The notes below the pieces were generated by a model. The model searched no databases and was not told where the DNA came from. It saw nothing but the letters and a program-made list of their open reading frames with translations. A program made the translations under genes and the position numbers. Positions 1-45,148 of a DNA stretch of 45,148 nucleotides are shown in pieces. Source of the DNA: Burkholderiaceae bacterium. Lineage in GTDB: Bacteria; Pseudomonadota; Gammaproteobacteria; Burkholderiales; Burkholderiaceae_C. The first letter of the stretch is position 1; each line of letters opens with the position of its first letter. The stretch covers positions 1-45,148 of the forward strand of contig JAGOPK010000006.1 in NCBI GenBank assembly GCA_017992055.1, read 5' to 3'.

Positions 1-305
1 CCCGCAGACAGCCCGAGCGGTGCCATCCGGGACGCGCATGGGCCTCGATTCCGCCTCGATCCGCCATCGCCCGAGCGCCAGACACTGGCTGGCCCCTCAA
101 CCTGGCCATTGATCAGCGCGTCCCTAGTGCTTGACGTCACCAAAGACGCGGGCGCATGGATCGGCTTATCGCAGCAGGTCAGCGACTGGCTGATGGCCAA
201 CCTGTAGTTGTCCGCACGGCCCAGCACCGGTGTGCTGTGAGGCAGCTCGAACGGCATGCCGTTGATGTGGATGATGGTGCCAGCAGGTACGGTGATCTGA
301 TCCAT
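1..305 (-). CDS. Small phage protein, cut by the left edge
   Basis: An ATG at 305 is preceded by a good ribosome binding site (AGGAG about 6 bases upstream) and the frame stays open to the left edge (101 codons visible). The first 41 residues look like a genuine phage product, starting MDQITVPAGTIIHINGMPFE and continuing with a hydrophobic/polar pattern common in short proteins near phage structural genes. After about residue 41 the composition becomes Arg/Gly/Ser-rich and less convincing, so the gene may be frameshifted or recombined there. It follows the 747-residue virion-type protein after a 166-bp gap. Function is not known. Confidence 0.5.
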   Translation of the reverse strand, partial: MDQITVPAGTIIHINGMPFELPHSTPVLGRADNYRLAISQSLTCCDKPIHAPASLVTSSTRDALINGQVEGPASVWRSGDGGSRRNRGPCASRMAPLGLSA

Positions 306-390
306 CTGTAGCTCCTGGCCTATCGGCCGTTGAAACACCCGTGGGAAATCTTGCTGGGCGTGCGCCTACCGCGCACCTACACTGCTGCCG

Positions 391-591
391 ATGGACGCCG
401 ACACCACCCGCAAGCTCTTGGCGGCCGCACTGACGGTGCCAGTCGCCCAGGGCCTGTGGTGGCTGTCGGACCTACTTGCCCGCGGCCACGCCGAGCGCGA
501 ACGGCGCCGGCGCGAACAGGCGCGAGATCGCCTGTACCGTCGCTGGGTCGAGATCGGCCGCCGCCTGCGGCACCGGCTTCAGCGCCGCTGA
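391..591 (+). CDS. Possible small membrane protein opposite the virion gene end
   Basis: A 66-codon frame on the strand opposite to the rest of the prophage. It encodes a hydrophobic stretch (about residues 9-29) followed by a strongly basic, Arg-rich tail, a layout seen in some small phage lysis-associated proteins. Against it: there is no clear ribosome binding site, and its last 120 bases lie antisense to the end of the 747-residue gene, whose own C-terminus looks protein-like. It may be chance; it is listed because the 306-471 gap otherwise holds nothing recognisable. Confidence 0.25.
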   Translation: MDADTTRKLLAAALTVPVAQGLWWLSDLLARGHAERERRRREQARDRLYRRWVEIGRRLRHRLQRR

Positions 592-2715
592 CGCCTGCAT
601 GCGCTGTGCACCAGTGGTGAGCGGCTTCGTGATCACGTCGTGCACCCAGGGCAGGCCGCCGATGGTGCTGGCGGCGCCGCGGGCCTTGCCGACCAGGCTG
701 GCGATCATCTGCCCCGTGCCACTGGTGTTCGGTGTTGCGCCCTCTGGCACCTGCTTCATGTAGCTCAGCACCCGGCTCAGCTGCAGCAGCTCGTTCGTGC
801 CGTCCTCGCCGAACAGCGCCACCAGCTTGGGCCGGCCAATGCGCACGAGTTCGGCGCTGAAGGCGTTGGCCGCGGCCTTGCCATCGCCGGCCACGTTCGG
901 CCCGAACGCCTTCTGCTGCAGGTGGCGGGCCATCTGCGCAGCCATGATCTGCCGGCCCTCCGGCCCCATGGCCTCACCCAGGCGCTCGATCTCGTTGACC
1001 TTGCCGGTGATGACGTAGCGCTGCACGAACTGGTCGGGCTCCATGCCCTCCACCGCGGCGCGCAGGCCGGGCGTGGCCGCCAGGTTGCGGAAGTTGTCGG
1101 CCGCGAAGCCCCGGGCCTCCTTGGCCAGCTGGGCGGCCATGGCCCCCTCGCCGCTGGTGTCGGCGCTCTGGGTGATCGCCCGCTCCAGAGCCCCGCGCAG
1201 CTGGCCCAGGGCACGCATCGCCGGCTTGTCGGCCGGGTTCGCGTTGGCGTTCAGCACCTTGATGAGCTGCTCTGCGCCGTCGATGGTCAGGCCGCGGCGC
1301 TGGGTACCGCTCATGAGGCCCAGCCCTTCGAACTGCTTGCGGACTGCGGCGGGGATCGCTTCACCGAAGGTCTGCACCGCCTCGGCGTAGTCCTGCGCCA
1401 GACCCTGCAGGGGCACCTCGAGGTCGCGGCCGGTGGCGGACCGGAAGGTATCGTAGGCCGCGCGCACGTTGCCGTCGCGCACCTTCTGCCCGGCCTGGGC
1501 CAGATCGATCATCTGCGCTCCGGCGTCGAAGGGCTCGCCCGCGCCGCGCGCCATGGCACCGAGCCGGCTGTCGATGCCGCGCGTCTGGCGCTGGAACACC
1601 TGCTGCAGCGGCTCGCCAATGCCATCGACGCCGGCCATGTTCACCTCGCGCTGCCACTGCATCGGGTTGCGGGTGAGCTGGCCGCGGGTGGCCGGCAGGC
1701 CCAGAGCGTCGAAGTCCTGCTTGCGCAGCGCCGCGGCGAGGTCGAGCTTCTTGCCCGACGCCAGCGCGGCCTTCACCTCGTCGCCCAGGCGCGAGAACAC
1801 CTGGTCGGGAATCGTGGTTGCGTCGATGCCGTCGTCGGCCAGCTGGCGACGCACCAGCTCTTGCAGGCGCTCAGGCGTCACGTTCACGGTGCGGGTGCTG
1901 CTGCGCCACCGGTCCACCAGGCGGCCGAGCGACTCGCCCAGCTTGCTGACCACCGGCCCCAGCACCGCGCCGCCGGCTGCGCCGAGCGCCACCTGGCCGA
2001 GCTTCTCCGCGGCGAAGTTGTCGCCGGTGACGGGCTGAGTGGCGCCGCCCACTGCACCCGCGACAGCACCGGTGCGGGCCGTGCGCGCCACGCCTGATGC
2101 GATGGGGCTGCCGGGCACCAGACGGCCGACGGTGAGGCCCACGGGCCCGGTCACGTTGCCCAGCAGCCGCATGCCGTCGACGGTCGGCTCGCCGGTCTTC
2201 GGGTCGACCTGGCCAGTGGCGCGCCGAGCTTCGTCGACTTGCTGGTTCGCGCCGCGCACATCCGCCGTGAGCTGGTCGCGCGTCATGCCGCGGATGCCGA
2301 GCACCTCGCCCGCGAAGTCCCCCTTGTAGTCCTCGGGTGCGCCTATCAGGCGGTTGAAGGTCGGCGTGTTGAAGACGTGCTGGTTCAGGAATCCGCCCAC
2401 CGCGTCTGCCGCCTTGTTGAGCGTGTTCAGGTTGCCGTCGCTGGCCACATGCTGCAGGACCTGGGCGCCGGCGTCGATGCCGTCTTTCCCGCCACGAGCC
2501 CACCGCACCGGCGCGCTGGCCAGGTACTGCTGCCGCGGTGTCGGCTTGGCCGCGAATGAACCGGCCGCCGGCCGCAGGTGCGTGATGATCTCGGCGTCCG
2601 AGTAGCCGGATCGCCGTGCGCCCGCTGCGTCGAAGCCAGAGTCCCGGCCCATGAAGTCTGCGATCTCGCTGTCGCTGTAGCCCGCCTTGCGAGCGCCTTC
2701 AACGTCGAAGGGCAT
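472..2715 (-). CDS. Phage virion-type protein with duplicated N-terminal motif (ejection/internal protein candidate)
   Basis: A 747-residue protein of podovirus-like character. Residues 3-21 and 28-46 are two copies of one motif, F-D-(V/A)-x-G-A-R-(K/R)-x-G-Y-S-D-x-E-I. The rest is Ala/Gly/Gln-rich and mostly helical, without transmembrane segments, as in internal virion or DNA-ejection proteins of short-tailed phages. The start ATG follows GGAGATG at a normal distance and the gene begins 3 bases after the preceding gene's stop, indicating co-translation. No catalytic motif (for example a lytic transglycosylase signature) was seen. The assignment as ejection protein rests on size, composition and position and remains an inference. 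Confidence 0.6.
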   Translation of the reverse strand: MPFDVEGARKAGYSDSEIADFMGRDSGFDAAGARRSGYSDAEIITHLRPAAGSFAAKPTPRQQYLASAPVRWARGGKDGIDAGAQVLQHVASDGNLNTLNKAADAVGGFLNQHVFNTPTFNRLIGAPEDYKGDFAGEVLGIRGMTRDQLTADVRGANQQVDEARRATGQVDPKTGEPTVDGMRLLGNVTGPVGLTVGRLVPGSPIASGVARTARTGAVAGAVGGATQPVTGDNFAAEKLGQVALGAAGGAVLGPVVSKLGESLGRLVDRWRSSTRTVNVTPERLQELVRRQLADDGIDATTIPDQVFSRLGDEVKAALASGKKLDLAAALRKQDFDALGLPATRGQLTRNPMQWQREVNMAGVDGIGEPLQQVFQRQTRGIDSRLGAMARGAGEPFDAGAQMIDLAQAGQKVRDGNVRAAYDTFRSATGRDLEVPLQGLAQDYAEAVQTFGEAIPAAVRKQFEGLGLMSGTQRRGLTIDGAEQLIKVLNANANPADKPAMRALGQLRGALERAITQSADTSGEGAMAAQLAKEARGFAADNFRNLAATPGLRAAVEGMEPDQFVQRYVITGKVNEIERLGEAMGPEGRQIMAAQMARHLQQKAFGPNVAGDGKAAANAFSAELVRIGRPKLVALFGEDGTNELLQLSRVLSYMKQVPEGATPNTSGTGQMIASLVGKARGAASTIGGLPWVHDVITKPLTTGAQRMQASAALKPVPQAAADLDPATVQAISRLFAPAPFALGVAAGK

Positions 2716-2718
2716 GGT

Positions 2719-4260
2719 TCATCTCCGGAAGCTGTCGAGGGGAGGACGGCCGCCGGCCTGTGGTGGCGCGCCGGCGGCGGGCTGCTGTGCGCCGGGCGCT
2801 CCGCCACCCATGCGGCCGCGGTAGTAGTCCTGGTAGCTCACACGGCCCGGGTTCAGCGCCAAGCGTCCCTGCTCCTGAGCGCGTGGGTCGAAGATCGGGT
2901 TGGCGTCGACGTACTGCTTCCATGCCCGGTCGGCGCCCCGCAGGTGCCCGTTCAGGTCGGCATAGGCCCGGTCGAAGTCGAGCTTGTCGGCCGACAGCTG
3001 GGCGCGGGCGATCATCGCGTCGGCGATGGCGCGGTTCGTGGATGCCGGCTTGTCGGTGCCGATCGTCGCGGAGGCAAATAGGCGGGCATCGAAGTCGCTG
3101 GTGGCGCCGCTGCCCGGCTCCCGCATCTTCGGCACCAGCCGGTTTGCGATGGCGCGCATCTCGCTGAAGTCGCCGTCGAACGCTCCGCGAACAGCCCCGA
3201 CACCGGACACCGCGTTGATGCCGCCAGTGGAGTTGCCCTTGTTCAGCTCCATGAACCGCTGCGCATCGCGAGCCATGGCCATCTCGCCGTCGATCTGAGT
3301 GCCACGCTCCGCGAACATGCGGTCCATGTTGGCCGCAGCCACCTTGCGCGCCTGGTCTGCCGTCTTCGGTGTCATGCTCGCATACGGGTCGATGTCGGCC
3401 AGCGGGATTCCAAGGGCCACCGCGGCCTGCTGTCGGTTGGCCTGCGCGCCCGGCATCCCGTCCATCAGGTTGAGTTCTGCCAGCGTCTTGCGGGTCTGGG
3501 CGCGATGCTGGTCTGCGCTGGCCGCGCTGGCACCTGCCGTCGCGTAGGACTGAACGGCGTTCGCCTTCTGCGCTCCGGTCTGGGCCGCCACGTAGCCCTG
3601 CCGTGCCGCGTTCACCGGTGCCTGCACGTCGATGGCGCCGGTGTACTGGTCGCCCTGGTAGCCCTCGGGGATCTTGTAGATCGGCGATGCTTTGAGGATC
3701 GCCATGCCCGGGGAGAACGCCGACTTCGGCGCCGTGCCATCCACCAGAGCCCGGGCCAGCGCGCTCTCAAACTGCTGGTTCTGGCCCTTGAAGTAGTCCT
3801 CCTGGCTCTTGGCCGCGGCGCCGATCACCGCCTGGTCGGCAGCCATGGCCTGGGAGATGCGGCTGAGGCCCTCCGGCTTTGCCCAGGTCGGAGTAGGAAG
3901 CACCGGCCCGGCCTGGCCGGCACCGAGCTGGTACTTGTCGATACGACCGGAGTTCAGGTACTGGTCAACGTCGCCGGCCGCATCCAGTGGAGCACCTGCG
4001 GACAGCATGGCGCGGCTGCGAATCGCCCCCGGAGTCTGCAACTCGTTGGAGCGCTCCATGCCGGCGGCCTTGGCCTCCGCTTCGCGCTGCTGAGCGCGCT
4101 GCAGGTCGATCTTGCCCATCGCCGCGGCCAAGCTGCTCAACCTGGCCTGCTCCTCCGCTGCGCCCTGCTGCTCGAAGTGCCGCCCGTTGATGAACGAAGC
4201 GATGCCGCGCGCCAGCCCAGAGGTGGCGCCGGCCAGGATGGGAGAAGACTTGGTTGGCAT
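2719..4260 (-). CDS. Phage structural protein, probable internal virion protein
   Basis: A 513-residue Ala/Gln-rich, largely helical protein. The N-terminus resembles a phage coat- or injection-associated protein, with a short hydrophobic segment near residues 8-22 and a coiled-coil-like region at about 28-70. The C-terminus is Gly/Pro-rich. The start ATG is preceded by AAGGA about 8 bases upstream. It lies directly before the 747-residue gene (3-bp gap), and the pair looks like an ejection-protein pair of podoviruses. No enzyme motif is visible. The 69-bp gap to the upstream gene is where head genes would normally be expected. Confidence 0.55.
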   Translation of the reverse strand: MPTKSSPILAGATSGLARGIASFINGRHFEQQGAAEEQARLSSLAAAMGKIDLQRAQQREAEAKAAGMERSNELQTPGAIRSRAMLSAGAPLDAAGDVDQYLNSGRIDKYQLGAGQAGPVLPTPTWAKPEGLSRISQAMAADQAVIGAAAKSQEDYFKGQNQQFESALARALVDGTAPKSAFSPGMAILKASPIYKIPEGYQGDQYTGAIDVQAPVNAARQGYVAAQTGAQKANAVQSYATAGASAASADQHRAQTRKTLAELNLMDGMPGAQANRQQAAVALGIPLADIDPYASMTPKTADQARKVAAANMDRMFAERGTQIDGEMAMARDAQRFMELNKGNSTGGINAVSGVGAVRGAFDGDFSEMRAIANRLVPKMREPGSGATSDFDARLFASATIGTDKPASTNRAIADAMIARAQLSADKLDFDRAYADLNGHLRGADRAWKQYVDANPIFDPRAQEQGRLALNPGRVSYQDYYRGRMGGGAPGAQQPAAGAPPQAGGRPPLDSFRR

Positions 4261-4329
4261 GTCGATAGTCCTTCGGTCAGGGAAGTCTCGTGCCCATCGG
4301 GATGTGTTTGCACCCTGAGGGCGACGGCT

Positions 4330-4680
4330 TCAGTCGTCAGCGCCGTTCCCGGGCAGCAGGTCAGCGGGTGGTGTCTCCAGGCCGTGCTTGGAGCGCCACT
4401 TCTCCAGCGTCAGGCGAGGGCGCTGGAAGACGAGCGTCAGGACATGGTTGCCGCTGATGGGCTTGAAGAGCTTGAGCGCCTCGACCTTGGCCCGCTCCTT
4501 GAATGCCTCCGACGACTCGCCATCAGCCTGGGTCCACCGGTGCCCGTCGTGCTCGACGAAGATCGGGTCAGTGGCCAGGCCGCGCTCATCGAGCTCGACG
4601 GTGATAACGGGGACGACCCCGCCCAGATTGGTCGCTGTGGCCTCCAGGGCCTCAATGCGCTTGCGGGTGCTGGCTCGCAT
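4330..4680 (-). CDS. Hypothetical phage protein (116 aa)
   Basis: The protein begins with a short basic helix and has a mixed alpha/beta composition with no recognised domain. ATG 4680 is chosen over an in-frame TTG at 4695 because AAGGAG lies about 6 bases upstream of the ATG. The TTG would overlap the end of the small-terminase gene. Its position directly after the terminase small subunit is where the large terminase is normally found, but the length and the absence of Walker motifs exclude a large terminase. Function unknown. Confidence 0.6.
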   Translation of the reverse strand: MRASTRKRIEALEATATNLGGVVPVITVELDERGLATDPIFVEHDGHRWTQADGESSEAFKERAKVEALKLFKPISGNHVLTLVFQRPRLTLEKWRSKHGLETPPADLLPGNGADD

Positions 4681-4691
4681 GGCGCGCTCCT

Positions 4692-5564
4692 TCAAGTGGC
4701 CGACCGCGAGGCTTCCAGGGCAGCCAGGCGGCGTTCCCAGTCCTCGAAGTCGATCAGGTTGCCCAGGGCACCCAGCGCGCTGATCAGCTGGCCGGCCTGG
4801 GACATGGGGATGTCACCGGCTGCAGCTGCAGCCAGGACGGCGCGCCCGCGATCGGCGAGGGTGGCGGTGGAGTCGGCGCGCAGCACCTCGGCCGCGGCGC
4901 CGCTGGCCTTGAACCGGTCGTACAGGCCCAGGTGGCGCGCCAGGCGCTCCATGGCATCGACCTTGGGCAGCAGCTTGACCTCGAAGCCGTCGCGTGTCGC
5001 CTTGACGCCGGCGTAAAGGCTGGCTGCGGCGGCACTGATGTTGCGGGTATCGCGCAGCACCGCCCGGCCCTGGCCGTCGCCGAAGCATTCGGGGCATTCG
5101 GGGTTGGGCGCGCGGCGGCCGTGAAAGCCGACGCCGCCCTGCTCATCGAAGTCCTTGCCGGCCCGGGCTGCTTCAGCACGATCGCGCTCCATCTCGGCCG
5201 GCGTGCGCTGGTAGCGGTGGCCAGCGCCCCAGCAGTGCCGACAGCAGCTGACCCTGAACTCGACGAGCTCACGCGGGTCGGCGGTGAGGATGTTCCAGGC
5301 TTCGGACAGGACACGGCCGGCGTCGATCTCGAGCTTCTGGGCGACCTTGGCGCGGCCGGCAGCCACAGCGGCTTGAACCTGAGCATTTCTGAGCAGCCTG
5401 GCGGCATTGACCTCAGCGGTGTTGCCTCTCGCTGCATACCCGGCCCGCCGATAGGCAGCCGTGGCGTTCAGGTCGACGAGGTACTCATCCACGAAGCGCT
5501 GCTGCTTCGGGGTGAGGGCTGGCGCTGCGCGAGGCGTCCGGGGGGAGGTCTTCTTCTTGGTCAT
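4692..5564 (-). CDS. Phage terminase small subunit with zinc-type cysteine motifs
   Basis: A 290-residue DNA-packaging protein that would recognise phage DNA and recruit the large terminase. Residues 17-75 form the typical N-terminal block of the family: LTPKQQRFVDEYL, then a helix-turn-helix region containing AAYRRAGY and ARLLRN. Two CxxCxGxG-type motifs, at 108-115 (CRHCWGAG) and 157-164 (CPECFGDG), suggest a bound zinc ion. The C-terminal half (about 175-290) is helical. The start overlaps the stop of the upstream helix-turn-helix gene. No large terminase gene follows. Family assignment is confident; the zinc role is inferred from the cysteine pattern. Confidence 0.85.
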   Translation of the reverse strand: MTKKKTSPRTPRAAPALTPKQQRFVDEYLVDLNATAAYRRAGYAARGNTAEVNAARLLRNAQVQAAVAAGRAKVAQKLEIDAGRVLSEAWNILTADPRELVEFRVSCCRHCWGAGHRYQRTPAEMERDRAEAARAGKDFDEQGGVGFHGRRAPNPECPECFGDGQGRAVLRDTRNISAAAASLYAGVKATRDGFEVKLLPKVDAMERLARHLGLYDRFKASGAAAEVLRADSTATLADRGRAVLAAAAAGDIPMSQAGQLISALGALGNLIDFEDWERRLAALEASRSAT

Positions 5565-5860
5565 CAGCTCTCGCTCAGCTTTGCGACTGCCGGAAGACGG
5601 ATCGCGTACTCGCGCTCGTGGACCGCGTACGCCTCAGGGCAATAGCGGGCGAGCAGAGCCAGCACGATTCGGGCATCCGACTCCTTTGGTTCCGATCCTT
5701 CGGCCCAAGCCTGCACAGTGGTGGGTGAGCGCCCGCACGCTCTGGCAACGTCGGACATGGCGATGCCCGACAACATCAGGTCGCGCAGCACGCGGAACCA
5801 GTCTCGACGCCGCTTCACGACGGGCGCGGTGATCGTCTTGGTCCTCCCGCTCCGTCTCAT
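5564..5860 (-). CDS. Small helix-turn-helix DNA-binding protein
   Basis: A 98-residue basic protein. Residues about 28-55 read as a Cro/transposase-type helix-turn-helix (MSDVARACGRSPTTVQAW). The start overlaps the preceding gene's stop by 4 bp and its own stop overlaps the terminase start, so it belongs to one polycistronic unit with the packaging genes. It could be a regulator of late genes or an accessory packaging factor. There is no C-terminal effector domain. Confidence 0.65.
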   Translation of the reverse strand: MRRSGRTKTITAPVVKRRRDWFRVLRDLMLSGIAMSDVARACGRSPTTVQAWAEGSEPKESDARIVLALLARYCPEAYAVHEREYAIRLPAVAKLSES

Positions 5861-6282
5861 CGAACCCCCGAGACGGTTGAGAAGGGCCGGGCCAGCGGCA
5901 ACTGCGGGCTTTGCTGAACCGCGGCACCGGTGGCCAGCGACGGGCGGGCCATGAACGCCTCGAAGCGCCGCGCGCGATCCACCAGCACCGGCACTTCGTC
6001 GACGGTGAAGTGGCTCACCACCTGCGCCGAGAGCTTCAGCCCTCGCGGAGTGATACGGCCGACACGGAAGGCAGCGCGCATCTGGCGCTCGTCACTGAAC
6101 CCCCGTGACTTGGCCAGGCGGATCCACTCGTCTGTGGTGCGGCGCGCTACGCAGCTGGTGATGGTGGACACGCCCAGGCGGTGGGCCTGCTCGGCGATCA
6201 CGCCGCAAAGCAGCAATAGCTCGGCGGGCGTCACGCTTGGCGACAGGGCGCCGGTTGTGGGCAGCGGCGGAAGGATGCTCAA
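5857..6282 (-). CDS. Hypothetical phage protein, TTG start coupled to dnaB
   Basis: A 141-residue protein translated from a TTG whose bases overlap the helicase stop codon (TTGA overlap). GAGGTG lies about 8 bases upstream and supports this start. Extending the frame further upstream gives only a shadow of the helicase. The middle (about residues 17-75) looks helical and could contain a DNA-binding element (RTTDEWIRLAKSRGFSDE), but no family is recognised. It lies between the helicase and the helix-turn-helix gene, overlapping the latter by 4 bp. Confidence 0.6.
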   Translation of the reverse strand: MSILPPLPTTGALSPSVTPAELLLLCGVIAEQAHRLGVSTITSCVARRTTDEWIRLAKSRGFSDERQMRAAFRVGRITPRGLKLSAQVVSHFTVDEVPVLVDRARRFEAFMARPSLATGAAVQQSPQLPLARPFSTVSGVR

Positions 6283-7601
6283 GCTGCACCTCGCTGTCGT
6301 CGTTCGACATTGGAGTTGCTCGGTACCCAGGCTTGGTGCCGGCCGTCGAAGCCCAGCGCGATGCGCACGCGCCTGCCGCCGCGGTTCTTCGCGATCTTGC
6401 ACAGCACCGTCATCGCGCCGCCCGGCTCGTTGCCCATGGGGTGCAGAAGCAGCACCGTGTCGGCGTCTTCCTCGACGGCGCCGGACTCCTTCAGGTGGTG
6501 TAGCTCGGGCTCGCCATCCTCGGCGCCGCGGTTCAGCTGCGACAGCAGCAGCACCGCGATGCCCAACTCCTTGGCCAGGGCCTTGATGCCACGACTGATG
6601 CCTTCGATCTGGTGGTGCCGGCTCTGGCCCTTGACCTGCTCCGCCGCGCACAGCTGCAGGTAGTCCACCACCAGCAGGCACAGCCCGTGGCGCCGCTTGA
6701 CCGCCCGGGCCTTGGCCGCGATGTCCACCAGGCGCAGCGCCGGTGTGTCGTCAAGCCAGACCGGCAGCGTGGCCAGTTCGTCGGCGGCCATCGGCAGCGC
6801 AGACCATTCGTCGGCGAGCAGTTCGGCGGTGGCCAGGCGGTCCATGGCGATGTGGCCGCGGTGCGCCAGAGCCCGGGCTGCTAGCTCGGCGCCGGTCATC
6901 TCCTGGCTGAGCATCAGGCCCTGGTGCGCGTCCCTGCCAAGGTGCAGCAGCACCTGGGTGGCGAGGCTGGTCTTGCCGACGCTGGTGCGGGCGGCCACCA
7001 CCACCACACGGCCGGGCTTCAGGCCGCCGCCGAGGGCCTTGTCGAGCGAAGCCAGTCCGGTCGGCCAGCCCGGGGAACGGTCGCCAGCGGCCACCGCGTT
7101 GACCTCGGCCACGGCCTCGGCGACGAAGGTCGCCAGGGCCTTCGGCTCGCCCCTGCCGGCGGTGCGCTGCAGCTGGGCCAGCGCGGCTTGCAACTGGTCG
7201 ATGGCTGCCTCGGCGCTTGCAGCGCGACCCACAAGGCCAGGCATGCCCTCGGCCAGGTCCAGCAGCGCCCGATGCCGGGCCTGCTCAGCCACCGCCTCGG
7301 CGTACCGCAGGACTGCCCGGGGCGTAACCACGCTGGAGGCCAGATCCTGCAGGTGCTCAAGGTCGCCCACCGCTTCGGCGCCGCCGGTCAACCGGAGGTG
7401 CTCGCACACCGTCTCGGCGTCGGCTGCCTCGTGCTGCGCCACCAGGTCGCCGATTGCCTTGAACACCAGGCCGTAGGGCGCGTGACCGAAGCTGCCGGGG
7501 TCGACGAGGGCTGTGACCTCGGAGTGGGCGGCGTTGTCCAACAGCAGGCACCCGAGCAGCGACTGCTCGGCCAGGAGGGACAGCTTGGGATCGTGCTTCA
7601 T
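6279..7601 (-). CDS. dnaB: Replicative DNA helicase, DnaB family
   Basis: A 440-residue hexameric 5'-3' helicase that would unwind the element's DNA during replication. Residues 5-110 form the DnaB N-terminal helical domain and residues 180-430 the RecA-like motor. Walker A is ARTSVGKTS (204-212), Walker B is LLVVDYLQL (309-317), followed by LLSQLNR (352-358) and the basic CKIAKNRGGR block (401-410) of the family. The start ATG is preceded by GAGGAGGTG and overlaps the stop of the replication-initiator gene by 4 bp. The length is slightly short of chromosomal DnaB (about 460-470), usual for phage versions. Confidence 0.92.
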   Translation of the reverse strand: MKHDPKLSLLAEQSLLGCLLLDNAAHSEVTALVDPGSFGHAPYGLVFKAIGDLVAQHEAADAETVCEHLRLTGGAEAVGDLEHLQDLASSVVTPRAVLRYAEAVAEQARHRALLDLAEGMPGLVGRAASAEAAIDQLQAALAQLQRTAGRGEPKALATFVAEAVAEVNAVAAGDRSPGWPTGLASLDKALGGGLKPGRVVVVAARTSVGKTSLATQVLLHLGRDAHQGLMLSQEMTGAELAARALAHRGHIAMDRLATAELLADEWSALPMAADELATLPVWLDDTPALRLVDIAAKARAVKRRHGLCLLVVDYLQLCAAEQVKGQSRHHQIEGISRGIKALAKELGIAVLLLSQLNRGAEDGEPELHHLKESGAVEEDADTVLLLHPMGNEPGGAMTVLCKIAKNRGGRRVRIALGFDGRHQAWVPSNSNVERRQRGAA

Positions 7602-8380
7602 CGCAGCACCTCCTCGCAGTCGAGGAGAGCACGCCGCGCGCCGGTGTGTTGTTGTCGGCCGTCCCGCAGCTTGGCCCAGTCGTCCCTGACGGCCCCCATG
7701 AAGGCCGCATCCCAGTCGGCGTAGGAGTAGCCGTTCGCTGCGCACTTGCCCTTGAACGACTCAAAGTGCTCGGGCAAGCGGTCATAGCCCTTCTCAGCGG
7801 CCCAGGCTTGCACGCGCGGGCTGATGCTGAATTCGGCGGGCATCGGTTGCTTCTTCGCCTTCTTGGGTTGGGTGGTGGGTGCGGGTTGGCGAGCCTGCGG
7901 CGAGTCGCCTTCCACTCCACTCCTATCCACTCCACTCCTATCCACTCCGGGGGGTGGGGCTCGGCGAGCCTTCGATGAGTCATCGCCGACATTCATTCGA
8001 CGAGCGCTCGTCGAACTGGCTCGGCGAGTGCTCGGCGAATCTTGGGCAGGCGGTGCCGGGTGCTTGTACGAGGGGCGATCGATCTTCTGGTGACGGTCCC
8101 ACCCTGTGACATGCCAGTAGCGCTCGCCGTCTTCAGGGGCCTCGAATTCGCGGACCAGGCCCACCTTCACCAGTTCGGCCACCCACTCGCCGACCTGCGC
8201 GGCGGTGATGTCGTCCATAGGGTAGAGCTCGGCCTTCAGCGTCTTCGGCTTGGCCGGGTGCACACCCTGGTCGTCGCAGAAGTTCCACATGCCGACGAAC
8301 GTGAGGCGAGCATTCGACGAGCACTCGGCGATCTGCTCCGACACCCAGAATTCGGGCTTGATGCTTCGGATGCGGGCCAT
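7598..8380 (-). CDS. Phage replication protein (initiator/helicase-loader type)
   Basis: A 260-residue protein that starts MARIRSIKPEFW, a hallmark of small phage replication proteins encoded next to dnaB. Residues 1-90 look like a winged-helix domain. Residues about 100-165 are a low-complexity, Arg/Ser/Pro-rich linker that includes repeated GVDRSGVDRSGVE. The last 75 residues form a compact C-terminal domain with a DnaT/primosome-like aromatic pattern (DWDAAFMGAVRDDW). The start is supported by GGAAGGGG. It overlaps the helicase by 4 bp, consistent with loading DnaB at the element's origin. The origin itself was not found. Confidence 0.75.
   Translation of the reverse strand: MARIRSIKPEFWVSEQIAECSSNARLTFVGMWNFCDDQGVHPAKPKTLKAELYPMDDITAAQVGEWVAELVKVGLVREFEAPEDGERYWHVTGWDRHQKIDRPSYKHPAPPAQDSPSTRRASSTSARRMNVGDDSSKARRAPPPGVDRSGVDRSGVEGDSPQARQPAPTTQPKKAKKQPMPAEFSISPRVQAWAAEKGYDRLPEHFESFKGKCAANGYSYADWDAAFMGAVRDDWAKLRDGRQQHTGARRALLDCEEVLR
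7911..7948. repeat. Tandem 15-bp repeat inside the replication gene
   Basis: Two perfect copies of a 15-bp unit (7911-7925, 7926-7940) plus 8 bases of a third. They encode the repeated GVDRS linker of the replication protein on the minus strand. Iterated sequences inside phage initiator genes often double as origin iterons, but that is only a suggestion here. Confidence 0.8.
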
Positions 8381-8682
8381 CAGTCGCCCCTTCCTTGCGG
8401 CCAGGCACCGGGGTAGCCCGCGCGCTGGTCTTCGTGCCTGCACGCGGCGATCAGTTGCTGTTGCGCAGCAAGTTCGAAGTCGTGGAGTGGGGCCCAGAAT
8501 GAGCCACCGCGGGTACTCCAGACGATGGCGAACAGCCCGGCACCGGCCACGGCGCCAGACGGTCGCCATGGACCTCGGACGTTGGCCAGACTGAGCTGGC
8601 GCCCTGCGACAGGCCAGAAGCGCACAGGAGGCTGTTGCAGTTGGTGGCGCTCGGCGCGGCTGATGCGGTCAGTGGAGCGCAT
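8380..8682 (-). CDS. Hypothetical phage protein (100 aa)
   Basis: ATG 8682 is preferred to an in-frame GTG at 8688 because GGGAGGT sits about 5 bases before the ATG. The product has a basic N-terminus, a hydrophobic centre (about residues 37-57, perhaps one membrane segment) and a hydrophilic tail. Its stop overlaps the start of the replication protein (TGATG), and its start lies inside the end of the upstream gene by 14 bp. It therefore belongs to the same translationally coupled unit. No family recognised. Confidence 0.55.
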   Translation of the reverse strand: MRSTDRISRAERHQLQQPPVRFWPVAGRQLSLANVRGPWRPSGAVAGAGLFAIVWSTRGGSFWAPLHDFELAAQQQLIAACRHEDQRAGYPGAWPQGRGD

Positions 8683-9037
8683 GCGCACCTCCCTGGTCGA
8701 TATCTAGCCCCGCCGTCGTTGCTGCCGCCGCCTTGCGGCTGTCCGCCAGGGCCTGCAGGGCGGCCGCCTGGCCGGCGATCATCTGGGCGTGCAGTTCCAG
8801 CACCGAGGCGGGCGTCAGCTGGGCCCAAGCCACATGGTGCGTGTCGCCGTACGCGGTGAGCACGATGCCCTCGTTGGTCACGATCAGCGAGAAGCCATCA
8901 GTGCCAGCGACGAGCGGCAGCAGGTCCTGCAGTTCGAGTGGCAGGAGGGAGGCCCAGGCGAAGGGCCCGCCGCCATGAAAGCACCGGCGCCGGAACTCTT
9001 CGAAGGCGTCGCGGTTGCGGTCGATCCGTTCACTCAC
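8669..9037 (-). CDS. Hypothetical phage protein, GTG start (122 aa)
   Basis: A soluble 122-residue protein with a globular core of hydrophobic strands. The GTG at 9037 overlaps the previous stop and has GGAGGG about 8 bases upstream; the longer upstream frame is a shadow of the neighbouring genes. The C-terminal third is Ala-rich and helical. No known domain was recognised. It sits in the early/replication cluster. Confidence 0.6.
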   Translation of the reverse strand: MSERIDRNRDAFEEFRRRCFHGGGPFAWASLLPLELQDLLPLVAGTDGFSLIVTNEGIVLTAYGDTHHVAWAQLTPASVLELHAQMIAGQAAALQALADSRKAAAATTAGLDIDQGGAHALH

Positions 9038-9242
9038 AGCGGCCCTCCAGCATCGCAAGGAAGCGCTCGGCGGCTTCCATGTCGGGCAGGTCACGAGCCC
9101 GTCCCCAACGGCTGGCCAGGAGGGTGCCGTCGGCTGCCGGATCCAGCGCCCAGCCGACGAGGGCGAAGCGGGCCTGGAGAGTGGTGAAGGCCTTGGCCGC
9201 GTCCTGCCCGGTGGCGCCGGCCGGGTGATGGTGCTGCAGCAT
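9030..9242 (-). CDS. Hypothetical small phage protein (70 aa)
   Basis: Starts at ATG 9242 (MLQHHHPAGATGQ), preceded by GAGGTG about 8 bases upstream. The longer frame that begins at 9329 is antisense-like sequence out of register with the neighbouring AlpA gene and was not used. The product is a short helical protein without a recognised domain. It overlaps the next gene's start by 8 bp and begins 10 bases after the AlpA-type gene ends. Confidence 0.55.
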   Translation of the reverse strand: MLQHHHPAGATGQDAAKAFTTLQARFALVGWALDPAADGTLLASRWGRARDLPDMEAAERFLAMLEGRCE

Positions 9243-9252
9243 GAGCAGCACC

Positions 9253-9483
9253 TCAGGCGGACGGGGCGTTGCGCAAGTTCGCGTTGATGAACGCGTCCAA
9301 GTCTGCGCGGCGGTAGCGCACCTGGCCACCCACCTTCACATATGCGAGCTTCTTGCGGTTCGTCGACCGCCAGACGGACAGAGTCGATTCTGTGATCTGG
9401 AGGTACTCGGCGGCAGCAGAGGGCTTCATGAGGCCCGAAGGCGCGATGCGTTCGATGACCGAGTCGTTGGCAGCTGCGTCCAT
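9253..9483 (-). CDS. AlpA/excisionase-type helix-turn-helix protein
   Basis: A 76-residue winged-helix DNA-binding protein. Residues 19-65 match the MerR-like HTH_17 pattern used by excisionases and AlpA regulators: MKPSAAAEYLQITESTLSVW, then a wing with RYRRADLDAFI. The ribosome binding site AAAGGAA lies about 8 bases before the ATG. In a prophage with a tyrosine integrase, this is the best candidate for the directionality factor or for an early-gene regulator. It is separated from the integrase by about 2.7 kb, so a regulatory role is equally possible. Confidence 0.8.
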   Translation of the reverse strand: MDAAANDSVIERIAPSGLMKPSAAAEYLQITESTLSVWRSTNRKKLAYVKVGGQVRYRRADLDAFINANLRNAPSA

Positions 9484-9566
9484 GGCTTACGTTCCTTTCG
9501 GAAGGTTGCAATGGATGCACGTTCGCCTAGTCGCTCCATTTCTCCTGGGACGATAGGTCGCAACTT

Positions 9567-10205
9567 TTAGCCCTGACTCGCCTCTTTCTTCTCGCGTTGG
9601 ATGAGTGCCTTGAGCGCCCGCTCGGGGCCGTTCGCACCGGAATCGAATCGGCCAGGCTGTAGCACTTCGAAGCAGAAGAGCGCGATCTGGCACATCGGGG
9701 ATGCTGGCGCGCTCTGCAGCTGGATCCCCATGTGTTGCACAACCTCCCAGATCGCCGAGACCGCGCCCAGGCCGGAATCCCGTCGCCGCTGGGCCGGCAT
9801 GCCGATGGCCAACGCCGCATCGACGATCGCTGCGAGCCGTTCAGGAGCGCTCGCGATCTGCCGTACCCGCGCTGGTCCATCGTCACCGACAAAACCCGGC
9901 GCGAATGGCGCGCCGTCCCGCCGCGCCTGACCGTATGCGGCAACCGCGATCCGGCGCATTGCTCCGGTCAGCCCGGATGGAGGCGCCTCTGCCGTGGCCT
10001 GCGTCAGGAGCGAATCCAACTGCCGGCCAGGCTTGCGAGATGCGTGCTTGAATTTCTTGAGCCAGATCCGGACCTCGTCTGTGCGATCAAGCCCGTGGAG
10101 GTAGTTCGCAGCCGCAGGGAGGGCCTCCGTCTCCAACTGGTCAACTTGCTGCGAGGTCAAACCCAAGCGCAGCAGATCCTGGCGCCTCGCTTCAGCGAAT
10201 CGCAC
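9567..10205 (-). CDS. Hypothetical phage protein (212 aa), GTG start
   Basis: A helical protein starting with GTG at 10205, 3 bases after the HNH gene's stop. The N-terminal region (about 1-60) is charged and the middle (about 85-150) is Ala-rich with many predicted helices. No catalytic or DNA-binding motif is apparent. The 83-bp gap after it, before the AlpA-like gene, carries an AT-richer stretch that could hold a promoter, but no clear box was found. Confidence 0.6.
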   Translation of the reverse strand: MRFAEARRQDLLRLGLTSQQVDQLETEALPAAANYLHGLDRTDEVRIWLKKFKHASRKPGRQLDSLLTQATAEAPPSGLTGAMRRIAVAAYGQARRDGAPFAPGFVGDDGPARVRQIASAPERLAAIVDAALAIGMPAQRRRDSGLGAVSAIWEVVQHMGIQLQSAPASPMCQIALFCFEVLQPGRFDSGANGPERALKALIQREKKEASQG

Positions 10206-10208
10206 TGC

Positions 10209-10763
10209 TCAACCCTGTTCGCGCGCCGTTCGGCCTGCCTGAGTGACGAACTCCACCGCCGTCCTGTCCCCCTTGGCCAGGTTACACGGTGCACAGGCGG
10301 CCACCAGGTTGCCGATCTCGTCGGCGCCGCCCAGCGCGCGAGGCAGCATGTGCTCGACGTGCCAAATGCCGTCGAGGATGAGCGGCCGGCAGCAGTAGTG
10401 GCACTTGCCAGCGGACTTCTCGAACACGTCGCGGCGGCGGCGTGAGATCGACCGGACCCGAACAGCTGGCGCGCCGCGGTCGATCTCGGCCTCAGGCCAG
10501 AGCGCAGCTTGTGCCGCGGCCACTGCGGTTGGCTCCGAGGGCGGGCATTGCTGCAGCAGTTGCCTGATGGCCCGGCGCGCCGCCTGCAGGACCTCGGTCT
10601 TCGTGTCGGCCGTGGCCAGCACGGTGCCGGCGCGCGGATCCAGCACCATGAAGCGCACCGCATGCAGGCCGTTCGCCACGCAGGGCCGCGTGGCCAGGAC
10701 GTACCGGCCCGATCCGAAGACACCACCCAGGATCGGGCGTTGGAGTAGGCCGGGGGTGGTCAT
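10209..10763 (-). CDS. HNH endonuclease-family protein
   Basis: A 184-residue protein. C121-x2-C124 and C157-x2-C160 form a zinc-binding treble clef, and H135-V-E-H138, N152, N161 and K164 complete an HNH active-site pattern (residues about 115-170). The N-terminal 100 residues have no recognised domain. ATG 10763 is chosen because GGAGGA precedes it by about 6 bases; the longer frame from 10781 lacks this. HNH proteins near phage packaging genes help terminase cut DNA, but this one lies in the early region and could equally be a homing or defence nuclease. Confidence 0.85.
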   Translation of the reverse strand: MTTPGLLQRPILGGVFGSGRYVLATRPCVANGLHAVRFMVLDPRAGTVLATADTKTEVLQAARRAIRQLLQQCPPSEPTAVAAAQAALWPEAEIDRGAPAVRVRSISRRRRDVFEKSAGKCHYCCRPLILDGIWHVEHMLPRALGGADEIGNLVAACAPCNLAKGDRTAVEFVTQAGRTAREQG

Positions 10764-10800
10764 GGCGTGTCCTCCGGGCACGTCGAACAGAAGTTCGTTG

Positions 10801-11313
10801 TCATCGCGCGTGCTCCACCTTCACGGCGGTACCTTCTCGCACATAGCGCAGAGCCGCGTCCAACGACGCCCCGTAGTGGGAGCAGACGCGCCTGTGCAAG
10901 TTGTCGAACTCCATGCGCAGGGCGCAGATCCGCAGTGCGTCATGTGCCACTCCGGCAGCCACGAAGATGCCAGGGTGATGCAACAGGATGCCACCACATG
11001 CCTGCTCGATCTCGCTCGCCGTGCAGGCCAGAGCAGCCCCACGGAAGTCCGCAACGAACGCACCAATCAACTGGCCCGACAGCGCGCCAGACTGGCTGCG
11101 CACCTCCAGCGATACGCGCTGCGTGATTCGCGACAGCACCCCCGCCGTCAGCAAGCCGCGATAGGCAATCTTCAGCACCCCATCGCGGCAATCGACCCGG
11201 GCGCTGCCAGGCCCGGCGGTGATGACCAACACGGGTTGGCGCCTGGTTGTTCGCCTGCGCTTTCCCGCAGCTCCGCCGGCTCCAGCCGCGACTCCGTTGG
11301 TAGCCGTGCTCAT
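10801..11313 (-). CDS. Hypothetical phage protein (170 aa)
   Basis: A protein with a basic, low-complexity N-terminus (residues 15-27, Lys/Arg-rich) followed by an alpha/beta core with many Val/Ile strands. GGAGG precedes the ATG at a normal distance and the start overlaps the stop of the 22-codon frame upstream by 4 bp. The gene ends 37 bp before the HNH gene. Function not recognised. Confidence 0.6.
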   Translation of the reverse strand: MSTATNGVAAGAGGAAGKRRRTTRRQPVLVITAGPGSARVDCRDGVLKIAYRGLLTAGVLSRITQRVSLEVRSQSGALSGQLIGAFVADFRGAALACTASEIEQACGGILLHHPGIFVAAGVAHDALRICALRMEFDNLHRRVCSHYGASLDAALRYVREGTAVKVEHAR

Positions 11314-11378
11314 GCCTTGGCCTCCGACGGCAGATTGCCGAAGTCCTCGGCCGCCGTCTGCACAGCTTCATTGGCCAT
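11310..11378 (-). CDS. Very short coupled frame (22 aa)
   Basis: A 22-codon frame with an ATG at 11378 and GGAGGTG about 5 bases upstream. Its first bases overlap the stop of the S24-like gene and its stop overlaps the next ATG by 4 bp. That linkage to both neighbours argues that it is translated, at least as a coupling peptide. The acidic product (starting MANEAVQTAAED) has no recognised function. Confidence 0.45.
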   Translation of the reverse strand: MANEAVQTAAEDFGNLPSEAKA

Positions 11379-11817
11379 GAGACACCTCCGTCCCCGGCAG
11401 GACACCGACCAGCACTGCGATCACCCAGCAGCGCTCCTCGCTCGACAAGACAGGCTCGTACTCAGGGTTCAGAGCGCAGCCTGCCCATTGCCCGTCCGAA
11501 AGCGGCTCGAACTGGCGGATTTCGGGGCCGAAGTCCGTGCTGATCAGCACGCAGGAGCCAGGCTCCGGCTTGGTCAGCGTGCAGAACACAGCGTAGTCGC
11601 CGAGTGACAGCATGGGCTCCATCCCAGCATCCTTGACCGGCAATCGGAACTGCGCAGGCAGTGTGCCGGGCGGGTGCGGCTTGTGGCAGCCCATCAAGAA
11701 CCCACCCTTCGGTGCCGGCCCGCGCGGTGGGCGAATCGGAATGAATGGGAGCTCCCGGACGGGGCGCGCCTTCGCGGCGTCCATCCCGCCAGAGCTGAGA
11801 GAATTTGCAGCAGCCAT
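11368..11817 (-). CDS. S24/LexA-like C-terminal domain protein lacking the catalytic pair
   Basis: A 149-residue protein whose residues 55-140 follow the S24 (LexA/CI C-terminal) fold: a strand, then D63-A-G-M-E-P-M-L-S-L-G-D (active peptidases have S-M-E-P), then VLIST and a hydrophobic C-terminal strand AVLVGVLP. The nucleophile Ser is Gly65, and the region that should carry the catalytic Lys reads EIRQFE (100-104, Arg instead of Lys). There is no helix-turn-helix. The ribosome binding site GGAGGTG is strong. It may be a non-cleaving partner or decoy of a repressor, or a repressor remnant. The fold assignment is moderately secure; the loss of activity is inferred. Confidence 0.65.
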   Translation of the reverse strand: MAAANSLSSGGMDAAKARPVRELPFIPIRPPRGPAPKGGFLMGCHKPHPPGTLPAQFRLPVKDAGMEPMLSLGDYAVFCTLTKPEPGSCVLISTDFGPEIRQFEPLSDGQWAGCALNPEYEPVLSSEERCWVIAVLVGVLPGTEVSHGQ

Positions 11818-11915
11818 GATTCACCTCCAATCAGGTGGGTTGTGGTCAGGCCGGGCCCAGGGCTCCTACCCCCTGTGCTCGGCCGCCTTGCCTCAGAGCC
11901 GCTGAGGCGCCGGGG

Positions 11916-12104
11916 TTACTCCGTCGGCTCCCTGGCCTTGTCGATGCGTGCGCGGACCCACACGGCACCGCCCAGCCGGCCCAGCTTGGCCTTCTGATCG
12001 GCGGTCATCTTGATCGTCACCGGCACGGTGTCTTGACCCTTCTGCAGAGGCTTTCGTCCCTGGCCTCGACCGGCTCCGCCGTGCTTCGGTTGCTCACTTG
12101 ACAT
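11916..12104 (-). CDS. Small basic GGARGAGRK-type prophage protein
   Basis: A 62-residue protein with the KHGGAGRGQGRKP block (residues about 6-18) and a C-terminal KLGRLGGAVWVRARID segment. These mark a widespread family of short, probably DNA-binding proteins beside integrases and in prophages. ATG 12104 is preferred to an in-frame TTG at 12128. AAGGG lies rather far upstream, so the start is not certain. It follows the integrase in the same direction. Its role may be repression or antirepression near the attachment site. Confidence 0.65.
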   Translation of the reverse strand: MSSEQPKHGGAGRGQGRKPLQKGQDTVPVTIKMTADQKAKLGRLGGAVWVRARIDKAREPTE

Positions 12105-12135
12105 TTTGAAATGGTATTCCCTTATCAAATGAGAA

Positions 12136-13554
12136 TCAAGGCTTTGAGCGACCCGATCGCCCAGGCTTCATCAGACCAGTTGAGCCCTCGTCGGCGCGAG
12201 TGGCAGGGAACTGCAGCACCTTTGCGACCTCCTTTGCGCCGGCCGCCTCGAGCATGGCGGAGGCTGCTAGATTGACTGACTGCCGGATCGGATCCAAGTC
12301 GAGCCGGGCATAGATGGCGGTGGCTTGCTGGCTCTTGTGGTTCAGGCTCTTGCCGATCAGCACCAGAGAGGCGCCGGTGCGGGCCAACCAGCTGCCCAGC
12401 GTTCGGCGCAGATCGTGGATGCGCAGATCGTCGAGGTTGGCGCGCTTCAAGATGCGCGTCCACCCCGAGTGCGGCTCAGTCATGTGACCTGACTTGCTTC
12501 GGCTGGATTCAAAGACCCACTCGCCCTTGTGCTTCTCGGCCCGCGCCTTGAGCAACTCGACCAGTTCGGGCGTGAGTGTGATCGTCTGTGGCTGACCGTT
12601 CTTCATCAGCTCTCCTGAGACGCGCCACTCGCCCCGCTTTAGGCTCAGCTCGTCCCAGCGCATGGCGATGACGTTGGACCGGCGTGCACCGGTCAGCACC
12701 GCGCACAGCACGAAGTCGCGGATGTCCTCGTTGGGTTCTTCGGCCAGCGCCTGGAAGAACGGGCCCAGTTCGTCCGGCTGGATGAACCGTTCTCGCTCGA
12801 CCTCTGCAAACAGTTCGTGGCGTGCCGCAGGGTTCACGCCGGTGAAGATGGCGCGCTTGGGCTCGCCGGCCCAGTTGTACATGGCGCGCAGCGTCTCAAC
12901 AGCCCGGTTTGCCGAGGTCTGTCCCGTGACCCGCGGCGGCACCAGTGGCGTGGCAGGCCGTGGCTTCGGATCCGGTCCATGGCGACGCACGGTCTGGCGC
13001 GCGGCAACCTGCGCGCGCCGCGCTGCTGCAGCTTCTCGCTTCGCTCTGGACTCCTGTTCTCGGCGGGCCACGATTTGGGCGGGGAGGGCGCGGTGCCACC
13101 GCTCGACATCCAGACCCGTCACATCCGACAGGCGGCGGGTGCCAAAGGCGGGCTGGATCAGCGCTTCCCAGCGGCGCTCGATCTCGTCGACGCTCTTGCG
13201 ATCGCGCGCGGTCAACGACTCCTTGTAGAGCTTGAACAGCTCTGCGACGGACATCTCGCCGCGTCGTTGCCGGGATGCCGCCGCCGCACTGGTTCCGCCG
13301 GCCAACTCGCCGGCCAGGACAGTGGCCTTGCGCCTGGCCTCGTCGGGCTTCACCGTGGGGAACTTGCCGAACGTGACACGTTCGACCCGGGCGGCGCCCT
13401 TGGCGCGGCCGACGAACGAGAACGTCTTGATGCCGCTCGCCGTCACGCGCAGGTAGAGCCCAGGCGTCTTGCTGTCCTTGAACTCCAGCCGACCCTCGGC
13501 CGGCGGCTTGATCGCCTCGATGGTCCTGATCGTGAAGTCGATGATCTCCGCCAC
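12136..13554 (-). CDS. int: Tyrosine-family site-specific integrase (P4-like)
   Basis: A 472-residue recombinase that inserts and excises the element at the tRNA-Pro site. Residues 7-95 form the DUF4102/arm-binding N-terminal domain and about 100-230 the core-binding region, interrupted by an Arg/Ala-rich insertion at about 160-200. Residues 255-435 form the catalytic domain with R291 (TGARRSN), K318, H380-x2-R383 (HDLRR), H406 (LNHKS) and nucleophile Y415 (AIYARLD). Translation begins at GTG 13554. It lies 136 bp from the 49-bp tRNA-derived att copy, reading away from it. All catalytic residues are present, so it looks functional. Confidence 0.93.
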   Translation of the reverse strand: MAEIIDFTIRTIEAIKPPAEGRLEFKDSKTPGLYLRVTASGIKTFSFVGRAKGAARVERVTFGKFPTVKPDEARRKATVLAGELAGGTSAAAASRQRRGEMSVAELFKLYKESLTARDRKSVDEIERRWEALIQPAFGTRRLSDVTGLDVERWHRALPAQIVARREQESRAKREAAAARRAQVAARQTVRRHGPDPKPRPATPLVPPRVTGQTSANRAVETLRAMYNWAGEPKRAIFTGVNPAARHELFAEVERERFIQPDELGPFFQALAEEPNEDIRDFVLCAVLTGARRSNVIAMRWDELSLKRGEWRVSGELMKNGQPQTITLTPELVELLKARAEKHKGEWVFESSRSKSGHMTEPHSGWTRILKRANLDDLRIHDLRRTLGSWLARTGASLVLIGKSLNHKSQQATAIYARLDLDPIRQSVNLAASAMLEAAGAKEVAKVLQFPATRADEGSTGLMKPGRSGRSKP

Positions 13555-13563
13555 AGCGTGCCC

Positions 13564-13583
13564 CGGGGTAACGTCGGGGTAAC
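13564..13583. repeat. 11-bp-period direct repeat at the integrase start
   Basis: CGGGGTAAC occurs at 13564-13572 and again at 13575-13583, one helical turn apart, immediately upstream of the integrase GTG. The period suggests binding of one protein to one face of DNA, perhaps the integrase N-terminal domain or an autoregulator. This is a pattern-based inference. Confidence 0.6.
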
Positions 13584-13598
13584 AGAATAGCGGAAAAC

Positions 13599-13679
13599 TC
13601 CGAAAAGATCCGTAGTCTCCAGAGTGTCTTTAGATCAACAACTTAGGAAGAAATAAAGGTTCCGAAAAGTCTGGAAGTG
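13599..13679. repeat. Direct repeats between integrase and attachment site
   Basis: TCCGAAAAG occurs at 13599-13607 and at 13671-13679 in an AT-richer stretch between the integrase start and the tRNA-derived core. Their position and spacing fit arm-type integrase or excisionase sites. No gene is present between 13555 and 13689. Confidence 0.4.
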
Positions 13680-13689
13680 GCTTGGCTTG

Positions 13690-13738
13690 CTGCTTTGGGA
13701 GCAGAGGGTCGCACGTTCGAATCGTGTCGCCCCGACCA
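13690..13738 (+). other. Attachment site: 3' fragment of tRNA-Pro(TGG)
   Basis: These 49 bases match the 3' part of a tRNA-Pro(TGG), from the anticodon stem (CTGCTTTGGGAGCAG) through the T-arm GTTCGAATC to the encoded CCA end. The 5' half of the tRNA is absent: the sequence upstream does not form an acceptor or D stem. This is what remains on the distal side when an element integrates at a tRNA 3' end and restores the tRNA on the other side. The intact tRNA-Pro should lie beyond the left edge of the window. Confidence 0.85.
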
Positions 13739-13754
13739 CTTTGAGCACCGGTTG

Positions 13755-13790
13755 ACGGGCTGATGGCTGTTTGCCTTCGGCCCGTTTTCC
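13755..13790 (+). terminator. Probable terminator behind the tRNA-Pro fragment
   Basis: ACGGGC (13755-13760) pairs with GCCCGT (13780-13785) across a 19-base loop and is followed by TTTT. It probably ended the original tRNA-Pro transcript in the uninterrupted host chromosome. Confidence 0.45.
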
Positions 13791-13827
13791 ATTGGGCGCT
13801 GGCATTGGCATGGCCGAGCCTGTCCGC

Positions 13828-13904
13828 TGGCCTGCCCGGAGGGACTCGAACCCCCGACCTGCTGCTTAGAAGGCAGCTGCTCTATCCAGTTGAGCTACGG
13901 GCAG
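13828..13904 (-). tRNA. tRNA-Arg (anticodon TCT)
   Basis: On the minus strand the sequence folds as a full cloverleaf. The acceptor CTGCCCG pairs with CGGGCAG, the D-stem begins with GCTC, and the anticodon arm has loop CTTCTAA (anticodon TCT). The T-arm has GTTCGAGTC and the 3' CCA is encoded (13828-13830). It reads AGA codons, rare in such a GC-rich genome. It faces the prophage end but is intact. Confidence 0.95.
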
Positions 13905-14000
13905 ATCGCGCCAGACGTCAGAGCCGCCCGGCGTGAAGGCTGCGCATTCTAGGAGCCCGCGGCGCGGCCGGCCGCGGGCGGGCGCCGGCTACAGTGCTGC

Positions 14001-14801
14001 ATGTCCCCGATCGCGCCTGCAGCACCGGCGTCGCCCCTTCTGCCCCCTGTTGCGCCCACCCGCGCCGACCGCCTGGATGCGCTGCGCGGCCTGGCCATCG
14101 TGTGGATGGTGGGCTTTCATTTCGCCTTCGACCTGAACCACCTGGGCTGGCTGGAGCCACGCCAGGACTTCTACCGCGATGCGCTGTGGACCGGCCAGCG
14201 CACGGCCATCGTCAGCCTGTTCCTGCTGTGCGCCGGCCTGGGCCAGGCGCTGGCCCTGGCGGCGGGCCAGGGCTGGCCGCGCTTCTGGCGCCGCTGGGCC
14301 CAGGTGGCTGTCTGCGCGCTGCTGGTTTCGGCCGGCTCGGCGCTGATGTTTCCGCGCAGCTGGATCAGTTTTGGCGTGCTGCACGGCATGGCGGTGATGC
14401 TGATCGTCACCCGCGGCCTGGCCGTGGCCGGCCTGCCTGGCGTCTGGCTGTGGCCGCTGGGCGCGCTGGCCCTGGTGGCGCCCTGGCTGTGGCAGCACCC
14501 GTGGTTCGACCACCGCGCCAGCAACTGGATCGGCCTGGTCACGCACAAGCCCGTCACCGAGGACTATGTGCCGGTGCTGCCCTGGCTGGGCCTGATGCTG
14601 TGGGGCCAGGCCGCCGGCCAGTGGCTGCTGGCGCGGCGTGCGCACTGGCTGGCCGCGCCCCTGCCTGCGGCGCTGGCCGGCGCCGGTCGCGGCCTGGCCT
14701 GGCTGGGGCGCCGCCCGCTGACGGTCTACATGCTGCACCAGCCGCTGCTGATCGGCGGCCTGATGGCGCTGGGCTGGCTGCTGCAGCGGGGGGCGCGATG
14801 A
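14001..14801 (+). CDS. DUF1624-type membrane acyltransferase-like protein
   Basis: A 266-residue inner-membrane protein with about seven hydrophobic segments. The N-terminal RLDALRGLAIVWMVGFHFAF (from about residue 22) is the signature of the heparan-alpha-glucosaminide N-acetyltransferase-like/DUF1624 family, whose conserved His in the first helix is present. Such proteins are thought to acylate periplasmic or membrane glycans, but bacterial substrates are unknown. Its stop overlaps the ATG of the next gene by 4 bp. Confidence 0.8.
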   Translation: MSPIAPAAPASPLLPPVAPTRADRLDALRGLAIVWMVGFHFAFDLNHLGWLEPRQDFYRDALWTGQRTAIVSLFLLCAGLGQALALAAGQGWPRFWRRWAQVAVCALLVSAGSALMFPRSWISFGVLHGMAVMLIVTRGLAVAGLPGVWLWPLGALALVAPWLWQHPWFDHRASNWIGLVTHKPVTEDYVPVLPWLGLMLWGQAAGQWLLARRAHWLAAPLPAALAGAGRGLAWLGRRPLTVYMLHQPLLIGGLMALGWLLQRGAR

Positions 14802-16546
14802 ACCAGCCGCTGGATGCACAGATCGGCGAGGCCCTGGCCCTGGTGATCGACGGCAACACCGGCACGCGCCGCGCGCTGGCCAATATGCTGCGCGACTTCG
14901 GCGTCACGCGCATCGAGCAGACCGGCCGGCCGCAGGATGCGCGCGGCATGCTGGAAATCCGGCCGTTCGACATCGTGCTGTGCGAGCACCACTTTCCCGG
15001 CGAGCCGATGAACGGCCAGGAGCTGATGGACGATTTGCGCCAGGCCGGCGTGCTGCCGCTGTCCTGCGTGGTGGTGATGATCTCCGGCGAGGCCAACTAC
15101 GGCCATGTGGCCGAGGCCGCCGAGGTGGCGCTGGACGCCTACCTGCTGAAGCCGCACACCCCGGATGCGCTGCGTGTGCGCCTGCGCCAGGCGCGCGAGC
15201 GCAAGCGGGCGCTGGCCACGGTGTTCGAGCTGATCAACGAGCGCCAGTTCGAGAATGCCGCGGTGCAGGCCGAGGCCCTGGTCGATGCGCGTGGCCAGGT
15301 CTGGCTGCAGGCCGCGCGCATCGCCGCCGACCTGTGGCTGCGCCTGGGCCGGCCGGCCGACAGCGAGCGCCTGCTGGAGCTGGTGCTGCAGAACGGTGCG
15401 CTGCCCTGGGCGCGCCTGGGCCTGGCGCGCGCGCAGACCGAATCCGGCGCGGTGTTCCGTGCCCGGCGCACGCTGGAAAGCCTGATCACCGACCTGCCGG
15501 GCTATACCGATGCCTACGATGTGCTGGGCCGGGTGCTGTTCGAGCAGGGCGACGTGCCGGCGGCGCTGCAGGCCCTGGGCCAGGCCGCGCGCATCACGCC
15601 GCACAGCGTGGCCCGCCAGGTCAAGCTGGGCGTGATGCAGTTCTATTTTGGCGAGGCCGGCGATGCCGCGGCCTCGCTGGCCCAGGCGGTGCGGCTGGGT
15701 GCCAGCTCGCGCAGCTTCGACCTGCAGGGCCTGATGCTGCTGGCGGCGCTGCAGTTCGAGGCCGGTGATGCGCGCGGCCTGATGTCCTCGGTGGCGCTGC
15801 TCGAGCGCACCCTGGCCACCGCGCCCGAAAGCCCGCGCCTGCAGCGCTTTGCCAGTGTGCTGCAGGTGCTGCTGGCGCTGCTGGAGCGGCGCGTCGTCGA
15901 GGCCCTGGCGGCGATCCGCGCGATGGTCGACGAGATCGCCGAGCCCAGCTTCGACTTCGAGGCCGGCTGCAATCTGCTGATGCTGCTGGCGCGGCTGGAC
16001 AGCAAGGAGATCCACCTGCCCGAGCTGCCCGAGCAGGTGGGCCGGCTGGCCTCGCGCTTTGCCGTCAGCCGCGCCACCTGCGACCTGCTGTGCGCGGCGC
16101 TGCGGGCCGGCCACGAGCTGGTGCCCACGGTGCGCGCCGAATACGAGCGCATCAATGCCATCGCCCAGCAGGCCGTGGGCCACACCGTGGCCGGCGAGCC
16201 CGACCAGGCCGCCACGCTGCTGCTGGCCGGCGCCGAGCGCACGCTGAATGCCAAGCTGATGGACCTGGCGGCCAGCACCATCCAGCGCCACCGCGAGTCC
16301 ATCGCCGATGCCGATGGCCTGCAGCAGCGGCTGCAGGCGCTGAACGACACCTACCGCAGCTATGGCACGCAGCTGCGCGTGGCCCGCGTCGACGACCCGC
16401 GCACGCTGACCGGCGCCGCCCGGCCCGAGGCGGTGCCGCTGGACGGCGTGGATGCGGCAGTGGCTGCCGACCCGGCGGTCGATCCCGCGGTCGATCCGGC
16501 GGCCGTTGCCGCCGCCGGCGATGCAGCGGGTACAGTGGCTTCATGA
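14798..16546 (+). CDS. Response-regulator-like protein with TPR-type helical repeats and degenerate receiver
   Basis: A 582-residue cytoplasmic protein. Residues 12-130 are a CheY-like receiver, but the acidic pair at the end of strand 1 is reduced to D18 and the phospho-acceptor Asp position is Glu63 (FDIVLCEHHFP). The switch S96 (MISGEAN) and K118 (LLKP) remain. Residues about 150-480 are TPR-like helical repeats. The final 60 residues are Ala/Asp/Pro-rich, including VDPAVDPAAV. The start overlaps the upstream stop and its own stop overlaps rlmB by 4 bp. A scaffold or phosphorylation-independent signalling role is inferred; no output DNA-binding domain is present. Confidence 0.8.
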   Translation: MNQPLDAQIGEALALVIDGNTGTRRALANMLRDFGVTRIEQTGRPQDARGMLEIRPFDIVLCEHHFPGEPMNGQELMDDLRQAGVLPLSCVVVMISGEANYGHVAEAAEVALDAYLLKPHTPDALRVRLRQARERKRALATVFELINERQFENAAVQAEALVDARGQVWLQAARIAADLWLRLGRPADSERLLELVLQNGALPWARLGLARAQTESGAVFRARRTLESLITDLPGYTDAYDVLGRVLFEQGDVPAALQALGQAARITPHSVARQVKLGVMQFYFGEAGDAAASLAQAVRLGASSRSFDLQGLMLLAALQFEAGDARGLMSSVALLERTLATAPESPRLQRFASVLQVLLALLERRVVEALAAIRAMVDEIAEPSFDFEAGCNLLMLLARLDSKEIHLPELPEQVGRLASRFAVSRATCDLLCAALRAGHELVPTVRAEYERINAIAQQAVGHTVAGEPDQAATLLLAGAERTLNAKLMDLAASTIQRHRESIADADGLQQRLQALNDTYRSYGTQLRVARVDDPRTLTGAARPEAVPLDGVDAAVAADPAVDPAVDPAAVAAAGDAAGTVAS

Positions 16547-17289
16547 GCGCCCAGGTCCTGTTCGGCTTCCATGCCGTCACCGTGCGGTTGAAGACCGCCC
16601 CCCAGTCCATCGTCGAGATCCACGTCGATGCCACGCGGCGCGATGCGCGCATGCGCCAGTTCGTCGAGCGGGCCCAGGCCGCCGGCGCCAAGATCGTCGA
16701 CAGCGACGACCAGCGCCTGATCCGCCTGGCCGGCAGCCCGCGCCACCAGGGCGTGGTGGCGCGTGTCACGCCGGTGGCGCGCAGCCATTCGCTGGACGAT
16801 GTGCTCGACCAGGTGGAAGGCGCGCCGCTGGTGCTGGCGCTGGACGGCGTGACCGATCCGCACAACCTGGGCGCGGTGCTGCGCGTGGCCGATGGGGCCG
16901 GCGCCCATGCGGTGGTGGCGCCCAAGGACCATGCGGTGGGCCTGAACGCCACCGTGGCCAAGGTGGCCTCGGGCGCGGCCGAGACCATGCCCTATCTGAT
17001 GGTCACCAATCTGGCGCGGTCCCTGAACGAGCTGAAGGAGCGCGACATCCGCATCATCGGCCTGTCCGACGATGCCGAGCGCACGCTGTACGACCTGGAC
17101 CTCAGCGGCCCGGTGTGCCTGGTGCTGGGCGCCGAAGGCCCGGGCATGCGCCAGCTCACGCGCAAGACCTGCGACGAGCTGGTCAGCATCCCGATGAGCG
17201 GCGCGGTGGAAAGCCTCAACGTCTCGGTGGCTGCCGGCGTGTGCCTGTACGAGGCCTTGCGCCAGCGGCGCGGGCAGGGCGAGGCCTGA
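16543..17289 (+). CDS. rlmB: 23S rRNA (guanosine-2251-2'-O)-methyltransferase RlmB
   Basis: A 248-residue SPOUT-class methyltransferase that modifies G2251 in the ribosomal P-loop using S-adenosylmethionine. The N-terminal substrate-binding domain spans about residues 5-80. The knotted SPOUT domain carries DGVTDPHNLGAVLR (101-114), LVLGAEGPGM (193-202) and IPMSGAVESLNVSVA (216-230), the three family motifs. The ATG overlaps the stop of the receiver/TPR gene by 4 bp, so the two may be co-translated. Length fits the family (about 245). Confidence 0.94.
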   Translation: MSAQVLFGFHAVTVRLKTAPQSIVEIHVDATRRDARMRQFVERAQAAGAKIVDSDDQRLIRLAGSPRHQGVVARVTPVARSHSLDDVLDQVEGAPLVLALDGVTDPHNLGAVLRVADGAGAHAVVAPKDHAVGLNATVAKVASGAAETMPYLMVTNLARSLNELKERDIRIIGLSDDAERTLYDLDLSGPVCLVLGAEGPGMRQLTRKTCDELVSIPMSGAVESLNVSVAAGVCLYEALRQRRGQGEA

Positions 17290-17345
17290 ACCTGGCCTGA
17301 GCGCGTCGATACACTGCGGTCCACCTCTTCCGACCGAGCCGCGCC

Positions 17346-17987
17346 ATGCCCGTCTTCGCCGTCCAACACCCCCTCGTGCGTCACAAGATCGGCCTGCTGC
17401 GCGAGGCCGACATCTCGACCAAGAAGTTCCGCGAGCTGACGCATGAGCTGGCGCGCCTGCTGGCCTACGAGGCCACGGCCGACTTCCCGCTGGAAAAGAC
17501 CACCATCGATTGCTGGAGCGGCCCGACCGAGATCGAGCAGATCGCCGGCCGCAAGGTCACCGTGGTGCCCATCCTGCGCGCCGGCCTGGGCATGCTCGAC
17601 GGCGTGCTGGACCTGGTGCCCAATGCCAAGGTCAGCGTGGTCGGCCTGGCGCGCGACCATGAGACGCTGCAGCCGGTCAACTACTTCGAGAAGTTCGTCG
17701 GCCAGCTGGAAGAGCGCACGGCCATCATCATCGACCCGATGCTGGCCACCGCCGGCTCGATGATCGCCACGGTCGATCTGCTCAAGGCCCGCGGCTGCAA
17801 GGACATTCGCGCCCTGGTGCTGGTGGCCGCGCCCGAGGGCATTGCCGCGCTCAACGCCGCCCATCCCGACGTGCGCTGCTGGACCGCGGCCATCGACAGC
17901 CACCTCAACGAGATCGGCTACATCATCCCGGGCCTGGGCGACGCCGGCGACAAGATCTTCGGCACCAAGGACGAGGCCACGCGCTGA
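17346..17987 (+). CDS. upp: Uracil phosphoribosyltransferase
   Basis: A 213-residue pyrimidine-salvage enzyme converting uracil and PRPP to UMP. The PRPP loop is [11 protein letters not shown] (128-138). [11 protein letters not shown] (73-83) and the C-terminal uracil-binding [13 protein letters not shown] are intact. Length and motifs are typical of bacterial Upp. It stands 56 bp after rlmB and 2 bp before an MFS transporter gene, which is probably co-transcribed. Confidence 0.97.
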
Positions 17988-17989
17988 GC

Positions 17990-19237
17990 ATGGCAGGAGC
18001 GGGTCCGGCCGCTGCGCCGGTGGCGGCCACGGCGTCGGCCACGCGCAGCCTGGTGGCGCTGTTTGCCGCCACGGGGGTCGAGCTGACTTCGATCTTCGTC
18101 TTCGGTCCGCTCTTGCTGATCGAGCTGAAGGCGCGCGGCCTGGGCAGCACCGCCGCCGGCGCCTTTGCCGCGCTGGGCTGGATTGGCGTGCTGGTGGCCA
18201 CGCCGTTCGCCTCGCGCCTGGTGCGCCGCCTGGGCACGGCGCGGGCCCTGCTGGTCAGCGGCGGCGTGCCGGTGCTGACCATCACCGGCATCCAGCTCAG
18301 CGACAGCGTGCCGCTGTGGGCCCTGCTGAACACCATCTCCGGCATGGCCGGCGCGCTGCGCTGGGTGCTCAGCGAGGCCCTGGTGGCCAAGCTGGCGCCG
18401 CCGCACCGGCGCGGCCGGCTGATGGGCTGGTTCTCGACCATGATCGGCGGCACCTTCATGCTCGGCCCGGCCCTGCTGGCGGCGGTGCTGGCGCGCGGCT
18501 GGACGCCGCACCAGGCTGGCTGGCTGGCGCTGGGCCTGGCCGTGCTGGGTCTGCTGCTGCTGGCCGGCGTGCGCGCGCCCGAGCTGGCCGCGGCGCCGGC
18601 CGCCACCGCTGGCGACACCGCGCCCAAGGCCGGCCTGGGCCTGGCCCTGCGTGCCGCGCCGGTGGTGATGGTCACCGGCCTGGTGGGTGGCTTCTTCGAG
18701 GCCGGACTGTCCGGCGCACTGCCGCTGTGGGGCCTGGCCCTGGGCTGGACCGAGGCCGCCGCGGCCCTGCTGGTGACGGTGTCGGGCCTGGGCAGCACGC
18801 TGGCGGCGGCGCCGGTGGGCGAACTGGCCGACCGCTGGCCGCGCGAGCGGCTGCGCCGCATCGGCGTGGCCCTGTGCCTGGGCGGGGCGCTGCTGGTGCC
18901 GGCGGTGTCGGCCGGTGGGCTGGGCGGGGGCGGCACCTGGGCCTGGCTGATCTGGCCCATCGTCGCGCTGTGGGGCGCGGCCGGCGCCGGCCTGTATACG
19001 CTGGCGATGACCGAGATCGGCCACCAGTATGCCGACGGGGCCGCCCACGACCAGGCGCCGGGCGGCGGCCTGGTCGATGCCACGGCGGTGCTGGTCACCG
19101 CCTACACGCTGGGCGGCGTGCTGGCACCGGCGGTGGCCGGGCTGATGCTGGACCTGGCGCCACGCTGGGGCCTGGCCGCGGCGCTGGCCGTGGTGGCCCT
19201 GGTCGGCTTCTGGCGACCGTCCGTCGCACGGCGCTAG
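17990..19237 (+). CDS. MFS transporter
   Basis: A 415-residue inner-membrane protein with about 12 hydrophobic helices arranged as two six-helix halves separated by a cytoplasmic loop near residues 200-215. RRLGTARAL in loop 2-3 and PHRRGRLMGWF near helix 5 fit sugar/drug-type MFS carriers. It starts 2 bp after upp. Co-transcription with upp might suggest nucleobase or nucleoside traffic, but the sequence does not show the substrate. The C-terminal half contains Gly-rich helices. Confidence 0.85.
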   Translation: MAGAGPAAAPVAATASATRSLVALFAATGVELTSIFVFGPLLLIELKARGLGSTAAGAFAALGWIGVLVATPFASRLVRRLGTARALLVSGGVPVLTITGIQLSDSVPLWALLNTISGMAGALRWVLSEALVAKLAPPHRRGRLMGWFSTMIGGTFMLGPALLAAVLARGWTPHQAGWLALGLAVLGLLLLAGVRAPELAAAPAATAGDTAPKAGLGLALRAAPVVMVTGLVGGFFEAGLSGALPLWGLALGWTEAAAALLVTVSGLGSTLAAAPVGELADRWPRERLRRIGVALCLGGALLVPAVSAGGLGGGGTWAWLIWPIVALWGAAGAGLYTLAMTEIGHQYADGAAHDQAPGGGLVDATAVLVTAYTLGGVLAPAVAGLMLDLAPRWGLAAALAVVALVGFWRPSVARR

Positions 19238-19306
19238 CGGCGCCACGCGGCTTGGTTACCATCGCGCCCGTTTCAATCTTCAACTTGCTTCAGGAGCACA
19301 CCCGCC

Positions 19307-20125
19307 ATGGCCATGGATGTCGTCGACTACGAGATCAAGGGCTCGGAAATGCAGTTTGTCGAGGTCGAGCTCGACCCCGGCGAGGCCGCGGTCGGCGAGG
19401 CCGGCAGCCTGTTCTTCATGGATGCCGGCATCGGCATGGACACCGTCTTCGGCGACGGCAGCAACCAGGGGGGTGGCGGCTTCTTCGGCAAGCTGCTGGG
19501 CGCGGGCAAGCGGCTGATCACCGGCGAGTCGCTGTTCACCACCGTCTACACCAACCAGGCGCCGCAGAAGCAGCGCGTGGCCTTCGGCGCGCCCTATCCG
19601 GGCAAGATCATCCCGATGGACCTGCGCCAGCTGGGCGGCATGCTGGTGTGCCAGAAGGACAGCTTTCTGTGCGCGGCGCGCGGCGTCTCGCTGGGCATCT
19701 ATTTCCAGCAGAAGCTGTCTGTAGGCTTCTTCGGCGGCGAGGGTTTCATCATGCAGAAGCTCGAAGGTGACGGCCTGGCCTTCGTGCATGCCGGCGGCAC
19801 CGTGGTCAAGCGCGAGCTGCAGCCCGGCCAGACGCTGATGGTGGACACCGGCTGCGTGGTCGCCTTCACGCCCAACGTCAATTTCGAGATCCAGTACGTC
19901 GGCAAGATCAAGACCGCGCTGTTCGGTGGCGAGGGCCTGTTCTTCGCCAAGCTCAGCGGCCCGGGCACGGTGTGGCTGCAAAGCCTGCCGTTCAGCCGCC
20001 TGGCCAGCCGCGTGTTTGCCGCCGCGCCGCAGAATGGCGGCTCGCGCGAGCAGGGCTCGGTGCTGACCGGCGTGGCCGGCGGCGGCCTGCTGGGCGGCAT
20101 CCTGGGCGGTGGCGACGACGATTGA
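19307..20125 (+). CDS. TIGR00266/AIM24-family protein
   Basis: A 272-residue protein built of beta-rich repeats with Gly-rich turns ([47 protein letters not shown]), characteristic of the AIM24/TIGR00266 family of unknown biochemical role. The C-terminus is Gly-rich and ends in Asp residues. A good ribosome binding site (CAGGAG) precedes ATG 19307. No signal peptide. It is followed by 103 bp with no gene, containing a small inverted repeat (GTGGC/GCCAC). Confidence 0.88.
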
Positions 20126-20228
20126 GCCGGAAGTGATCGTGGCTTGATCGACGACAAGGCAGTGTGGCGGCCCGGTCTGCCACCTGCCCTTTACACTTGC
20201 GGGTTGCCCTGAAGCCTGCCGCCCTGTC

Positions 20229-21284
20229 GTGATCCTGCTGCCTCCCGCCGGTGTCGCCCGGCGCCAACTCCTGTCCCTGGGCCTGCGGGCCGCCGTGGCT
20301 CCGGCCATGCTTGCGTCCCCGCTGGCCCGAGCCGACGGTCTGGGCGCCAAGCCTGGCGCAGCGCGGCGGCCGATCTTCGTGCTCAATTCGCTGGACGCCA
20401 ACGTCAGCGTCATCGATCCGCAGACCTGGACCGAGCGCCGCCGCATCCCCACCGGCAAGGAGCCGCACCACCTGTACCTGACGCCGGACGAGAAGAGCCT
20501 GATCGTCGCCAATGCGCTGTCGGACACGCTGACCTTCATCGACCCGGTCACGGCCGAGGTGCAGCGTGTGCTGGACGGCATCGTCGATCCCTACCAGCTG
20601 CGCTTCTCGCCGGACATGAAGTGGTTCGTCACCGCCGCCAACCGGCTGGACCATGTGGACATCTACCGCTGGGTGCCCGCCGACACGGCCCAGCCGCTGA
20701 AGCTGGCCAAGCGCATCGCCGCGCCCAAGACGCCCAGCCATCTGTTCATCGACAACCGCAGCAGCACGGTCTACGTGTCGCTGCAGGACAGCGACGAGCT
20801 GATGGCCATCGACCTGGCCACCCAGGCGCCGCGATGGAAGATCAAGGTCGGCAAGATGCCGGCCGACGTCTACCTGTCGCCCGACGACAAGCGGCTGTTC
20901 GTCGGCCTCACCGGCGACAAGGTGGTCGAGGTCTACGACGTCACGCAGTCGCCGGGCAAGCTGATCGAGCGCATCGTCACCGGCGAGGGCGCGCATGCCT
21001 TCCGCGCCCGCGGCGACGGCCGGCAGCTGCTGGTCAGCAACCGCGTGGCCAATACGCTGAGCCTGATCGACGTGCAGACGCTGAAGGTGCTGGCCACGCT
21101 GCCCGGTCCCAGCGGCCCCGATTGCATGGACCTGCTGGCCGATGGCCGCACCCTGCTGCTCAGCTCGCGCTGGGCCGGCAAGATGAGCGTGATCGACCTG
21201 GAGACGCGCCAGGTGCTGCGCCAGGTGAAGGTCGGCCGCTCGCCGCATGGCATCTGGACCCTGGACCATGCGCCTCGGCGCTAG
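20229..21284 (+). CDS. YVTN beta-propeller protein, exported
   Basis: A 351-residue protein from GTG 20229 with a twin-Arg-like signal region (R11-R12-Q-L-L-S-L, then a hydrophobic stretch to about residue 34), suggesting Tat export. The mature part consists of about seven 40-residue YVTN/NHL-type blades: repeated VIDP-T, then (L/F)xxD(G/D)KxL or similar, then V-NxxSDTL. Such propellers act as binding scaffolds or in quinoprotein and nitrous oxide systems. Here the next gene is a polysaccharide deacetylase whose start overlaps by 17 bp, hinting at a cell-envelope job. The start codon lacks a clear ribosome binding site. Confidence 0.8.
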   Translation: MILLPPAGVARRQLLSLGLRAAVAPAMLASPLARADGLGAKPGAARRPIFVLNSLDANVSVIDPQTWTERRRIPTGKEPHHLYLTPDEKSLIVANALSDTLTFIDPVTAEVQRVLDGIVDPYQLRFSPDMKWFVTAANRLDHVDIYRWVPADTAQPLKLAKRIAAPKTPSHLFIDNRSSTVYVSLQDSDELMAIDLATQAPRWKIKVGKMPADVYLSPDDKRLFVGLTGDKVVEVYDVTQSPGKLIERIVTGEGAHAFRARGDGRQLLVSNRVANTLSLIDVQTLKVLATLPGPSGPDCMDLLADGRTLLLSSRWAGKMSVIDLETRQVLRQVKVGRSPHGIWTLDHAPRR

Positions 21285-22044
21285 CGCCAGCACCGCCCTT
21301 GGCCTGGTGCTGGCCGTGTCCAGCGCCGCTGCGGCGCCGGCCTGCGCCAAGCCGGTCTACCTGAGCTTCGACACCGGCCACATGGGCGTGGCCGAGCTGG
21401 TGGCCCAGGTGCTCAGGCGCCAGCAGGTCAAGGCCACCTTCTTCCTGGCCAACGAACGCACCCAGACCGGCGGCGCCAGCCTGGACGAGCAATGGGCGCC
21501 GTGGTGGCGCGAGCGCGCGGCCGAGGGCCATGCCTTCGGCTCGCACACCTGGGACCATGGCAGCTGGCTGGCCGACCGGCCCGACGGCCGCTTTGATCTG
21601 CGGCCCAGCCAAGGCCCGCAGGCCGGCCAGCGCCTCACCGTGGACGCCGCCGCCTACTGCGCCGAACTGCAGCGCCCGGCGCAGCGCTTCCAGGCCATCA
21701 CCGGCCAGGCCATGTCGCGCTGGTTCCGTGCGCCGGGCGGCAAGACCTCGCCGGCCCTGCTGGCGGCGGCCCGGTCCTGCGGCTGGACCCATGTCGGCTG
21801 GAGCCCGGCCGGCTTCCTGGGCGACGAGTTGCCCAGCGAGCGCTTTCCCAATCAACGGCTGCTGGCCCAGGCCCTGCGCGACATCCGGCCCGGCGACATC
21901 CTGGTGGCCCACCTGGGCATCTGGTCGCGCCGCGAGCCCTGGGCGCCGGCGGTGCTGGAGCCGCTGATCGAGGGCCTGAAGGCGCGGGGCTTCTGCTTTG
22001 CCACGCTGCGCGAGCATCCGCAGCTGGGCCCGGCGGGCGGATAG
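21268..22044 (+). CDS. Polysaccharide deacetylase (NodB fold), exported
   Basis: A 258-residue protein with a signal peptide (about residues 1-23) and a NodB homology domain. Motif 1 reads YLSFDTGH (31-38), so the usual second Asp (a metal ligand) is Thr. Motif 2 HTWDH (93-97) and the Arg/Pro motif RAPGGK are present. It would remove acetyl groups from a periplasmic or secreted glycan. ATG 21268 is used; an upstream ATG at 21247 lies deeper inside the propeller gene. The overlap with the propeller suggests coupled expression. Confidence 0.85.
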   Translation: MRLGASASTALGLVLAVSSAAAAPACAKPVYLSFDTGHMGVAELVAQVLRRQQVKATFFLANERTQTGGASLDEQWAPWWRERAAEGHAFGSHTWDHGSWLADRPDGRFDLRPSQGPQAGQRLTVDAAAYCAELQRPAQRFQAITGQAMSRWFRAPGGKTSPALLAAARSCGWTHVGWSPAGFLGDELPSERFPNQRLLAQALRDIRPGDILVAHLGIWSRREPWAPAVLEPLIEGLKARGFCFATLREHPQLGPAGG

Positions 22045-22053
22045 AACACGGCC

Positions 22054-23031
22054 ATGGACTGGATCACCGACCGCTTCGAGCAGGCCCAGCTGTGGCTGTT
22101 CGAGACCTGGCTGCAGCCGCTGATGTTCCACGCCGGGCTGGGCAATCTGCTGGCCGACGGCCACCGCGCCACCGGCTGGCTGCTGGTCGGCCTGCTGCAG
22201 CTGGCGGTGATGCTGGCGGTGTTTCGCACGCTGGAGCGCTGGCGTCCGGCCGAGGCCGTGGTCGACCGTGCCGCGGTGCGCACCGACATCGTCTACACGC
22301 TGATCCACCGCCTGGGCCTGTTCCGCGTGGCGCTGTTCTTCGCCATCGACCCGCTGTGGGACCTGCTGCGCGGCTGGCTGGGCCTGCACGGCATGGGCGG
22401 CCTGGAGCTGGACCGGTTGTGGCCGGGCGTCACCGACCAGGCCTGGGTCAGCTTCCTGATCTACCTGCTGGTGTTCGACGCGGTGGACTATGTGTACCAC
22501 CGCGTGCAGCACCGGCTGGACTGGTGGTGGCAGCTGCATGCGGTGCACCACAGCCAGCGCCAGATGACGATGTGGAGCGACAACCGCAACCACCTGGCCG
22601 ACGACCTGCTGCGCGACAGCGTGTTTGCGCTGCTGGGCATCGCCATCGGCGTGGCGCCGGCGCAGTTCATCGCCCTGGTGGCGGTGACGCAGCTGGTCGA
22701 GAGCCTGTCGCATGCCAACACCCGGCTGGACTTCGGCCCGCTGCTGAGCCGGCTGATCGTCAGCCCGCGCTACCACCGCACCCACCATGCCATCGGCATC
22801 GGCCACGAGGCCAGCGGCCCGCGCGGTGGTGCGGGCACGCTGGGCGGCTGCAATTTCGCGGTGCTGTTCCCGATCTGGGACATGCTGGGCGGCACGGCGC
22901 GCTTCGATGCACCAGCATCGCGCATCGCCCCCACCGGCATCCGCGACCAGCTCGAAGGCCGCGACTACGGCCACGGCTTCTGGGCCCAGCAGTGGCTGGG
23001 CCTGCGCCGGCTGTTCGACCGCGACGCCTGA
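22054..23031 (+). CDS. Sterol desaturase/fatty acid hydroxylase-family membrane protein
   Basis: A 325-residue integral membrane di-iron enzyme. The His clusters are H149-x3-H153, H162-x2-H165-H166, H220 and H241-x2-H244-H245, the fatty acid hydroxylase pattern, embedded among about four membrane segments. It starts 9 bp after the deacetylase stop and may share its transcript. The substrate (lipid or sterol-like) is not evident. Confidence 0.88.
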   Translation: MDWITDRFEQAQLWLFETWLQPLMFHAGLGNLLADGHRATGWLLVGLLQLAVMLAVFRTLERWRPAEAVVDRAAVRTDIVYTLIHRLGLFRVALFFAIDPLWDLLRGWLGLHGMGGLELDRLWPGVTDQAWVSFLIYLLVFDAVDYVYHRVQHRLDWWWQLHAVHHSQRQMTMWSDNRNHLADDLLRDSVFALLGIAIGVAPAQFIALVAVTQLVESLSHANTRLDFGPLLSRLIVSPRYHRTHHAIGIGHEASGPRGGAGTLGGCNFAVLFPIWDMLGGTARFDAPASRIAPTGIRDQLEGRDYGHGFWAQQWLGLRRLFDRDA

Positions 23032-23032
23032 A

Positions 23033-23048
23033 CGGGCCTTCCGGCCCG
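23033..23048 (+). terminator. Hairpin after the hydroxylase gene
   Basis: CGGGCC-TTCC-GGCCCG is a perfect 6-bp stem with a tetraloop immediately after the stop codon. It lacks a T-tract, so it may only be a transcript-end stabiliser. Confidence 0.35.
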
Positions 23049-23361
23049 CGGCCCATCCCCCTCGATCACGGGGGTGGTGGCGACCGTCCCAGGCCGTGGC
23101 CCATGCGCCAAGTGCTTGTCTTTACAAGCGATTCACTATTCCGTCATCCCACCATCACTTTCGGGGGCGGGCTTGCCCGGGGTGAACTCGGCGCTCTACT
23201 TGCTTAGCCTTCCCGGTCTTGGCGTGACGGATTGCACCCAAGGGGCCGGTGCGATGCACCGCAAACCCTGGACAGACTGCCGCGCACAGGTCAGGGGCCG
23301 CTTCATGAGAGCGGTCCGATTCGCTACCCATCCACTCCATAGAAGGACGGAGTCACAGACC
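23049..23361 (+). promoter_or_regulatory. Long upstream region of the PEP-CTERM protease gene with several hairpins
   Basis: About 310 bases without a convincing gene. It contains inverted repeats at 23114-23129 (GCTTGT/ACAAGC), 23248-23260 (GGTGC/GCACC) and 23295-23317 (8-bp stem around CCGCT/AGCGG). The layout suggests a structured leader ahead of the ATG at 23362. A sigma-54-like TGGC...TTGC pair near 23220 has the wrong spacing and was rejected. Confidence 0.35.
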
Positions 23362-24486
23362 ATGAAGAACAACCTCGCACGCACCGCCCTGGCGCTGGCC
23401 AGCCTGCTGGCCCTGGCCGTTCCCGCGTCGGCCCAGAGCGTGGCCTCGCAGCTGACCGCCACCGGTGCCAACCACTCGCCGCTGATCCTGGCCGGCGGCG
23501 GCGCCTACAACGCCAACCGCCTGGTGGACGCCAACGTGCCGACCTCGGCCTTCAGCGGCGTGGTCAGCGTGCGCACGGTCTACGACATCGGTCTGCCCAC
23601 CCAGGCGGCCTACATCTGCTCGGGCGCGCTGATCTCGCCCTGGCATGTGCTGACCGCCGCCCACTGCATCGACAAGAACGATGACGGCCTGGGCATGTCG
23701 CTGAATGCGCAGAACACCGTGGCGGTGAACTTCAACCACGACAACGCCAGCAGCACCCTCGCCGGCACCACCCGCATCTCTGCGCAGACGGTGCGCATGA
23801 ATGGCAACTACCAGGGCTTCAACAACTGCCCCGATGGTTCCACGGGCTGCCTGAACGACGACCTGGCCATCATCACGCTGGCCGAGAAGGCTCCGGACGC
23901 GGCCAAGATCTACAGCATCTACAGCGGCGCGCCGGCCGATGGCCAGCTGATCACCATGGTCGGCTACGGCACCTCGGGCACCGGCCACGTCGGCCATGTC
24001 AGCGGCACGGCCAACTACTACATCAAGAAGGTGGCCTACAACGCCGCCGACCTCTACGATCTGGACGACGAGCAGGGCTTTGCCGCCGGCCCGTCCGAGG
24101 TCTGGTACGCCGACTTCGACGGCGTCGACCAGCGTGGCCAGCTGCAGGACACCTGGGGCCAGCTGGGCCTGCCCAACACCCCGCGCCTGCCCACCGGCGT
24201 CGAAGGCAACATCGGCGGCGGTGACTCCGGCGGCCCGTCGTTCATCCTGCACGAAGGCCAGCTGGTGCTGTTCGGCAACAACACCTTCGGCGGACGCTGG
24301 GACGACCAGGTCAGCGGCACCTACGGCACCTACTTCGGCGGCATGGTGCTGTCGGCCTATGGTGACTTCATCGACAGCAGCACGCTGGGCATGGCGCAGA
24401 TGGTGCCGGAACCCGAGACCTATGCGCTGATGCTGGCCGGTCTGGGCGTGGTGGGCCTGCTGGCCCGCCGCCGCCGTCAGGACTGA
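23362..24486 (+). CDS. Trypsin-like serine protease with PEP-CTERM anchor
   Basis: A 374-residue exported protease. Signal peptide residues 1-24. The catalytic triad is H101 (LTAAHC), D167 (NDDLAII) and S289 (GDSGGPS). Extra Cys residues (C87/C102, C156/C163) may form disulfides. The C-terminus has the sorting signal VPEPETYALMLAGLGVVGLL followed by RRRR, expected to be cut by an exosortase. ATG 23362 starts the signal peptide; the longer upstream frame is rejected. The protease probably works at the cell surface or in the extracellular matrix. Confidence 0.93.
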   Translation: MKNNLARTALALASLLALAVPASAQSVASQLTATGANHSPLILAGGGAYNANRLVDANVPTSAFSGVVSVRTVYDIGLPTQAAYICSGALISPWHVLTAAHCIDKNDDGLGMSLNAQNTVAVNFNHDNASSTLAGTTRISAQTVRMNGNYQGFNNCPDGSTGCLNDDLAIITLAEKAPDAAKIYSIYSGAPADGQLITMVGYGTSGTGHVGHVSGTANYYIKKVAYNAADLYDLDDEQGFAAGPSEVWYADFDGVDQRGQLQDTWGQLGLPNTPRLPTGVEGNIGGGDSGGPSFILHEGQLVLFGNNTFGGRWDDQVSGTYGTYFGGMVLSAYGDFIDSSTLGMAQMVPEPETYALMLAGLGVVGLLARRRRQD

Positions 24487-24506
24487 TCCACCCGGCTTTG
24501 AGCCAC

Positions 24507-24548
24507 TCGCCCGGGCCGCGCGTATGCGCGGCCCGGGCGATCCTCATT
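24507..24548 (+). terminator. Strong GC hairpin between two PEP-CTERM genes
   Basis: A 14-15 bp perfect stem (24507-24521 with 24526-24540) and a 4-base loop, followed by TCCTCATTCT. It lies 20 bp after the protease stop and would end or attenuate transcription before the next gene. The T-tract is weak. Confidence 0.6.
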
Positions 24549-24666
24549 CTGGGCACCAGCCCGGCGATCCCTACAAACGCATTGCGGTCTTCATCGATTG
24601 TTGCGGGGCATCGCTGTACGCTCCTCTTGCATGCTGGGTGATTGGCCTGGTGGCGAGGAGACAACG

Positions 24667-25356
24667 ATGATGACTTCTTCTTCGATGCGCCTGCTGCTGG
24701 GCACGGCGCTTTCGCTGTGCGGCCTGGCTTCGGCGCAGGCCGCCAGCGGCCAGATCGACAGCTTCAGTGCCAATGCACTGAGCGTGCCGGTGGGCGGCAC
24801 GGTCGACTTCACGGTCAGCTACAGCGTCAGCGCCAGCAGCTGGTCCTCCGGCGGGGCCGATCCGGTCGAGCCGGCGCCCCAGGAGGGCTACCAGTTCTGG
24901 GCCGTGAATTGGTACAACTCCGAGACCGAGACGGTGAGCAGCATCAGCCTGCAGGCCGGTGGCAACGGGTTCAACGACATGCCCAGTGCGCCTGCCGGCA
25001 GCGGCCACAGCGGCAGCTGGACGTTTTCGATGCTGTTCCCGCAGGCGGGCGTTTTCCAGATCACCGCGTCCGGCGACTGGGCGGTCAACGTCACCTCGTA
25101 CTACAGCCAGGAGTCGGCGTCACGCCAGTGCGACAACATCGATCCGGAAGGCAGCGGCACCCTGCAGTGCACGTCCTGGCAGTGGCAGTACAGCGATGGC
25201 AGCAACGAGAGCAGTCTGAGCGGCAGCATGCCGGCGCTGACGCTGAGCATCGAGGTCGTGAACGCCGTGCCCGAGCCCGCCACCTGGGCCCTGTGGCTGG
25301 CCGGGGCCGCCTGGCTGACCAGGCGCGTGCGGCATGGCCGTGGCCGCCTGCGCTGA
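24667..25356 (+). CDS. PEP-CTERM exported protein of unknown function
   Basis: A 229-residue protein with a signal peptide (about 1-23), a Ser/Gly/Thr-rich, probably beta-sandwich middle, and the tail VPEPATWALWLAGAAWLTRR. Two Cys residues (near 157 and 171) may form a disulfide. GAGGAGA precedes ATG 24667. It has no recognised catalytic motif; the domain could be an adhesive or matrix component. It follows the PEP-CTERM protease but is separated by a strong hairpin. Confidence 0.82.
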   Translation: MMTSSSMRLLLGTALSLCGLASAQAASGQIDSFSANALSVPVGGTVDFTVSYSVSASSWSSGGADPVEPAPQEGYQFWAVNWYNSETETVSSISLQAGGNGFNDMPSAPAGSGHSGSWTFSMLFPQAGVFQITASGDWAVNVTSYYSQESASRQCDNIDPEGSGTLQCTSWQWQYSDGSNESSLSGSMPALTLSIEVVNAVPEPATWALWLAGAAWLTRRVRHGRGRLR

Positions 25357-25358
25357 GC

Positions 25359-25376
25359 CCGGTCGCCGCAGACCGG
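25359..25376. terminator. Bidirectional hairpin between convergent genes
   Basis: CCGGTC (25359-25364) and GACCGG (25371-25376) form a 6-bp stem with a 6-base loop between the ends of the PEP-CTERM gene and the convergent TetR gene. There is no T-tract. Confidence 0.4.
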
Positions 25377-25383
25377 CGCAGGG

Positions 25384-25965
25384 TCAGCCGCGGGCGTCCA
25401 GCACCGCCCGCACCAGGCGGGCGCCGGGGGCGGCCAGTCGGGGCAGGTCGGGCACACGCTGGGATTCCACGGCCTGCAGCACCCATTCGTGGATGCCGCC
25501 GACGATGGCCACCGCCTGCTCGCGGCCCAGGTCGTGCTGGCCGCTGGCTTTGACCACCTCGATGATCAGGTCGGCAAAGCGCTCGGTGCTGCGCCGGCGC
25601 GCGGCCAGGCCTTCGGCGCCCAGGCCCATGATCTCGACGAACAGCGTGGCCAGCAGGGCCGGGTTGCGCGCCAGGCAGGCCAGGTAGGCGGCGAGCGCCT
25701 GTTCGACCTGGTCATGCCAGTCGCGCCGCGGGTCCAGCGCCTCGCGCAGCACCTTCAGCGTGGCCAGGCTGGCCGATTCGTACAGCGCGATGAAGCAGGC
25801 CGGCTTGTCGCTGAAATGCTCGTAGAAGCTGCGCTTGGACACCCGCGCGGCCGAGGCCAGATCGGCGATGGTGACTGCCGCATAGCCCTTGGCGGCCACC
25901 GTCTCGGCCATGGCCTGCAGCAGGCGGTGGCGGTGGTCCAGGTCGGGCAGGACGTCGACGAGCAT
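25384..25965 (-). CDS. TetR-family transcriptional regulator
   Basis: A 193-residue repressor-type protein. Residues about 12-58 form the TetR helix-turn-helix (VTIADLASAARVSKRSFYEHF), followed by a helical ligand-binding domain. ATG 25965 is chosen; an ATG at 26013 is possible but lies inside the palindromic operator. Its divergent neighbour is the possible di-metal protein at 26080, and a perfect 8-4-8 palindrome between them is the likely operator, so it probably represses that gene and itself. Confidence 0.88.
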   Translation of the reverse strand: MLVDVLPDLDHRHRLLQAMAETVAAKGYAAVTIADLASAARVSKRSFYEHFSDKPACFIALYESASLATLKVLREALDPRRDWHDQVEQALAAYLACLARNPALLATLFVEIMGLGAEGLAARRRSTERFADLIIEVVKASGQHDLGREQAVAIVGGIHEWVLQAVESQRVPDLPRLAAPGARLVRAVLDARG

Positions 25966-26012
25966 GCGGGAATGATGCCATGCACGCCCGCCGCCATCCT
26001 GACGCTCGGACA

Positions 26013-26032
26013 TTGGTACTGATAAGTACCAA
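26013..26032. promoter_or_regulatory. TetR operator candidate, perfect palindrome
   Basis: TTGGTACT-GATA-AGTACCAA: 8-bp arms with no mismatch and a 4-base spacer, located in the 114-bp gap between the divergent TetR and possible di-metal protein genes. This size and symmetry are typical of TetR binding sites. Confidence 0.75.
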
Positions 26033-26079
26033 ATCCGGTTAGCATTGCCGTCGTGCGCCCGTTGCGCCGCGGAGATGCT

Positions 26080-26928
26080 GTGACCGACCTGCCCGTGCGC
26101 CGCCTGCTGGTGGATCTGCAAAGCCCGTTCGAGCGGCGCTGGAACGGCGGCGACGCCTTCCGCAGCGCCTTCTTCAATGCGCTGTCGATGAGCTTTCCGG
26201 TGGGCGAGCAGTTTTTCATCGACTCGGTGCGCGATGGCCTGGCCAAGCTGCCGACCGATCTGCCCGCGGAGCGCCGCGCCGAGTTCGAGGCCGAGGTGCG
26301 CGGCTTCATCGGCCAGGAGGCCACGCACCGCCGCATCCATGCGCTGTACAACCAGCAACTGCAGCAGCAGGGCTTCGTCAACCACTGGGAACAGCGGGCC
26401 AAGCGCCGGCTGCGCAAGCTGGAGGGCGTGGATGTGCGCATCTGGCTGGGCGCCACCGCGGCCACCGAGCACTTCACCGCCATCCTGGCCGAGCATTTGC
26501 TGAACCACCACAGCCCGCTGGCCGGGGCCGAGCCGCGCCTGGCCCTGCTGTGGCGCTGGCATTCGGCCGAGGAGAGCGAGCACCGCTGCACGGCCTTCGA
26601 CCTGTACCGGGCGCTTGGCGGCAATCAGACCTGGCGCCAGCGCCTGTTCCTGATCGTCACCTGGCATTTCGCCACCGATGCGCTGCGCCAGACCCTGCAC
26701 AACCTGTGGCGCGACGGTGCGCTGTGGCGCTGGTCGACCTGGAAGAGCGCCTGGCGCTTTCTGTTCGCCGGCCAGGATGGCGAGCCGGGCCTGATCCCGG
26801 CCATCGCCGGACCCTGGCGCGCCTACCGCCGTGCCGACTTCCATCCCGGCCAGCACGGTGGTGAGGCCGGCGGCCGCTGGCTGGCCGACAACGCGGCCAG
26901 CTACACCCTGGTCGGCCGCGCCTTGTAG
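26080..26928 (+). CDS. PF10118-type predicted metal-dependent hydrolase, possible di-metal protein
   Basis: A 282-residue soluble protein. It has a carboxylate-bridged di-metal-like pattern: E43, E80-x2-H83, E130-H131 and E165-x2-H168, arranged on helices. The family name (predicted metal-dependent hydrolase, PF10118) is recalled from sequence style, not searched. GTG 26080 is favoured because GGAGATG lies about 6 bases upstream; a GTG at 26053 would add 9 residues. It is likely controlled by the divergent TetR protein. Its 3' end overlaps rlhA, on the opposite strand, by 28 bp. The substrate is unknown. Confidence 0.75.
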   Translation: MTDLPVRRLLVDLQSPFERRWNGGDAFRSAFFNALSMSFPVGEQFFIDSVRDGLAKLPTDLPAERRAEFEAEVRGFIGQEATHRRIHALYNQQLQQQGFVNHWEQRAKRRLRKLEGVDVRIWLGATAATEHFTAILAEHLLNHHSPLAGAEPRLALLWRWHSAEESEHRCTAFDLYRALGGNQTWRQRLFLIVTWHFATDALRQTLHNLWRDGALWRWSTWKSAWRFLFAGQDGEPGLIPAIAGPWRAYRRADFHPGQHGGEAGGRWLADNAASYTLVGRAL

Positions 26929-28919
26929 AAGGTCAGCGGCGCCGCCGGCGTGGCCGCCAGCTCGGCCGCACGTTCGGCCGCCCGGGCGGCCTTCAGCACA
27001 TGCGGCTGCATGCGGCCCACCACATGCATCTCGCAGGGCTTGCAGTCGAAGCGCAGCGTCAGCACGTCATCGCCATGGCGCAGTTGCAGCGGCTCGGCGC
27101 GTATCGTGCCCTGCACGCCGGTCACGCCCTTGGCCTGCTTGGGGCACAGGCTCAGGCTGAAGCGCACGCAGTGCCGCGTGACCATCAGGCTGACCTCGCC
27201 CAGCTCCTCGTGGCTTTCGTAAGCAGCCTCGATCAGCTCCACGCCATGGCGGGCATAGAAGTCGCGCGCCGCATGGTTGTAGACATTGGCCAGGTAGCTG
27301 AGCGAGCGTTCGGGGCAGGGCGCCGGCGGCTCGACCGGCGTGGCCCGCGGCAGGCGCTGCCAGGCGGCGGAGCGGGCGGCTTCGAGCGCCGCCACGGCAT
27401 CGCGGCGCAGCGCATTCAGCGCCGCGGTGGGCACGAACCAGGGCTGTGACAGGGCCAGGTCCAGGCTGCGTGCGGCAAACATCGTCGTGCCCAGCTTGGC
27501 CAGCTGCTCCTGCAGCTGGGCCTGGGCGCGGGCCGCATCGCGCGCCGGCTGCAGCGGGCCGGCCAGCTCGGCCTGGCCGACATGGCCGTCTTCGTCGGTC
27601 AGCGTCAGCACCAGGCCCGCGCCCAGTTCACCGGTCTCGTCCAGGCGCAGGTCGCAATCGATGCGGCGCTCGGCGGTCTTCTTCTCCAGCGTGCGGTCCC
27701 AGGCGATGTCGCGGTTGCGGAACAGGGCCGTGCCACGCTTCAGGTCCTTCAGCCCGGCCAGCGTCTCGTTGGGCAGCAGGCGCCAGCGTCGGCCGGCCGC
27801 GTCCAGCGCGCGGGCGGTATTGACCTGCACGCCGTTGAGCTCGCCCTGCAGGTCCCACCAGGTGATGCCGTCGCCATTGGCCACTGCGTCCACGCCGTCG
27901 GCCAGCAGCACGTCCAGGTGCTCGGGCCCGATATTCAGCACCTCGCCCAAGGCCAGGCCGGCATGCTTGGGGCTGTCGAAGGCGCCGATGTCCTCTTTGC
28001 GGCCGTTGACGAAGTAGTCGGTGGTGCCGCGGTTGAAGTTGCGCTCGGGGTCGGGCGTGAAGAAGAACGTGCAACGGCCGCTGGACGAGGCCCGCAGGTC
28101 GCGCCGCCCGTCCAGGATCTGGTCGAACAGCCGCCGGTAGTGGGCGGTGACGTTCTTGACGTAGCCCACGTCCTTGTAGCGGCCCTCGATCTTGAAGCTT
28201 CGGATGCCGGCCTCGACCAGGGCGGCCAGGTTGGCGCTCTGGTTGTTGTCCTTCAGGCTCAGCACGTGCTTGTCGTGGGCGATGATGTGGCCGGCCGCGT
28301 CGGCCACGGTGTAGGGCTGGCGGCATTCCTGGCTGCAGCTGCCGCGGTTGGCGCTGCGCCCGGTCAGCGCATGGCTGATGTCGCACAGGCCCGAATAGGC
28401 CACACACAGCGCGCCGTGGATGAAAAACTCCAGCACCGAGTCACGCACCTCGGCACGTATCGCCCGGATCTGCGGCAGCGTCAGCTCGCGCGCCAGCACC
28501 ATCTGGCTGAAGCCCACGTCCTGCAGGAAGCGCGCCTTCTCGGGCGTGCGGATGTCGGTCTGGGTGCTGGCATGCAACTGCAGCGGTGGCAGGTCCAGCT
28601 GCAGCAGGCCCATGTCCTGCACGATCAGTGCATCGGCGCCGGCCTCGTAGAGCTGCCAGGCCAGGCGGCGCGCCGGCTCCAGCTCGTCGTCGCGCAGGAT
28701 GGTGTTCAGCGTGACGAAGATGCGCGCGTTGTAGCGGTGGGCATGCTGCACCAGGCGGGCGATGTCGGCCACCTCGTTGCCGGCCTTCTCGCGCGCGCCG
28801 AAGCTGGGCCCGCCGATGTAGACGGCGTCGGCGCCATGGTCGATGGCGGCGATGCCGATGTCGGCATCACGTGCCGGGGCCAGCAGTTCGAGGGTATCGC
28901 GGGCGATGTTGCGGAGCAT
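26901..28919 (-). CDS. rlhA: U32-family protein RlhA/YdcP-like, 23S rRNA hydroxylation
   Basis: A 672-residue protein of the peptidase-U32 collagenase-like family with a long C-terminal DUF3656 part, as in E. coli RlhA (YdcP), which hydroxylates C2501 of 23S rRNA. Residues 164-182 carry the U32 signature (EFFIHGALCVAYSGLCDIS). C172, C179, C195 and C199 are candidates for an iron-sulfur cluster. Despite the family name, it is not expected to be a protease. Length agrees with RlhA (about 650). The start is ATG 28919. Confidence 0.9.
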   Translation of the reverse strand: MLRNIARDTLELLAPARDADIGIAAIDHGADAVYIGGPSFGAREKAGNEVADIARLVQHAHRYNARIFVTLNTILRDDELEPARRLAWQLYEAGADALIVQDMGLLQLDLPPLQLHASTQTDIRTPEKARFLQDVGFSQMVLARELTLPQIRAIRAEVRDSVLEFFIHGALCVAYSGLCDISHALTGRSANRGSCSQECRQPYTVADAAGHIIAHDKHVLSLKDNNQSANLAALVEAGIRSFKIEGRYKDVGYVKNVTAHYRRLFDQILDGRRDLRASSSGRCTFFFTPDPERNFNRGTTDYFVNGRKEDIGAFDSPKHAGLALGEVLNIGPEHLDVLLADGVDAVANGDGITWWDLQGELNGVQVNTARALDAAGRRWRLLPNETLAGLKDLKRGTALFRNRDIAWDRTLEKKTAERRIDCDLRLDETGELGAGLVLTLTDEDGHVGQAELAGPLQPARDAARAQAQLQEQLAKLGTTMFAARSLDLALSQPWFVPTAALNALRRDAVAALEAARSAAWQRLPRATPVEPPAPCPERSLSYLANVYNHAARDFYARHGVELIEAAYESHEELGEVSLMVTRHCVRFSLSLCPKQAKGVTGVQGTIRAEPLQLRHGDDVLTLRFDCKPCEMHVVGRMQPHVLKAARAAERAAELAATPAAPLTFYKARPTRV

Positions 28920-28965
28920 GCGGCGATTGTCGCCGCTGCTGCCATGGCTGTCGCTGCCGCCGTTT

Positions 28966-29571
28966 TCAGCGCAGGTGCGGCGTGGTGCGGCCCGAGGCCG
29001 TCAGGGCCAGCTGGGTCACCCAGTCGTGCGTGCGCGAGGGCGGGGCCCAGGCCACGGCCAGCGGCACGCAGGCCAGCAGGGCCACCGCCGGCCAGCGGGC
29101 GAAGGGCGTGCGCGGCAGCGGCCCGGCCAGGCGCGCCAGCACGCTGGCGGCCGTGCCCAGCGCAAAGCCGGCGATGACCTCGCTCCACGAGTGCGCGCCC
29201 ACGGCCACGCGCGACACCGCCACCATGGCGGCCAGCGCCAGGCCCAGCGCCCAGCCGCTGCGCACGCGGGCATGCGGCCTCAAGGTCTGTGCCAGCACCA
29301 CCAGCAGCGGCGGCAGGATGGCGGCGGAGAACATTGCATGGCCGGAGATGCCGGTGAAGTCCAGCGAGGCCAGGCCCAGGCCCCAGCCGATGAAGGCCAG
29401 CTTGGTGGCCGTGGTCAGCAGCGCAGCCAGCGCGGTGGTGGCCAGCCAGGTGCCGGCCAGCGCCCGGCTTTCGGGCCGGCGCGCCAGGGCCAGCAGGGCC
29501 AGTGCCATGGCCGGCAGCAGCAGCTGGGCTTCGCCCAGGCGGGTGACGGCCGGCCAGAGCAGGTCGCCCAT
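28966..29571 (-). CDS. PAP2-superfamily membrane phosphatase-like protein
   Basis: A 201-residue inner-membrane protein with about five hydrophobic helices. PAP2 motif 2 is SGHAMFS (76-82) and motif 3 is SRVAVGAHSWSEV (120-132), so the two catalytic His regions are intact. Motif 1 (KxxxxxxRP) is weak: K57 is followed by no Arg-Pro. A lipid-phosphate or undecaprenyl-pyrophosphate phosphatase role is possible but the altered motif leaves it open. It ends 46 bp before rlhA begins and is separated from thrH by 10 bp. Confidence 0.8.
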   Translation of the reverse strand: MGDLLWPAVTRLGEAQLLLPAMALALLALARRPESRALAGTWLATTALAALLTTATKLAFIGWGLGLASLDFTGISGHAMFSAAILPPLLVVLAQTLRPHARVRSGWALGLALAAMVAVSRVAVGAHSWSEVIAGFALGTAASVLARLAGPLPRTPFARWPAVALLACVPLAVAWAPPSRTHDWVTQLALTASGRTTPHLR

Positions 29572-29581
29572 GGCCTGGGGC

Positions 29582-30205
29582 TCAGGCCGCGGCGGCCTTC
29601 AGCCGGGCGGCGGCGCCGTCGATGCTGGCCTTCAGCTCGGCATAGCTGCGGTTCACCGGGAACTGCGGGAACTGAGCGACGATGCTCTCGGGCGGGTGGA
29701 TGAAGAAGCCGGCGTCGGCCGCACCCAGCATGCCGGTGTCGTTGTAGCTGTCGCCGGCGGCGATGACCTGGTAGTTCAGGCCCTTCAGTGCATTGACGGC
29801 ATGAAACTTCTGGTTCGGCTGGCGCAGCTTGTAGTCGGCGACGAAGCCGTCGCCGTCGATCACCAGCTTGTGGCAGAACAGCGTCGGCCGGCCCAACTGG
29901 CGCATCATCGGATCGGCGAACTCGTAGAAGGTGTCCGACAGGATGATGACCTGGAAGCGGCTGCGCAGGTCGTCGAGGAAGTCCTTGGCGCCGTCCATCG
30001 GCGCCATGCCGGCGATCACCGCCTGGATGTCGGCCAGCTTCAGGCCATGCTGCTTGAGCAGGGCCAGGCGCCAGCGCATCAGCTTGTCGTAGTCGGGTTC
30101 CTCGCGCGTGGTGCGGCGGAACTCGGCGATGCCGGTGCGTTCGGCAAAAGCGATCCAGATCTCGGGGATCAGCACACCTTCGAGATCGAGGCAGACGACT
30201 TGCAT
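29582..30205 (-). CDS. thrH: Bifunctional phosphoserine phosphatase/homoserine phosphotransferase ThrH
   Basis: A 207-residue HAD-superfamily enzyme. Motif I is DLEGVL (D7, E9), the ThrH variant of DxDx(T/V). LSDTF around residue 108 is motif II and GDSYNDTGML around 151-160 is motif IV. It dephosphorylates phosphoserine and can transfer phosphate to homoserine in serine/threonine metabolism. Length fits ThrH exactly. It is transcribed divergently from the PEP-CTERM gene at 30396 and ahead of the PAP2 gene. Confidence 0.93.
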   Translation of the reverse strand: MQVVCLDLEGVLIPEIWIAFAERTGIAEFRRTTREEPDYDKLMRWRLALLKQHGLKLADIQAVIAGMAPMDGAKDFLDDLRSRFQVIILSDTFYEFADPMMRQLGRPTLFCHKLVIDGDGFVADYKLRQPNQKFHAVNALKGLNYQVIAAGDSYNDTGMLGAADAGFFIHPPESIVAQFPQFPVNRSYAELKASIDGAAARLKAAAA

Positions 30206-30314
30206 GGGCGGGACTCAGGGCAGGTGGAAACAGCGGCCGGCGATGCTAACGCATGGGCTTGACCCGGCCTTGACGCGGCCGCTGTTGCAGTCGGTTGCCA
30301 TTTGCCACCGCCGG

Positions 30315-30334
30315 GCCCCCGTCTTTGCGGGGGC
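30315..30334 (+). other. Hairpin in the leader of a PEP-CTERM gene
   Basis: GCCCCCG (30315-30321) pairs with CGGGGGC (30328-30334) across 6 bases, about 60 bp before the start codon. It resembles an attenuator, but the gene begins too far away for a simple ribosome-binding-site lock. Promoter elements were not found in the 190-bp divergent gap. Confidence 0.35.
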
Positions 30335-30395
30335 GTGGCCCTTGCTGCGGTCGCTGGCGGCGCGCCCAATCCAGCCACAAGTCGAGGAGAACGGC

Positions 30396-30998
30396 ATGGC
30401 GAGAGGTGGCAACAGGTGGGGGATGCTGATGTTGGCCCTGGGCTTGGGCTTGGGCTTGTGGGCGGCGCTGCCCGCCCAGGCCCAGACCGGGCCGGTGCGG
30501 GTGGATCTGTACGGTGGCTATGAAGAGACCGTCGGCAGCGGCATCGCGCTGTCGGACTGGCGCGCCAGCGAATGGGCCATGGTGATCGACTTCGGCCATG
30601 CCGCGGAAGGCCTGAACGACTGGTGGCCGCTGGGCCAGTACAACTCCTTCGGCGCCCGCATCACCGTCGACGTGGATGCGGCGACCTCGCGCGACTACGC
30701 GCTGCTGCTGGGCTCGGACGATGCGGCCTATCTGTTCATCGACGGCCAGCTGGTGCTGTCGCGGCCCGGCCCCAATTCCTATGGCCAGACCGGTGCCGAC
30801 GTGGCCATTGCCGCCGGCCGCCACCGGCTGGAGATCCAGTTCTACAACTCGTTCTGCTGCGGTGGCTCGCTGACGCTGGACACCGACGGCCTGGAACTGC
30901 TGGTGTCACCGGTGCCCGAGCCGGCGGCCTGGGCGCTGTGGTCCGGCGGCCTGCTGGCGGCCGGCGCCTGGACGCGCCGGCGCCGCCAGCCGCGCTGA
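30396..30998 (+). CDS. PEP-CTERM exported protein with PA14-like region
   Basis: A 200-residue protein with a signal peptide (about 1-30). A central region (about 40-165) reads DYALLLGSDDAAYLFIDGQ, LVLSRPG and RHRLEIQFYNS, as in PA14/fibro-slime carbohydrate-associated domains. The tail is VPEPAAWALWSGGLLAAGAW then RRRR. GAGGAG precedes ATG 30396. It is probably a matrix- or surface-anchored sugar-binding protein processed by exosortase. It faces the molybdopterin oxidoreductase gene tail to tail. Confidence 0.85.
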   Translation: MARGGNRWGMLMLALGLGLGLWAALPAQAQTGPVRVDLYGGYEETVGSGIALSDWRASEWAMVIDFGHAAEGLNDWWPLGQYNSFGARITVDVDAATSRDYALLLGSDDAAYLFIDGQLVLSRPGPNSYGQTGADVAIAAGRHRLEIQFYNSFCCGGSLTLDTDGLELLVSPVPEPAAWALWSGGLLAAGAWTRRRRQPR

Positions 30999-31018
30999 CC
31001 CGGCCGGCTCAGGCCGGG
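30999..31018. terminator. Bidirectional hairpin between convergent genes
   Basis: CCCGGCC (30999-31005) and GGCCGGG (31012-31018) form a perfect 7-bp stem with a 6-base loop. It begins right after the PEP-CTERM stop and overlaps the last codons of the molybdopterin oxidoreductase gene. Confidence 0.5.
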
Positions 31019-33279
31019 CTCACGCTCACCGCCACGCCCGACAGCACGGCATTGCCCGACAGCGGGTCGATCAGGCCATCGTCGAGCACCGCATTCAGGT
31101 TGGCGCCGGGGCGCTGGGCGGCCAGCGACAGGCGCGAGCCCGGCAGGTCGTGGCCCCAGCCGTGGGGCAGGCAGGCCACGCCGGGCCGCACCCGCTCGGT
31201 GATCTCCACCGGCGCGCTGATGCGGCCCTGGCGGCCGCTCAGCTGGGCGCTGGCGCCCTCGGTCAGGCCCAGACGCTGTGCATCGTCGGGATGCAGCTGC
31301 AGCGTGCAGCGCTCGGGGCCCTTGGCCAGCGTGGGCAGGTTGTGCATCCAGCTGTTGTTGGAGCGGCTGTCGCGCCGGCCGATCAGGCTCAGCTGGCCGG
31401 CCGCGGGCGCGGGCGCTTGCAGCTCGGCCAGGGCGCGTGGCAGGTCGGCCAGCAGCATGGGATGGGCGATGTCGACACGGCCCGTGGGCGTGCGCAGCAT
31501 GCCCGGCAGGCGCGGCGACAGTGTGCCCAGGTCGATGCCGCCCTCGGCATCGGCGACCCTGGCCAGGTTCAGTCCGCCGGGCTGCTTGCCGGAGCCATCG
31601 CCCCATCCCTCGCCATAAGGGCCGCTGCGCAGCGCCAGGTCCACCAGGCGCTCGGGGCCGGTCCAGGGCTTCAGCGCGGCCAGCACCGGCGCGGCGTCGG
31701 CCAGGCCCTGGCGGCGCAGGTCGTCGCCGAGCAGCTCGTCGTCCAGCGCCTGCAGGTCCTGGCCGGCCAATGCGCCGCGCCCCTGCACGATGGCGATCAG
31801 CTGCAGCAGGCTCTGCCATTCGGCCGGCTGGCCGGCGGCCGGCTCGAACACCGGCCGGCTGTAGCGCGCCTGGTTGCGCCAGCTCAGCTGCGGGAAGGGC
31901 ACGTCGTAGTGGCCTTCTTCCAGCGGCGACAGGCCGGGCAGGATGACGTCGGCCAGGCGCGAGGTCTCGTTGCAGTAGATGTCCAGGCTGACCATGAAGT
32001 CCAGACCTTGCAGCGCCTGGGCCAGGCGTTCGCCGCCCGGCGCCGACAGCACCGGGTTGGCGCTCATCACGATGGCCGCGCGCACCTGGCCGGGCCCGGG
32101 GGTCTCGATCTCCTCGGCCAGCTTGACGATGGGCAGCTCGCCAAACACCTCGGGCGCGCCGCTGACGCGGCTGCGGTGGCGGCCGGTGGCCACGCCGCGG
32201 CCGCGACCCGGCGTGCCCTGGGTGTTGGCGGCAAAGGCCGCGGCCTGGGCGAACATCAGCCCGCCTTCCACATCCAGCCGGCCGGTGAGGATGTTCAGCA
32301 GGTCGATCAGCCAGGTGGCCAGCGTGCCCAGGCTCTGGGTGCAGGTGCCGATGCGGCCATAGGCGCAGGCCCGCGGCGCGGCGGCAAAGTCGCGCGCCAG
32401 CGTGGTGATCTGCTCGGCGCTGATGCCACAGCGCCCGGCCACCGCCTCGGGCGTGAACGGTGCCAGCGCCTCGCGCAGCGCCTGCACATCGGCCTCGGCG
32501 ATCCAGGCCGCGGCCCGGCCCAGGGTCACCCGCTCCTCGGCAAACAGCGTGTGGATCATCGCCGCCAGCAGCAGGGCGTCGGCGCCGGGGCGGATGGCCA
32601 GGTGCTGGTCGGCCAGGTCGGCGGTTTCGGTGCGCCGCGGGTCGATCACCACCAGGCGGCCGCCACGCTCGCGCAGCGCCCGGGCCTTGCCGCGGAAGTC
32701 GGGCACGGTCCACATGCTGCCGTTGCTGGCCACCGGATTGGCGCCCAGGATCAGCATGAAGTCTGTGCGCGGCAGGTCGGGCAGGGGCACGCTGAGCCAG
32801 TGGCCGTAGAGCAGGCCGCTGGCCAGCTGGCGCGGCATCTGGTCCAGCGTGCTGGCCGAGTAGACGTTCTTGCTGCCCACCGCGCGCGCCAGGCGGGCGA
32901 AGTACAGCAGCAGGCCCATCTTGTGCGCCGACGGGTTGCCGGCCACCAGGGCCAGGCTGTCGCGGCCGTGCTCGGCCAGCAGCGGCGGCAGCCGCGCGGC
33001 GATCAGCGCATAGGCCTCGTCCCAGCTGGCCGGCTGCAGCGGGCTGTTGCGGCCGCCGCGGCGGATCAGCGGCTGGCGCAGGCGGTCGGGATCTTCGTGC
33101 AGGTCCTTCAGCGCCACGCCCTTGGGGCAGAGGTAGCCGTCGCTGAGCACGTCGCCGGCCCAGCCGCGCACTGAAATCACTTGCTGGTCGCGGCTGCGCA
33201 CCTCCAGGCCGCAACAGGCCTCGCACAGCGGGCAGATGCGGTAGTGGCGTTGGCTGTCAGGACTCGGATCTGGACTCAC
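31009..33279 (-). CDS. Molybdopterin-dependent oxidoreductase, [4Fe-4S]-binding
   Basis: A 756-residue cytoplasmic enzyme of the formate dehydrogenase/nitrate reductase superfamily. The N-terminal iron-sulfur site is C16-x2-C19-x3-C23-x27-C51 (YLCPKG). Three molybdopterin domains follow, with LILGANPVASNG (about 176) and IVMSANPVLS (about 403) as cofactor-binding loops, and a C-terminal dinucleotide-binding barrel. The region expected near the Mo ligand reads STLDQMP without an obvious Cys or Ser ligand, so the substrate cannot be assigned. No signal peptide is seen. A quinone reductase gene lies just upstream on the same strand. Confidence 0.9.
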   Translation of the reverse strand: MSPDPSPDSQRHYRICPLCEACCGLEVRSRDQQVISVRGWAGDVLSDGYLCPKGVALKDLHEDPDRLRQPLIRRGGRNSPLQPASWDEAYALIAARLPPLLAEHGRDSLALVAGNPSAHKMGLLLYFARLARAVGSKNVYSASTLDQMPRQLASGLLYGHWLSVPLPDLPRTDFMLILGANPVASNGSMWTVPDFRGKARALRERGGRLVVIDPRRTETADLADQHLAIRPGADALLLAAMIHTLFAEERVTLGRAAAWIAEADVQALREALAPFTPEAVAGRCGISAEQITTLARDFAAAPRACAYGRIGTCTQSLGTLATWLIDLLNILTGRLDVEGGLMFAQAAAFAANTQGTPGRGRGVATGRHRSRVSGAPEVFGELPIVKLAEEIETPGPGQVRAAIVMSANPVLSAPGGERLAQALQGLDFMVSLDIYCNETSRLADVILPGLSPLEEGHYDVPFPQLSWRNQARYSRPVFEPAAGQPAEWQSLLQLIAIVQGRGALAGQDLQALDDELLGDDLRRQGLADAAPVLAALKPWTGPERLVDLALRSGPYGEGWGDGSGKQPGGLNLARVADAEGGIDLGTLSPRLPGMLRTPTGRVDIAHPMLLADLPRALAELQAPAPAAGQLSLIGRRDSRSNNSWMHNLPTLAKGPERCTLQLHPDDAQRLGLTEGASAQLSGRQGRISAPVEITERVRPGVACLPHGWGHDLPGSRLSLAAQRPGANLNAVLDDGLIDPLSGNAVLSGVAVSVSPA

Positions 33280-33358
33280 AGGCGGTCTCCGGCGCTCGTC
33301 AAGGAGCGTCGGTTCTCGCCGGATGTGCCCGCCTTGTCAATGACCTCGGAGACAGGGC

Positions 33359-33949
33359 TCAGCCGGCCTCGCGTCCCAGCTGGCGCAGCCGGGCGCGCCA
33401 GCGCGACACGCCCTTGTCGCCCAGCTGCTCGACGCTGCCGATCAGCGTGGACTGCACCGGCGCCATGCCGACGAAGCCGAGGATGTTGCGCTCCAGCGAC
33501 TTGACGCTGTGGGCGCGGAACCAGGTGCGGTAGAGCAGGGCCGGCATGCCCATGGTGACGACGATGCGCGCCGACTTGCCGGCCAGGCCCTTGTGCGCAA
33601 ACGGGTTGCCGCCCTCGGCCCGGAAGGCGAAGCCCGGCCGCGCCACCTGCTCCAGGAAGCCCTTCACCAGGGCCGGCATGTCGCCCAGCCACAGCGGGAA
33701 CAGCAGCACGATGTGCTCGGCCCAGGCGATGGCGTCCTGCGCCGGCTGCAGGCTGGCCGGCAGCGCGCCGTGCTGCCATTGATCGGCACTGCGCAGCAGC
33801 GCGAAGTCCAGCGTGGCGATGTCCACCGTCTTCAGCGAATGGCCGGCCTGCTGCGCGCCTTCGGCATAGGCGCGGGCCAGGGCATGCAGCAGGTGGTGGC
33901 CGGAGGCGTCGGGATGGCCTTGCAGGATCAGGATGCGGCGCGGGGTCAT
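33359..33949 (-). CDS. NAD(P)H:quinone reductase/flavodoxin-like oxidoreductase
   Basis: A 196-residue FMN/FAD-dependent enzyme of the NQO/MdaB family. ILILQGHPDASGH near the N-terminus binds flavin phosphate, and LLFPLWLGDMPALVKGFLEQ is the quinone/active-site loop typical of the family. ATG 33949 starts directly before that fold; the longer upstream frame is out of context. It lies 79 bp from the molybdopterin enzyme on the same strand and may supply or accept electrons with it, though that is inference. Confidence 0.88.
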   Translation of the reverse strand: MTPRRILILQGHPDASGHHLLHALARAYAEGAQQAGHSLKTVDIATLDFALLRSADQWQHGALPASLQPAQDAIAWAEHIVLLFPLWLGDMPALVKGFLEQVARPGFAFRAEGGNPFAHKGLAGKSARIVVTMGMPALLYRTWFRAHSVKSLERNILGFVGMAPVQSTLIGSVEQLGDKGVSRWRARLRQLGREAG

Positions 33950-33993
33950 GCCCGCATGCTGCGCGGCCGGCGTCGCGCCGGCCTTGATGTGCG

Positions 33994-35103
33994 TCAGTCG
34001 CCCTGGCCCAGATGCACCTGCACCTTGCGGCCGCGGCCGTTGCGCGACACGGCCAGCGTCACCGCATCGCCGGGCTGGCGCTTTTCCAGCAGCGTGAGCA
34101 TGTCGTCCAGGCTGGCCACCGGCTCGTCGTTGATGGCCACGATGATGTCGCCGGCGACGATGCTGCCGTCGCGGGCGCGGCTGAAGGCCTGCAGCCCGGC
34201 CTTGGCCGCCGGGCCGCCCGGCGCCACCTGCACCAGGGCCACGCCGTCGGGCAGGCGCAGTGCACGCTGGATCTGCTCGCTGGCGGCGCTGATGCCCAGC
34301 GTCGGCCGGCTGATCTTGCCGTCGCGGATCAGCCGCGGCACGATGCGGTTGACCTCGTCGACGGGAATCGCGAAGCCGATGCCGGCGCTGGCGCCCGAGG
34401 GGCTGGCGATCTGCGTGTTGACGCCGATCAGCCGGCCGGCCGAATCGAGCAGCGGGCCGCCCGAGTTGCCGGGGTTGATGGCCGCATCGGTCTGCACCAC
34501 GCCGCGGATGCTGCGGTTGTTGAAGCTCTCGATCTCGCGGTTCAGCGCGCTGACGATGCCGGTGGTCAGCGTTTGATCCAGGCCGAAGGGGTTGCCGATG
34601 GCAAACACCTTCTGGCCCACCTGCAGGTCGCGGCTGGTGCCCACCGGGATGGCCGGCAACTTGTCCTTGGGTGCGTCGATCTTCAGCACCGCCAGGTCGC
34701 GGTCGGGAAAGGCGCCCACCAGCTGGGCCTTGAAGGTGCTCTGGTCGGCCAGGGTCACGGTGGCGCCGCTGCCGCCCTGGATGACGTGGAAATTGGTGAC
34801 GATGTGGCCGTTGCCGTCCCAGACGAAGCCGGTGCCGGTGCCGCTGGGCACCTGGCCGACGGCGCGGTTGAAGAAGTCGCGCTGCACCTGCAGCGTGGTG
34901 ATGTGCACCACCGACGGCGACAGGCGCTTGAACAGGTCCACCGTGGCCTGCTCGTCGGCATGCAGGGCGCCGCGTGGCGTCACCGCGCGCGGCGTGGCCT
35001 CGCCGCGCTGGGCTTGCAGCTGGGTGGACAGCAGGGCCCCGGCCGCGCCCAGCAGCAGGGCGGCAAAGGCATAGGGCAGGCTGCGGCGCAGGACAAGCGG
35101 CAT
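33994..35103 (-). CDS. DegP/HtrA-type S1C serine protease
   Basis: A 369-residue envelope protease with an N-terminal membrane anchor (residues 8-30). The catalytic triad is H106 (TNFHVI), D136 (RDLAVLKI) and S214 (GNSGGPL), followed by one PDZ domain (about 265-365). A single PDZ and a membrane anchor resemble DegS or DegQ-like sensors. The start ATG 35103 lies 87 bp from the divergent thioesterase gene. It is likely involved in envelope protein quality control. Confidence 0.93.
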   Translation of the reverse strand: MPLVLRRSLPYAFAALLLGAAGALLSTQLQAQRGEATPRAVTPRGALHADEQATVDLFKRLSPSVVHITTLQVQRDFFNRAVGQVPSGTGTGFVWDGNGHIVTNFHVIQGGSGATVTLADQSTFKAQLVGAFPDRDLAVLKIDAPKDKLPAIPVGTSRDLQVGQKVFAIGNPFGLDQTLTTGIVSALNREIESFNNRSIRGVVQTDAAINPGNSGGPLLDSAGRLIGVNTQIASPSGASAGIGFAIPVDEVNRIVPRLIRDGKISRPTLGISAASEQIQRALRLPDGVALVQVAPGGPAAKAGLQAFSRARDGSIVAGDIIVAINDEPVASLDDMLTLLEKRQPGDAVTLAVSRNGRGRKVQVHLGQGD

Positions 35104-35190
35104 GGTCGGAAAGGGCGGTGGATGAACTGTGCGGGACGTGGGGATGCTGCCGGGATTTGCAAGTCCGGCGCTTGAGTATGCTCGGCGACC

Positions 35191-35679
35191 ATGACCCATT
35201 CGCCCCCGCCACCGCGCCGCAGCGCTGCCGAGCAGTCCCGGCTGGACACCGAACTCACCGAGCTGATGGAGCAGCGCATCAGCTTCAACCAGCTGCTGGG
35301 CCTGAAGGTGCAGCGCCTGCTGCCCTCGCTGGAACTGCGCTTCGACATGCGGCCCGAGCTGGTTGGCCATTTCCACTATGGCCGGTTGCATGGCGGCGTG
35401 ATCTCGGCCGTGCTCGATGCCCTGGGCGGCGGCGCGCTGCTGGTCGGCCTGGCCGAGAAGTTCGCCCATGAGAGCACCGACCAGGTGATGCACCGCTTCC
35501 TGAAGATGGGCACCATCGACCTGCGGGTGGATTTTCTGCGCCCCGGCCTGGGCAAGCACTTCATCGCCAGCGCCGAGATCACCCGCCTGGGCGGCCGCGT
35601 CGGCTCCACGCAGATGCGTTTGCACAGCGACAGCGGCGAGCTGATCGCCACCGCCGCCGCGGCCTACGTGGTGTCCTGA
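35191..35679 (+). CDS. Hotdog-fold thioesterase (PaaI/YiiD-like)
   Basis: A 162-residue acyl-CoA thioesterase-like protein. The hotdog motif is GRLHGGVISAVLDALGGG (residues about 64-81), containing the HGG and a nearby Asp of the active site. No other domain. The substrate is not evident. It is read divergently from the HtrA-type protease and is followed by a 66-bp gap before three unrecognised genes. Confidence 0.85.
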   Translation: MTHSPPPPRRSAAEQSRLDTELTELMEQRISFNQLLGLKVQRLLPSLELRFDMRPELVGHFHYGRLHGGVISAVLDALGGGALLVGLAEKFAHESTDQVMHRFLKMGTIDLRVDFLRPGLGKHFIASAEITRLGGRVGSTQMRLHSDSGELIATAAAAYVVS

Positions 35680-35745
35680 CGGCAGCGCCGGCGGCGTCGG
35701 CCGGGCCGGCCTCAAGTTCCGGCGCGGCCGGCCGATCAGGCTGGG

Positions 35746-36123
35746 ATGCGCCGTCGACTGCTCCAGCTGCTGCCCTCCCTGCTGTTCAGCGCCGCCGCGT
35801 CGGCCTCGGCCTTTGCCGCGGTGGGCGTGGCCTGGCATGGCGCGGCCAGCCCCTGGACGGCCGCCGCCTTCTATGCCCCCTTTGGCGCCATCAGCGGCCT
35901 GCTGTGCAGTGCATTGCAGCTGGCCTGGCGCCGACTGCCGGTGCAGGACATGCCGCTGGACGGGTCGGGCCACGGCGAAACCCCGGCCGCGGCACTGGCC
36001 CGCAGCGTGCTGGCCCAGATGGCCGCCGCCACGCCCGCACGGGCGCCGCGCGCGGAGGCTGCAGCCCCTGCGGCGGCCGCACCACCCCGTCCGGCCCCGG
36101 CCGATCAAGAGACCACCGCCTGA
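35746..36123 (+). CDS. Hypothetical membrane protein with Ala/Pro-rich tail
   Basis: A 125-residue protein with two hydrophobic segments (about residues 9-29 and 38-60) and a Pro/Ala-rich, probably disordered cytoplasmic tail (about 75-125). Nothing else is recognised. It is the first of three tightly spaced genes (10-bp and 4-bp gaps), probably an operon of unknown function. Confidence 0.6.
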   Translation: MRRRLLQLLPSLLFSAAASASAFAAVGVAWHGAASPWTAAAFYAPFGAISGLLCSALQLAWRRLPVQDMPLDGSGHGETPAAALARSVLAQMAAATPARAPRAEAAAPAAAAPPRPAPADQETTA

Positions 36124-36133
36124 GGCTCGCCGC

Positions 36134-36535
36134 ATGATCGAGGTCAAGATCGCCAGTGTGCTGGGCCGTCGTGGTGTGGAGGGCATGCGCTGGGTGCTGC
36201 TGGATCCGCAGGAGCCCGGCATCGAGGCCGCCGCCCAGCGTCCGGCCGATGGCACGGCGGCCCTGGCCGCTCAGCGCTCGGCCGATGCGCTGCTGGACCT
36301 GCACCGCCATGCGCGGATCGAGCACGGGCCGCAGCAGCGCCTGCTGCTCAGCGGCCTGAAGCTGCTGCTGAGCCTGACCATGCTGGGCCTGGCCGTGTGG
36401 GCCGCCAACCAGCACCTGGGCGCACCGGGGCGGGCGGGCGGCGAGGCCCAGCCGACCGCGCCCGGCGCCAGCCCCATGCCGGCTTCGTCGCCGTCGCCGC
36501 TGCCGGCGCGGCCCCTGATCACCACCCAGGCCTGA
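36134..36535 (+). CDS. Hypothetical single-pass membrane protein
   Basis: A 133-residue protein with an N-terminal soluble part (about 1-75), one membrane segment (about 76-93) and a Gly/Ala/Pro/Ser-rich periplasmic tail. It starts 10 bp after the preceding gene. No known domain. The longer frame that runs upstream to 35813 is a shadow. Confidence 0.55.
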   Translation: MIEVKIASVLGRRGVEGMRWVLLDPQEPGIEAAAQRPADGTAALAAQRSADALLDLHRHARIEHGPQQRLLLSGLKLLLSLTMLGLAVWAANQHLGAPGRAGGEAQPTAPGASPMPASSPSPLPARPLITTQA

Positions 36536-36539
36536 ACCC

Positions 36540-37184
36540 ATGGCGTCCGTCTCCACCCCGCTGAACTGGCACGACGAGGCCGAGTTGCTGGGCGTGCGCG
36601 TGCGCGCCTATTTCTTCGATCCGGTGGCGGTCGAGGCCCTGGCCGATCCGGTGGCGCGGCTGCTGCCGGTGCTGGCCGACGGTGCCGACGGCGAGCCGCT
36701 GCCGCAGCGCCTGGGTGCCGAGGGCGCACGCAGCACCTGCCGCGCCGGTGCGCTGCAGGCCCAGCCCGATGTGCTGCTGAGCCATGGCGACGGCCTGATC
36801 TGCCTGAGCCAGGCGCCGGGCCTGCGCGGCAGCGACCGGGCGGCCGAGGCACGCCTGCACGACCGGGCCCAGTGGCGTGGCCAGCTGCGCGTGGACCTGA
36901 TGCTGCAGAGCATTGCCGCGGCCATGGCCGCCGCCGGCCAGCATGGCCGGCCCACCGCCGCACTGTGGCGCGGCGCCAATGTGCTGTACCAGTTCGACCC
37001 CGGCTCGCCGGTGCTGGAATGCCTGGCCACCAGCGTGGGCCCGGCGCGCAGCTACTGGAACGAGGCCGGCGCCATCAGCCCCGCTCAGCTGGCCAGCTTC
37101 TGCGAGCCGCGCTTGCGTGCGCTGCCCGGCCTGGTGCCCGATCCGACCCAGCCAGCGGCGCCGGCCTTCAGCGATCCCGACTGA
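36540..37184 (+). CDS. Hypothetical soluble protein (214 aa)
   Basis: An acidic cytoplasmic protein starting 4 bp after the preceding gene. Residues about 140-175 contain a conserved-looking stretch with ALWRGANVLYQFDPGSPV, but no family is recognised. The last 100 bases overlap the end of the convergent 408-residue gene. Function unknown; context suggests a three-gene operon with two membrane proteins. Confidence 0.55.
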   Translation: MASVSTPLNWHDEAELLGVRVRAYFFDPVAVEALADPVARLLPVLADGADGEPLPQRLGAEGARSTCRAGALQAQPDVLLSHGDGLICLSQAPGLRGSDRAAEARLHDRAQWRGQLRVDLMLQSIAAAMAAAGQHGRPTAALWRGANVLYQFDPGSPVLECLATSVGPARSYWNEAGAISPAQLASFCEPRLRALPGLVPDPTQPAAPAFSDPD

Positions 37185-38311
37185 GTGCCGGACTGGGCGC
37201 CGGACTGGGCGGTCGGCAGCTCCCAGCCGTCCAGCGCCGCCTCGCGGCCCATCCAGCGGCCGCCGCCGACCACCAGGCCCCGCTGGGCGGCATGCTGCAC
37301 CACGCGCTCGCAGTCGGCGGCCGACAGGCGCAGCGCCAGGCGCTGCCAGCGGCGGTTGACCAGCGGATCGGCCCAGGCGTCTTCCAGCGCGCGGCGCACG
37401 TCGGCCGGGCCGGCATCCACGCCAACGGCCAGGCGCCGCGCCAGCAGCGTGTGCATGAAGATCTGGAAGGCCTGGCGGGCCTCGTCGCCGGGCATCAGCG
37501 CGGCCAGCTCCAGCAGGCGCCGGGCATAGCCGTCGCGGCTGAACTGCAGCGTCAGCAGCAGCTGCAGCGACTGCACCGGGTTGATCACGCGCACGCGGTT
37601 GGGCGGCAGCACGCGCAGCGGCAGGCAGGCGGCACGCTCGTGGGCGATGGGCGTGGCAAAGCTGGCCAGCACCGCCAGGCGCAGCCATTCGTCGCGGTCC
37701 AGGCCGCGCAGCGTGGCCGAGGCTTCGCGGCCCTCCAGTTGCTGGGCCAGGGCCAGCAGTTCGTCCCAGCGCAGCGCGCCGCGGGCCCGGGCGGCGCTGC
37801 GGCTGATCGCGGCCAGGTTGCCGGCGGCATAGGCGGCCTCGGTGTTCAGGCGCTGCACCTGGCTGTCGTCGTCGCGGCCACTGGCCAGCAGCAGCGTGAC
37901 GCGGCGCACCGGGCACTGCACGGCGTCGATGCGGGCCAGGAAGTGCGGCGTGACCTGCACGTCCTCGAAGCTGGCGCCGGCCGACCAGGCCTCCAGCCGC
38001 AGCGCCAGCCATTGGCGCACCGCGGCGCTGGCCGGGCGGCTGCGCTGGCCCAGGGCTGCACGGCCGGCCTGCCAGCCCTGGCGCACCGGGTTGTCGGCCT
38101 GCAGCTGGTCCACCGGCGGCGTCAGGCGGTGGCGGGCATGGTCCCAGCCCAGCTGGAAGCCCTGCGCCTGCAGCGCATCGCCGGGCTCGTCCGTGTGGGT
38201 GCTGGCCGGGGTCAGCGGTGCGGCCAGGCCACGGGGGGCGAAGCCGACGCTGGCTGCGGCGGCCGCCAGCGTGGCGGGCAGGGCAAAAAACGGGAGCGCG
38301 GTCTGGAACAT
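37085..38311 (-). CDS. Hypothetical exported or membrane-anchored protein (408 aa)
   Basis: A 408-residue protein with a hydrophobic N-terminus (residues 5-30, signal peptide or anchor). The body is Leu/Arg/Ala-rich and helical, and the C-terminus contains the repeated SGAQSGTQSG, encoded by a 12-bp tandem repeat. No recognised domain. It is transcribed divergently from the nuclease/WYL operon and convergent with a three-gene cluster, overlapping its last gene by 100 bp. It might be co-controlled by the inverted repeats at 38380-38475. Confidence 0.6.
   Translation of the reverse strand: MFQTALPFFALPATLAAAAASVGFAPRGLAAPLTPASTHTDEPGDALQAQGFQLGWDHARHRLTPPVDQLQADNPVRQGWQAGRAALGQRSRPASAAVRQWLALRLEAWSAGASFEDVQVTPHFLARIDAVQCPVRRVTLLLASGRDDDSQVQRLNTEAAYAAGNLAAISRSAARARGALRWDELLALAQQLEGREASATLRGLDRDEWLRLAVLASFATPIAHERAACLPLRVLPPNRVRVINPVQSLQLLLTLQFSRDGYARRLLELAALMPGDEARQAFQIFMHTLLARRLAVGVDAGPADVRRALEDAWADPLVNRRWQRLALRLSAADCERVVQHAAQRGLVVGGGRWMGREAALDGWELPTAQSGAQSGTQSGSLKAGAAGWVGSGTRPGSARKRGSQKLAS
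37187..37210. repeat. 12-bp tandem repeat
   Basis: Two perfect copies of GCCGGACTGGGC lie just after the stop of the plus-strand gene and inside the minus-strand gene, where they encode the SG(A/T)Q repeats of its C-terminus. Confidence 0.8.
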
Positions 38312-38379
38312 GCGGATCTCCTGGGGCGTTGGCCGTCGCCGGGACCTCCCGGCATGGCTGCCAGTGTGGGCCGCATGTA

Positions 38380-38394
38380 GATCAAATAGTGATC
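38380..38394. promoter_or_regulatory. Inverted repeat upstream of the nuclease operon
   Basis: GATCA-AATAG-TGATC forms 5-bp arms with a 5-base spacer, located upstream of the -35 box at 38404. It shares GATCA/TGATC half-sites with the palindrome at 38457 and may be a second operator. Confidence 0.5.
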
Positions 38395-38403
38395 CACCCT
38401 GAT

Positions 38404-38432
38404 TTCACATCCAGTATTTTTTTACCTATAGA
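38404..38432 (+). promoter_or_regulatory. Sigma-70-type promoter of the nuclease/WYL operon
   Basis: TTCACA (38404-38409) and TATAGA (38427-38432) are separated by 17 bases, in an AT-rich island within GC-rich DNA. Transcription would start near 38439, upstream of the palindrome at 38457. Confidence 0.55.
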
Positions 38433-38455
38433 GTGCCATCCGCAGATGGGCCTGG

Positions 38456-40093
38456 ATGGATCATCTGATGATCCAGATTCATGACACACTGCAGGCCCCG
38501 CCACCGCCAGCAGCACCCCCCTTGCGCCTGACCAAGACCAAGCTCGTGGCCGCACGCCAATGCCCGCGCCGGCTGTGGCTGATGCTGCACCGCCCGGTGA
38601 TCGAATCGCTGCCGGCCGGCCGCGAGCGGGTCATCGCCGAGGGCCACCGAGTCGGCGCGCTGGCGCGCCGCCTTGCCGAGCAGCAGACCGGCCTGGCCGG
38701 CGAGCTGATCGATGTGCAGGACGGCTGGGAGACGGGCCTGGCGCGCTGCCGCGAGCGCCTGGCCGGCGACGGGCCGGTGCTGCTGTTCGAGGCGCCGTTT
38801 GCGGTGGATGCCGGGCCTGACGGCCACGCCGGCCTGGCCGTGATCGCCGACATCGTGCACCACGATCAGCAGGGCCGGCTGCACCTGATCGAGGTCAAGT
38901 CGTCCACGCGGCTGGCCGGCAAGCCCTATGCCGAGGATGCGGCGGTGCAGGCCTGGGCCATGGCGGCGGCCGGCCAGGCGCCGCAGCAGGTGGTCATCCG
39001 CCTGATCGACCGCAGCTTCGCCTACGCCGGCGATGGCGACTACAGCGGCCTGCTGCGCGACGAGGACGTCAGCGACACGGTGGCCGCGCTGCAGCCCCAG
39101 GTGGCGCAGTGGCTGGCCGATGGCGCGGCCATCGCCGAGGGCGGCGAGCCGGCCATCCGGCCCGGCGCGCACTGCCTGCGGCCCTATCCTTGCGGCTTTC
39201 GCGGCCACTGCGACGCCGCCGATGCCGCGCTGCACGGCCCGCCGCCGACGCAGCCGGTGGCCTGGCTCACCGGCGGCCGCAACCTGGGCAAGCTGACGGC
39301 CGGCGAACGCGCGCAGATCACCGAAGCCGGCTGGACCGATCTGGGCCAGCTGCCGCCGGACTTTCCCGCCGATGGCCGGGCGCGTGCCACGCTGGCGGCC
39401 CTGCGCAGCGGCCGGCCCTGGGTCTCGCCGGGCCTGCGCGAGGCGCTGCGGGCCTTGCCCTGGCCGCGCTGGCATCTGGACTTCGAGACCATTGGCCTGG
39501 CCATTCCGCGCTGGGCCGGCGCGCATCCCTTCGATGCGCTGCCGTTCCAGTGGAGCTGCCATGTCGAGCAGGCCGATGGCCGGGTGGAGCACCATGCTTT
39601 TCTGGATCTGAGCGGCGACGACCCGCGCCCGGCCTGCGCCCGGGCGCTGGCCGGGCTGCTGGCGCCACTGGCCGCCGGCCAGGCCGGCTGCGTGCTGGCC
39701 TGGAATGCCGACTTCGAGCGCCAGCAGCTGTCTGCGCTCCTGGCCCAGGGGCAGTCGACCGCCGCGCCGCTGCGGGCGGCGATCCAGCGCCTGCACGACC
39801 TGCTGCCCATCGTGCGCCAGCACTGGTATCACCCGGCGCAGCAGGCCAGCTACAGCCTGAAGGCGGTGCTGCCGGCGGTGGCGCCCGAACTGGACCATGC
39901 CGACCTGGACGAGGTGCAGCACGGCGAGGCCGCCCAGGCCGCCTGGCTGGAAGCGGTGGACGAGGCCACGCCGCCGGCGCGCCGCGAGCAGCTGCGCCAG
40001 CGCCTGCTGGCCTATTGCGAGCGCGACACCTGGGCCATGGTGGTGCTGAGCCGGCGCCTGGCCGAGTGGCCCACGGACGAGGAGGTTCAATGA
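38456..40093 (+). CDS. DUF2779-type protein: Cas4-like plus DEDDy exonuclease domains
   Basis: A 545-residue protein. C36 (QCPRRLWL) with the cluster C240, C246 and C252 (HCLRPYPCGFRGHC) can hold an iron-sulfur cluster as in Cas4/AddB. D132 and E146-V-K148 form a PD-(D/E)xK-like active site. Residues 340-530 form an RNase H-like DEDDy exonuclease: D342-x-E344 (LDFET), D419 (AWNADFER), D448 and Y520-x3-D524 (YCERD). Such a double nuclease could trim DNA or RNA. The start is uncertain between ATG 38456 and 38468, since the palindrome overlaps the first codons. It is followed by the WYL gene with a 4-bp overlap. Confidence 0.82.
   Translation: MDHLMIQIHDTLQAPPPPAAPPLRLTKTKLVAARQCPRRLWLMLHRPVIESLPAGRERVIAEGHRVGALARRLAEQQTGLAGELIDVQDGWETGLARCRERLAGDGPVLLFEAPFAVDAGPDGHAGLAVIADIVHHDQQGRLHLIEVKSSTRLAGKPYAEDAAVQAWAMAAAGQAPQQVVIRLIDRSFAYAGDGDYSGLLRDEDVSDTVAALQPQVAQWLADGAAIAEGGEPAIRPGAHCLRPYPCGFRGHCDAADAALHGPPPTQPVAWLTGGRNLGKLTAGERAQITEAGWTDLGQLPPDFPADGRARATLAALRSGRPWVSPGLREALRALPWPRWHLDFETIGLAIPRWAGAHPFDALPFQWSCHVEQADGRVEHHAFLDLSGDDPRPACARALAGLLAPLAAGQAGCVLAWNADFERQQLSALLAQGQSTAAPLRAAIQRLHDLLPIVRQHWYHPAQQASYSLKAVLPAVAPELDHADLDEVQHGEAAQAAWLEAVDEATPPARREQLRQRLLAYCERDTWAMVVLSRRLAEWPTDEEVQ
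38457..38475. promoter_or_regulatory. Perfect palindrome at the start of the nuclease gene
   Basis: TGGATCATC-T-GATGATCCA: 9-bp arms with a 1-base spacer, overlapping the start codon and the expected early transcribed region. Together with the GATCA/TGATC repeat upstream it is the best candidate operator for the WYL regulator encoded in the same operon. Confidence 0.6.
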
Positions 40094-41103
40094 GCAAGAC
40101 GGCCAGGCTGTACAAAATCGAGATGCTGATCCGCAGCCGCGGCCATGTCAGCTTCCAGGCCCTGCTCGATGAGCTGGAGGTGTCGTCGGCCACGCTCAAG
40201 CGCGACCTGGCCTGCCTGCGCGACGAACTGGGCGCGCCCATCGAATACGACGCCGCGCTCAATGGCTACAAGTTCGGCAGCGCCGGCTTTGGCCTGCGTG
40301 GCGCGCAGCGCCATGAGCTGCCGGGCCTGTGGTTCAGCGAGCGTGAGCTGTATTCGCTGCTGATGGCGCATCAGCTGCTGTCGGGCCTGGACACCGAGGG
40401 CCTGCTCAGCCGCCATCTGCAGCCGCTGCTGGAGCGCATCCACGACCTGCTGGGCCCGGGCGACGAGTCGGCGGCCAAGGTGCTGATGAAGCGCGTCAAG
40501 ATCATCAGCGCGCTGCGCCGGCCGGTGCCGGCGGCCTGCTTCGAGCGCGTGGGCGAGGCCCTGGTGCGCCGCCAGCGCCTGCACATGCGCTACCTCACGC
40601 GCACCCGCGGCGAGGTCAGCGAGCGCCAGGTCAGCCCGCAGCGCCTGGTGCACTACAAGAACACCTGGTATCTGGACGCCTGGTGCCACAGCCGCGACAA
40701 GCTGCTGCGCTTTGCGCTGGATGCGGTGCAGGAGGCCCAGGTGCTGGAGGCCCGCGCCAAGGACGTGGCCATGCGCCAGGTCGAGGCCGAGATGGACTCG
40801 GGCTACGGCATCTATGCCGGCGGCACGCGCCGCCTGGCCGTGCTGCTGTTCAGCCCCCAGGCCGCGGCCTGGATACGCCACGAGGAATGGCATCCCGAAC
40901 AGCAGGGCGAGTTGCTGGCCGACGGCAGCTGGCAGCTGACCCTGCCCTATGTGGACGAGACCGAGCTGGTGATGGACCTGCTGCGCCAGGGCGAGCAGGT
41001 GCGGGTGCTGGCGCCGGACAGCCTGCGCGAGGCGGTGCGGCGCAGGTTGGCGGCGGCGCTGCAGGCCTATGCGCAGGCAGATGCCCAGGACGGTCGGGGA
41101 TAG
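40090..41103 (+). CDS. WYL-domain transcriptional regulator
   Basis: A 337-residue regulator. Residues 5-60 are a DeoR/HTH_11-type winged helix (VSFQALLDELEVSSATLKRD). The WYL domain (about 140-225) carries the name motif N-T-W193-Y194-L195-D, and a WCX-like C-terminal extension follows. WYL proteins sense ligands, often nucleotides, and control defence or DNA-damage genes (BrxR and CapW are known examples). GGAGG precedes the ATG, which overlaps the nuclease stop. It probably autoregulates the operon through the inverted repeats at 38380-38475. Confidence 0.88.
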   Translation: MSKTARLYKIEMLIRSRGHVSFQALLDELEVSSATLKRDLACLRDELGAPIEYDAALNGYKFGSAGFGLRGAQRHELPGLWFSERELYSLLMAHQLLSGLDTEGLLSRHLQPLLERIHDLLGPGDESAAKVLMKRVKIISALRRPVPAACFERVGEALVRRQRLHMRYLTRTRGEVSERQVSPQRLVHYKNTWYLDAWCHSRDKLLRFALDAVQEAQVLEARAKDVAMRQVEAEMDSGYGIYAGGTRRLAVLLFSPQAAAWIRHEEWHPEQQGELLADGSWQLTLPYVDETELVMDLLRQGEQVRVLAPDSLREAVRRRLAAALQAYAQADAQDGRG

Positions 41104-41155
41104 CACACCGGCCGGAGTTCGGTCTGCACTTTGGCGGCGGCAGTCGCCTTTCGCC

Positions 41156-42565
41156 CTAACCCAGCTTGGACGCGTCCCGAATCGTATAGGACAGGCCGTG
41201 CCGCATGCAGGTCGCACAGAACGGATGCCTGTACTTGGCGGCTTCCAGCTCGGCATGCGGCGTGTCGACAAAGTCCAGGCCCAGCATATTGGGCTGGTCG
41301 TAGACATTGCAGCACAGCGCCACGGTGCCGTCGTGGTTGATGACGGTCTGGTTGAACCGCAGTTCGCAATCGTGTCGCGTGCTGCGGGCGGCTGCGATGC
41401 GCGGCAGGTAGACCTGGGGCGGCTCGATCAGCATCGACACGATGGGGTCGGGACTCCCGCGTCCCTCCAGCAGGTCCACCAGCCGTTCGAGCGGCTGGTA
41501 GAAGGCGGCGATCGGGTGGTGCTCGAAGCCCAGCTCGTCGCACAGCGCCCGCACGGCGGGAATGTCGGCCTCGCCGCCCTTGTACAGGTGATGGCCCACC
41601 CAGACCCGGGTCGTGGCCCGTGCCTCGTCCAGCAGGCGGCGCAGCAGGCGCATGTTGGACTTCACCAGCACCAGGTCGCCGCGCTGGTGCGTGATGGCGT
41701 AGCGCTCGGGCGTGAAGCCGGACAGCGAGATCTTCAGGTCGTCGGGGTTGGCCTGCGCCAGTTCGCGCAGGCCCCGGGTGACGTTGAGGTTGGTCGACAG
41801 ATGGCAGGGAAGGCCGCGCTGCTTGACGGCGCGCACCAGCGCTCCCAGCGCCGGGTGCAGCAAGGGCTCGCCCCAGTTGAACAGCCAGATCGCCGGCCGA
41901 GCGGCCACCGCTTCGGCCATGATCTTGTCGAGGATGCGCTCGAACAGGTCCAGCGCCATGTGGCCTCGGGGCCGCTGCGCCGCCGGGAAGTTGCCGACCG
42001 GACAGGTCGGGCAACGCAGGTTGCAGGTGCCGACCACGTCGATCGCATAGACGTAGGTGTCCGATTCCCGCGGCGCGTAGCGCAGCAGCGCGCGCCCCTG
42101 CAGCGGGTCAAGGACCTCGGGAGCCAGGTGGTCGCGCGGCTGGATGCGGTGCAGCGCGTCGCGCAGGGCGGGCGCCAGCGTCGTGCCGGGGGGCGCATGG
42201 GTTGCAGCCCGCCCCAGCCACAGCCGGGCGTCCTCCCACAGGCCCATGTGGTACAGCACCATGCCGATCTCGGGCAGGCTCTGCAGCCAGCCATCGTTGT
42301 TGCCATCCTCGGCCCAGGCCTGCTCCAGCAGCGGCAAGGCCCGGGCCGTCGACCGCTGGTGCAGGCGGATCATGCCGAGGTTGTGGCGCAGCGACGGCTG
42401 GCGCGGGTCTGCGGCCAGGAGTTGTTCATAGGCCTCCGAGGCGGCCCCCAAGTCTCCCGCCTGATGCAGGGCAAGGGCCTGTTCCAGCCCGGTCGCTTGC
42501 ACCGGACGGTCGTCCGTGGGGCGCGCTGAGGGCATCGGCCCAGGAGCCTGCGCCGGCTGGCTCAT
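41156..42565 (-). CDS. TPR-radical SAM enzyme with SPASM-like C-terminus
   Basis: A 469-residue enzyme. Residues 25-145 are TPR-like helices. The radical SAM core (about 170-350) has C181-x3-C185-x2-C188 (GTCNLRCPTCPVGN) and WGEP. The C-terminus holds C400, C418, C419, C450 and C453, resembling a SPASM auxiliary cluster (CELRFNQTVINHDGTVALCC). Such enzymes modify peptides or proteins after translation. The ATG overlaps the stop of the glycosyltransferase gene, and both lie in one operon with a PEP-CTERM protein, which is a plausible substrate. The TPR part could bind that substrate. Confidence 0.85.
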   Translation of the reverse strand: MSQPAQAPGPMPSARPTDDRPVQATGLEQALALHQAGDLGAASEAYEQLLAADPRQPSLRHNLGMIRLHQRSTARALPLLEQAWAEDGNNDGWLQSLPEIGMVLYHMGLWEDARLWLGRAATHAPPGTTLAPALRDALHRIQPRDHLAPEVLDPLQGRALLRYAPRESDTYVYAIDVVGTCNLRCPTCPVGNFPAAQRPRGHMALDLFERILDKIMAEAVAARPAIWLFNWGEPLLHPALGALVRAVKQRGLPCHLSTNLNVTRGLRELAQANPDDLKISLSGFTPERYAITHQRGDLVLVKSNMRLLRRLLDEARATTRVWVGHHLYKGGEADIPAVRALCDELGFEHHPIAAFYQPLERLVDLLEGRGSPDPIVSMLIEPPQVYLPRIAAARSTRHDCELRFNQTVINHDGTVALCCNVYDQPNMLGLDFVDTPHAELEAAKYRHPFCATCMRHGLSYTIRDASKLG

Positions 42566-44373
42566 GCAGATGCTGCCCGGCGACGGGCCTCCAGCCGGCG
42601 TTGAAAGATCGCCTCCAGCTCGGCGGCCAGGTTCCTTCCATCGCACAGCGGACTGGTGGCCATGCGATGTCGCAGGCCCGTGGGGCCGTTGTCGCGCAAG
42701 GCCTGGCGTGCTGCGAGGTCTTTTGCCAGGCCTGCCGCCTGCAGGACGTAGTCGCGCGGGCTTGTCGCCATGCCGCGAGCTTGCCCGATGGCCTGCAGCA
42801 CGGCCAGCGACTGGCGCGAGACGGGGCGCTGCCAGGGCAGCGTCACGACCGGCACCCCCATCCACAGCGCCTCCAGCGTGGAGATCAGGCCGCAAAACGG
42901 AAACGGGTCCAGCGCGACGTCGATGTCGCCGTACTCGGCCAGCATGCCGGAATGCGGCGATGCCGGCCGGGGCTGGATGCGCGCGGGGTCGACGCCGCAG
43001 GCCGCGAAACGCCGCTGCGTGTGCGTGACGAAGCCCGGGTCGGCGAAGGTCTTCCACTTCAGCACCAGGCGGCTGCCGGGCACCTCGTTCAGCACAGTCG
43101 ACCACAGCTGCACGACGTCGTCGCTGAACTTGGCCGGATTGTTGAATGAGCCGAAGGTGATGAGCCCGGTGCGGGCCGAGGGTGGTGGCGCCAGGTCCGG
43201 CGCATACGGCGGCGGCGCATAGGCGAAATGGGCGCCCGAGACGCGCTCCAGCGCTTCGGTGTAGCCGGCCTCGCTGCCCGGCGGCGCCTGCGCCGCCCCC
43301 AGCACCACCGCATCGACGGCGGGCACGCCCGTGCTGCCGAAATAGCCCAGCCAGGACAGCTGAACCGGTGCAGGGCGCAGCGCCAGCACGCCCAGCCGGC
43401 CGTGTTCGGTGTGGCCCGACAGATCGACCAGCACGTCGATCCCGGCGGCGCGGATCTGCAGTGCGAGTGCCTCGTCATCCAGGTCGGCGACGGCATGCCA
43501 GTGCTCCGCGGCGGCGCGCAGGCGCTGGTGCATCGGATCGTCGGCGATGTGATGCGGGTGGTGGTCGAAGCAGTGCAGCTCGACGACCCCGCGGTCGTGG
43601 GCTTCGATCACGGGTGCCAGCAGCCACGCCACCGGATGGGCGTACAGGTCGCCACTGAGGTAGCCCAGGCGCAGCCGACCCGCCGCTGCGGTGGGCGCCG
43701 GCCAGGGCGGTGGCGATGGCCAGGCGATCGCTGCATGCAGCGCTGTGCTGCGCAGATCGTCCGCGCCCTGGGTCGGGTCGTACTGGCTGGCCATCAGCAA
43801 GTTGGACCACACCCGGCGGTCGCGTGGTGCGAGGTCGCGGGCGTGTGCCAACGCTGCACGCGCCGCCGCCGCATCGCCCAGGTCCTGCAGTGCCAGGGCC
43901 AGGTTGATCCAGGCCTCGGGCATGCGGGCATCGACCTGCACGGCGTGCCGAAAGCACGCCAGCGCTTCGGTCAGCCGCGCTTGTGCGCGCAAGGCGATTC
44001 CGCGTGCCACCAGGGTGTGTACTGTCCCGGGCGCCAGCCGGTGGGCCTGCGCTTCCGCCTCTTCGGCGCCGGGCAGCTCGCCCAGCTGCCGCAGCGCCAG
44101 CGCCAGATTGGTCCAGGCCGCGGCGAACCCGGGATCGACGGCCAGAGCCTCACGCTGGCGTGCCGCGCCTTCGCGGTGACGCCCCAGTTCCGACAGCAGC
44201 AGTCCATGGTTGGTGAGGACGGCCGCAGCGTCGGGGGCGAGTTGCGCCGCCTGCCGAAGCAGTTCCTCGGCCGCCTTCAGGTGACCGGCGGACCGCAAGA
44301 CGCCGGCCCGTTCGACCAGCCCCGCGACCGCCGGCGCCAGTGCCGGCAGCGCCGTGTCCGCGCAGTGCGTCAA
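42562..44373 (-). CDS. O-GlcNAc transferase-like (OGT/SPINDLY) TPR glycosyltransferase
   Basis: A 603-residue enzyme. Residues about 15-195 form TPR repeats (WTNLALALRQLG, WINLALALQDLG). Residues 220-590 are the OGT catalytic part: RLRLGYLSGDLYAHPV, IDVLVDLSGHTEHGRLG, LSWLGYFGSTGV, LITFGSFNNPAKFSDDV, SRLVLKWKTFAD and LWMGVPVVTLPWQRPVSRQ. It would attach a sugar, probably GlcNAc or a related one, to Ser/Thr of a protein. Translation starts at TTG 44373, overlapping the PEP-CTERM stop (TTGA). Its upstream partner is a Ser/Thr-rich surface protein, an attractive target. Confidence 0.88.
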   Translation of the reverse strand: MTHCADTALPALAPAVAGLVERAGVLRSAGHLKAAEELLRQAAQLAPDAAAVLTNHGLLLSELGRHREGAARQREALAVDPGFAAAWTNLALALRQLGELPGAEEAEAQAHRLAPGTVHTLVARGIALRAQARLTEALACFRHAVQVDARMPEAWINLALALQDLGDAAAARAALAHARDLAPRDRRVWSNLLMASQYDPTQGADDLRSTALHAAIAWPSPPPWPAPTAAAGRLRLGYLSGDLYAHPVAWLLAPVIEAHDRGVVELHCFDHHPHHIADDPMHQRLRAAAEHWHAVADLDDEALALQIRAAGIDVLVDLSGHTEHGRLGVLALRPAPVQLSWLGYFGSTGVPAVDAVVLGAAQAPPGSEAGYTEALERVSGAHFAYAPPPYAPDLAPPPSARTGLITFGSFNNPAKFSDDVVQLWSTVLNEVPGSRLVLKWKTFADPGFVTHTQRRFAACGVDPARIQPRPASPHSGMLAEYGDIDVALDPFPFCGLISTLEALWMGVPVVTLPWQRPVSRQSLAVLQAIGQARGMATSPRDYVLQAAGLAKDLAARQALRDNGPTGLRHRMATSPLCDGRNLAAELEAIFQRRLEARRRAASA

Positions 44374-45148
44374 GCCTGAACAGCGCGGCGGCGACGGCCG
44401 AAAAGGGCGCCCATCAGGCCCAGCCCGGCGAGTCCGAGCATGCCAGCCCCGGGCTCGGGCACCGGCGCGACACCGTTGCTGCCGGTGAAGGTCCAGGTGA
44501 ACTGCTGGCCCGCCGCGCCGAAATCGGCAAACTGGTCGGTCTCCAGCGTCAACGAGAACACGAAGTCGCCCGCCGGAAGGTCCGCGTTGGCGCGCACCGA
44601 CAGGGCCGCGCCAGCACCAGCCGCGAGCGTCATGCCGCTGGTGAATCCCAGCAGGTCAAAGGAGGCCCCGTTCGGGCCGGTCAACGTGAATGAGTGCAGC
44701 GTCAGCGTGGTCAGGCTGGCCGTCGAGGCACTGTCGGTCGATGCATTGCTCACGCCGAAGGCAAAGCTGTCGCCCGGCGCCAGCGAGCCCAAGGCATGCG
44801 TGCCGCCGGTGCCAAAGTCACTGGCCAGCTCGGGCGAGACCACATGCGTGGCATCGCCGGCGAAGCCCGGCGTGACGATGCGGCAGGCGGATGCCGCGCC
44901 GTAGGAGTTGGATCCGGCGACACAGTCCTCGGCGGCCGCCGCGCCGACCACTGCCACGAAGGCGCCCGCATGCGCGGCCGTGGCCGCCGTGGCGGCCGAA
45001 CCGCTCACGTAGTGGCCGACCGGCGCCAAGGTGGCCGCCGAGGCGCCGGCGGTGCTGACGAACGACCCCGGCAGAGCGGCCTGGGCACTGGACTGCCCGG
45101 TCGATGCCACGTAGTAGCCTGGGCTGGCGAGCTTGGCGGCGCTGGCGC
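44370..45148 (-). CDS. PEP-CTERM surface protein with GxYV repeats, cut by the right edge
   Basis: At least 258 residues are visible; the N-terminus lies beyond the right edge. The visible start carries about four repeats of 17-18 residues, with (P/V/A)-G-x-(Y/F)-V followed by a Ser/Thr/Ala/Gly-rich turn. These look like ephrin-receptor/GCC2-GCC3-type repeats without their cysteines. A beta-rich choice-of-anchor-like domain follows, with VSPELASDFGTGGTHALG and DSFAFGVSNASTDS, then the tail VPEPGAGMLGLAGLG and RRRR. It is probably exosortase-anchored. It heads the operon with the OGT and radical SAM genes. Confidence 0.82.
   Translation of the reverse strand, partial: ASAAKLASPGYYVASTGQSSAQAALPGSFVSTAGASAATLAPVGHYVSGSAATAATAAHAGAFVAVVGAAAAEDCVAGSNSYGAASACRIVTPGFAGDATHVVSPELASDFGTGGTHALGSLAPGDSFAFGVSNASTDSASTASLTTLTLHSFTLTGPNGASFDLLGFTSGMTLAAGAGAALSVRANADLPAGDFVFSLTLETDQFADFGAAGQQFTWTFTGSNGVAPVPEPGAGMLGLAGLGLMGALFGRRRRAVQA
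44931..45148 (-). repeat. Protein-level tandem repeats in the PEP-CTERM protein
   Basis: About four degenerate copies of a 17-18 residue unit (SPGYYVASTGQSSAQAAL, then LPGSFVSTAGASAAT, PVGHYVSGSAATAAT, HAGAFVAVVGAA). The DNA copies are diverged; the repetition is clearest in the protein. The array continues past the right edge. Confidence 0.7.

Follow-up and report, generated by a model that had tools for sequence, protein, structure and literature searches.

Which molecule do a glycosyltransferase and a radical SAM enzyme work on when both are encoded in one operon with an exported repeat protein? The question is raised by the end of a 45,148-nucleotide stretch of DNA from a Burkholderiaceae bacterium (contig JAGOPK010000006.1 of assembly GCA_017992055.1, genome G000), referred to here as the window, in which positions 41156-45148 hold three minus-strand genes, hereafter the trio, encoding in this order a repeat/PEP-CTERM protein, a TPR-GT41 glycosyltransferase and a TPR-radical SAM enzyme:

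44370-45148, minus strand: repeat protein, C-terminal part with the PEP-CTERM tail (PF07589, E-value 7e-6)
44370-44373, minus strand: junction of the repeat gene and the GT41 gene, a 4-bp overlap (TTGA) of the repeat-gene stop and the GT41 TTG start
42562-44373, minus strand: TPR-GT41 protein glycosyltransferase, 603 aa (PF13844, E-value 5.9e-36, plus TPRs)
42562-42565, minus strand: junction of the GT41 gene and the radical SAM gene, a 4-bp overlap (ATGA) of the GT41 stop and the radical SAM ATG start
41156-42565, minus strand: TPR-radical SAM enzyme, 469 aa (PF04055, E-value 4.2e-11, plus TPRs)

An earlier note on this DNA had described three minus-strand genes joined by two 4-bp stop/start overlaps, and both the reading frames and the junctions were recovered; the TTG start, which it had assigned to the first gene, belongs to the second, that of the GT41 enzyme, where the next in-frame start codon, also TTG, lies 25 codons further. 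The exported Ser/Thr/Ala-rich repeat protein with a sorting tail was likewise borne out, by a PEP-CTERM match above the Pfam cut-off (26.4 bits versus 20.7) and by an N-terminus that on visual inspection resembles a signal peptide. The repeat reading frame has its stop at 44370 and is still open at the window end, position 45148, which coincides with a scaffold gap of 100 N (L007:7150-7249) inside the gene; the start lies beyond the window end, near G000:C18:45975 (ATG) or 46002 (GTG), and a public MAG contig labelled Pseudacidovorax (L015), which shares 11,990 bp of identical sequence with the window, spans the gap. The operon stands alone. Downstream and convergent with it, on the plus strand at 38456-41103 of the window, are a DUF2779 gene and a gene for a WYL-domain regulator; upstream of it, inspection of the sequences alone suggests genes of crcB-like, CDF-like and MFS-like type. 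Two exosortase genes (PF09721) are found elsewhere in the same genome, at G000:C17:519237-519989 and G000:C1:150205-150975.

The glycosyltransferase is readily assigned. Its PF13844 match scores 124 bits against a cut-off of 25 and is preceded by N-terminal TPR_8, TPR_2 and other TPR matches, and its nearest relatives are SPINDLY (2e-78) and the Thermobaculum OGT 5djs (9e-73). His246 and Lys415 are invariant in all seven aligned trio enzymes; the HPV (His) and FNNxAK (Lys) motifs were extracted for 12 enzymes, and we take their His and Lys to be the counterparts of the catalytic-site residues of human OGT. In a tree with 19 other GT41s drawn from the same or from outgroup genomes, the trio enzymes fall on one side of a single branch (support 69/71), and none of 500 label shuffles gave a value as low for this grouping; the tree omits L070, which has stops in the extracted sequence, as well as short or weak matches, and includes L069 and L024 as partial rows. 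In two genomes, G799 (locus L026) and G800 (locus L019), the only GT41 found is the one adjacent to the repeat gene.

The second enzyme fits its family less neatly. Three elements were located in it:

42191-42487, minus strand: TPR domain of the radical SAM enzyme, about residues 27-125
42002-42025, minus strand: radical SAM motif CNLRCPTC (CxxxCxxC), from the alignment
41207-41368, minus strand: C-terminal Cys motif Cx12Gx4CC ... CxxC, from the alignment

The motif CNLRCP[TS]C is present in all 12 trio radical SAM enzymes. Within alignment A2, which comprises 12 radical SAM enzymes including those of loci L023 and L024, PF04055 is matched by all 12 and a TPR model (Pfam, E-value 0.01 or better) by at least 10, the enzymes of G299 and G738 lying outside the TPR scan. 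Enzymes of the SPASM subfamily carry a seven-Cys motif for two auxiliary clusters. Here this motif is incomplete: the half-set, which we take to be half-SPASM or twitch-like, is intact and in frame in 11 of 12 enzymes, and PF13186 (SPASM) remains below its cut-off in the window enzyme (0.017) and reaches an E-value of 0.01 or better in 2 of 12 members. The enzyme types proposed in the earlier note were thus upheld by Pfam for the TPR-GT41 and the TPR-radical SAM protein, and not for a full SPASM domain. The window enzyme also falls far below all listed NCBIfam cut-offs, the best match being TIGR04317 (57 bits versus 380), which is the best NCBIfam match of other members too (best E-value 2.8e-19). 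A PDB sequence search with the whole enzyme returned matches dominated by TPR proteins. In locus L025 (Limnohabitans sp. 2KL-17) the radical SAM gene seems to be frameshifted near its end (L025:1780-1909), with the CxxC in another frame, which would reflect either a sequencing error or decay.

The association of the three genes was examined by a homologue search that used the radical SAM enzyme alone and was blind to the repeats. It yielded 14 species-level loci, 12 from a scan of genome contigs and two (G299 and G738) from whole-genome searches, which also re-found four of the scan loci (G011 = L016, G654 = L021, G802 = L020 and G000 = L015). The loci belong to Burkholderiales, other Proteobacteria and one member of Thermodesulfobacteriota; isolates with the trio include Desulfosediminicola flagellatus and the Oxalobacteraceae strain BJB404. 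A repeat protein accompanies the close radical SAM homologue in 12 of them (G000, G011, L017, L018, L019, L020, L021, L022, L025, L026, G299 and G738), and a GT41 in all 14. The three genes share one contig in nine of the 12 trio loci. GT41 lies on the contig of the radical SAM gene in 11 of the 14 loci, extending beyond the contig end in L018 and, in L024, being partial and about 7 kb away; in L019, L021 and L026 the radical SAM contig and a separate GT41 contig each end inside a repeat gene, and this GT41, the best match of its genome, is probably joined to the trio across the contig break. The two loci that lack repeats, L023 and L024, are counted among the 14 and not among the 12; both have GT41, and their radical SAM enzymes are 38-40% identical to the window enzyme, similar to those of the repeat-bearing L025 and L026 (39%). 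In L024 the radical SAM gene lies within a deoxysugar cluster that also encodes a nucleotidyltransferase, a dehydratase/epimerase, a 3,5-epimerase and C-methyltransferases. In L023 (L023:1-17350) the radical SAM gene is surrounded by genes for flagellin, for four GT41s, for two TylF-like methyltransferases and for hexapeptide transferases, and by its gene content this region appears to be an island for flagellin glycosylation that includes a radical enzyme.

On unbroken contigs the trio occurs in six arrangements of order and strand. The co-directional order repeat gene, GT41, radical SAM is shared by the window, G011 (overlaps at both junctions) and L017 (overlap at the first junction). The repeat gene is divergent from a GT41-radical SAM pair in G738 and from a radical SAM-GT41 pair in G299; in L018 and L022 it is divergent from the radical SAM gene, on which GT41 converges. 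In L020 GT41 is divergent from a radical SAM-repeat pair, and in L025 a radical SAM-GT41 pair converges with the repeat gene. Among the joined loci, the radical SAM gene is divergent from a repeat-GT41 pair in L021 and L026, and in L019 from a repeat gene that converges with GT41. As to the three-gene order whose conservation the earlier note had suggested checking, the genes are kept together, and the exact order of the window recurs in only 3 of 12 loci, the window included. Since the linkage survives so many rearrangements, it points to a functional tie and not to a local accident.

A comparison within genome samples is consistent with this reading and also sets limits to it. Among 369 genomes sampled from the class, the repeat query matched two, G000 and G299, and the radical SAM query at the searched limit of 1e-40 matched three, of which G000 and G299 scored better than 1e-170; the third, G258, matched at 1e-99 and has no repeats or GT41 catalytic match nearby. 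In an order sample of 399 genomes repeats were found in five and the radical SAM enzyme at 1e-40 in seven, and the three genomes scoring better than 1e-170 were all among the five with repeats. The chance of such overlap is 1.5e-5 for the class and 9.5e-7 for the order, a calculation that treats genomes as independent, which they are not. The 1e-170 limit was drawn after the score gap had been seen; at 1e-40, repeats accompany the radical SAM enzyme in two of three genomes of the class sample and three of seven of the order sample. In the class sample around G802, 3 of 242 genomes matched at 1e-40, and only G802 itself did so better than 1e-170. The repeats also occur without the enzymes: in G620 and G628, two of the five repeat-bearing genomes of the order sample, the radical SAM query had no match at 1e-40, and the surroundings of their PF07699-like repeats, to which the GT41 search was confined, contain neither enzyme.

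Eight genomes (G036, G258, G733, G734, G433, G529, G942 and G896) carry distant homologues of the radical SAM enzyme, with repeats nearby in none and GT41 nearby in one (G942); inspection by eye reveals no TPR in their N-termini, which are either short or of a WGAGxxG-type. Because of these other neighbourhoods and the lack of a TPR by eye, the matches in G258, G733, G734, G433, G529, G942 and G896 (E-values 1e-99 to 1e-46) were rejected as orthologues, and so was that in G036. In the radical SAM tree the branch that separates the 12 trio enzymes from those of L023 and L024 is weak (66/41), and the long-branch G036 is found on the trio side, where the three autotransporter-type loci group with it (83/97).

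If the linkage is functional, the part of the surface protein that stays constant should be the candidate substrate. The relevant elements of the window protein are as follows:

44886-45146, minus strand: V-type repeats AxxGx[YF]VxxxG[AQ][ST], matching the repeats of the G011 protein at 8.7e-14
44388-44465, minus strand: PEP-CTERM motif, residues 228-253 of the 258-aa piece

The repeat is a degenerate half-unit of Ephrin_rec_like (PF07699, GCC2/GCC3-like). This family was matched in the Pfam scan by the proteins of G011, L018, L020, L022 and G299 (best 6e-105) and was reported neither for the window piece (E limit 1) nor for the proteins of L017, L021 (L085), L025 and L026 (L086) at an E limit of 0.1, the L019 and G738 proteins having been left out of the scan. 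Two types of half-unit are present among the trio substrates. The C-type has a Cys pair at -5 and +9 relative to an aromatic residue, and is represented by 7 to 27 units in the proteins of L018, L020, L022, G299 and G738 and by 0 to 2 units in those of the window, G011, L017, L021, L025 and L026; the window piece and the L017, L021, L025 and L026 proteins have almost no Cys-pair units. In the V-type, position +9 is Ala, Pro or Gln in 80% of units, position +1 is Val in 85%, and Ser or Thr occupies +7 in 85%, +4 in 57% and +10 in 61%; these counts come from a simple pattern that demands Ala at -5 and an aromatic residue at 0, so that these two positions carry no evidence. The L019 protein yields two V-type units only and is too short for a verdict on the C-type. 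In a comparison that included the enzyme-free genomes, no residue set the trio substrates apart, since V-type units are also present in G620 and G628. The structure model of the repeat domain has a mean pLDDT of 34.9, too low for the model to be used; as an idea, pairs of Ala may occupy the positions once taken by disulfides.

The anchors of these surface proteins, which have about 480 to 1600 residues, are far less uniform. PEP-CTERM tails are found in the window and L017 proteins, in that of L019 by eye, and in that of G011 just at the NCBIfam cut-off and under the Pfam cut-off. Autotransporter barrels are found in L085 (for L021) and L086 (for L026) and, by eye, in the L025 protein; the G299 protein has a GlyGly-like tail (by eye), that of L020 a dockerin-like end (Dockerin_1 at 0.038, below its cut-off), and those of L018, L022 and G738 have other C-terminal ends. 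The L017 repeat protein (L017:3718-6057) combines its PEP-CTERM with an ESPR (PF13018, 3e-12), the Extended Signal Peptide of Type V secretion system. PEP-CTERM is therefore not common to all trio substrates, and because the anchors change while the repeats stay, the repeat is likely to be the shared substrate. The PEP-CTERM tail was rejected as the common recognition element on the grounds of this variation. The earlier suggestion that both enzymes act on the surface protein accordingly stands in part: conserved linkage backs a shared substrate, and PEP-CTERM is not the feature that defines it.

The occurrence of repeat proteins without the enzymes, and of two homologues (L023 and L024) without repeats, would also be expected if the operon were shared for other reasons, the enzymes acting on other proteins and the repeat protein being a passenger. 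A chance neighbour would, however, be unlikely to persist through six arrangements, distant phyla and swapped anchors, and we regard a mere passenger as highly improbable. That both enzymes act on the repeat protein is, on the conserved linkage, the likely reading.

On this reading the operon encodes a single exported surface protein together with two enzymes that would act in the cytosol and modify the repeat domain of that protein ahead of its export. The TPR domains of both enzymes probably serve to grip the repeats, and GT41 probably O-glycosylates Ser/Thr of the repeat; the radical SAM enzyme would then perform radical chemistry on the same repeats, and the protein would next pass Sec, to be sorted here by exosortase, while relatives would use other anchors. 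Substrate identity, glycosylation, order of steps, compartment and chemistry are all components of this proposal. Leaving the target atom aside, the core of it, that the two cytosolic enzymes of the operon modify the repeats of a surface protein before export, seems to us reasonably probable. The timing ahead of export rests on the precedent of FlmG of Caulobacter, the TPR part of which binds exported flagellin substrates (PMC7591256), and by analogy cytosolic TPR binding is likely for both trio enzymes. FlmG resembles the present enzyme in combining TPRs with a GT-B glycosyltransferase domain, in its cytoplasmic pathway and in its O-glycosylated exported substrate (PMC7591256); it differs in that the substrate is flagellin and the available text mentions no radical SAM partner, whereas the present operon encodes both a radical SAM enzyme and an exported repeat protein.

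The reaction of the radical SAM enzyme is harder to assign. Its structure model (pLDDT 85.9, pTM 0.82) was matched by Foldseek to DesII (3e-10, the best match), SuiB (4.3e-10), anSME (9.5e-9) and BlsE (1.6e-8), and further to BtrN (7.9e-8), SkfB (1.7e-7) and EpeE (2.7e-6), so that the predicted fold mixes sugar and peptide chemistry without separating them. Thioether (sactionine) chemistry was rejected as the common reaction because Cys is almost absent from the repeats in the window protein and in several of its relatives. Our preference, slight and weak, is for an enzyme that tailors the sugar laid down by GT41 or the glycosylated site, a tentative assignment; we lean to it over a bare side chain because GT41 is the constant partner, in 14 of 14 loci. 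A more specific version, in which the TPR-radical SAM enzyme acts on GT41-glycosylated repeats and the modification replaces, in the nearly Cys-free arrays, the stabilisation lost with the disulfides, is rather unlikely.

The presence of the peptide-modifying SuiB, anSME and SkfB and the epimerase EpeE among the fold matches, together with a TPR part that suggests a protein substrate, would suit an enzyme that changes side chains of the repeat directly, for example by Val epimerisation or a carbon cross-link, with GT41 glycosylating the same protein separately. EpeE is specific for Val/Ile, and the frequent Val at +1 of the V-type units also speaks for such a reaction. Yet GT41 stays the partner where there is no repeat protein (the flagellin island of L023 and the sugar cluster of L024), V-type units exist without the radical SAM enzyme, and the sugar and nucleoside folds DesII, BlsE and BtrN match equally well, which makes direct modification of side chains doubtful, though it stands close behind the tailoring reading in probability. 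The same three folds, and the position of L024 within a deoxysugar cluster, would agree with action on a free nucleotide sugar, the enzyme making the donor of GT41 and not touching the protein. This is clearly unlikely: a TPR domain is hard to explain on a small-molecule enzyme, homologues without a TPR are mostly without GT41, and no sugar-nucleotide gene lies directly beside the trio among the called reading frames, which were read and not profile-searched. One epimerase-like reading frame was seen about 3 kb from the trio in L026.

Tailoring of a protein-bound sugar or glycosite, the reading to which we lean, would combine features that are known separately. Cytosolic glycosylation of exported proteins is established. 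HMW1C, a GT41-related enzyme, glycosylates the large secreted adhesin HMW1 in the cytosol before export; it transfers its sugar to N-linked sites, lacks TPRs and is not known to have a radical SAM partner. Both systems pair a GT41-related enzyme with a secreted surface protein, to which the trio adds TPRs and the radical SAM enzyme. Radical SAM enzymes are known to act on short peptides or small sugars. The RiPP maturases SuiB, SkfB and EpeE are encoded beside their ribosomal substrate, and the trio enzyme shares with them the radical SAM fold (Foldseek) and a gene adjoining that of the putative substrate; they act on a short precursor peptide, whereas the trio substrate would be a large anchored protein and the enzyme has TPRs and a GT41 partner. 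DesII, BlsE and BtrN, whose radical SAM chemistry is done on small sugars or nucleosides, rank with the closest fold matches and are not known to have a TPR tie to a glycoprotein. In a full-text literature search of partial coverage, no account of the repeat/GT41/radical SAM trio and no description of the radical SAM enzyme were found. The suggestion of a new modification system agrees with this outcome and with the conserved three-gene linkage. If correct, a conserved cassette directing the two enzymes to the same repeat domain, regardless of the anchor, would extend radical SAM chemistry to large surface proteins, and radical chemistry on a protein-bound sugar or glycosite would constitute a new class of surface-protein maturation. 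The signature of the repeat plus two enzymes can be used for finding further cases.

The system is rare, being present in 2 of 21 genomes of the same genus, and this patchy spread would fit a horizontally moving cassette. A plasmid search gave two partial matches, one of 36% identity covering 65% of the query and one of 32% covering 60%. Distantly related radical SAM genes also occur in groups, four at L040:8779-19740 and three at L109:7871-11261, without repeats or GT41, and several of these have, by eye, an N-terminal region of the WGAGxxG type.
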